Shown piece after piece: positions 1 through 35,495 of a stretch of DNA of 35,495 bases; within the stretch, counting starts at the first letter, position 1; the number at the start of each line of letters is the position of its first letter. The notes beneath the pieces were generated by a model. That model was not told the DNA's origin. It searched no databases and saw only the letters and a program-made list of their open reading frames with translations. This DNA comes from Asaia bogorensis. GTDB lineage: Bacteria > Pseudomonadota > Alphaproteobacteria > Acetobacterales > Acetobacteraceae. The position numbers and the translations under genes are program-made. Location of the stretch: assembly GCA_945888575.1 (NCBI GenBank), contig CAMDAM010000008.1, forward strand, positions 1 through 35,495, given 5' to 3'.

Positions 1-309
1 GGTGTGGAGAGGTTTCAAGAGCCCCCTCAGGCTCCCCCCACCTACGGCAAGGGAAGAAAAGGAAGCTAGTAAGCAAGAAGGCGGCCACTAAGGCACTAAG
101 GAAGCGGGAAGAGGCTGGGGGTCGGAGAGGAGCGTAAGGAAGCAAGGTCAGATTCAACACAGAGACACAGAGGCACGGAGAAGCAAGCCAAGGGAGGAGG
201 AAGCAAGGAAGATGGCGGAACCGCTTCGCGTTCCGCCCTGCTCTGGGTGGTGGAGTGCGTGTTTTGGAAGTCTTTTTGCTTCTTTTTCTTCAGAAAAAGA
301 AGAGGTTTT
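1..309. other. Left-edge non-coding stretch with short tandem motifs
   Basis: I see no credible gene here. The stretch is purine-rich on the + strand. It contains an 8-bp tandem CACTAAGG (86-101), a degenerate 8-bp tandem of the CACAGAGA type (158-181), a 7-bp inverted repeat GCGGAAC/GTTCCGC (215-236) and hairpin copy A1 (279-302). The short open frames through it have the composition of random high-GC sequence. Confidence 0.6.
279..302 (-). terminator. Type A hairpin copy A1, likely terminator of the epoxide hydrolase gene
   Basis: A 9-10 bp perfect stem, CTTCTTTTT pairing with AAAAAGAAG, lies 7 nt beyond the stop of the minus-strand epoxide hydrolase. As in other copies, a CAAAAAGACTT-type tail flanks it. 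The stem is AT-rich, unlike a classical GC-rich intrinsic terminator, so the role rests on its repeated position just after stop codons. Confidence 0.5.
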
Positions 310-1431
310 CTATTTAAGGTTTTGGAAGAAAGTTTGGATGTCTTGGGCCAGGAGGGTGGGTTGTTCCATGGCGGCGAAGTGGCCGCCTTTGGGCATTTCG
401 GTCCAGTGGGTGACGTTGTAGAGGCGTTCGGCCCATTCGCGGGGGGGGAGGAAGATCTCCTTGGGGAAGCGGGCGTGGCCCATGGGGGTGGCCAGGCGTT
501 CGCCGGGGGCGAATTGGGGGGTGGCGAGGGCGCGTTCCTTGTAGATGCGCAGGGATGAGGTGATGGCGCCGGTGAACCAGTAGAGGCTGATGTTGGTGAG
601 CAGCTCGTCCTTGGTGAAGCAGTTCAGCGGGTCGCCGTTGCAGTCGGTCCAGACGCGGAACTTCTCGGTGATCCAGGCGGCGAGGCCGGTGGGGGAGTCG
701 GTCAGGGCGTAGCCGAGGGTTTGCGGGCGGGTGCCCTGGATGTGGCTGTAGCCGCCTTCGGCTTCGCCCCAGGCGGTGAGGTTTTTCAGGTAGGTTTGTT
801 CGGCTTCGCTGAGCCCGTCCTTCGGGGGGGCGGCGAGGAGGCGGATGATGAGGTTGAGGTGGATGCCGGCGACGTTTTCCGGCGCGGCCTGGGCAACCGC
901 TGTGGAGATGGCTGAGCCCCAGTCGCCGCCCTGGGCGCCGTATTTCTGATAGCCCAGGCCGGCCATGAGCTTGGCGAAGAGGCGGCCGATGGCGACGGGG
1001 GTCATGCCGCGCTGCGTCGGGCGGGCGGAGAAGCCGAAGCCGGGGAGGGAGGGGATGACCAGGCTGAAGGCGTTCGGGCCGCGTGTGAGCAGGGGGATGA
1101 TCTTCTCGAACTCCACCACGCTGCCGGGCCAGCCATGGATGAGCAGGAGGGGGAAGGGGGTCTCGCCCTCGCCCTTGATGTGGATGAAATGGATGTCCTG
1201 GCCGTCGATCGTGGCCATGAACTGGGGCAGGGCGTTCAGCCGGGCCTCGTGGGCGCGCCAGTCGTATTCGTGGCGCCAGTGATGGACCAGCTTCTGGAGC
1301 CAGGGGAGCGGGGTGCCCCAGCCCCAGGACTCGTCGTTGATCTCGTCTGGCCAGCGGGTGCGGTCCAGCCTTGAATGGAGGTCGGCGATGTCGGCGTCGG
1401 GGATGGCGATGCGGAAGGGGCGGAGGTTCAT
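310..1431 (-). CDS. Epoxide hydrolase (EHN-type, alpha/beta hydrolase fold)
   Basis: The 373-residue product matches the microsomal-type epoxide hydrolase family, which opens epoxides to vicinal diols through a covalent enzyme ester. The N-terminal about 110 residues form the EHN lid segment, with aromatic runs such as WGWGTPLPWLQ. The hydrolase core follows. HGWPGS (99-104) supplies the oxyanion hole, Asp170 in GGDWGS is the expected nucleophile, and His351 in GGHFAAMEQP is the catalytic base. The YWFTGA segment carries candidate ring-opening tyrosines. There is no signal peptide, so the enzyme is probably cytosolic. It is transcribed alone, divergently from the Na/Pi cotransporter gene across about 200 nt, and ends beside hairpin A1. 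The physiological substrate cannot be told from sequence. Confidence 0.9.
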   Translation of the reverse strand: MNLRPFRIAIPDADIADLHSRLDRTRWPDEINDESWGWGTPLPWLQKLVHHWRHEYDWRAHEARLNALPQFMATIDGQDIHFIHIKGEGETPFPLLLIHGWPGSVVEFEKIIPLLTRGPNAFSLVIPSLPGFGFSARPTQRGMTPVAIGRLFAKLMAGLGYQKYGAQGGDWGSAISTAVAQAAPENVAGIHLNLIIRLLAAPPKDGLSEAEQTYLKNLTAWGEAEGGYSHIQGTRPQTLGYALTDSPTGLAAWITEKFRVWTDCNGDPLNCFTKDELLTNISLYWFTGAITSSLRIYKERALATPQFAPGERLATPMGHARFPKEIFLPPREWAERLYNVTHWTEMPKGGHFAAMEQPTLLAQDIQTFFQNLK

Positions 1432-1456
1432 GTTCGGGGTTCCTTCAGCAAAGAAT

Positions 1457-1480
1457 CTTCTTTTTCTGAAGAAAAAGAAG
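1457..1480. repeat. Type A hairpin copy A2 (divergent intergenic region)
   Basis: Perfect stem CTTCTTTTTC/GAAAAAGAAG with loop TGAA, followed by the family tail CAAAAAGACTTTT. It lies between two divergently transcribed genes, with B1 about 70 nt away, so it follows no stop codon and cannot be the terminator of either neighbour. Confidence 0.7.
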
Positions 1481-1550
1481 CAAAAAGACTTTTATTCGTT
1501 TGCGCTACGGGTCGTCGTATATCCCGGGTCTGGAGTCGGAAAAGTTTTTT

Positions 1551-1573
1551 GGTTCTTTTTTTCAAAAAAGAAC
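1551..1573. repeat. Type B hairpin copy B1 (divergent intergenic region)
   Basis: Inverted repeat GTTCTTTTTT/AAAAAAGAAC, preceded by the family lead AAAAGTTTTTT and followed by a CTTCCTTCC-like tail. It pairs with A2 to form a composite unit upstream of the Na/Pi cotransporter gene. Any promoter of that gene must lie within or downstream of this repeat. Confidence 0.7.
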
Positions 1574-1632
1574 ATGCTTCCTTCCCTTGCCTCCTTCCCT
1601 GCCGCATCGTAGCGGTTTGGACGGAGAAATCG

Positions 1633-3291
1633 ATGGGGTTTCCGCTGACCTTGCTGGACCTGGCCGGCACCGTGGCGTTGCTGCTGTGGGGCGTGCGCAT
1701 GGTGCAGACCGGGGTGCAGCGCGCCTATGGGCCTGATCTGCGGCGGTTATTGGGAAGCGCCCTGCGCGACCGGGGGCGGGCGTTCCTGGCCGGGATGGGC
1801 GTGACGGCAGTGTTGCAGAGCTCGACGGCGACGGCGCTGATGGTGGCCGGGTTTGCCTCGGCCGGCTTGGTGGGGCTGGTGCCGGCGTTGGCGGTGCTGC
1901 TGGGGGCCGGCGTGGGCACGACGCTGATCGTGCAGGTTTTGAGTTTCCATGTGGCGGGGCTGGCGCCGGCGCTGTTCCTGGCGGGGCTGCTGATGTTCCG
2001 GCGCGGGGCGACGGACCGGACGCGCGATCTGGGCCGGGTGGCGATCGGGCTGGGGTTGATGCTGCTTTCGTTGCATCTGCTGCTGGGGTTGATCACGCCC
2101 TATGAGGATGCGCCGAGCTTGCGGCTGTTCCTGGGGGCGCTGGCCACCGAGCCGGCGCTGGCGCTGCTGGTGGCGGCGGTGGCGGCGTGGGCGGCGCATA
2201 GCTCCGTGGCGGTGGTGTTGCTGGTGGTTTCCCTGGCGACCAAGGGGGTGGTGCCGCCGCTGGCGGCGCTGGCGATGGTGCTGGGGGCCAATCTGGGCAC
2301 GGCGGTGAATCCGGTGCTGGAGGGGGGCGAGGCGGACGACCCGGCGGCGCGGCGGCTGTCGGTGGGGAATTTCCTGGTGCGGGCGGTGGGGTGCCTGGGG
2401 GCGCTGGCGGTGCTGGAGCCGATGGCGATCCGGCTGGTGCAGTGGGTGGACGATCCCGGCCGGTTGGCGGCGCTGTTCCATACCGGGTTCAACCTGGTGC
2501 TGGCGGTGGTGATGCTGCCGGTGCTGGGGCCCTATGCGCGGCTGCTGCGGCGGTTGTTTCCGGAGCGGGTGGAGGCGGTGGACCCGGGCAAGCCGCTGTA
2601 TCTGCGGGAGTCGGCGCGCGAGGTGCCGGGCGTGGCGATCGCGGCGGCGGCGCGCGAGGCGCTGCGGCTGGCCGATGTGCTGGAGGCGATGCTGGCCAAG
2701 CTGCGCGATGCGCTGGAGGCGCCGGACCGTCGGCCGATCGAGGAGGGGCGGCGGCTGGACGATGTGGTGGACAAGCTGAACGGGGCGATCAAGCGCTATC
2801 TGACCGGGCTCGACGGGGCGGCGATGGCGGAGGCGGATCATCGGCGGGTGGAGGAGGTGCTGGTGTTCGCGCACAATTTGGAGCACGCGGCCGATGTGGT
2901 GGAGCGCAACCTGATGGGGGCGGCGGCGAAGCGGCTGAAGCGGGGGCTGGTGCTGTCGGCGGCGGACCAGGCGGCGGTGCTGGAATTGGTGGACCGGCTG
3001 GCGGCCAATGTTCACGCCGCGGGGGCGGTGTTCATGGGCGGGGATGTGCGGGCGGCGCGGGCGCTGGCCGGGGAGAAGGAGGTGTTCCGCGAGGCCGAGG
3101 ATGGCGCGACGCAGGCGCATTTCGCGCGGCTGCGGGAGGGCCAGGATGGGCGGGCGGAAGCGGGGGCGCTGCACCTGGATGTGCTGCGCGACCTGAAGCA
3201 GGTGAACGCGCACCTGGTGGCGGCGGCGGCGTATCCGGTGCTGAAGACGCAGGGGGAGTTGTTGGCCAGTCGGTTGCGGGACTTGAGTTAG
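1633..3291 (+). CDS. Na+/phosphate cotransporter family protein with PhoU-like C-terminal domain
   Basis: Start chosen at ATG 1633, with ACGGAGA 6-12 nt upstream; the open frame further upstream runs through repeat sequence. The product is 552 residues. The N-terminal half has about 8-9 hydrophobic segments and the duplicated signature of Na/Pi cotransporters (NptA/PF02690): a first QSSTATALM plus GAGVGTTL and a second HSSVAVVLL plus GANLGTA. The C-terminal about 180 residues are soluble, charged and helical, as in PhoU-like domains fused to bacterial members. The expected role is sodium-coupled phosphate movement across the inner membrane. Neighbouring genes give no pathway link. The gene ends 7 nt before hairpin A3 and converges on the DUF2336 gene. 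Confidence 0.88.
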   Translation: MGFPLTLLDLAGTVALLLWGVRMVQTGVQRAYGPDLRRLLGSALRDRGRAFLAGMGVTAVLQSSTATALMVAGFASAGLVGLVPALAVLLGAGVGTTLIVQVLSFHVAGLAPALFLAGLLMFRRGATDRTRDLGRVAIGLGLMLLSLHLLLGLITPYEDAPSLRLFLGALATEPALALLVAAVAAWAAHSSVAVVLLVVSLATKGVVPPLAALAMVLGANLGTAVNPVLEGGEADDPAARRLSVGNFLVRAVGCLGALAVLEPMAIRLVQWVDDPGRLAALFHTGFNLVLAVVMLPVLGPYARLLRRLFPERVEAVDPGKPLYLRESAREVPGVAIAAAAREALRLADVLEAMLAKLRDALEAPDRRPIEEGRRLDDVVDKLNGAIKRYLTGLDGAAMAEADHRRVEEVLVFAHNLEHAADVVERNLMGAAAKRLKRGLVLSAADQAAVLELVDRLAANVHAAGAVFMGGDVRAARALAGEKEVFREAEDGATQAHFARLREGQDGRAEAGALHLDVLRDLKQVNAHLVAAAAYPVLKTQGELLASRLRDLS

Positions 3292-3298
3292 GAAGGGT

Positions 3299-3322
3299 CT
3301 TCTTTTTCTGAAGAAAAAGAAG
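3299..3322. terminator. Type A hairpin copy A3 between convergent genes
   Basis: Perfect stem CTTCTTTTTC/GAAAAAGAAG, loop TGAA, beginning 7 nt after the Na/Pi cotransporter stop and 42 nt from the stop of the convergent DUF2336 gene. It is a likely bidirectional terminator. No type B partner is seen in this gap. Confidence 0.55.
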
Positions 3323-3363
3323 CAAAAAGACTTTTGGAATGGGGTGCTTGCTGGGTTTTTTGC

Positions 3364-4593
3364 TTAGCGCCCCATGTCCCTTAGGAAATCGACTTGCCAG
3401 CGCATTTCGTCGATGGCGAGCGGGAAGCCGCCGCCGGGGGCGGGGCGGAGGATGGCGCCGGGGTTGAGGCGAGCGAGCAGGGTCTGCAGCGGAACGGCGA
3501 CCTGCATGGAGAAGCCGGCCTTCCAGACAAGGCTGATGAGGCCCTTGGCGCTGCGCAGGGTGGCGGCGCGATCGACGACGGAGGCGGGGAAATCGGCGGC
3601 CAGGGCCAGGATGGCCGTGGCCATGCGGGCTTCGCCGCGCTGGATGGCGCCGAGCAGGGCGGCTTCGTCCAGCTTGCCTTCGGCGTGGAGGCGGCGGGCT
3701 TCCTGCATCGCCTCGTCGATATCCGGGTCTCGGTTTTTGGCGTTGGGGGTGGGGGTGGGGTTGAGGCGGGCTTCGAGGCGCTGGCGGAGATCTCGCGCGA
3801 CGGCGGGGGGGAGGTCGGCGCGGCCGGAGAGGGTTTGCAGCAGGTGGGTGGCGACGTAGTCCGACATGGCGCGGGCGGCGCGGGCGGAGAGGCGGGGGCG
3901 GGCGACGAGGGGCTCGTGCCAGGTTTCGTGCGGGGCGCCGGCGGCGGCGAGGCGATCCAGCGTGGCTTCGCGGATCGCGGCGGTGCTGTTGGAGAGCAGG
4001 GCGGCGATGGCGCGGACGTTGCTGGTGGCGGCGACGGCGTCGGCGACCTGTTCGGCCAGGCCGGCGCGGGAGGCGACGGAGGTGGCGATGGTGCCGGTGG
4101 GGGCGGCGGCGAGGAGGGCGAGCAGGTCGTCGGATGTGAGGAGGGGGGAGAGGCGGATGACGGGGTCGTGGACCTCGGCGGCGGCATCCTGGGCGAGCTG
4201 GAGGACGAGGCTGCGCGGGGCCTCCGGCATGTCTTTCAGGACATCGGCGATGGTTTCGCGGACGCGCACGGCTTCGTCGCTGACCAGGCGATGGAGGGTG
4301 GCCATGACCTGGCTGCGCAGGGTGTCGCGCTCGGCGGCGGCGATGTTGGGGACGAGGGTGGCGAGCTTGCGGGCCAGGAGGGTGCGGATGCGCTCGTCCT
4401 GGTCCTGGGCGAGGAGGTGGTCGGCATCCCCGGCGGCCGGGTTCATGGCCACGGCGGCGCGGACGGTGACGGAAGGGTCGCGCGCCAGGGTGCGCAGGAT
4501 GTCGGGCGCGGTATCGGGGGCGGCGCCGAGGCGGACGCGGACGGCCTCTGACGTGCCGGCGGGGGCGAGGAGATCGGCGATGGGTGCGTTCAT
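3364..4593 (-). CDS. DUF2336 domain-containing protein
   Basis: The 409-residue soluble protein is rich in Ala and Leu with repeating amphipathic helices (for example AVRVRLGAAPDTAPDILRTL), resembling HEAT-like repeats. This matches the alphaproteobacterial DUF2336 family, whose biochemical role is not established. A DxDIDEAMQEARRLH-like linker around residues 285-305 separates the repeat region from a C-terminal helical part. It lies 25 nt downstream of a diguanylate cyclase gene on the same strand and is probably co-transcribed with it, which would fit a signalling-output or scaffold role; that link is inferred. Confidence 0.75.
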   Translation of the reverse strand: MNAPIADLLAPAGTSEAVRVRLGAAPDTAPDILRTLARDPSVTVRAAVAMNPAAGDADHLLAQDQDERIRTLLARKLATLVPNIAAAERDTLRSQVMATLHRLVSDEAVRVRETIADVLKDMPEAPRSLVLQLAQDAAAEVHDPVIRLSPLLTSDDLLALLAAAPTGTIATSVASRAGLAEQVADAVAATSNVRAIAALLSNSTAAIREATLDRLAAAGAPHETWHEPLVARPRLSARAARAMSDYVATHLLQTLSGRADLPPAVARDLRQRLEARLNPTPTPNAKNRDPDIDEAMQEARRLHAEGKLDEAALLGAIQRGEARMATAILALAADFPASVVDRAATLRSAKGLISLVWKAGFSMQVAVPLQTLLARLNPGAILRPAPGGGFPLAIDEMRWQVDFLRDMGR

Positions 4594-4618
4594 GTCGCCT
4601 CCGGCTTTGCGAGTGCGT

Positions 4619-6037
4619 TCATGCAGCCTCTGCCCGCCAGGCGCGCCACTGGCCGCGGCCGGCGCGCTTGGCCTGGTACATGGCCTGGTCGGCGCGCTGG
4701 AGGATTTCCTCCATGCCTTCGCGCGCGGAGGGCCAGCGTGTGGCGATGCCGATGGACATGCCGAGCGCGATGGGCAGGCCGGTGGCGAGTTCGCGCAGCA
4801 GGCGGGGGGTGGCGATGGTGAGGTGCTCGGCGCGTTCGGCGGCGGTGAGGTCGTCGGCGCCGTCCATCCAGATGGCGAATTCGTCGCCGCCGAGGCGGGC
4901 GACGAGATCGGAGGGGCGGACGGTATCGCGCAAGAGGTCGGCGACGAGGCAGAGGGCTTCGTCGCCCACGTCGTGGCCGCGCTGGTCGTTGAGCTGCTTG
5001 AAGCCGTCGAGGTCGACGTAGAGGACGGTGCCGGGCTGGCCCTCGCGGGTGAGGCGGTCGATGCGGCGGGTCATTTCGTCGAGGAAGGCGCGGCGGTTGA
5101 GCAGGCCGGTGAGGGAATCGGTGCGGGCCTGCTCGGTGATGTCGCGCTGCATCGCCTCGTGCTGGAGGATGACGCGGATGATGCTGTTGACGGAGGCGGC
5201 GAGCATCCGGTCGTCCTGGTCCCAGGGGCGGCTGCCGAGGGGGCGCCACAGGGCGAGGGCGGCGGCCTGGGTGCCGCTGGCCTGGGCGGGGCAGACGAGG
5301 GTCCAGCGGCCGTCGTTGGCCATGGCGTCTCCGACCTGGTCGGGGTTGGATTCGAGCAGGGTCATGGCGGTGTGCAGCACGGGCGGCGGAGGGGTGCCGA
5401 CGTGGTGGAGGTGGGCGGCGCTGACGCCATCGCCGAGCAGGTCGATGACGACGCAGCCTTCGGCGCCGATGGCGGTGACCAGCGCGCCGAGGGCGGCGCG
5501 CATCATGCGGGTGGCCTGCACTTCCTGGTGCATGCAGGCGAGGATGTGTTCGACGAGCTGGGAGCGGCGGAGCGAGGCGGCCAGCCGGGCCTCATGCACG
5601 TCTTGCTCGGTGATGTCCTGGGCGATGCCGCGGGCGCCGATGATCTGGCCCTGGGCATCGAGGATGGGGGCGGTGCTGAAGATGAGGCAGGCGGCGCTGC
5701 CATCGGGCCGCTTGAGCCAGGCGCGGCGGCCGCGGGTGCGGGTGGTGGGGTGGAAGGGGTCGAAGCCGGTGAGGCCGGCGGAATCGGCGAGCAGGAGGGT
5801 GGAGGGCTGGCCGACGAGGAGGCTGGCGGGCCAGCCGAGGGCGGTTTCGGGCGAGACGAAGGTGAAGCGGCCCTGGGCGTCGGTTTCGAAGGCGAGGTCG
5901 GCGCTGAGGGAGACAAGCTCGCGCCAACGCTGCCGGCTTTCGACCAGGGCGGCGTGCAGGGCGGCCTCTGCGCCCGGGGGCGGCATGTTGGAGAGGGTGG
6001 CGGATTGGTCCGATGCGGGGGGATCGGCGAGGGACAT
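4619..6037 (-). CDS. Diguanylate cyclase with PAS and GAF-like sensor regions (GGDEF)
   Basis: Start chosen at ATG 6037 because AGGAAA precedes it on the minus strand; the open frame runs further upstream but over the divergent promoter gap. The product is 472 residues. An N-terminal PAS-like domain (about residues 25-150, ending in the PAC-type GIAQDITEQ) is followed by a GAF-like region (about 165-300) and a GGDEF domain. The active-site GGDEF is intact at 383-387. An RPSD motif five residues upstream (374-377) fits the inhibitory I-site RxxD. It should make c-di-GMP with product feedback. There are no membrane segments, so it is cytosolic. No EAL domain is present. It is likely co-transcribed with the DUF2336 gene. 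Confidence 0.88.
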   Translation of the reverse strand: MSLADPPASDQSATLSNMPPPGAEAALHAALVESRQRWRELVSLSADLAFETDAQGRFTFVSPETALGWPASLLVGQPSTLLLADSAGLTGFDPFHPTTRTRGRRAWLKRPDGSAACLIFSTAPILDAQGQIIGARGIAQDITEQDVHEARLAASLRRSQLVEHILACMHQEVQATRMMRAALGALVTAIGAEGCVVIDLLGDGVSAAHLHHVGTPPPPVLHTAMTLLESNPDQVGDAMANDGRWTLVCPAQASGTQAAALALWRPLGSRPWDQDDRMLAASVNSIIRVILQHEAMQRDITEQARTDSLTGLLNRRAFLDEMTRRIDRLTREGQPGTVLYVDLDGFKQLNDQRGHDVGDEALCLVADLLRDTVRPSDLVARLGGDEFAIWMDGADDLTAAERAEHLTIATPRLLRELATGLPIALGMSIGIATRWPSAREGMEEILQRADQAMYQAKRAGRGQWRAWRAEAA

Positions 6038-6207
6038 GGGCGCGTTTCCTGGTGTGCGCCCAAGAAGAAGGAGAGAGGTAAAGATGGCGTTAGCAAAGGC
6101 GGATGAGGTGGCTGGTGTGGCACGATTGACAGAGCCGGCGGGGGTTGATTGACAGGGCCCGCGGCGGATGCGCATGGTCCGCGCGATTGGCGAGGAGGCC
6201 TGCCCCG

Positions 6208-7032
6208 ATGAGCGATCTTTCCCTGCAATCAACGGTCGAGGGGCTCTGGGAGCGCCGCGATGGCCTGAACGCGCAGACGAAGGGCGCGGACCGTGACGCC
6301 GTGATGGCGGCGCTGGAAGGGCTGGAGGCCGGGACCTACCGGACCGCCGAGAAGATCGGCGGCGAGTGGGTGGTGAACGAATGGCTGAAGAAGGCGGTGC
6401 TGCTTTCGTTCCGGCTGTTCGATTCGCAGATCATGGAAGGCAATGGCGGCGCCCCGGTGTGGGACAAGGTGGCGATGAAGTTCGCCGGCTGGGATGCCGA
6501 GCGCTTCAAGGCCGGCGGGTTCCGTGCGGTGCCGGGGGCGATCGTGCGGCGCAGCGCGTATATCGCGCCCGATGTGGTGCTGATGCCGAGCTTCGTGAAC
6601 GTGGGGGCGCATGTGGGTGCGCGGACCATGGTGGATACCTGGGCGACGGTGGGGAGCTGCGCGCAGATCGGCGCCAACTGCCATCTTTCGGGCGGCGTGG
6701 GGATCGGCGGCGTGCTGGAGCCGCTGCAGGCGACGCCGGTGATCATCGAGGATGACTGCTTCATCGGGGCGCGCTCCGAGGTGGTGGAAGGCGTGATCGT
6801 GGAGCAGGGCGCGGTGCTGGCGATGGGCGTGTTCCTTTCCGCCACGACCAAGATCATCAACCGCGAGACCGGCGAAGTGCATGTGGGGCGGGTGCCGCCC
6901 TATTCCGTGGTGGTGCCGGGCGCGATGCCGGGGCCGGTGGGCACGCCTTCTCTCTACTGCGCGGTGATCGTGAAGCAGGTGGACGCGCGGACGCGGGCCA
7001 AGACCGCGATCAACGAGCTGCTGCGCTACTGA
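6208..7032 (+). CDS. dapD: 2,3,4,5-tetrahydropyridine-2,6-dicarboxylate N-succinyltransferase
   Basis: Start ATG 6208 has GAGGAGG 9-15 nt upstream and gives 274 residues, the usual DapD length. The enzyme transfers succinyl from succinyl-CoA to tetrahydrodipicolinate in the succinylase branch of lysine and meso-diaminopimelate synthesis. The N-terminal helical part precedes a left-handed beta helix of hexapeptide repeats (about residues 105-230), seen as [20 protein letters not shown] and [11 protein letters not shown]. The conserved [11 protein letters not shown] segment follows. The C-terminal part forms the usual lid. dapE begins 7 nt downstream, so the two steps are encoded together. Confidence 0.96.
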
Positions 7033-7039
7033 GCGCTTC

Positions 7040-8173
7040 ATGAGCGGGAACCAGGCGACCGATCCGCTCGGGCTGGCGCAGGCGCTGATCCGTTGTGCTT
7101 CCGTGACTCCGGCCGATGCCGGGGCGCAGGGGGTGCTGACCGAGGCGCTGGAGGCGCTGGGCTTTACGGTGACGAAGCTGCGCTACGGCGAGATCGAGAA
7201 CCTGTTCGCGCGCATCGGGACCGGCGGGCCGCATATCTGTTTTGCCGGGCATACCGACGTGGTGCCGGAGGGCAATGGCAGCTGGAGCGCGGGGCCGTTC
7301 GGCGGCGAGGTGCGCGACGGCGTGCTGTTCGGGCGCGGGGCCTGCGACATGAAGGGGGCGATTGCTTCCTTCGTGGCGGCGGCGGCCGACCATCTGAAAG
7401 GTGGGGCGCCGAAGGGTTCCATTTCCCTGCTGATCACCGGGGATGAGGAAGGCCCGGCTGTTGATGGTACCGTGAAGGTGCTGGAGTGGATGCAGGCGAA
7501 CGGCCAGGTGCCGGATTTCTGCATCGTGGGTGAGCCGACCAATCCGAACCAGCTGGGCGACATGATCAAGGTGGGCCGGCGCGGCAGCGTGAACATGACG
7601 CTGACGGTGCATGGCATTCAGGGGCACGTGGCCTATCCGCACCGGGTGGATAATCCGGTGCACCGGCTGGTGCGGATCGCGGCGGCGCTGACGGCGGCCC
7701 CGATCGATGCCGGGAGCGAGTTTTTCGAGCCGACCTCCATCCAGGTGACCAGCATCGATGTGGGCAACGCGGCGACCAACGTGGTGCCGGCGAGTGCCAG
7801 GCTGATGCTGAACATCCGGTTCAATGAGCGGCATAGCGGTGCCTCGCTCGCGGCCTGGGTTCGGGCGACGGCGGAGCGGTATGCGGAGCGGTTCGACCTG
7901 GATGTTTCCATCAGCGGCGAGAGCTTCCTGACCCCTGTGGGGCCGGAGATCGAGGCATTGGCGGGTGCGGTGGCCGCGGCGACCGGTCGGACGCCGAAGC
8001 TGGATACCGGGGGCGGGACGTCTGACGCGCGGTTTATCGCGCAGTATTGCCCGGTGGCGGAGTTCGGGCTGGTGGGGCAGACGATGCACCAGGTGGATGA
8101 GCGCGTGCCGGTGGATGATCTGCGCGAGCTGGCGCGGATCTACCGCGAAGTGCTCGACCGGCTGCTGCGATGA
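7040..8173 (+). CDS. dapE: Succinyl-diaminopimelate desuccinylase
   Basis: The 377-residue M20-family metallohydrolase removes succinate from N-succinyl-LL-diaminopimelate. The two-zinc site is complete: His71 and Asp73 in GHTDVVPEG, Asp103 in GRGACDMKG, catalytic Glu136 and ligand Glu137 in TGDEEGPA, Glu165 in VGEPTN and His350 in GQTMHQVDE. The central dimerisation insert (about 180-290) carries [12 protein letters not shown]. It follows dapD by 7 nt and overlaps the next membrane-protein gene by 4 nt (ATGA), which argues for translational coupling within one operon. Confidence 0.97.
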
Positions 8174-8736
8174 GCGAGGCGCCGCCGCGCCGCAGCGTGA
8201 TCCGCGGTATCTATCGGCTGGCGCGGCTGCGGCCGGAGGGGTTTGCCGAGTTCGAGGGGACACGGCAGGGGTTTCTCAATTCCCTGGCGCCGCCCTTGGG
8301 GCTGATGCTGGTGGCCTGCGCGCTGCTGGCGGTGCAGTACGGCCTGCTGGGCGGGCTGCAGATGATGCTGATGTTCGTGGTGGCGCTGCTGGGCCCGCTG
8401 GTGGTGGGCGAGGCGGTGGCGGTGCGGATGGGGCGCGGCGAGTATTGGCTGCGCTATGTGACGGCGTTCAACTGGTGCCAGTGGGCGATCCCGGTGGTGG
8501 GGCTGCTGGCGGTGCTCGGTGCCGGGATGATGGCGGTGGGCGGTGCGCCGGAGGGCTTCGTGCGGCAGGTGCTGCGCGTGGCGATCCTGGGTTACGTGCT
8601 GGTGCTGTACGTGTTCCTGGCCCGGCATGGGCTGGGCTTGGGCTGGGGGCCGGCGCTGGCCTTCGTGGTGGCCATGCACCTGGGCGGCGGGTTGCTGCTG
8701 GTGGTGCCGGACATGCTGGTGCAGGTCCTGTCATGA
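8170..8736 (+). CDS. Hypothetical membrane protein (first of a paralogous pair)
   Basis: I do not recognise a named family. The 188-residue product has about five hydrophobic segments (near residues 38-58, 66-87, 103-125, 135-152 and 160-187) after a basic, cytosolic-looking N-terminus. [19 protein letters not shown] stretch lies between segments 2 and 3. The same pattern, GRG-x2-W-x-R-x5-NWC, recurs in the next gene, so the two are probably diverged paralogues. The 4-nt overlap with dapE makes co-expression with lysine and peptidoglycan-precursor genes likely. Function is unknown; Yip1/YIPF-type membrane proteins are one possibility, but I cannot confirm it. Confidence 0.75.
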
Positions 8737-8755
8737 CGCTGCCGCCGCGTGCGGC

Positions 8756-9298
8756 ATGTCCTTAACGTTGGGGTTGCGGGCCGCGCTGCTGCTGGCGCGC
8801 GGGCGCGTGGACGGGCTGGACCTGGTGGCCGAGGGCGGGCCAGAGGAACATTTGCAGCGGGCGCGGCAGAGCTTTGTGGCGCTGCTGCTGTGCCTGCCGA
8901 TTTTCCTGGTGGTGCAGGAACTCGGCCGGGCGGCGGAGGGGACTTCGCTGCTGCGCGAGCTGGCGGGGCTTCTGTTGAGTTGGCTGGGCTATGCCGTGCT
9001 CTCCCACCGCCTGGCGGCCCAGATGGGGCGGGGCGTGCTGTGGCCGCGATTCATCGCGCTGTGGAACTGGTGCAACCTGGTGCAGTACCTGCTGCTGGCC
9101 GCCGCCCTGGTGCCGCCACTGCTGGGGGCGCCGATGGTGGTGGCGCAGACATTGTGGGTGGTGGCGATGGGCTGGGCGCTGTGGCTCCAGTGGTCGGCGA
9201 CGCGGCTGGGACTGGGGCTCTCTGGTGGCCGGGCGGCGCTGATGGTGGCGGTGGATATGGGGCTGGGCCTGGTGGTGCTGCGGGTGGTGGGGGCCTGA
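8756..9298 (+). CDS. Hypothetical membrane protein (second of a paralogous pair)
   Basis: Start placed at ATG 8756, 19 nt after the preceding stop; the open frame extends upstream but overlaps the previous gene in Arg/Cys/Trp-rich out-of-frame sequence. The 180-residue product has four to five hydrophobic segments. It carries GRGVLWPRFIALWNWCN, matching the GRG...W.R...NWC signature of the upstream protein. No enzyme motif is visible. It is the last gene of the dapD-dapE operon and ends 6 nt before hairpin A4. An earlier ATG at 8733 is out of frame and closes after ten codons. Confidence 0.7.
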   Translation: MSLTLGLRAALLLARGRVDGLDLVAEGGPEEHLQRARQSFVALLLCLPIFLVVQELGRAAEGTSLLRELAGLLLSWLGYAVLSHRLAAQMGRGVLWPRFIALWNWCNLVQYLLLAAALVPPLLGAPMVVAQTLWVVAMGWALWLQWSATRLGLGLSGGRAALMVAVDMGLGLVVLRVVGA

Positions 9299-9304
9299 AG
9301 GATT

Positions 9305-9328
9305 CTTCTTTTTCTGAAGAAAAAGAAG
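9305..9328. terminator. Type A hairpin copy A4 after the dapDE operon
   Basis: Perfect stem CTTCTTTTTC/GAAAAAGAAG with loop TGAA and tail CAAAAAGACTTTT, 6 nt after the last stop of the operon. It is the left half of a composite A-B unit in the gap between this operon and the convergent truA gene. Confidence 0.6.
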
Positions 9329-9399
9329 CAAAAAGACTTTTGTGAGCTTGATGCGGAGGGCGTGCATATTCCCCTGCGCCTTATGTATGAAAGTTTTTT

Positions 9400-9423
9400 G
9401 GTTCTTTTTTTCAAAAAAGAACC
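9400..9423. terminator. Type B hairpin copy B2 overlapping the end of truA
   Basis: Inverted repeat GGTTCTTTTTT/AAAAAAGAACC with the lead GAAAGTTTTTT. The truA stop (9411-9413) lies within the hairpin, so the repeat is partly coding. It forms a composite unit with A4. Confidence 0.6.
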
Positions 9424-10187
9424 GCTTCCTTCCTAAACGGATCTTCCGGATACCGCACCCCGATCAGCGTAAGCCCTTCCGGCGGTGCGGTGGGCCCCGC
9501 GGCGGTGCGGTGGCGGGCGGTGAGTGCTTCGGCGACGCGGGTGGGGGGCCAGGTGCCGTCGCCGACCAGCTTGAGAGTGCCGGCCATGTTGCGGACCATG
9601 TGGTGCAGGAAGCTGCGGGCGGCGGTTTCGATCACGATGAGGTCGCCGTCGCGGCGGACGTCCAGCCTATCGAGCGTGCGCAGGGGGGATTTGGCCTGGC
9701 AGGCGCTGGCGCGGAAGGAGGTGAAATCGTGCCGGCCGAGCAGGAAGTGCGCGCCTTGCTGCATGGCTTCGGCATCGAGCGGGTTCTGGACGTGCCAGAC
9801 GCGGCCTTCGTCCAGCGCGGGGCGGACGCGGCGGTTGAGAATGACGTAGCGGTAGGCGCGGCCGATGGCGGAGAAGCGGGGGTTCCAGCCTTCCGGGGCG
9901 AGGGCGGCGCGCAGCACGGCGATGCGGTGGGGGCGCATGTGGAAGTTCAGCGCGTCGCGCAGCTTGTCGGGCGTGATGATCCGGTCGAGGTCGATGCTGG
10001 CGACCTGGCCGGAGGCGTGGACACCGGCATCGGTGCGGCCGGCGGTGATGCTGGGGACGTGGGCGCCGCCGACGAGATGGCTGGCTGCTTCCTCCAGGAT
10101 CTGCTGCACGGAGAGGCCGACGGCCTGGCGCTGCCAGCCGACGAAGGCGCCGCCGTGGTACTCGAGCGCCAGGGCGTAGCGCGGCAT
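9411..10187 (-). CDS. truA: tRNA pseudouridine(38-40) synthase TruA
   Basis: Start chosen at ATG 10187 ([13 protein letters not shown]), which gives 258 residues, typical for TruA; the longer frame upstream only mirrors fmt. The enzyme isomerises uridines 38-40 in tRNA anticodon arms. The catalytic Asp53 lies in AGRTDAGVHASGQ. The two duplicated ferredoxin-like halves are visible, with the conserved HDFTSFRAS and FLHHMVRNMAGTL segments. The start shares one base with the fmt stop (TGATG), so translation is coupled. Oddity: the last codons (about EAVLF) and the stop lie inside hairpin repeat B2, so this C-terminus was probably acquired from the repeat. Confidence 0.96.
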   Translation of the reverse strand: MPRYALALEYHGGAFVGWQRQAVGLSVQQILEEAASHLVGGAHVPSITAGRTDAGVHASGQVASIDLDRIITPDKLRDALNFHMRPHRIAVLRAALAPEGWNPRFSAIGRAYRYVILNRRVRPALDEGRVWHVQNPLDAEAMQQGAHFLLGRHDFTSFRASACQAKSPLRTLDRLDVRRDGDLIVIETAARSFLHHMVRNMAGTLKLVGDGTWPPTRVAEALTARHRTAAGPTAPPEGLTLIGVRYPEDPFRKEAVLF

Positions 10188-11101
10188 CAGCCGAGGCGGG
10201 TGCCGGGGGGGATGGGGCGGCCGCGCAGGAAGGCCTCGGCTGGCATGGCGGCGCGGCCGGGGGCCTGGATGCGGGTGAGTCGGAGGGCTCCTTCGCCGGT
10301 GGCGACGATGAGGTTCGCGTCCAGCACCGTGCCGGGGGTGCCCGACCCTGATTCGGGCGTGGCGGCGAGGATCTTGAGGGTTTCGCCTTCCAGCGAGGTG
10401 AAGGTGCCGGGCCAGGGGTTGAGGGCGCGCACCTGGCGATCGAGGGCGGCGGCGGTGTGGGACCAATCGAGCTTGCCGTCGTCGCGGGTGAGCTTGGGGG
10501 CGTAGGTGGCGCCTTCCTCCGGCTGGGGGGTGGCGGGTGGGGCCTCGGCCAGGGCGCGCAGGGCGAGGCGGGCGCCGATGGCGGCCAGCGCGTCGTGCAG
10601 GGTGCTGGCGGTGGTGGTGGGGGTGAGGGGGATGGCTTCGCGCAGGAGCATGGCGCCGGTATCGAGGCCGGCATCCATCTGCATCAGGGTGATGCCGGTT
10701 TCGGCGTCGCCGGCGAGGATGGCGGCCTGGATGGGGGCGGCGCCGCGCCAGCGGGGCAGCAGGCTGGCGTGGATGTTGAGGCAGCCGCGGCGGGGGGCAT
10801 CGAGCATGGCCTGGGGCAGGATGAGGCCGTAGGCGGCGACGATGGCGGCATCAAGGTTCAGCGCGCGGAAGGCTTCGTGCTCGGCTTCGTCGCGCTTCAG
10901 GCGGGCGGGGGTGCGGACTTCCAGGCCCAGGGCCAGGGCGGCGGCGTGGACGGGGCAGGGGCGCACGGCCTGGCCGCGGCCGGCGGGGCGGGGGGGCTGG
11001 CAGTAGACGGCGGCGATGTCGTGGCCGGCCTGGTGCAGGGCGTGCAGGGCGGGGACGGCGAAATCCGGGCTGCCCATGAAGGCGAGGCGAAGGCCCGGCA
11101 T
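10187..11101 (-). CDS. fmt: Methionyl-tRNA formyltransferase
   Basis: The 304-residue product formylates initiator Met-tRNA using 10-formyltetrahydrofolate. The N-terminal catalytic domain carries [11 protein letters not shown], the folate-site segment [12 protein letters not shown] and the signature [15 protein letters not shown]. The catalytic residues Asn109, His111 and Asp147 are present. The C-terminal OB-like domain (about 205-304) contains NPWPGTF. The gene shares one base with def upstream and one with truA downstream (TGATG junctions), giving a compact def-fmt-truA translation-maturation operon. Confidence 0.97.
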
Positions 11102-11673
11102 CAGCGGTCCTTATTCTTCTGTTCCTTGGCCAGCTTGCGCATGATCATGTTGCGCTTCAGGGCCGAGAGGTGGTCGACGAAGAGCACGCCGTTGAGATGG
11201 TCCAGCTCGTGCTGCAGGCAGGCGGCGAGCAGGCCGTCGCCCTCGATCTCCTTCTTGGCGCCGGTGAGGTCGTGGTAGCGGACCTTCACGCGGGCGGGGC
11301 GGGTGACCTCTGCGAACATCTGGGGCAGGGAGAGGCAGCCTTCCTCCCGCGTCGCCAGTTCCGGGCTGGCGGCGACGATCTCCGGGTTCACCAGGACATG
11401 CGGCGTGCGCTTGTCGTTGGGCGCAAGGTCGATGATGGCCAGGCGGAGCGCGGTGCCGACCTGGGGGGCGGCGAGGCCAATGCCCGGCGCGTGGTACATG
11501 GCGGCGAACATGCGCGGCACCAGGTCGCGCACGGCATCGGCGTCGGCCGGGCCGATCGGGCGGCAGCGCAGCTTCAGCGTGGGGTGGGGCGCGACCAGGA
11601 TGGGCAGGAGGGCGGCCAGCTCGGCTTCGGTGAGGGGGGCGGGCTCGTCGGCCGCGGGGTTCTCAGCGTTCAT
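11101..11673 (-). CDS. def: Peptide deformylase
   Basis: The 190-residue enzyme removes the N-formyl group from nascent proteins, the step reciprocal to Fmt. All three family motifs are intact: [10 protein letters not shown] (64-73), EGCLS with metal ligand Cys113, and QHELDHLNG with His155, catalytic Glu156 and His159. An N-terminal extension of about 20 acidic residues and a basic C-terminal tail are unremarkable. It is the first gene of the def-fmt-truA operon and is divergent from hsp20 across a 137-nt gap that probably holds both promoters. Confidence 0.96.
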
Positions 11674-11719
11674 GGCAGGGATGTAGCGGTGCGGCCCGCC
11701 GCGATCAACGGCGGGCGGT

Positions 11720-11750
11720 CTTGCAACGGGGTGCGGGGGTGACCAATTAT
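11720..11750 (+). promoter_or_regulatory. Putative promoter upstream of hsp20
   Basis: CTTGCAA at 11720-11726 and CCAATTAT at 11743-11750 are separated by 16 nt. This loosely fits a heat-shock sigma-32-type promoter (CTTGAAA / CCCCATNT) and, alternatively, a weak vegetative one. It is supported only by sequence resemblance and position about 60 nt before the gene. Confidence 0.3.
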
Positions 11751-11770
11751 GCGGTTGCTAGGCTGCCTTC

Positions 11771-11810
11771 GGGGGCCTGGCATTCGCTTCGCTCGTAGGA
11801 GGAGGCCTTC
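11771..11810 (+). promoter_or_regulatory. Candidate ROSE-like RNA thermometer over the hsp20 ribosome binding site
   Basis: The segment just before the hsp20 start has UCGCU (11784-11788 and again 11789-11793), followed after 3 nt by AGGAGG. This is the U-U/C-GCU...AGGA arrangement of ROSE elements, which mask the Shine-Dalgarno of rhizobial small heat-shock genes. GGGGGCCT (11771-11778) can also pair with AGGCCTTC (11803-11810), two of the pairs being G-U, closing a loop that contains the ribosome binding site. The structure is inferred by eye only. Confidence 0.35.
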
Positions 11811-12266
11811 TTGAACACCCGCGTTTTCACGTCGCCGCTGTTTCTGGGCTTCGACCATCTTGAGCAGATGCTCGAGCGGGCCGCGAAGAATTCGGACGGC
11901 TACCCCCCTTACAATATCGAGCAGATCGGGCCGACTGGGCTGCGCATCACGCTCGCGGTGGCCGGGTTCACCATGGATGACCTGCAGATCACGCAGGAGG
12001 ACAACCAGCTGGTGATCCGGGGCCGGCAGGCGGATGACGGGCAGGGGCGGGTGTTCCTGCATCGCGGGATCGCCGCCCGGCAGTTCCAGCGTGCCTTCGT
12101 GATGGCCGAAGGGATCGAGGTGGGTGGCGCGTGGCTCGATAACGGGCTGCTGCATATCGACCTGGCGCGGCCGCAGCCGGAGGCGCGGGTGAAGACGATC
12201 CGTATCAGCAAGAAAACCACGGGCGCGGTCGGAACCGCCCCGGTGGTGGATGGTTCGACCGACTGA
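11811..12266 (+). CDS. Hsp20 family small heat-shock protein
   Basis: The gene starts at TTG 11811, supported by a strong AGGAGGAGG ending 6 nt upstream; no in-frame ATG gives a full domain. The 151-residue product is an ATP-independent holdase chaperone that binds unfolding proteins. The alpha-crystallin domain spans about residues 33-130 (LRITLAVAGFTMDDLQI ... GGAWLDNGLLHIDLARP). The C-terminal IRI motif (130-132) is the IxI element used for oligomer packing. The resemblance is to IbpA-type alphaproteobacterial members. DUF1150 lies 77 nt downstream on the same strand, a common pairing. A possible RNA thermometer covers the start. Confidence 0.93.
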   Translation: MNTRVFTSPLFLGFDHLEQMLERAAKNSDGYPPYNIEQIGPTGLRITLAVAGFTMDDLQITQEDNQLVIRGRQADDGQGRVFLHRGIAARQFQRAFVMAEGIEVGGAWLDNGLLHIDLARPQPEARVKTIRISKKTTGAVGTAPVVDGSTD

Positions 12267-12343
12267 GCGGGTTTTCAGCGCGCGCAGCGGGAACGGAAAG
12301 GCCGGGGGCCATGGCGGCACCGGCACAGGCAAGGAGATCTGCC

Positions 12344-12586
12344 ATGCCCAGCAAGACCCAGGACGAGACCAGGACCGTGGTTCTGGATGTGCGTAACCTT
12401 TCGCCGGCGGATCTGGGCCGGCTGGGGGTGCAGCAATTGGCCTATGTGAAGCCGGTGATGGTGAACGGCGCGCATGCCTTTGCCATCCATGCCGCGGACG
12501 GTACGCCGATGGCGGTGGCGCAGGACCGAACCGTCGCGATCGCGGCGATCCACCAGCATGAGATGGTGGCGGCGCAGGTTCACTGA
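12344..12586 (+). CDS. DUF1150 family protein
   Basis: Start chosen at ATG 12344 with AAGGAG 8-13 nt upstream, giving 80 residues; an upstream in-frame ATG (12311) lacks such a site. The product matches the small alphaproteobacterial DUF1150 family, usually found beside hsp20 genes, as here. The conserved core reads LGVQQLAYVKPV...HAADGTPMAVA. No catalytic motif is visible and the function is unknown, though co-occurrence with hsp20 suggests a stress role. The gene ends 10 nt before hairpin B3. Confidence 0.85.
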   Translation: MPSKTQDETRTVVLDVRNLSPADLGRLGVQQLAYVKPVMVNGAHAFAIHAADGTPMAVAQDRTVAIAAIHQHEMVAAQVH

Positions 12587-12596
12587 GGAAGGAAGT

Positions 12597-12620
12597 GGTT
12601 CTTTTTTGAAAAAAAGAACC
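12597..12620. terminator. Type B hairpin copy B3 after DUF1150
   Basis: Inverted repeat GGTTCTTTTTT/AAAAAAAGAACC in the opposite orientation to B1 and B2, 10 nt after the DUF1150 stop. It is one end of a mirror-image composite unit (B3, central inverted repeat, A5) between convergent genes. Confidence 0.6.
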
Positions 12621-12634
12621 AAAAAACTTTTGTA

Positions 12635-12673
12635 AATTTGATGCGGAGAGGCGAGGCCTTTCCGCATCAAATT
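12635..12673. repeat. Perfect 13-bp inverted repeat at the centre of the composite unit
   Basis: AATTTGATGCGGA (12635-12647) and TCCGCATCAAATT (12661-12673) are exact reverse complements separated by 13 nt. The sequence sits midway between hairpins B3 and A5. A partial counterpart (GCTTGATGCGGAG) occurs at the same place in the 9305-9423 unit. Confidence 0.75.
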
Positions 12674-12689
12674 CATAAAAGTCTTTTTG

Positions 12690-12713
12690 CTTCTTTTTCT
12701 TCAGAAAAAGAAG
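12690..12713. terminator. Type A hairpin copy A5 after hpf
   Basis: Stem CTTCTTTTT/AAAAAGAAG, reverse orientation, 5 nt beyond the minus-strand hpf stop. Likely terminator of the lpt-rpoN-hpf block. Confidence 0.6.
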
Positions 12714-12718
12714 AATCC

Positions 12719-13300
12719 TTAGCTTACTCCGTTCGGATCGATCCAGCCGATGTTGCCGTCGCTGCGTCGGTAGACGACGTTGAGGATGCCGGTGGCGCTG
12801 TTGCGGAACATCATCACCGGCTGGTCCGCGAGATCCATGCGCATGACGGCGTCGCTGACCGTGAGGACGGCGATCTCGGTGGGGGTTTCGGCGACCACGG
12901 TGGCGTAGGTGGCGGCCTGGACCTCTCCGGTGCCGGGTGTGTCTTCCTCCTGGCGCAGGACGTATTGGCGGGCAGCTTGCGGGCGTTCGCGGTGGGCGAG
13001 GTCGCGGGCGTGGTCGTTCACGCGGCGGCGGTAGCGGCGCAGCCGCTTGGCGATGTGTTCGGCGGCATCGTCGAAGGCGGCGTTGGCATCTGCCGCCTCG
13101 CCCTCGCCGCGCAGCATGAGGCCGGGGCCGGCGTGGACGTTGATGTCGCAGGTGAAGAAGCTGCGCGCGCGGCTGAAGGTGACGTGGGCTTCGAGCGCGT
13201 GGTCGAAGTATTTGGCGGTGATGGTGTCCAGCCCGAGTTCAACGCGCGTGCGCAGCGCTTCGGACAGTTCCACCTGCTTGCCTGAGACCGTGATCCGCAT
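12719..13300 (-). CDS. hpf: Ribosome hibernation-promoting factor, long form
   Basis: The 193-residue product has an N-terminal S30AE/YfiA domain (about 1-105; MRITVSGKQVELSEALRTRV) that occupies the tRNA/mRNA channel of 30S subunits. A linker and a C-terminal dimerisation domain (about 135-193) with PVMMFRNSATGILNVVYRR follow. This is the long HPF form, which makes 100S ribosome dimers in stationary phase. It lies 93 nt downstream of rpoN on the same strand, as in many proteobacteria. The usual next gene, ptsN, is absent; the composite hairpin unit follows instead. Confidence 0.94.
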   Translation of the reverse strand: MRITVSGKQVELSEALRTRVELGLDTITAKYFDHALEAHVTFSRARSFFTCDINVHAGPGLMLRGEGEAADANAAFDDAAEHIAKRLRRYRRRVNDHARDLAHRERPQAARQYVLRQEEDTPGTGEVQAATYATVVAETPTEIAVLTVSDAVMRMDLADQPVMMFRNSATGILNVVYRRSDGNIGWIDPNGVS

Positions 13301-13393
13301 GGCCGTTCCCGTGGCCTCCCCCCGTGCCCGATCGTTCGGGACCGCCTGCCGGCTTGTTGTCGTTGCCGGCCCGCCGGGCGGAGCCTTGATGGC

Positions 13394-14890
13394 TCAGGCC
13401 GGCACGGCCTTCTCCCGTTTGCGCTGCACCGAGCTGGGTATGCGCAGCGCTTCGCGGTATTTGGCCACGGTCCGGCGGGCAATGTCCACGCCTTCGCTGC
13501 GCAGGGCCGCCACGATGGCGTCATCCGAGAGGATGTCGTCGGCGGATTCCGCGTCGATCAGGGCTTTGATGCGGAATCTTATCGACTCTGCGCTGTGCGA
13601 CTCACCGCCGCCGGTGGCGCCGATGGCGGTGGTGAAGAAGTATTTCAGCTCGTAGATGCCGCGTGGGGTGGCGATGTATTTGCTGCTGGTGACGCGGCTG
13701 ATGGTGCTTTCGTGCAGCTCCGTGGCCTCGGCGATGTCGCGCAGGATGAGCGGGCGGAGATGGGCGACGCCGAGGCGGAAGAAGGCATCCTGGCGGCGGA
13801 CGATCTCGCTGGCGACCTTGAGGATGGTTTGCGCGCGCTGCTGCAGGGATTTCACCAGCCAGGAGGCGGTTTGCAGCTTGTCGGCGATGAAGACGCGGTC
13901 GTCCTTGGTGGCGTTGGCCATGATGCGGGCGGTGAAGCTCTGGTTCACCAGGACGCGGGGCATGGTTTCGGGGTTCAGCTCCAGCAGCCAGCCGCCATCG
14001 TTGGCGCGGCGCATGAGGATGTCTGGCACCACGGGGGCGGGCGGCGTGGCATCCCAGGTGGCGCCGGGCTTGGGATCCAGCGCGCGGATTTCCGCGATCA
14101 TGTCGGTGAGGTCGGCGGCATCGACCTCGCAGAGCTGCATCAGCTTCTTGTGGTCGCGGCGGGCCAGGACTTCGAGATTGTCGAGCAGGGCCTGCATGGC
14201 GGGGTCGAGGCGGTTTTTCTCGGCGAGCTGGACGGCGAGGCATTCGGCCAGCGAGGTGGCGAACATGCCGGTGGGGTCCAGGCGCATCATGCGGGCGCGG
14301 ACGGATTCCACCCGGGCGAGATCGGTGCCCATGGCATCGGCCAGGGCCTGGGGGCTGGCGGAGAGGCGGCCGGAGGGTTCGAGGAGGGCGATGAGGTAGG
14401 CGCCGATCAGGCGGTCGGCGGCATCGTGGAAGGTGAGGCGCATCTGCTCGCCGAGATGCTCGCGCAGGGTGGGCCCGGCATTGGCGAGGTCGTCCAGCCC
14501 GCGCTCGTCATCGTCGAAGGCGGTGTTGCCGCCGCTGCCGGTGCGCACGCCGTCGCCGGCGCCGCCGGGGTCGTAGCTGTTGCTGTCGTCGATCTCGAGC
14601 GGGGCGGAATCAGGGGCGGGGAGTTCGCCGGCGGAGGCCGCGGTGGCGGAATCGGCGGGGCCGGTGCCCGGCGGGCCCACGACGAGGGCCTGGTCTGGCG
14701 CCGGGCGGCTGGTATCGGGCAGTTCCGGCGTTTCGTCGCGTTCGAGGAGGGGGTTGCGTTCCAGCTCCTGCTCGACGAAGGCGGCGGCTTCGAGGTTGTT
14801 GAACTGCAGCAGCTGGATGGCCTGACGCAGCTGGGGCGTCATGACCAGGGACTGCGATTGGCGCAGGTCTAGGCGGGGGCCGATGGCCAT
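13394..14890 (-). CDS. rpoN: RNA polymerase sigma-54 factor
   Basis: The 498-residue product directs RNA polymerase to -24/-12 promoters and needs AAA+ activators. Region I is clear at the N-terminus (LRQSQSLVMTPQLRQAIQLLQ-type glutamine/leucine repeats, about 8-50). The acidic, low-complexity region II spans about 55-140. The core-binding region III follows, with a helix-turn-helix around 390-420 (ATELHESTISRVTSSKYI). The RpoN box ARRTVAKYRE, which reads the -24 element, is intact at 471-480. It sits between lptB and hpf in the common proteobacterial order. Confidence 0.97.
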   Translation of the reverse strand: MAIGPRLDLRQSQSLVMTPQLRQAIQLLQFNNLEAAAFVEQELERNPLLERDETPELPDTSRPAPDQALVVGPPGTGPADSATAASAGELPAPDSAPLEIDDSNSYDPGGAGDGVRTGSGGNTAFDDDERGLDDLANAGPTLREHLGEQMRLTFHDAADRLIGAYLIALLEPSGRLSASPQALADAMGTDLARVESVRARMMRLDPTGMFATSLAECLAVQLAEKNRLDPAMQALLDNLEVLARRDHKKLMQLCEVDAADLTDMIAEIRALDPKPGATWDATPPAPVVPDILMRRANDGGWLLELNPETMPRVLVNQSFTARIMANATKDDRVFIADKLQTASWLVKSLQQRAQTILKVASEIVRRQDAFFRLGVAHLRPLILRDIAEATELHESTISRVTSSKYIATPRGIYELKYFFTTAIGATGGGESHSAESIRFRIKALIDAESADDILSDDAIVAALRSEGVDIARRTVAKYREALRIPSSVQRKREKAVPA

Positions 14891-14992
14891 CAGGCGGCGA
14901 CCCGGATACGAACGGTTACGGGCGGCGCGGAGGGGCGCGCCGGGGGTGGGTCAGTGCAAGAAGCATGCTCAGCAAGGGGCATGCCAACGATC

Positions 14993-15793
14993 TTACAGGG
15001 AAAACCTTTCACCCAGGTAGACACGACGCACATCCTCGTGTGCGACAACTTCCTGCGGGTCGCCCTCCATCAACACCTGGCCGTCGTGGAGGATGTAGGC
15101 GCGATCAATGATCTCAAGGGTTTCGCGCACATTGTGGTCGGTGATCAAAACTCCGATACCGCGATCCTTGAGATGGGAGACGAGATCGCGGATTTCGCCG
15201 ACGGCGATCGGGTCGATGCCGGCGAGCGGTTCGTCGAGCAGGACATAGCTGGGTTGCGTTGCCAGCGCACGGGCGATCTCCACGCGGCGGCGTTCGCCGC
15301 CCGAGAGGGCGAGGGCGGGGGTGCGGCGGAGATGGCCGATGCCGAATTCGGCCAGCAGCTCCTCCAGCATGTGTTCGCGGCGCTCGCGCTCCGGCTCCAC
15401 CACCTCCAGCGCGGCCATGACGTTCTGTTCCACGTTGAGGCCGCGGAAGACGCTGGCCTCCTGCGGCAGGTAGCCGATGCCGAGGCGGGCGCGGCGGTAC
15501 ATGGGCAGGGTGGTGATGTCGTGGCCGTCGAGGCTGATGGTGCCGGTATCCGGCTGAACCAGGCCGACGATCATGTAGAAGGTGGTGGTTTTGCCGGCGC
15601 CGTTGGGGCCGAGCAGGCCGACCGCCTCGCCGCGCTTGAGGCTGAGGGAGACGTTCCGGACGACCGGGCGCTTCTTGTAGGTTTTGCCGACGCCGGTGGC
15701 GGCGAGGCCGACATTCGCCGGCTGCGGCACTGGGGCTTCCGGCACGCCGGGGGCTTGTGCGCCGGGCGGGACGACGCGCAGCGGAGCGCTCAT
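14993..15793 (-). CDS. lptB: LPS export ABC transporter ATP-binding protein LptB
   Basis: The 266-residue ATPase powers extraction of lipopolysaccharide from the inner membrane with LptFG. Walker A (GPNGAGKTTTFYMIVG), the Q-loop (YLPQEASVF), the signature LSGGERRRVEIARAL, Walker B (YVLLDEPLAGIDP) and the switch His in LITDHNVRET are all present. The first about 30 residues form a Pro/Ala-rich extension before the core. The start overlaps lptA by 4 nt (ATGA). lptF and lptG are not in the window. rpoN follows after 102 nt. Confidence 0.96.
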   Translation of the reverse strand: MSAPLRVVPPGAQAPGVPEAPVPQPANVGLAATGVGKTYKKRPVVRNVSLSLKRGEAVGLLGPNGAGKTTTFYMIVGLVQPDTGTISLDGHDITTLPMYRRARLGIGYLPQEASVFRGLNVEQNVMAALEVVEPERERREHMLEELLAEFGIGHLRRTPALALSGGERRRVEIARALATQPSYVLLDEPLAGIDPIAVGEIRDLVSHLKDRGIGVLITDHNVRETLEIIDRAYILHDGQVLMEGDPQEVVAHEDVRRVYLGERFSL

Positions 15794-16710
15794 CGGCGGG
15801 GGGCCGGCTGGGGGGTGGCGCCGGGTGGCTGGGTGCCCGGGGTGATGACGCCTTGGACGCGGCCGCCGGGGTCGGCGAGCATGCGGGCGACGCCGGTGCG
15901 CATGTTCACGTCTGCCGCCGGGCCGTTGATCTGGTTCTGGCCGCTGGTGACGCGGACATTGCCGATGACGCGGGCGACACCGGTTTCCGGGAGGTAGAGG
16001 GCGCGGTCGCCGCGGATGACATCGGTTTGGGTGCGGGCTTCCACGTTGCCATAGGCCTCCAGGCGCTTGAGCTTGCTGCCGGCGCCCGGGGGTTGCGGAC
16101 CGGCCTGGGCGGGGGCCGGGGTGGGGCGGGGGGCGTTGTCGTCCTCGATATAGGCGACCAGCGTGTCGGCAGCGAGGCGACGGGCATCGGTGGTGACGGC
16201 GACCGCGTTGCCGCGGCCGACGGCCATGCGCTTCTGGGCCCAGTATTCCAGGCTGTCGCGCGCGGTGAGGACCTGGGAGGGGGTGGTGAGGCGCAGGGTG
16301 CGGCCGGTCATGACCATGACGGCCTGGTCGATGTCGTACACCGCGCGATCACCCACCGCTTCGTCGGTCGCGGTGAAGATGCGCACGTTACCTTCCGCCT
16401 CCAGCCGGTAGATCTCGTTGCCGCCCTCGCCGCCGCCGGGAAGGACGGAGCGGGGGGCGCCGGGGGCGGGGGCCGGGGCATCGGCCTTGCGGCGGTAGCG
16501 GGCGACCAGGCGATCGGCGATGACGGTGACGTTGTCGCGCACGGCGCGGGCGTCGCCGGAGGCGATCACCATCTGGTCTGCCTCGCGCCATTCGAAGCCG
16601 TCGCGCGCGGTGATGGCGACGGGGCCGCCGCTGGAGAGGTCGATCTGCTGGGCGGATGCGGGCAGGGCGAGGGAGGCCAGCAGGGCGGCAAGGAGGGTGC
16701 GACGATTCAC
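15790..16710 (-). CDS. lptA: LPS transport periplasmic protein LptA (OstA-like)
   Basis: The 306-residue product begins with a signal peptide (MNRRTLLAALLASLALPASA, cleavage about residue 20). OstA-type beta-jellyroll segments follow, with the start GGPVAITARDGFEWREADQM. LptA bridges the periplasm and carries lipopolysaccharide from LptC to LptD. At 306 residues it is well above the 180-odd of E. coli LptA. The extra length includes Pro/Ala-rich linkers (about 80-100 and 185-210) and a C-terminal Pro-rich tail. It overlaps lptC and lptB by 4 nt each, so the three are translationally coupled. Confidence 0.88.
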   Translation of the reverse strand: MNRRTLLAALLASLALPASAQQIDLSSGGPVAITARDGFEWREADQMVIASGDARAVRDNVTVIADRLVARYRRKADAPAPAPGAPRSVLPGGGEGGNEIYRLEAEGNVRIFTATDEAVGDRAVYDIDQAVMVMTGRTLRLTTPSQVLTARDSLEYWAQKRMAVGRGNAVAVTTDARRLAADTLVAYIEDDNAPRPTPAPAQAGPQPPGAGSKLKRLEAYGNVEARTQTDVIRGDRALYLPETGVARVIGNVRVTSGQNQINGPAADVNMRTGVARMLADPGGRVQGVITPGTQPPGATPQPAPRR

Positions 16711-17387
16711 TTGCGGTCCCCGTTCAGCACCAGCCGGGCGGGGCCGGTGAACTGTACCACCGCGCCGCGGTCGAGCACGGTGAAGCCCTGGGCATCCAGC
16801 ACCCCGAAGGGGCCTTCCACGTGCACCATCTCGTGGCCCGCGGCGGCGTTGGCGCGCATGTCCAGGCTGGCGGATTCAGTGACCAGCACGGTGCCGTCAT
16901 CCCGGTAGAGGGTGACGTCGCCGGCGAGGTCGAGCCGGTTGGCCTTCTGTTCGTAGATGCCGCGCTTGGCCTGGACCATGAGCCATTCGCCCGATTGCAA
17001 CTGCATGTCGGCCTTCGGTGCCTCCAGATCGGTGCGTTCCGGGCCGACCTGGCGGACGCTGGTGGCGGTGACGGTGTAGGGGCGGCCGTTGTCATCGACG
17101 CCCTGGTAATGCGCATCGGTGAGCTGGCCGCCTTCGGGCGTGATGTCGATGCGGCGGTAGCTGATGCGGTTGCGGTCCCCGGTGCCCTGGATTTCGGGCC
17201 AGAACGCGACGAGGAGGAGCAGGGCGAGGGCGAAGAGGGGCAGGATGCGCTTGGCCAGGCCGACGAGCCAGCGGCGCTGCGGGCGGGCCAGGCGGGCGGG
17301 GCGGCGGGCCTCGCCCATGCTGCGGGGCAGGGTGGGGCGGGCGCGCAGCGCCGGGCGCGGGCCGGAGGGCAGGGGCGTGATGCTCAT
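16707..17387 (-). CDS. lptC: LPS export system protein LptC
   Basis: The 226-residue product has a basic, Pro/Arg-rich cytosolic N-terminus (1-47), one membrane anchor (about 48-64, ILPLFALALLLLVAFW) and a periplasmic domain with the repeating beta pattern of LptC (for example LTDAHYQGVDDNGRPYTVTA). It passes lipopolysaccharide from LptB2FG to LptA. The N-terminal tail is longer than in E. coli. It overlaps lptA by 4 nt and shares one base with the kdsD stop. Confidence 0.9.
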   Translation of the reverse strand: MSITPLPSGPRPALRARPTLPRSMGEARRPARLARPQRRWLVGLAKRILPLFALALLLLVAFWPEIQGTGDRNRISYRRIDITPEGGQLTDAHYQGVDDNGRPYTVTATSVRQVGPERTDLEAPKADMQLQSGEWLMVQAKRGIYEQKANRLDLAGDVTLYRDDGTVLVTESASLDMRANAAAGHEMVHVEGPFGVLDAQGFTVLDRGAVVQFTGPARLVLNGDRK

Positions 17388-18370
17388 CAGGCCACGCCCG
17401 CGCGCAGCAGGTCGTGGATGTGCAGGATCCCAAGCGGGCGCTGGGCGGCATCGACCACGAACAGGGCGGTGATCGGGCGCTCCGGCGCGTTCATTATGTG
17501 CAGCGCCTCGGCGGCCAGGAAGTCTGGGCCGATGGTGCGGGGGGCGGGGGTCATGACCTCGCCGAGGCGGCGGGTGAGCAGAGTGGGGCCGATGGCGCGG
17601 CGGAGGTCGCCGTCGGTGAAGATGCCACAGAGGCGGCGTTGCTCATCGGTGACGCCGAGGCAGCCGAAGCGCTTGCCGGTCATGAGCAGGAGGGCCTGGT
17701 CCATCAGCATGTCGGGCGGGGCCAGGGGCAGGGCGTCGCCGGTGTGCATCAGCTCGCGCACGCGGCGCAGGCGGGCGCCGAGCTTGCCGCCGGGGTGGAA
17801 CTGGCGGAAATCCGCCGCGCCGAAGCCGCGGCGGGTGAGCAGGGCGACGGCGAGTGCGTCGCCGAGGGCCATCTGCATGGTGGTGGAGGTGGTGGGGGCG
17901 AGGCCCATCGGGCAGGCCTCCCGCGCCGCGGGCAGGAGAAGGGCCACATCGGCCGCGGTGGCGAGCGCGCTGCCGGCGCGGGCGGTGATGGCGACGAGCG
18001 GCAGGCCGAAGCGGCGGGAATGGGCGACGAGGTCGGCCAGCTCCGTGGTTTCGCCGGAATTGGACAGGGCGAGCACGGCATCGCCGGGCACGATCATGCC
18101 GAGGTCGCCGTGGCTGGCCTCGGCCGGGTGGACGAACAGGGCGGGCGCGCCGGTGGAGGCCAGGGTGGCGGCGATCTTGCGGGCGACGTGGCCGGATTTG
18201 CCCATGCCGGAGACGACGATGCGGCCGGTGGCGGCGGCGAGGAGGTCGACGGCGCGGGTGAAGCCATCGTCCAGCCCGGCGGCAAGCGCCTGCAGCCCGG
18301 CTGCCTCGGTGGCGAGCACGTCTCGGGCGACATCGAGGTCGCTCGCCAGGGTTGCGACAGCGGCGGTCAT
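17387..18370 (-). CDS. kdsD: Arabinose-5-phosphate isomerase (KpsF/GutQ family)
   Basis: Start placed at ATG 18370 (MTAAVATLASD), which gives 327 residues, the usual family length; an in-frame ATG 48 nt upstream adds an atypical leader. The enzyme converts ribulose-5-phosphate to arabinose-5-phosphate, the first step of Kdo synthesis for lipopolysaccharide. A SIS domain (about 35-180) carries VVSGMGKSGHVARKIA, EASHGDLGMI and SNSGETTEL. The family signature FHPGGKLG follows. Two CBS motifs fill about 205-327. Its place upstream of lptC joins Kdo supply to lipopolysaccharide export. Confidence 0.93.
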   Translation of the reverse strand: MTAAVATLASDLDVARDVLATEAAGLQALAAGLDDGFTRAVDLLAAATGRIVVSGMGKSGHVARKIAATLASTGAPALFVHPAEASHGDLGMIVPGDAVLALSNSGETTELADLVAHSRRFGLPLVAITARAGSALATAADVALLLPAAREACPMGLAPTTSTTMQMALGDALAVALLTRRGFGAADFRQFHPGGKLGARLRRVRELMHTGDALPLAPPDMLMDQALLLMTGKRFGCLGVTDEQRRLCGIFTDGDLRRAIGPTLLTRRLGEVMTPAPRTIGPDFLAAEALHIMNAPERPITALFVVDAAQRPLGILHIHDLLRAGVA

Positions 18371-18510
18371 CGGCGGTGCATATCCAGCCAGGAGGTGCGG
18401 CGGGACATGGTGCCGCACGGCAGCGAAGCTAGGGGTGAGTTACGGTCCGCGCACGCTGCGGGTCAAGCGGGCTGGCATGCGCGGGGGCGCACGAGCGCGT
18501 TAGGCCGGGA

Positions 18511-19146
18511 TCAGTGGGCGAAGATGTCGGGGGCTTCCCAGCCGAGAACGTCCAGCTGGCCGCGGGCGGGGAGGAAATCGAAGCAGGCATCGGCCAGGGC
18601 GCGGCGGCCTTCGCGTTCCAGCAGGCCTTCGAGCTTGGCCCAGAGGGCGTGCAGGTGCAGCACGTCGGACGCGGCGTAGGCGAGCTGTTCCGGGGAGAGT
18701 TCGGCGGCACCCCAATCGGAGGTTTGCTGCTGCTTGGACAGCTCGACGCCGAGCAGGTCGCGGCAGAGATCTTTGAGGCCGTGGCGATCGGTATAGGTAC
18801 GCACCAGCTTGGCAGCGATCTTGGTGCAGCGCACCGGGGCGACGCGGATGCCGAGTGCGTGCTGGAGCAGCGCCACGTCGAACCGGGCGAAGTGCATGAG
18901 CTTCACCACGGCGGGGTCGGACAGCAGGCGCTTGAGGTTGGGGCAATCGGCACCGCGGCCGCCGAGCTGGGGCGGGACGATCTGGACGAGGTGGACGATG
19001 CCGTCGCCGGCGGACATCTGCACGAGGCAGAGGCGGTCGCGGCGGGAATCGAGGCCCATCGCCTCGGTATCCACGGCCAGCACGGGGCCGAGGGTGAGGC
19101 CGTCTGGCAGGTCGTGCTTGTGGAGGTGGATCGTGGCGTTGGCCAT
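18511..19146 (-). CDS. Ribonuclease D-like 3'-5' exonuclease
   Basis: Start chosen at ATG 19146 (MANATIHLHKHDLP), seven codons inside the longest frame, because the homologous region starts there. The product has 211 residues. It is a DEDDy exonuclease: motif I is DTEAMGLD, motif II lies in LMHFARFDVALL and motif III is YAASDVLHL. Only the catalytic domain is present; the HRDC domains of full RNase D are missing, as is usual for the short alphaproteobacterial form beside kdsD. The expected role is 3' trimming of structured RNAs such as tRNA precursors. It lies 140 nt upstream of kdsD on the same strand. Confidence 0.9.
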   Translation of the reverse strand: MANATIHLHKHDLPDGLTLGPVLAVDTEAMGLDSRRDRLCLVQMSAGDGIVHLVQIVPPQLGGRGADCPNLKRLLSDPAVVKLMHFARFDVALLQHALGIRVAPVRCTKIAAKLVRTYTDRHGLKDLCRDLLGVELSKQQQTSDWGAAELSPEQLAYAASDVLHLHALWAKLEGLLEREGRRALADACFDFLPARGQLDVLGWEAPDIFAH

Positions 19147-19207
19147 GAACTGTATGGTTCCCGCCATCAGGGTGCCCCCGGCGGGGTGAACCGCCTTTTC
19201 ATCCGAT

Positions 19208-19294
<87 letters not shown>

Positions 19295-19480
19295 ATTTCG
19301 GCACCCTTCCGCGGGGCGGTGCGGGGGGTGGGCGCGCCGTTTAGCCCCCGCTCGCGCCGGCGTCAACTGGCTGCGGACGAAGCGGGGCGAGAAAGAATCG
19401 ATTGCTGGTGCGGGACGGCATGGCGCTTGAGGCGGCGGGTTCAGGCCCATATCAAGGGCGGGCGTTTTCGGGAGCGTATC

Positions 19481-20437
19481 ATGAGCGTTGGCGGCAGGGA
19501 TGTTCGGCAGATCGCCACGGTGTTCGGGGGCACCGGGTTCATCGGGCGGCATGTGGTGAAGCGGCTGGTGGATGCCGGCTACGAGGTGCGCGTGGCGGTG
19601 CGGGATGCCGAGGCGGTGGCCGTGCTGCGTCCGTTGGGCGTGGTGGGGCAGGTGGTGCCGCTGCATGCCCCGCTGGGCGACACGGCGGCGGTGGCGCGGG
19701 CGGTGGAGGGCGCCAGCTTCGTGGTGAACCTGGTGGGCATCCTGGCCGAGCGCAGGGCCGGGGATTTCGACCGGGTGCATCATCTGGGCGCGGCGGCGGT
19801 GGCGCAGGCGGCCGCGGCGGCGGGGGTGGAGCGGCTGGTGCAGGTCTCGGCACTGGGCGCCGATGCGGCGAGCCCGAGCCTGTATGCAAGCAGCAAGGCG
19901 GCCGGCGAGGCGGCGGTGCTGGCGGCGTTCCCGCGGGCGGTGATCTTGCGGCCTTCGGTGGTGTTCGGGGCGGAGGACCAGTTCTTCAACCGGTTCGCGC
20001 AGCTGGCCCAGATGCTGCCGGTGATGCCGGTGTTCGAGGGTGCGACGAAGTTCCAGCCGGTGCATGTCGGCGATGTGGCCGATGCGGTGATTGCAGGGCT
20101 GACCCGCGCGGATGTGGAGGGGCGGATCTTCGAGTTGGGAGGGCCGAAGGTGTGGACGATGCGGCAGCTGCTCGCCTGGATCGTGGCGCAGACCGGGCGG
20201 CGGCGGATGCTGCTGGATGTGCCCGGCCCGGTGGCGCAGCTGCAGGCACGGGTGCTGGAGTGCCTGCCGGGCAAGCTGCTGACTCGCGACCAGCTGATTT
20301 TGCTGCGCCGCGACAATGTCGTAACGCCGGGAGCGGCCGGGCTGGATGCGCTGGGGATCGCGCCGCTGGCGGTGGAGCAGGTGGTGCCGGCCTATCTGGC
20401 ACGATATCGGGCGGGCGCTGAACCGACGGAGCGTTAA
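19481..20437 (+). CDS. Complex I NDUFA9-like NAD(P)-binding protein
   Basis: Start chosen at ATG 19481, where the Rossmann fold begins; the frame extends upstream into the tRNA promoter region. The 318-residue product is an atypical short-chain dehydrogenase/NAD-dependent epimerase relative. The nucleotide motif is GGTGFIGRHV (about 16-25). VNLVGILAERRAGDF and a HHLGAAAVAQAA segment match the alphaproteobacterial proteins annotated as NADH:ubiquinone oxidoreductase NDUFA9-like. The usual catalytic YxxxK of SDRs survives as YASSKAAGE. The likely role is complex I assembly or quinone metabolism; this is family-based. A weak intrinsic terminator follows the stop. Confidence 0.85.
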   Translation: MSVGGRDVRQIATVFGGTGFIGRHVVKRLVDAGYEVRVAVRDAEAVAVLRPLGVVGQVVPLHAPLGDTAAVARAVEGASFVVNLVGILAERRAGDFDRVHHLGAAAVAQAAAAAGVERLVQVSALGADAASPSLYASSKAAGEAAVLAAFPRAVILRPSVVFGAEDQFFNRFAQLAQMLPVMPVFEGATKFQPVHVGDVADAVIAGLTRADVEGRIFELGGPKVWTMRQLLAWIVAQTGRRRMLLDVPGPVAQLQARVLECLPGKLLTRDQLILLRRDNVVTPGAAGLDALGIAPLAVEQVVPAYLARYRAGAEPTER

Positions 20438-20438
20438 T

Positions 20439-20458
20439 AGGTCCGAATTGGACCTTTT
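20439..20458 (+). terminator. Short intrinsic terminator after the NDUFA9-like gene
   Basis: AGGTCC and GGACCT form a 6-bp stem with a 5-nt loop, directly followed by TTT, 1 nt after the stop codon. The stem and U-run are both short, so strength is uncertain. Confidence 0.5.
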
Positions 20459-20597
20459 ATGTGAGTCGACTTGGGGTGGCTGTTGGGTATGGGGCCTGAG
20501 TGCGGGCATATTGGGCATCAATGCTGACGTAAATTGACTCGCCAGCGCGGCGGGGATCGTGTAGCACCGGAATTGGAAATCTGCCGGGAGCTGAACG

Positions 20598-22031
20598 ATG
20601 CCCGACCGCATGCTGCAGTTCGTTGCCATTCCCCAGCAGACGCCGGACAAGCGCGCGCCGGAGCTGCGCCTGCGGGATTTCGAGGAAATCTATGCTGAGT
20701 ATGCGCCGGCGCAGGCCGCGACGCAGGCGAGCCGGTGCAGCCAGTGCGGCGTACCGTTCTGCCAGGTGCATTGCCCGCTTTCGAACAACATCCCGGATTG
20801 GCTGAAGCTGGCGGCCGAGCAGCGGCTGGAGGAGGCGTATGAGCTCAGCGCCGCCACCAACAACTTCCCGGAGATTTGTGGCCGAATCTGCCCGCAGGAC
20901 CGGCTGTGCGAAGGCAACTGCGTGATCGAGAAGGGCTTCGAGAGCGTGACGATCGGGGCGGTGGAGCGGTTCATCACCGATACCGCGTTCCAGGAAGGCT
21001 GGGTGAAGCCGGTGCGGCCGCGGCGGGAGCGGGTGGAGAGCGTCGGGATCGTGGGCGCCGGGCCGGCCGGGCTGGCGGCGGCGGAGCAGCTGCGCAAGCT
21101 CGGCTACCAGGTGCATGTGTACGACCGCTACGACCGGGTGGGCGGGCTGATGATCTACGGGATTCCCGGCTTCAAGCTGGAGAAGCCCGTGGTGCTGCGG
21201 CGGTGGAAGCTGCTGGAGGAGGGCGGGGTGCGGTTCCATCTGGATTGCGCCATCGGCCGAGACATCACGCTGCAGGAATTGCGCGCGCGGCACGGCGCGG
21301 TGCTGATCGCCACCGGGGTGTACAAGCCGCGCGATATCGGCGGGCCCGGTGCGGGGCTTTCCGGGATTGTGCCGGCGCTCGATTACCTGACGGCTTCCAA
21401 CCGGCACGGTCTGGGCGATGCGGTGCCGGAATTCGCGGACGGGACGCTCGATGCGCGTGGCAAGCGCGTGGTGGTGGTCGGCGGTGGCGATACGGCGATG
21501 GATTGCGTGCGCACCGCGGTGCGGCAGGGCGCCGCGAGCGTGACGTGCCTGTATCGGCGCGACCGGGCGAACATGCCGGGCTCGCTGCGCGAGGTGAAGA
21601 ACGCGGAGGAAGAGGGCGTGCAGTTCCAGTGGCTGGCCGCCCCCGAGGCGTTCCTGGGGGATGGGGCCGTGAGCGGCGTGCGGGCGGTGCGGATGCATCT
21701 CGGCCTGCCGGATGCCTCCGGGCGCCAGGCGGTGGAGCCGGTGGCGGGGAGCCATTTCACCGTGGCGGCGGAGCTGGTGATCAAGGCGCTGGGCTTTGAC
21801 CCCGAGGATCTGCCCGGGGCATTCGGGGAGGCGGCGCTGAAGGTATCGCGCTGGGGGACGTTGACGGTGGATCGGCACAGCTTCGAGACCAGCCTGCCGG
21901 GCGTGTTCGCGGCGGGCGATATCGTGCGCGGGGCCTCGCTGGTGGTGTGGGCGATCCGAGATGGGCGGGATGCTGCCGCGGCGATGCACGCGCATATGCA
22001 GCGCGTCGCGCAACCGGTGGCGGCGGAATGA
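20598..22031 (+). CDS. gltD: Glutamate synthase (NADPH) small subunit
   Basis: The 477-residue beta subunit takes electrons from NADPH through FAD and iron-sulfur clusters to the large subunit for glutamine-dependent glutamate synthesis. The N-terminal double cluster domain has Cys47, 50, 55 and 59 (CSQCGVPFCQVHC) and Cys94, 98, 104 and 108 (CGRICPQDRLCEGNC). The FAD site is GIVGAGPAGLAAAEQL (about 150-165) and the NADPH site VVVVGGGDTAMDC (about 291-303). The start is preceded by GGGAG. The stop overlaps the next start (ATGATG), so translation is likely coupled to a DUF2059 gene, not directly to gltB. Confidence 0.97.
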   Translation: MPDRMLQFVAIPQQTPDKRAPELRLRDFEEIYAEYAPAQAATQASRCSQCGVPFCQVHCPLSNNIPDWLKLAAEQRLEEAYELSAATNNFPEICGRICPQDRLCEGNCVIEKGFESVTIGAVERFITDTAFQEGWVKPVRPRRERVESVGIVGAGPAGLAAAEQLRKLGYQVHVYDRYDRVGGLMIYGIPGFKLEKPVVLRRWKLLEEGGVRFHLDCAIGRDITLQELRARHGAVLIATGVYKPRDIGGPGAGLSGIVPALDYLTASNRHGLGDAVPEFADGTLDARGKRVVVVGGGDTAMDCVRTAVRQGAASVTCLYRRDRANMPGSLREVKNAEEEGVQFQWLAAPEAFLGDGAVSGVRAVRMHLGLPDASGRQAVEPVAGSHFTVAAELVIKALGFDPEDLPGAFGEAALKVSRWGTLTVDRHSFETSLPGVFAAGDIVRGASLVVWAIRDGRDAAAAMHAHMQRVAQPVAAE

Positions 22032-22537
22032 TGCGCTCGGCGGCGTGGCTGGCGAGCCTGGTGGCCGCGGCGTTGGCCGGGGCGGCGCTGGCGCAGGGGA
22101 CGCGGCCGGCGCCGGGGATCGACGAGAACCGGCGCGAGGTGCGGCAGATGGTGGAGGTGTTCGACATCATGCGCCAGGCCGAGGGCATGATGGCGACGAT
22201 GCGCGCGGAAATGATCCGCGCCACGATGCGTGCCGGCGAGATGCCGGAGCCTGTGGCGGCGGCGGTGGTGGACGAGATCCTGATGCCGAACTTCCGCGCC
22301 CGCAGCGGCGAGCTCGTGGCGGAGATGATGGAGCCCTACGCAATCAACTTCACCATTTCCGACCTGAAGGCATTGCGGGCGTTCTTCGGCTCCCCGCTGG
22401 GGCAGAAATGGCTGCGCACGATTCCGGTCGCGCGGGGGCGGGGCGAGCAGGCGGGGCTGGCGTGGGGCCAGCGGGTGTTCCAGGATTCGGTGGACCGCCA
22501 CGCGGATGAGCTGCGTGCCCGCGGATTGAAATTCTGA
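22028..22537 (+). CDS. Secreted DUF2059 protein (first copy)
   Basis: Start at ATG 22028, overlapping the gltD stop; ATG 22031 is an alternative. The 169-residue product has a signal peptide (about 1-23, MMRSAAWLASLVAAALAGAA then ALAQ) and a helical periplasmic domain. The core DLKALRAFFGSPLGQKW matches DUF2059, in which a partly hydrophobic helix is followed by FY/FF-x-SPxG. The next gene encodes a relative with the same layout. Function is unknown. Its place inside the glutamate synthase locus is unusual. Confidence 0.85.
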   Translation: MMRSAAWLASLVAAALAGAALAQGTRPAPGIDENRREVRQMVEVFDIMRQAEGMMATMRAEMIRATMRAGEMPEPVAAAVVDEILMPNFRARSGELVAEMMEPYAINFTISDLKALRAFFGSPLGQKWLRTIPVARGRGEQAGLAWGQRVFQDSVDRHADELRARGLKF

Positions 22538-22550
22538 AGAGGTCGATCGC

Positions 22551-23114
22551 ATGAAAACCACCACTCGGATTGTCGCCGGCACGCTGCTGGTGGGGCTGCT
22601 GGCCACGGGCAATGCCTGGGGGCAGGGCGCGCCCGCACCCGCGCAGGGCGCCGCACCTGCGCAGCCTGCCGCGCCGGCGCCAGTCGTGACCGAGGCGAGC
22701 CGGCGTGAGGCTCGGGCGCTGGGCGAGAAGCTCGGCTGGGAATCCCAGGTGCGCGGCATCATCAACACGCTGCGCACGGCGATCATCGTCAATGTCGCGC
22801 AGGTGAACGGCAAGCAGCCGCAGGAAATGATCGCGGTGGTGGACGACCTGCTGATGCCGGACTTCGTCGGCGATGCCGGGACGCTGCAGGGCATGATCGT
22901 GGAGGCCTGGGCTGGCGCGTTCACCGCCGATGAGCTGCGCAACCTGCGCACGTTCTACAACACGCCGCTGGGCGACAAGCTGCTGCGCACCATTCCGCAG
23001 CTGAACAACGTGATCAACCAGGCCGGCCAGAGCTGGGCGCAGAAGGTCTACCAGGCGAGCCAGCAGAAGCACGCCGAGGAATTCACCAAGCGTGGGTTCA
23101 AGTTCGCGCCCTAG
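22551..23114 (+). CDS. Secreted DUF2059 protein (second copy)
   Basis: The 187-residue product has a signal peptide (about 1-25, ending NAWGQG) and an Ala/Pro/Gln-rich linker (about 26-45). A helical domain follows, with DELRNLRTFYNTPLGDKLL corresponding to DLKALRAFFGSPLGQKW in the preceding protein. The two therefore look like tandem paralogues that have diverged widely. It lies 13 nt after the first copy and 122 nt before gltB, all on one strand. A GAGGTCG precedes the start. No enzymatic motif is visible; periplasmic location is inferred from the leader. Confidence 0.87.
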   Translation: MKTTTRIVAGTLLVGLLATGNAWGQGAPAPAQGAAPAQPAAPAPVVTEASRREARALGEKLGWESQVRGIINTLRTAIIVNVAQVNGKQPQEMIAVVDDLLMPDFVGDAGTLQGMIVEAWAGAFTADELRNLRTFYNTPLGDKLLRTIPQLNNVINQAGQSWAQKVYQASQQKHAEEFTKRGFKFAP

Positions 23115-23236
23115 CGTATTCTCCGCGCCGAAGCAGGCGCGGATGATGCGCCAGGGCCTTTGTTTGGTTGCGTGATTCACGTCTCCGGCGGGTCCGCCTT
23201 CGACGATCACGCTTTCGTCCCGCAGGAGCCGAGACC

Positions 23237-26200
23237 ATGTCCCAGCCCGCCGCCCCGGTTGAGCCCGGCCACGCTTTCGTGCGTGCGTGGGCGGAGAATG
23301 CTGAACGCCTGGCAGCCACCTACGATGCGTCGCAGGAGCACGATGCCTGCGGCGTGGGGCTGGTGGCGGCGCTGGACGGGCGGGCGCGGCGGGACGTGGT
23401 GCAGGCGGGCATCGATGCGCTGAAGGCCGTGTGGCATCGCGGCGCGGTGGATGCGGATGGCAAGACCGGCGACGGCGCGGGCATCCATGTGGAGATTCCG
23501 CAGGATTTCTTCGCCGATGCCGTGCGCCGCGGCGGTGACCGGCTGCGGCCGGGGCCGATCGCGGTGGGGCAGGTCTTCCTGCCCAAGACCGACCTGGGCG
23601 CGCAGGAGCGCTGCCGGCAGATCGTTGAAAGCGAGATCATCGCCTTCGGCTACGGCATCTATGGCTGGCGCCAGGTGCCGATCGACACGGCGGTGATCGG
23701 CGAGAAGGCGAACGCGACGCGGCCGGAGATCGAGCAGATCATGATCTTCTCGCCCCGATTCGCCTCCTTGGGGGGCGAGGCGACGGATGTGGCGGAGTTC
23801 GAGCGCGACCTGTTCGTGATCCGCCGGCGGATCGAGAAGCAGGCGATCGCGGCGCAGATCCCGGAGCTGTATTTCTGTTCGCTGTCGTGCCGGTCGATCA
23901 TCTACAAGGGGATGTTCCTGGCCGAGGCGCTGTCGGAGTTCTATCCCGACCTGCAGGACGAGCGCTTCGTTTCGCGGTTTGCGATCTACCACCAGCGCTA
24001 TTCCACCAACACGTTTCCCACCTGGCGGCTGGCGCAGCCGTTCCGGGCGCTGGCGCATAACGGCGAGATCAACACGCTTTCCGGCAACGTGAACTGGATG
24101 AAGAGCCACGAGACGCGGCTTTCGGCGCCGCAGCTCGATGCGTTCATGGATGACATCAAGCCGGTGATCCAGGCGGCGGGATCGGACACCGCCACGCTGG
24201 ACAACGTGTTCGAGGTGCTGCTGCGCGCCGGGCGCGATGCGCCGATGGCCAAGGCGCTGATGATCCCGGCCAGCATCGGCAACGACGCCACCATGAAGCA
24301 GGCGTACAAGGACATGTTCCTGTACTGCAACAGCGTGATGGAGCCGTGGGACGGGCCGGCGGCGCTGGCAGCGACCGATGGGCGCTGGGTGATCGCGGGG
24401 CTGGACCGCAACGGGCTGCGGCCGCTGCGCTATACGGTCGCGCGCAACGCGCTGCTGATCGTCGGTTCCGAAGCCGGAATGGTGAAGCTGGACGAGAGCG
24501 AGATCGTGGAGAAGGGCCGCGTGGGCCCCGGGCAGACGATCGGCGTGGATCTCGATACCGCCACCTTCTATGGCGACGAGACGATGAAGGACATGCTGGC
24601 GGCGCGGCAGCCCTTCGGCGAATGGGCCAAGCGCATCCGCGAGATCGACCACATCGTGAAGACCGATGCGCCGGAGCCGGTGCTGTTCGAGCGCGAGGAG
24701 TTGCGGCGGCGGCAGCTGGCCGTGGGCGCCACGCTGGAAGACCTGGAGATGATCCTGCACCCGATGGTGGAGGACGCGCAGGAGGCGGTGGGCAGCATGG
24801 GCGACGACACGCCGCTGGCCGTGCTGTCCGACACCTATCGCGGGTTGCACCACTACTTCCGCCAGGGCTTCAGCCAGGTGACGAACCCGCCGATCGACAG
24901 CCTGCGCGAGACGCGGGTGATGACGCTGAAGACGCGGCTGGGCAACCTCGGCAACGTGATGGACGAGGACAGCAGCCAGTTCGATCTGCTGCAGCTGGAA
25001 AGCCCGGTGCTTTCCACCGCCGAGTTCGCGGCGATGCGCGCGACGATGGGGCGCAGTGCCTGCGTGGTGGATTGCACCTTCCCGGTGGCCGATGGCGAGG
25101 CGGGGCTGCGTGCGGCGCTGGAGCGCATAAGGCGCGAGGCGGAGGAGGGCGTGCGCGCCGGCTGCACGCATGTGGTGCTGACCGACGAGGCGATGGGTCC
25201 GGAGCGGGTGGCAATCCCGATGATCCTGGCCACGGGCGGGGTGCACACGCACCTGGTGCGGTCTTCGTTGCGGACCTTCACCAGCCTCAATGTGCGCGCG
25301 GCCGAGTGCCTGGACGTGCACACCTTCGCGGTGCTGATCGGCGTGGGGGCGACCACCATCAACGCCTACCTGGCGCAGGAGGGCATTGCGGACCGGCACC
25401 GGCGCGGGTTGTTCGGCGCGATCACGCTGAAGGAGGCGGTGCAGCGCTTCAAGAAGGCGGTGGACAAGGGGCTGCTGAAGATCATGTCCAAGATGGGGAT
25501 CTCGGTGATCTCCTCCTACCGCGGCGGCTACAATTTCGAGGCGATCGGGCTTTCGCGGCAGCTGGTGGGCGAGTTCTTCCCGGGCATGCAGAGCCGCATT
25601 TCCGGCATCGGGCTTTCCGGCATCGCGCGCAAGATCCTGGCGCTGCACGAAGGGGCGTGGGATGCCGAGATGCCGGCGCTGCCGGTGGGCGGCATCTACA
25701 AGCTGCGCCAGCGGGGCGAGACGCATGCCTTCGATGGCACACTGATCCATATGCTGCAGGAGGCGGTGGCGACGGACAGCTTCCAGCTGTATCGCCGCTA
25801 TGCCGAAGCAGTGCGGAAGATGCCGCCGGTGGCGCTGCGCGACCTGCTGGATTTCCGCCCCGGAGGGCGCAAGCCGATTGCGGTGGACGAGGTGGAGAGC
25901 ATCACCGAAATCCGCAAGCGGCTGCTGGCACCTGGCATTTCGCTGGGTGCGCTGAGCCCGGAGGCGCACGAGACGCTGTCGATCGCGATGAACCGGATCG
26001 GCGCGCGCAGCGACAGCGGCGAGGGCGGCGAGGACCCGGCGCGCGCCAGGCCGCGGGCGAACGGGGACAATGCGAACTCGGCGATCAAGCAGATCGCATC
26101 AGGGCGTTTCGGCGTGACGGCGGAGTACCTCAACAACTGCCGCGAGATCGAGATCAAGGTGGCCCAGGGCGCCAAGCCCGGCGAGGGCGGGCAGCTGCCG

Positions 26201-27805
26201 GGGTTCAAGGTGACCGGGCTGATCGCGAAGCTGCGGCATTCCACGCCGGGGGTGATGCTGATCTCGCCGCCGCCGCACCACGACATCTATTCGATCGAAG
26301 ACCTCGCTCAGCTGATCTACGATTTGAAGCAGATCAACCCCGCGGCGACGGTGTGCGTGAAGCTGGTGGCGCGTAGTGGCATCGGCACGATCGCGGCCGG
26401 CGTGGCCAAGGCAAAGGCGGATGCGATCCTGGTCAGCGGCCATTCTGGCGGCACCGGGGCGAGTCCGCAGACCTCGGTGAAGTATGCCGGGCTGCCGTGG
26501 GAGATGGGGCTTTCGGAAACCCACCAGGTGCTGATGCTGAACCGGCTGCGGCACCGGGTGAAGCTGCGCACCGATGGCGGCATCAAGACCGGGCGCGACG
26601 TAGTGATCGCGGCGATGCTGGGGGCGGAGGAGTTCGGCATTGGTACCGCCAGCCTCGTGGCGATGGGCTGCATCATGGTGCGGCAGTGCCATTCGAACAC
26701 CTGCCCCGTTGGTGTGTGTTCGCAGGACGAGAAGCTGCGGGCGAAGTTTGAGGGCACGCCGGAGAAGGTGATCAACCTGTTCAGCTTCATCGCCGATGAT
26801 GTGCGCCACATCCTGGCCGGGCTGGGCTTCCGCACGCTGGCCGAGGTGATCGGGCGGACGGACCTGCTGCACCAGGTGAGCCGTGGTTCGGAGATGTTGG
26901 ACGACCTGGATCTCAACCCGCTGCTGGTGCAGGCCGACCCCGGGCCCTATGCGCGCTACTGCACGCTTGAGGGGCGCAACGAGGTGCCGGAGACGCTGGA
27001 TGCGCAGATGATCGCCGATGCGCGCGCCTTCTTCGAACATGGCGAGAAGATGCAGCTGGAATACAACATCCGGAACACGCAGCGCGCCATCGGCACCAAG
27101 TTCTCACACCGGATCGTGAAGAAGTTCGGCATGACCGGGCTGCCGCCGAACCACGCGACCGTGCGGCTGCGCGGCTCGGCCGGGCAGTCGCTCGGCGCCT
27201 TCGCGGTGCAGGGGCTGAAGCTGGAAGTGTTCGGGGATGCGAACGATTATGTGGGCAAGGGGTTGTCGGGTGCCACCATCGTGGTGCGGCCGGCGCCGTC
27301 CTCCACGCTGCAGAGCCACCTGAACACCATCATCGGCAACACGGTGCTGTATGGCGCCACGGCCGGGCAGCTGTTCGCGGCGGGGCAGGCCGGCGAGCGC
27401 TTTGCGGTGCGCAATTCCGGCGCCACGGCGGTGGTGGAGGGCATCGGCTCCAACGGCTGCGAGTATATGACCGGAGGCACGGTGGCGATCCTGGGGGCGG
27501 TGGGCGACAATTTCGGCGCCGGGTTCACCGGCGGCATGGCGTTCGTGTACGACCCCGAGGACATGTTCCGCCTGCGCGTGAACCCGGAGACGCTGCTGTG
27601 GCAGCGCGTGGCGACCAGCCATTGGGCGGGCGTGCTGCGCGAGTTGGTTGCCACCCATGCGCGCGAGACCAGCAGCAGCTACGCCACCCGCCTGCTGCAT
27701 GATTGGGAGCGCGTGCTGCCTGCCTTCTGGCAGGTGGTGCCGCGCGACTACGTGCGCTACCTGCCGCAGCCGCTCGGCGAGCCGGTGGAGGCACTGCGGG
27801 CCTGA
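23237..27805 (+). CDS. gltB: Glutamate synthase (NADPH) large subunit
   Basis: Start chosen at ATG 23237 with CAGGAG upstream. The 1522-residue product makes glutamate from glutamine and 2-oxoglutarate. The class II glutaminase domain begins at Cys38 (HDACGVG) after a 37-residue propeptide that should be cleaved. A central linking domain and an FMN-binding synthase domain (about 850-1200; RSGIGTIAAGVAKAKAD, ILVSGHSGGTGASP) follow. The 3Fe-4S cysteines lie in CIMVRQCHSNTCPVGVC (about 1145-1162). The C-terminal GXGXG beta-helix domain spans about 1270-1500. Length and domain order are normal. Confidence 0.97.
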   Translation: MSQPAAPVEPGHAFVRAWAENAERLAATYDASQEHDACGVGLVAALDGRARRDVVQAGIDALKAVWHRGAVDADGKTGDGAGIHVEIPQDFFADAVRRGGDRLRPGPIAVGQVFLPKTDLGAQERCRQIVESEIIAFGYGIYGWRQVPIDTAVIGEKANATRPEIEQIMIFSPRFASLGGEATDVAEFERDLFVIRRRIEKQAIAAQIPELYFCSLSCRSIIYKGMFLAEALSEFYPDLQDERFVSRFAIYHQRYSTNTFPTWRLAQPFRALAHNGEINTLSGNVNWMKSHETRLSAPQLDAFMDDIKPVIQAAGSDTATLDNVFEVLLRAGRDAPMAKALMIPASIGNDATMKQAYKDMFLYCNSVMEPWDGPAALAATDGRWVIAGLDRNGLRPLRYTVARNALLIVGSEAGMVKLDESEIVEKGRVGPGQTIGVDLDTATFYGDETMKDMLAARQPFGEWAKRIREIDHIVKTDAPEPVLFEREELRRRQLAVGATLEDLEMILHPMVEDAQEAVGSMGDDTPLAVLSDTYRGLHHYFRQGFSQVTNPPIDSLRETRVMTLKTRLGNLGNVMDEDSSQFDLLQLESPVLSTAEFAAMRATMGRSACVVDCTFPVADGEAGLRAALERIRREAEEGVRAGCTHVVLTDEAMGPERVAIPMILATGGVHTHLVRSSLRTFTSLNVRAAECLDVHTFAVLIGVGATTINAYLAQEGIADRHRRGLFGAITLKEAVQRFKKAVDKGLLKIMSKMGISVISSYRGGYNFEAIGLSRQLVGEFFPGMQSRISGIGLSGIARKILALHEGAWDAEMPALPVGGIYKLRQRGETHAFDGTLIHMLQEAVATDSFQLYRRYAEAVRKMPPVALRDLLDFRPGGRKPIAVDEVESITEIRKRLLAPGISLGALSPEAHETLSIAMNRIGARSDSGEGGEDPARARPRANGDNANSAIKQIASGRFGVTAEYLNNCREIEIKVAQGAKPGEGGQLPGFKVTGLIAKLRHSTPGVMLISPPPHHDIYSIEDLAQLIYDLKQINPAATVCVKLVARSGIGTIAAGVAKAKADAILVSGHSGGTGASPQTSVKYAGLPWEMGLSETHQVLMLNRLRHRVKLRTDGGIKTGRDVVIAAMLGAEEFGIGTASLVAMGCIMVRQCHSNTCPVGVCSQDEKLRAKFEGTPEKVINLFSFIADDVRHILAGLGFRTLAEVIGRTDLLHQVSRGSEMLDDLDLNPLLVQADPGPYARYCTLEGRNEVPETLDAQMIADARAFFEHGEKMQLEYNIRNTQRAIGTKFSHRIVKKFGMTGLPPNHATVRLRGSAGQSLGAFAVQGLKLEVFGDANDYVGKGLSGATIVVRPAPSSTLQSHLNTIIGNTVLYGATAGQLFAAGQAGERFAVRNSGATAVVEGIGSNGCEYMTGGTVAILGAVGDNFGAGFTGGMAFVYDPEDMFRLRVNPETLLWQRVATSHWAGVLRELVATHARETSSSYATRLLHDWERVLPAFWQVVPRDYVRYLPQPLGEPVEALRA

Positions 27806-27893
27806 CGAGGCTGCGCCCTTCCTCCGTTCGCGCGGGGGGAGGGCTGCTTTCGGCGGTCTGGCGGCGCGGCGGGGGGCGGGCCATCATGGCGGC

Positions 27894-29108
27894 ATGGCGC
27901 CCCCGGTCGTGTCCTTTCTTCCCGTTCTGCTGGGCATTGCCAGCGCGCAGGTGGCGCAGGGCATTCTTGGCCCGCTGATTCCGCTGTTGCTGGTGGAGCA
28001 GGCGGTTTCCACTTCCTCCATCGGCATGGTGGCCTCGGCGCATTCGGCGGGGTTTCTTCTTGGCTCCATTTTCAGCCAGCGCATCATCCCGCGGTTGGGG
28101 CACGGGCGGGCCTTCGTGGTGTTCGCGGTGCTGGCGGCGGATGCGATTCTGCTGATGGCGCTGTGGCAATCGCCGTTGGGCTGGGCGGTGCTGCGCGCCT
28201 GCCAGGGCGCGGCCTATGCCGGGTTGTGCATCATTGCCGAGAGCTGGCTGAACGCGCGGGCGGACAATGCCAGCCGGGGGAGGGTGTTTGCGCTGTACAT
28301 GATTGCCAGCTGGGGCGGGGGGATGCTGGGGCCGGTGGTGTTGAGCCTGGTGCCGCCATCGGTGCTGCTGATCGTGGGGGCCGGCATGGCCTATGCCACC
28401 GCGCTGCTGCCGGTGGCGCTGGTGCAGCCGGCCAGCCCGGTGGCCAACATGCATGCGCGGATGGGGTTGCTGGCGCTGTTGCGGGTTTCCCCGGTGGGGT
28501 TGGCCTGCGGGCTTTCGGCGGGGCTGGCCAATTCGTCGTTTCATGCGCTGACGCCGGTGTATCTGCAGAATCTTGGCCACAGTGCTGCCTCTGTCGGGTT
28601 GTTCGCGGTGGGGGCGAACCTGGCGGGGCTGTTGATCCAGATGCCGGCGGGCGTGCTGTCGGACCGGATCGGGCGGCGGCCGGTGGCGCTGATGTCTTTG
28701 CTGAGTGCGGGTGCCGTGGCGGTGGGGTTCCTGGCGGCTGGGGCTGCGCCGCTGCCGGTGCTGCTGGTGCTGGGCGCGGCGCTTTCGGGGTTGGCGGCGC
28801 CGCTGTACGGGCTGGGGGCGGGGCTGACGAATGACCGGCTGGATAGCGGGGATGCGGTGGCCGCGGCCGGGGCGTTGCTGATTGCCTGGTCGGTGGGGGC
28901 GACGATCGGGCCGGCCGTTGCCGGGGTGGCGATGGAGCGGTTCGGGCCGCCTGGCCTGTTCATCTATCTCGTGGCGATCTTTGCCGGCATGGCGCTTTTC
29001 ACCGCTTGGCGCATGATGCTGCGCGGCGAGCCGCCGCGGGAGCGCCGGACCGCTTTTGTGCCGGCGCCCACGCCGCCAGCCCGCTTGCCTGCCAACACTG
29101 ACGCCTGA
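27894..29108 (+). CDS. MFS transporter, YcaD-like
   Basis: Start chosen at ATG 27894 (MAPPVVSFLPVLLG), where the first membrane helix begins; the frame extends upstream over the end of gltB. The 404-residue product has twelve predicted helices in two halves. ESWLNARADNASRGRVFALY, after helix 4, is characteristic of the YcaD/YfkF-like branch of the major facilitator superfamily. The mid-protein PAGVLSDRIGRRPVAL is the family A-like motif. The substrate is unknown. It lies 88 nt after gltB and 9 nt before the CoA-transferase gene, with which it is probably co-transcribed, hinting at uptake or efflux of a carboxylic acid. Confidence 0.88.
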   Translation: MAPPVVSFLPVLLGIASAQVAQGILGPLIPLLLVEQAVSTSSIGMVASAHSAGFLLGSIFSQRIIPRLGHGRAFVVFAVLAADAILLMALWQSPLGWAVLRACQGAAYAGLCIIAESWLNARADNASRGRVFALYMIASWGGGMLGPVVLSLVPPSVLLIVGAGMAYATALLPVALVQPASPVANMHARMGLLALLRVSPVGLACGLSAGLANSSFHALTPVYLQNLGHSAASVGLFAVGANLAGLLIQMPAGVLSDRIGRRPVALMSLLSAGAVAVGFLAAGAAPLPVLLVLGAALSGLAAPLYGLGAGLTNDRLDSGDAVAAAGALLIAWSVGATIGPAVAGVAMERFGPPGLFIYLVAIFAGMALFTAWRMMLRGEPPRERRTAFVPAPTPPARLPANTDA

Positions 29109-29117
29109 GGAACCAAC

Positions 29118-30290
29118 ATGAGCACTCTCCCTCTCGCCCGCTTCAAGGTTTTGGACCTCACCCGCGTGCGCGCCGGGCCCACCTGCGTGCGGCAGCTGGC
29201 CGACTGGGGGGCGGAGGTGATCAAGATCGAGGCGCCGGAGGGTGATGCGGGCCTGGGTGGCGCGCGGCACGGGCCGGATTTCTGGAACCTGCACCGCAAC
29301 AAGCGCAGCCTGACGCTGGACCTGAAGGCGCCGGAGGGGCGGGAGATTTTCTACAAGCTGGTCGCGGCATCGGATGTGGTGGTGGAGAACTACCGGCCGG
29401 ATGTGAAGGACAGGCTGAAGATCGACTACGCGACGCTGGCGGAGATCAACCCGCGCATTGTTTACGCCTCGATCTCTGGGTTTGGGCAGGATGGGCCGTA
29501 TCGGGACCGGCCGGGCTTTGACCAGATCGCGCAGGGGATGGGTGGGCTGATGTCCATCACCGGGCTGCCGGGGCAGGGGCCGGTGCGGGTGGGGATTCCG
29601 GTGGCGGACCTGACGGCCGGGATCTTCGCGGCGCAGGGCATCCTGATCGCATTGCTGGACCGTGAGGTTTCGGGGAAGGGGCAGTGGGTGCAATCCTCCC
29701 TGCTCGGTGCGCAGATCGCGATGTTGGATTTCCAGGCGGCGCGCTGGACGATTGCCGGCGAGGTGCCGGAGCAGGCGGGGAACGATCATCCGACCAGCAT
29801 CCCCACCGGGGTGTTCGCCACGGCGGATGGGCATATCAACATCGCGGCGGCGGGCAACGAGATCTATCGGCGGCTGTGCAAGGCGATCGGGCGCGAGGAC
29901 CTCGCCACCCATCCGGACTACAACACCGATGCCGGGCGCTCGAAGAACCGGAAGGGGTTGAACGCGGAGATCGAGAGCGTGACGCGGGGCAAAACATCTT
30001 CGGTGTGGATCGAGGAGCTGAACAAGGCGAGCGTGCCGTGCGGGCCGATCTATTCGATGGACCAGGTGTTCGCCGACCCGCAGGTGCAGCATCTCGGCAT
30101 GGCGCGCGAGGTGCAGCACCCGACGCGCGGCACGGTGGGGCTGGTGGGGCAAGCGATCAGCATGAGCCGTTCGAAGTGGGAGGTGCGCAACACCACGCCG
30201 GAACAGGGCGAGCACACGGACGGGATCCTGGGCGAGCTTGGCTACGACGCGGCGGGGATTGCCGGGTTGCGCGAGAAGAAGGTCGTTTGA
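29118..30290 (+). CDS. CaiB/BaiF family (class III) CoA-transferase
   Basis: The 390-residue enzyme belongs to the class III CoA-transferases, which move CoA between carboxylic acids. The N-terminal motif LDLTRVRAGPTCVRQLADWGAEVIKIE binds CoA. Asp164 in GIPVADLTAGIF is the expected catalytic aspartate. SISGFGQDGPYRDRPGFD and a C-terminal VPCGPIYSMDQVFADPQV are also typical. Family members act on formyl-, carnitine-, succinyl- or mesaconyl-CoA substrates, and sequence alone does not tell which. The close MFS gene upstream suggests transport and activation of one acid. AGGAACC lies before the start. Confidence 0.92.
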   Translation: MSTLPLARFKVLDLTRVRAGPTCVRQLADWGAEVIKIEAPEGDAGLGGARHGPDFWNLHRNKRSLTLDLKAPEGREIFYKLVAASDVVVENYRPDVKDRLKIDYATLAEINPRIVYASISGFGQDGPYRDRPGFDQIAQGMGGLMSITGLPGQGPVRVGIPVADLTAGIFAAQGILIALLDREVSGKGQWVQSSLLGAQIAMLDFQAARWTIAGEVPEQAGNDHPTSIPTGVFATADGHINIAAAGNEIYRRLCKAIGREDLATHPDYNTDAGRSKNRKGLNAEIESVTRGKTSSVWIEELNKASVPCGPIYSMDQVFADPQVQHLGMAREVQHPTRGTVGLVGQAISMSRSKWEVRNTTPEQGEHTDGILGELGYDAAGIAGLREKKVV

Positions 30291-30759
30291 GGTCGCTGCC
30301 GGCCGCGGTTGGGGACGTGCTTCGGGCATGAGTCATCGCCGCCGGAAGCGGAGTTTTCGCGACGGATTCGAGGTGAATGAGGGCGTGCGCCGGCACTGGC
30401 GGCGCGCGGGCGGCCGGCGCCGGGCGGAGTGCGGGCGCGCGATGGCCGGACAGGGGCATGCCCCGGTTGGGCGTGCCGCGCAGGAGCCAGCCGAGTTCGG
30501 CGCGCAGTTGGAGAATCCGGCGCAGGGCATAGGGATTCTGGGCGGAGTCCAGGTCGTCGGCGAAATCGGTGTTGGTGGAGAAGAGCCAATCCTTGCGCAG
30601 GGTGCGCAGCGTGTGGCGCGTGTCGTCCGCCCTTGAGAATGCGGCGAGCAGGGCCAGCAGCAGGAGCTTGAGGGGAGCCGGAATCCGGGCGTGCAGAATC
30701 GCCCGCGCCCAGGGGCGCGGTGCGTCGGCTTCGCTCGGTGCGGTGCTCAAGTTTGGCAT
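30157..30759 (-). CDS. Hypothetical protein, C-terminal end uncertain
   Basis: I do not recognise this protein. Start taken at ATG 30759 (MPNLSTAPSEAD), giving 200 residues. The first about 110 residues look like a real protein, with a hydrophobic helix (PLKLLLLALLAAF) and a helical stretch reading RKDWLFSTNTDFADDLD and ALRRILQLRAELGWLLRG. The last 80 residues are Pro/Arg/Ser-rich, and the frame runs 134 nt antisense into the CoA-transferase gene. The true end may lie earlier after a frameshift. It is divergent from the accessory island. Confidence 0.4.
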   Translation of the reverse strand: MPNLSTAPSEADAPRPWARAILHARIPAPLKLLLLALLAAFSRADDTRHTLRTLRKDWLFSTNTDFADDLDSAQNPYALRRILQLRAELGWLLRGTPNRGMPLSGHRAPALRPAPAARAPPVPAHALIHLESVAKTPLPAAMTHARSTSPTAAGSDLKRPSSRATRQSPPRRSQARPGSRPCARPVPAWCCAPPTSNGSC

Positions 30760-30836
30760 CACCACTAACAATGTACGATGCAACACCGGTGGGCAAGGAT
30801 AATTTCGTGCGTTGATGAGATTTGCCGTTAGAAAGA

Positions 30837-31126
30837 ATGGCGCAAGTGCCGCTGGCGATCCGTAAGCGGGGCGGCGGAAGGTGGTGGTGTCGGCCGATGG
30901 GACGGTGTTGCCCAACGCACCGTGGCACGTAGCTACCACCGCCGATCCGGCGCTGCTGAGGGCGCTGGGGCGGGCGTTCCGGTGGAAGAGGCTGCTGGAC
31001 GATGGGACGTACGCCTCACTCTCCGATATCGCTCGGGCCGAAAAGTTGGAGCGGACCTACGTGGGCGTCGTGTCACGGCCTACGTTGCTGGCGCCTTGGG
31101 TGGTGGAGGCGATCCAGGAGGGTTGG
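30837..31126 (+). pseudogene. Frameshifted relic of a recombinase-associated helix-turn-helix protein
   Basis: ATG 30837 opens MAQVPLAIRKRGGR, which then needs a one-base shift near 30878-30880 to continue as KVVVSADGTVLPNAPW. A region follows with RAFRWKRLLDDGTYASLSD and ARAEKLERTYVG, then LLAPWVVEAIQEGW. From memory this is the layout of the small helix-turn-helix proteins encoded after serine recombinase/DUF2924 genes in alphaproteobacterial mobile regions, whose C-terminus normally continues past EAI-x-x-G. Resemblance stops at 31126, where base composition drops. No recombinase gene remains nearby. Confidence 0.55.
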
Positions 31127-32257
31127 TCTCGACAGACATTCGAATCTACTCTTCCAGATGCACTGAGCGCATCGAGCCGGCCCCCTTCCCAAACGGAGAC
31201 GCACCGTACATCCTTCACCATCAAGGAGATAAGTCCAGCACAGTTGAACCGTTCTAATCCGGAAAACTCGATACACAAAAACAGAGTACTCGTAATGTTA
31301 GAATTAATGTCGGGAATGTTTAGTGTGTTACGCCAACGGGGCGTCGGTCTCCTTCGCCGCTTCAGCCACCTTGCGACATTTCTCTGCATCATATTTTTTA
31401 TGAGTGGGATATATTACTTAAGTTGGATCATTCGTCCGGACTATTTTCGTATTCAACAGGACGTAAATTTCCTGCCGCTCGACCTAATGTCGCTGGCTGC
31501 AGCTGGCGCGGGCGGAGCAACGGAATCGCCACGCGACGACGAAGCGACGGGCAAGTTACGAGCATTAATGAGAGAGATACAAATTGGCTCAATGAGTCTC
31601 AATACACTTCGGAGGCGCTTGGAGGAAGCGTCGCGTGCCGACAAAAGCGGTTACGAAACCTTTTCAGATTTGATGTGGCGGCAGCATGATGCCTTTATAG
31701 CTGCTCGGACGATTGGGATAAGGGAACAAATAGCGTCTTTTGATAATAAAATGGCCAACGTTATGCAAGCGGCAGGAGCCTCGAGACCAGAAGACCTTCC
31801 GCTTGGTCTCGACCTAACATACTCTAATCTCGCTGTAAGACGGGCGGAGTTGGAGTTGCAGCGCCTCCAAGAGGAGGTTGCGGCGCGCAACTACGCGATC
31901 TCGAACCTCGTCGAGTTCCAACAACTGCCTGAACAACGCCGCTACCTTGAACAGCGTCGGGCCTTTGAAGAAATGGAGCGCGAGGTCTCGCGCGAGCAGG
32001 AAAGAATCTGGCGTCTCGGCTCGCAAATCGACCTAGCAAAAAACGATTATCGTCGAGAAGTGTTGAATAAACTGACCTACTGGGATTTTTTATATTTTAG
32101 CTTCGGCTCGTCAACGAACTCTAATTTTGGCGACATATCGCCCAATCATCGCATAGTGCGTGGTTTGGTATGCTTACAAATTCTCTCGAGCATTGTCATA
32201 CTTGCTGCTGTGGTAGACAGTCTACGCCCGCGACCGATGGATAGACGTGGGCAGTGA
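30881..32257 (+). CDS. Coiled-coil membrane protein with ion-channel-like pore loop and altered filter
   Basis: The frame is open for 458 codons from GTG 30881, but residues 1-82 are the helix-turn-helix relic. The native protein more likely begins near ATG 31295, 31307 or 31316 (about 320 residues). It has a membrane segment (about 164-184, LATFLCIIFFMSGIYYLSW), a long charged region (about 225-395) with coiled-coil heptads, and a C-terminal pore loop plus second membrane helix (400-446). DFLYFSF, then TNSNFGDISP, aligns without gaps to the two-helix K+-channel pore, with TNSNFGD in place of TTVGYGD. The gene is much AT-richer than its surroundings (35% GC in 31381-31440), suggesting transfer. 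A role in membrane depolarisation is possible but unproven. Confidence 0.65.
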   Translation: MVVSADGTVLPNAPWHVATTADPALLRALGRAFRWKRLLDDGTYASLSDIARAEKLERTYVGVVSRPTLLAPWVVEAIQEGWSRQTFESTLPDALSASSRPPSQTETHRTSFTIKEISPAQLNRSNPENSIHKNRVLVMLELMSGMFSVLRQRGVGLLRRFSHLATFLCIIFFMSGIYYLSWIIRPDYFRIQQDVNFLPLDLMSLAAAGAGGATESPRDDEATGKLRALMREIQIGSMSLNTLRRRLEEASRADKSGYETFSDLMWRQHDAFIAARTIGIREQIASFDNKMANVMQAAGASRPEDLPLGLDLTYSNLAVRRAELELQRLQEEVAARNYAISNLVEFQQLPEQRRYLEQRRAFEEMEREVSREQERIWRLGSQIDLAKNDYRREVLNKLTYWDFLYFSFGSSTNSNFGDISPNHRIVRGLVCLQILSSIVILAAVVDSLRPRPMDRRGQ

Positions 32258-32490
32258 TGCCCCCTCCCTTACTGCTGCTTCGTGACATAGGTCTTCTCGC
32301 TCAGCCCGCTAACCGGCATGACACGCGGGTCCACCTCCTCTAGCGCCACTTCTGGGGCGAACCAACGCTACATCGATACCCGTGGCACCGAATGGGAAGC
32401 GCGCGGAACCTCTTGGCTGCTTCGATCTATGGAAGTACACTAAAACTCGTAGTCGCGGGCACCTCAGATCGAGCGGTGGAAGACGCCGAC
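32258..32490. other. Intergenic stretch in the island, possible protein-fragment relic
   Basis: There is no intact gene. On the minus strand 32269-32367 is open and ends in TAA; it reads like a protein C-terminus (RWFAPEVALEEVDPRV, then MPVSGLSEKTYVTKQQ) but has no start. Further upstream on that strand the frame is broken. It may be the remnant of a gene lost from the island. Confidence 0.35.
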
Positions 32491-32742
32491 CTATCTCGCC
32501 ACAGCAGGCGCCGTCTCTGCCACCCCAAACGCTGAGTCGCGCAACTCCCTTAGCACCCGCGCCTCGGTTTCGTGCCGCCGCACTTCATCATCCAGCTTTG
32601 CCGCATGAAGCGACGGGTCGCGACCCCAGCCAATTGCGGCAAACTCCCGCCGGAGGTGATGCTCCGTGGTCGCAGAAATGGTGCCGTCCCTGACTTCACG
32701 CTTGAGGGCTGCAATCAGGTCTCGAATTAGGTTCTCGCCCAT
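32491..32742 (-). CDS. Small hypothetical helical protein
   Basis: The 83-residue product is not recognised. It is charged and helical: MGENLIRDLIAALKREVRDG suggests an amphipathic N-terminal helix, and AKLDDEVRRHETEARVLREL a second, possibly coiled-coil, helix. It lies 75 nt downstream of the 401-residue gene on the same strand and could be the third gene of that operon. Its modest Pro/Arg content argues against a chance frame, but support is limited. Confidence 0.5.
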   Translation of the reverse strand: MGENLIRDLIAALKREVRDGTISATTEHHLRREFAAIGWGRDPSLHAAKLDDEVRRHETEARVLRELRDSAFGVAETAPAVAR

Positions 32743-32817
32743 GATGCTCTACCCTGGAAATGTCTTTGCAATGATAGCACGTCGCCGACGACCCTCGAGG
32801 ACTGTTTGGTCATCGGT

Positions 32818-34023
32818 TTAGGGAACATCAAAGTCCGCTGGGCTCGTCAGCACCCATGGACGCCCACGCTTCTCAAGAGTTCCACTGACCGATACAGGCC
32901 GCCCTGATGCATGAGCATCCAGAGCAAGCAGGTAGTCCTTTGGGACAAGCCGCACGCGAACTTGAACGTCACCAAGGTCCGCGCTGGACCATTGGATCGC
33001 AATTTCTCGCTCGCCGGTTGGGTTCAGCAAATCTGATGGATCCGCATCGCTCTCGAGGCGGACCACTCGCCCGAAGACCTTCTCGGGCCTCGGCACGAAC
33101 TCCGTCCGGAGCATTTTGGCGACGGTACGGGACACCTCTACGTGCGCCTGCCCGATGGAGAACTCCGTGGCTGTCGACAACTCGGGGGGGGCGCCCCATT
33201 CAGGACTGAACGAAAACGCGAAGTCCATGCCTCCGGGCGACGTATCTTCCAACAGGTTGGCAAGCTGCTCATAGGCATTCGCGCTGAAACCGAGCTTCGC
33301 GTCTGCAACCAAGGTAGTCGGATCGTCCTTTCGCACCGCATCGCAGAGGTTCAGCATGCCTCGGGCGAACCGCTCGATGACGAGACGCTCAAAGGGTGCC
33401 ACCTGGCCAATCTCTGGCAAGGTTGGCTCGTTGTTCGGAGCTAGTGGGCTCTCGATGGTGAACCCGAAGCTACCACGAAAGGTATGGCCAAAGCGGCACC
33501 TGTCAGCGAACTCTTTGGCTTCCTTCCGGACCCGCAGGAAGTAGGGCTGCGGGTCGATCTGTGTCGTCGCTATCGAAGACAGCAGACTCTTGATCCCAAA
33601 CGTGTAGTTCGCCGCGATTTCGAGGTGGATCGTGTCATCGAAAACAAGAGTGTCTGGAATGCGTGAACGCACCACGTCATACCCAACCGCCCGTATGTCA
33701 TTGATTACTTCCATCGTGTCTCGGTCTTCCACGACTGACAGGATGCGAATGGCATCCACCATTCTCCGGTCGTAGTCCGAGCCGACACGCTCGCGTGGCA
33801 CGATGAGCTCTACGTCATCCGCCCCATCCTCGGAGAAGACGAACAGATCAGCGGTCCGGCGCCCGGTGCTGCGGGCCTGGAAGGCGGCAAGCACCACGGG
33901 GTTCTGAACATCACCAAAGGACGAGCGACCTGCCGACCCGCGGCGCCAGCCACGAGCCGTAAGGTACCGGCGCAGCAAGCCCAACGGGACCATCACCGGC
34001 TTGATGTCGCCATCACCGGTCAT
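32818..34023 (-). CDS. Uncharacterised 401-residue protein coupled to a DUF4365 gene
   Basis: I cannot name the family. The 401-residue soluble protein starts with a small alpha/beta unit (about 1-75), VPLGLLRRYLTARGWRRG through ADLFVFSEDGADDVELIVP. A helical segment (about 80-130) with YDRRMVDAIRILSVVEDRD follows, then a larger central domain. The C-terminal about 60 residues (REIAIQWSSADLGDVQVRVR, then SVSGTLEKRGRPWVLTSPADF) look like a small beta-barrel with a GR-x-W-x-L turn, as in OB-like folds. No nuclease or ATPase motif is seen. It overlaps the DUF4365 gene by 4 nt (ATGA), so the two are translationally coupled and probably act together. Confidence 0.75.
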   Translation of the reverse strand: MTGDGDIKPVMVPLGLLRRYLTARGWRRGSAGRSSFGDVQNPVVLAAFQARSTGRRTADLFVFSEDGADDVELIVPRERVGSDYDRRMVDAIRILSVVEDRDTMEVINDIRAVGYDVVRSRIPDTLVFDDTIHLEIAANYTFGIKSLLSSIATTQIDPQPYFLRVRKEAKEFADRCRFGHTFRGSFGFTIESPLAPNNEPTLPEIGQVAPFERLVIERFARGMLNLCDAVRKDDPTTLVADAKLGFSANAYEQLANLLEDTSPGGMDFAFSFSPEWGAPPELSTATEFSIGQAHVEVSRTVAKMLRTEFVPRPEKVFGRVVRLESDADPSDLLNPTGEREIAIQWSSADLGDVQVRVRLVPKDYLLALDAHASGRPVSVSGTLEKRGRPWVLTSPADFDVP

Positions 34024-34586
34024 CCCGACTGGCTCAATCTGCGGTGCCGCTCCATAGCCAGCAGTTGGCGGAGTGTGTCGGGGGTAAGCAACTGGTTCGT
34101 CGGGATGAATATGCGCTTGGTGGAGCTATTGCCACACGGCGTGCCAGGAGGCTCAATGTGCCAATAGCAGCAGCGACGCAGTGTCGTCGCGTCCTCGGTC
34201 ATCATGTGCCACTCCGCCTGAGTCTTCGGTAGGCAAAGCAAGATAAGCATCAGAGTGGTCTCTGATGGCTCGCGCGTCACCATATCGTCGTAGGTCTTGG
34301 CCTCCAGATCATAGACGACTCGTCCGTCCTTTAGCTCCCAATCGATGCTTGCCTTGGCCTGAAAGTCGAGCGGGTAGCCGGAGTTTGTCTTGCCACCATT
34401 TGGTCGCAGCTTCACCTCGGTGAACTGGCCGTCTACGCCATAGTCATGCGCATTTGTGATGTGGTTCACCCCGGCAATGCCGCTCAGCGCATAGATGTGT
34501 GCAAAGCACAATTTTTCCTGTGCGTGCTGTATCGTGATCAACAAGCTGTCCCCGGCTCGACCTCTGTCGGAGCATCCTGATCTCAC
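34020..34586 (-). CDS. DUF4365 domain-containing protein (PD-(D/E)XK-like fold)
   Basis: The frame opens at GTG 34586 (188 residues), but homology begins near ITIQHAQEKLCFAHIYALSG, so TTG 34544 or 34541 may be the real start. The product fits DUF4365: HDYGVDGQFTEV followed by LDFQAKAS gives the D...(E/Q)xK arrangement of restriction-endonuclease-like folds. The second acidic position is Gln, as is usual in this family, so activity is uncertain. The central region has WELKDGRVVYDLEAKTYDDM and PSETTLMLILLCLPK. It is the first gene of a (-) operon with the 401-residue gene. DUF4365 genes often occur in defence-rich islands. Confidence 0.75.
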   Translation of the reverse strand: MRSGCSDRGRAGDSLLITIQHAQEKLCFAHIYALSGIAGVNHITNAHDYGVDGQFTEVKLRPNGGKTNSGYPLDFQAKASIDWELKDGRVVYDLEAKTYDDMVTREPSETTLMLILLCLPKTQAEWHMMTEDATTLRRCCYWHIEPPGTPCGNSSTKRIFIPTNQLLTPDTLRQLLAMERHRRLSQSG

Positions 34587-34851
34587 GACGAAATGTCTAG
34601 GGCTCGGGGCTAATCTTGCTATCGCTGACGGCGGGCCAACTCTCGGCCAAGTGTCCCGAAGGCCGGGAGGCGAGCTCAGAGCGCTGCGCTGACGAACGTC
34701 GACTGAGGGGGCAGCGACGCCTCACGCAGTCGTTCCGTCTCCGGGCCACAAGCGCTGATCAGGGTGGAAATTGGGGCGCTGTTCGAGGCTATACAAAGAC
34801 ATGTCCTTTTGCTTCCACGGAATCCCGAGCACAAGAGGACAAAAGTTTTTT
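34587..34851. other. Right edge of the island, no gene seen
   Basis: No convincing coding frame on either strand. It should contain the promoter of the (-) DUF4365 operon. GTCCTTTTGCTTCC at 34803-34816 resembles the outer part of a type A hairpin but lacks the stem, possibly a damaged copy beside intact B4. Confidence 0.45.
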
Positions 34852-34875
34852 GGTTCTTTTTTTCAAAAAAGAACC
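34852..34875. terminator. Type B hairpin copy B4 after the GMC oxidoreductase
   Basis: Inverted repeat GGTTCTTTTTT/AAAAAAGAACC with lead AAAAGTTTTT, 11 nt beyond the stop of the minus-strand GMC gene. It marks the boundary between core sequence and the accessory island. Confidence 0.6.
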
Positions 34876-34886
34876 GCTTTCTTCCC

Positions 34887-35495
34887 TCACCCTGCCCGCG
34901 CATCCTCCAGCACCATGGCGGCGCATTTCTCGCCGATCATGATGGTGGGGGCATTGGTGTTGCCGGAGGTTAGGGCGGGCATGATTGAGGCGTCGGCCAC
35001 GCGCAGGCCGGCGATTCCGTGGACGCGCAGGCGGCTGTCCACTACCGCGCCGGGGCCTTCGCCCATGCGGCAGGTGCCGACGGGGTGGTAGAGGGTGTTG
35101 CCGTAGTTGCGCATGTAGTCCAGCAGCTGCGCGTCGGTTTGCACGTCTGGGCCGGGCAGGGTTTCCATCGTGCTGTGCTTGGCCAGCGCGGGGGAGGCGA
35201 AGATGCTGCGGGTGAGGCGGATGCCGGCGGCGAGCACCTGCTGGTCTGAGACGGCGGAGAGGTAGTTGGGCTGGATGCGTGGGCGGGCGAAGGGGTCGGC
35301 CGAGGTTGCCATGATGGTGCCGCGGCTGTCTGGGCGGACGGGGCAGACGGCGACGGTCATGCCGGCTTCGCGTTCCAGCTTGCCGAAGCGGACGGGGTCG
35401 TAGCTGGCGGGGGTGAAGAGGAGTTGCAGGTCGGGGGAGGCCAGGCCTTCGCGCGAGGCGCAGAAGACCTGCGCGGTGGTGACGCCGAAGGTGAG
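34887..35495 (-). CDS. GMC family oxidoreductase (choline dehydrogenase-like), C-terminal part only
   Basis: The frame is open from the window's right edge, so the N-terminal FAD-binding part is missing and only about 202 C-terminal residues are seen. It reads in from LTFGVTTAQVF without a start. The GMC_oxred_C domain is clear: RPDSRGTI, DPFARPRIQPNYLS, YHPVGTCRMG with the catalytic-site His, and the final SGNTNAPTIMIGEKCA with the second active-site residue (Asn). Family members oxidise choline or other alcohols with FAD; the substrate cannot be set from this fragment. Confidence 0.92.
   Translation of the reverse strand, partial: LTFGVTTAQVFCASREGLASPDLQLLFTPASYDPVRFGKLEREAGMTVAVCPVRPDSRGTIMATSADPFARPRIQPNYLSAVSDQQVLAAGIRLTRSIFASPALAKHSTMETLPGPDVQTDAQLLDYMRNYGNTLYHPVGTCRMGEGPGAVVDSRLRVHGIAGLRVADASIMPALTSGNTNAPTIMIGEKCAAMVLEDARAG

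What the first reader, a model, noticed from the sequence alone, without database searches (positions are those of the whole stretch)
32491..34586. Coupled DUF4365 plus 401-residue protein (plus small helical protein) operon
DUF4365 overlaps the 401-residue gene by 4 nt and a small gene follows 75 nt later. DUF4365 has a PD-(D/E)XK-like pattern (VDG ... QAK). The partner has a possible OB-like C-terminus, which would suit nucleic-acid binding. A conserved two- or three-gene unit of this kind would be worth defining.
Basis: partly seen in the sequence, partly recalled or inferred. Interest (0 to 1): 0.62.

Follow-up and report, generated by a model that had tools for sequence, protein, structure and literature searches.

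The report
Two-gene nuclease phage-defence candidate
Two overlapping bacterial genes make a predicted DNA-cutting enzyme and a partner that probably senses and controls it; the pair is an already listed but untested phage-defence candidate, and the partner turns out to be built from swappable parts.

Summary
DUF4365 gene A (34020-34586, minus) overlaps the 401-residue gene B (32818-34023, minus) by 4 nt; gene C follows 75 nt later. A and B match PADLOC's candidate defence system PDC-M02 (M02A 1.1e-61, M02B 6.7e-128), so the two-gene unit was already defined, though the name occurs in none of the papers searched. A's predicted fold is closest to the DREN nuclease of the SPARDA Argonaute system (Z 13.3), and the catalytic D...Q-x-K is invariant in 44 of 44 A proteins. 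B ends in a predicted OB fold. In 398 genomes 9 of 9 A loci have B and 9 of 11 B loci have A. C is not part of it. In sister species G005 the same site holds type II CRISPR-Cas; in G001 Cas genes follow the same left flank. New here: B is modular. Cyanobacterial plasmids carry a 175-181-residue B (N domain plus OB), and single loci show other C-termini or none; the N domain is the constant part. Most likely model: B docks A through the N domain, senses foreign nucleic acid and triggers A's nuclease. Activity is untested.

The parts
34020..34586 (-). Gene A, PDC-M02A / DUF4365 (DREN-like) nuclease. Likely start TTG 34541 (or 34544), about 173 aa; D37, Q61, K63 by the 34541 numbering
   Evidence: Pfam PF14280 1.9e-11; PADLOC PDC-M02A 1.1e-61; AF2 pLDDT 91.3; SPARDA Z 13.3; triad invariant in 44 of 44 rows
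32818..34023 (-). Gene B, PDC-M02B, 401 aa: N domain (about 1-120), middle domain (about 121-308, motif R-x-G-H-T-x-x-G-S-F at 177-186), C-terminal OB fold (309-401)
   Evidence: PADLOC PDC-M02B 6.7e-128; no Pfam; AF2 pLDDT 83.4, pTM 0.75; OB matches at 309-401; domain limits
34020..34023 (-). 4-nt ATGA overlap: stop of A, start of B
   Evidence: sequence; a -4 start is available in 30 of 43 junctions
30875..34811 (.). Lower-GC island (500-base bins 0.52-0.61 against 0.65-0.71 to its left), replaced by type II CRISPR-Cas genes in G005 (both flanks) and, from the left flank, in G001
32491..32742 (-). Gene C, 83 aa. NOT part of the system: a genus gene found elsewhere without A/B

Best explanation
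A mobile two-gene anti-phage / anti-mobile-element module (PDC-M02). A is a DREN-type (DUF4365) PD-(D/E)XK nuclease effector. B is its dedicated partner: a short N-terminal domain docks A, the C-terminal OB domain (and the middle domain where present) senses nucleic acid of an invading element, and B keeps A idle until then. On sensing, B clusters A subunits, as the Argonaute filament does for SPARDA's DREN, and A degrades DNA, stopping the infection or killing the cell. Shown or predicted here: gene pairing, catalytic triad, predicted folds, mobile and defence context, modular B. Inferred: docking through N, repression, OB ligand, clustering, collateral cleavage, protection.
For: PADLOC match of both genes. 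D37/Q61/K63 invariant in 44 of 44 A proteins, the same residues as D41/Q60/K62 of NbaSPARDA DREN (passages of PMC12205087) and Q62/K64 of TmuRE (passages of PMC10810196). The best fold matches of A are six SPARDA entries, Z 10.7-13.3, ahead of Hjc 8.8 and I-Ssp6803I 7.5; Foldseek ranks 9qcc first, E 1e-4. B residues 309-401 match OB folds of SSB, PriB, RPA and RecG. A with B: 9 of 9 A loci in 398 genomes (with 44), 21 of 21 plasmid records found with window A, 4 of 4 viral contigs found with A (three already in the B set). Intact B with broken or lost A in six loci (L016, L035, L045, L130, L131, L132). Every intact A that I examined has the B N domain beside it although the rest of B varies. 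Coinheritance, Mantel r 0.767 over 31 pairs. Site shared with Cas9/Cas1/Cas2. Plasmid and prophage carriage; Cas3/CasA and DUF262/Abi/HicA neighbours.
Against: No activity was tested; PDCs are called unvalidated in PMC12988326 (passages). By sequence the A profile finds no PDB chain, SPARDA included, at E up to 1, so the DREN link rests on Pfam's DUF4365, the triad and a predicted fold. The asymmetry between A loss and B loss is not significant: 0 of 30 A-selected loci lack B against 6 of 57 B-selected loci with broken or absent A (Fisher two-sided p 0.089); counting L047, whose B has no OB, it is 1 of 30 (p 0.41). L007 and L047 have intact A with a B lacking the OB domain, so OB is not required for the pair to persist. 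Fifteen near-identical Bradyrhizobium plasmid records, of 46 found with L010's A, match A residues 3-122 only and have no B hit; not examined. No complex could be predicted. N and middle domains have no fold match and were not folded alone. OB Z values of 7-10 are partly within the range of a common arrangement.
Confidence: 0.57

Rival explanations
1. Toxin-antitoxin or plasmid-addiction module: A is a DNase toxin, B its antitoxin, and the pair mainly stabilises the element that carries it.
For: A found with B in 21 of 21 plasmid records and 9 of 9 genomic loci; B left after A was broken or lost in six loci; plasmid and prophage carriage; ParA annotated within 4 kb upstream in 5 of 10 cyanobacterial loci with intact A.
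Against: B is long, with three parts and an OB fold, more than simple neutralising needs; A's closest structural kin work only when clustered by a sensor (PMC12205087 passages); CRISPR-Cas genes share the site in sister species; the loss asymmetry is not significant.
Confidence: 0.2
2. Direct restriction-like pair: B's OB or middle domain recognises a modified or structured DNA, and A cuts at that site without collateral damage.
For: A's next structural kin are Holliday-junction resolvases and the homing enzyme I-Ssp6803I; OB folds often bind single-stranded or junction DNA (general knowledge).
Against: The best match is the collateral DREN nuclease; A has no recognition domain of its own.
Confidence: 0.15
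3. A repair or recombination function of mobile elements, such as end processing, not defence.
For: OB fold plus nuclease is typical of repair (general knowledge); carried by phage LE1.
Against: Patchy (B in 10 of 398 genomes; 4 of 100 relatives, own included); site shared with CRISPR-Cas; no recurring repair gene seen by eye in the annotated flanks.
Confidence: 0.08

Closest known systems
PDC-M02 (PADLOC-DB 2.0.0 candidate system, models PDC-M02A and PDC-M02B)
   Same: Both genes, order and lengths match; this locus is a member.
   Different: PADLOC gives no mechanism. The M02B models shown (lists capped at 25 per protein) are 270-412 positions long, and the 175-181-residue N+OB form of cyanobacterial plasmids matches the best of them in two end segments.
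SPARDA (short Argonaute plus DREN/DUF4365-APAZ)
   Same: Nuclease domain: closest predicted fold (Z up to 13.3) and same D...Q-x-K residues.
   Different: No Argonaute and no APAZ found; the nuclease is a separate small protein and its partner carries an OB fold. No detectable sequence match of the A profile to SPARDA chains.
Type II toxin-antitoxin modules
   Same: Two overlapping genes on mobile elements, effector almost always found with its partner.
   Different: Partner is large, multi-domain and variable; no toxicity data.

Membership tests
PDC-M02 (PADLOC) | Gene A matches M02A models | tested here: met
   24 models at E up to 1, best 1.1e-61
PDC-M02 (PADLOC) | Gene B matches M02B models | tested here: met
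   34 models at E up to 1, best 6.7e-128 over residues 8-400
PDC-M02 (PADLOC) | A and B adjacent on one strand | tested here: met
   4-nt overlap
PDC-M02 (PADLOC) | Anti-phage activity | not testable with these tools
   no experiment; 'PDC-M02' in 0 papers of the library; the preprint cited for PDCs, 10.1101/2024.01.29.577857, is not held
DUF4365 / DREN nuclease | Pfam PF14280 above cut-off | tested here: met
   44.6 bits against 24.3
DUF4365 / DREN nuclease | Catalytic D...Q-x-K | tested here: met
   44 of 44 rows; literature residues from passages
DUF4365 / DREN nuclease | PD-(D/E)XK fold like SPARDA DREN | tested here: met
   predicted model; Z 13.3, rmsd 3.4, 142 aligned to 9qbp_C
DUF4365 / DREN nuclease | Collateral nuclease activity on clustering | not testable with these tools
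   needs biochemistry
SPARDA | Nuclease fused to APAZ | tested here: not met
   window A is 173-188 aa and matches DUF4365 only
SPARDA | Short Argonaute in the operon | tested here: not met
   no PIWI/Ago match among A, B, C and three flanking window proteins in Pfam, nor among A, B, C and the channel gene in PADLOC
Toxin-antitoxin module | A toxic alone, B neutralises | not testable with these tools
   genomic asymmetry only, p 0.089 or 0.41 by definition of B loss
OB-fold proteins (B C-terminus) | OB fold | tested here: met
   predicted model; best 8bbz_AAA Z 9.9, rmsd 1.9, 74 aligned, then SSB, PriB, RPA, RecG; that these are OB folds is recalled
OB-fold proteins (B C-terminus) | Binds nucleic acid | not testable with these tools
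   OB folds also bind proteins, sugars and metal ions (general knowledge)

The most novel reading that the evidence does not exclude
PDC-M02 is an Argonaute-free DREN nuclease platform. A roughly 90-residue N-terminal domain of B is a universal docking piece for the nuclease, and evolution swaps what is attached to it (middle domain + OB, OB alone, helical tails, or nothing after the middle domain), so one effector is re-aimed at different triggers.
Probability: 0.33. Interest if true: 0.7.

Novelty: new member of a known kind. Interest (0 to 1): 0.5.

Why it matters
DREN nucleases are known for collateral DNA cutting in Argonaute defence. Finding the same catalytic core as a free-standing protein with an OB-fold partner gives an untested defence candidate a concrete mechanism to test, and the natural short forms of B point to which part may dock the nuclease and which parts may sense.

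Tried and rejected
Third gene as a component: rejected; its only family match is weak (phrog_30549, E 0.004). GTG 34586 as the start of A: less likely than TTG 34541/34544 by alignment. SPARDA membership: rejected, no APAZ or Argonaute. Known relatives of B's N or middle part: none found by sequence (N: best PDB E 0.047, and 8 Pfam families each matched by 1 of 23 members; middle: 0 PDB sequences at E up to 1; whole-B profile: 0). The VIA rows for whole B span 309-401, so the rest is barely tested; BFVD gives the phage LE1 homologue (1e-25), a 270-aa myovirus protein (4.1e-7), a 101-aa Nodularia phage protein (4.9e-4) and weaker rows. A against PDB sequences: only ribosomal S4 chains from E 0.062 for the single protein, taken as chance, and nothing at E up to 1 for the profile. 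Single origin of the compact and helical B forms: rejected under the quick A tree (AU p 0.0024), with the caution that the Azospirillum row is a very long branch. Compact B in viral contigs and phages: none found (with single sequences; 114). Sampling of the G130 family gave only 18 genomes. DNA-level match of the island to plasmids: none.

Full report
What was claimed and what is there. Window positions 34586 to 32491 on the minus strand hold three open frames, A (188 codons from GTG 34586), B (401) and C (83), with a 4-nt ATGA overlap between A and B and 75 nt between B and C. A is DUF4365 by Pfam. B and C have no Pfam or NCBIfam match; B has no solved-structure match by sequence (C was not searched there). 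PHROGs gives A phrog_27905 (1.3e-13) and weak rows for B (0.01) and C (0.004), all of unknown function. A probably starts at TTG 34541 or 34544. The genome holds one B.

Already named. PADLOC-DB calls A PDC-M02A (best of 24 models 1.1e-61) and B PDC-M02B (best of 34 models 6.7e-128), so the two-gene unit is a listed phage-defence candidate. The name PDC-M02 occurs in 0 papers of the library. A 2026 paper says that PDCs come from a 2024 preprint and remain unvalidated (passages of PMC12988326); the preprint is not held. Ten papers mention DUF4365 (listing); I saw passages of three, all on Argonaute systems.

Linkage. A profile of B found 11 B loci in 10 of 398 genomes of the phylum. A profile of A found 9 A loci in 8 of the same 398 genomes, all 9 next to B. 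Two B loci lack A: G195, where SRP54/Ffh coding sequence precedes B, and G255, where B itself is broken. The general DUF4365 model gives 29 hits in 28 of the 398 genomes, 9 of them next to B (with 44); the other 20 are other proteins, 18 of them in frames of 286 aa or more, and three of the 20 show a weak match to the A profile. In plasmids, window B finds 15 records and window A finds 21; all 21 have B or a short B next door, 18 fetched and 3 judged by the coordinates of two searches. Of 48 non-redundant B loci held, L006 begins at a contig edge; of the other 47, A lies directly upstream in 41 (in L043 cut by the contig end, in L037 a weak match). The six others are L003 (B fragment), L016 (an IS-transposase fragment upstream), L028 (A and B both truncated), L035 (A split by an insert of about 760 bases), L045 and L048. 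A start codon is available at the exact 4-nt overlap in 30 of 43 junctions. A and B distances correlate over 31 pairs, Mantel r 0.767, p 0.0001.

Gene A. AlphaFold2 on 17 rows gives pLDDT 91.3 and pTM 0.86. The best matches in the VIA-align second look are six SPARDA entries (Z 13.3 to 10.7), then Hjc Holliday-junction resolvases (8.8 and below) and I-Ssp6803I (7.5); Foldseek ranks SPARDA first at 1e-4. By sequence, the A profile finds no PDB chain at E up to 1. D37, Q61, K63, P105 and W111 are invariant in 44 of 44 A proteins. In NbaSPARDA the catalytic residues are D41, Q60 and K62, and the nuclease domain is idle alone and active as a tetramer on the Argonaute filament (passages of PMC12205087).

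Gene B. AlphaFold2 on 19 rows gives pLDDT 83.4 and pTM 0.75. Residues 309-401 match OB-fold proteins (SilF Z 9.9, SSB, PriB, RPA, RecG). The N part (invariant W26 in 23 rows) and the middle part (invariant T, G and S of R-x-G-H/Q-T-x-x-G-S-F in 19 rows) have no recognised relatives.

Modular B. Searching with A led to cyanobacterial plasmids in which the partner has only 175-181 residues: HMM positions of about 2-90 of B joined to about 294-374, so the middle domain is missing while the 4-nt overlap and the A triad remain. Seventeen plasmid records, all Nostocales, carry this form over at least 80% of the query. Of 13 that I fetched, 10 have intact A, one has A frameshifted (L130), one keeps only A's last 26 residues (L131) and one has no A (L132); four were not fetched. 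A further Nostoc plasmid holds an internal-deletion remnant (L129). Azospirillum lipoferum 4B has intact A with an N domain followed by an unrelated helical-looking tail, judged by sequence. G093 (L007) has N plus middle plus a non-OB tail, and in G231 (L047) B stops after the middle domain; either may be a variant or a damaged B. The N domain is the only piece beside every intact A that I examined. The quick A tree rejects one clade for the compact and Azospirillum forms (p 0.0024; long-branch caution). PADLOC's best full-length M02B models hit compact B in two end segments.

Context. The region 30875-34811 is GC-poor against its left flank. In sister species G005 the same interval between the CoA-transferase and the GMC oxidoreductase holds Cas9 (in two frames), Cas1, Cas2 and a repeat array. 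In G001 the same left flank runs into a 1047-aa frame with Cas9 domains and a Cas1 frame; its right flank is on another contig, so the swap is shown there on the left side only. In the other same-genus genomes fetched the flanks lie on different contigs or have other neighbours. Elsewhere the pair lies near Cas3/CasA (L011), DUF262, Abi and HicA genes (L017), at the first genes of a mycobacterial prophage (L018) and in Leptospira phage LE1 (L019). Among the 10 cyanobacterial loci with intact A, ParA is annotated within 4 kb upstream in 5 and an integrase or recombinase downstream in 9.

Gene C. C is found in 7 of 8 other same-genus genomes, at 78-87% identity in four, while none of those eight has B. 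In G001 and G005 it lies on other contigs than the CRISPR-Cas site. It is not a component.

Mechanism. I take A to be the effector and B its docking, holding and sensing partner (0.57 for this frame, lower for each detail). The pairing seen from A's side and the six intact B genes left after A was broken or lost hint that A without B is harmful, but the asymmetry is not significant: 0 of 30 against 6 of 57, p 0.089, or 1 of 30 if L047 counts, p 0.41. Fifteen Bradyrhizobium records with a partial A and no B hit remain unexplained.

Verdict. A regular member of a listed but untested defence candidate, now with a credible enzyme assignment and an unexpectedly modular partner.

Noticed in passing
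L119-L128, L130-L132 (cyanobacterial plasmids): Compact 175-181-residue PDC-M02B (N domain plus OB, no middle domain), 17 plasmid records; A is frameshifted, deleted or absent in three of 13 fetched; ParA within 4 kb upstream in 5 of 10 with intact A.
   Followed up: yes
L146 5490-6047: Azospirillum lipoferum 4B plasmid: A followed by a B N domain with an unrelated tail.
   Followed up: partly
L098 (G005:C55:16463-24307), L099 (G001:C10): Type II CRISPR-Cas genes at the same chromosomal site as the window island in two sister species (left flank only in G001); Cas9 lies in two frames in G005 and one 1047-aa frame in G001.
   Followed up: partly
window 30881-32257 (+): 458-aa frame in the same island: Ion_trans_2 channel part at 396-447 with an N-terminal stretch (18-83) like a phage recombinase family (phrog_14161, 8.8e-19); possibly a mobile-element remnant run into a channel gene.
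   Followed up: no
L129 2869-3192: Nostoc C057 plasmid: in-frame internal deletion joins the first half of A to the end of a compact-B OB domain; annotated as a DUF4365 protein, about 2.5 kb from dpdK.
   Followed up: partly
hits H79-H93 (Bradyrhizobium plasmids): Fifteen near-identical records match A residues 3-122 only, 5 with a transposase annotated over the match, and have no B hit.
   Followed up: no
L035 6599-7867: A interrupted by an insert of about 760 bases, B intact.
   Followed up: partly
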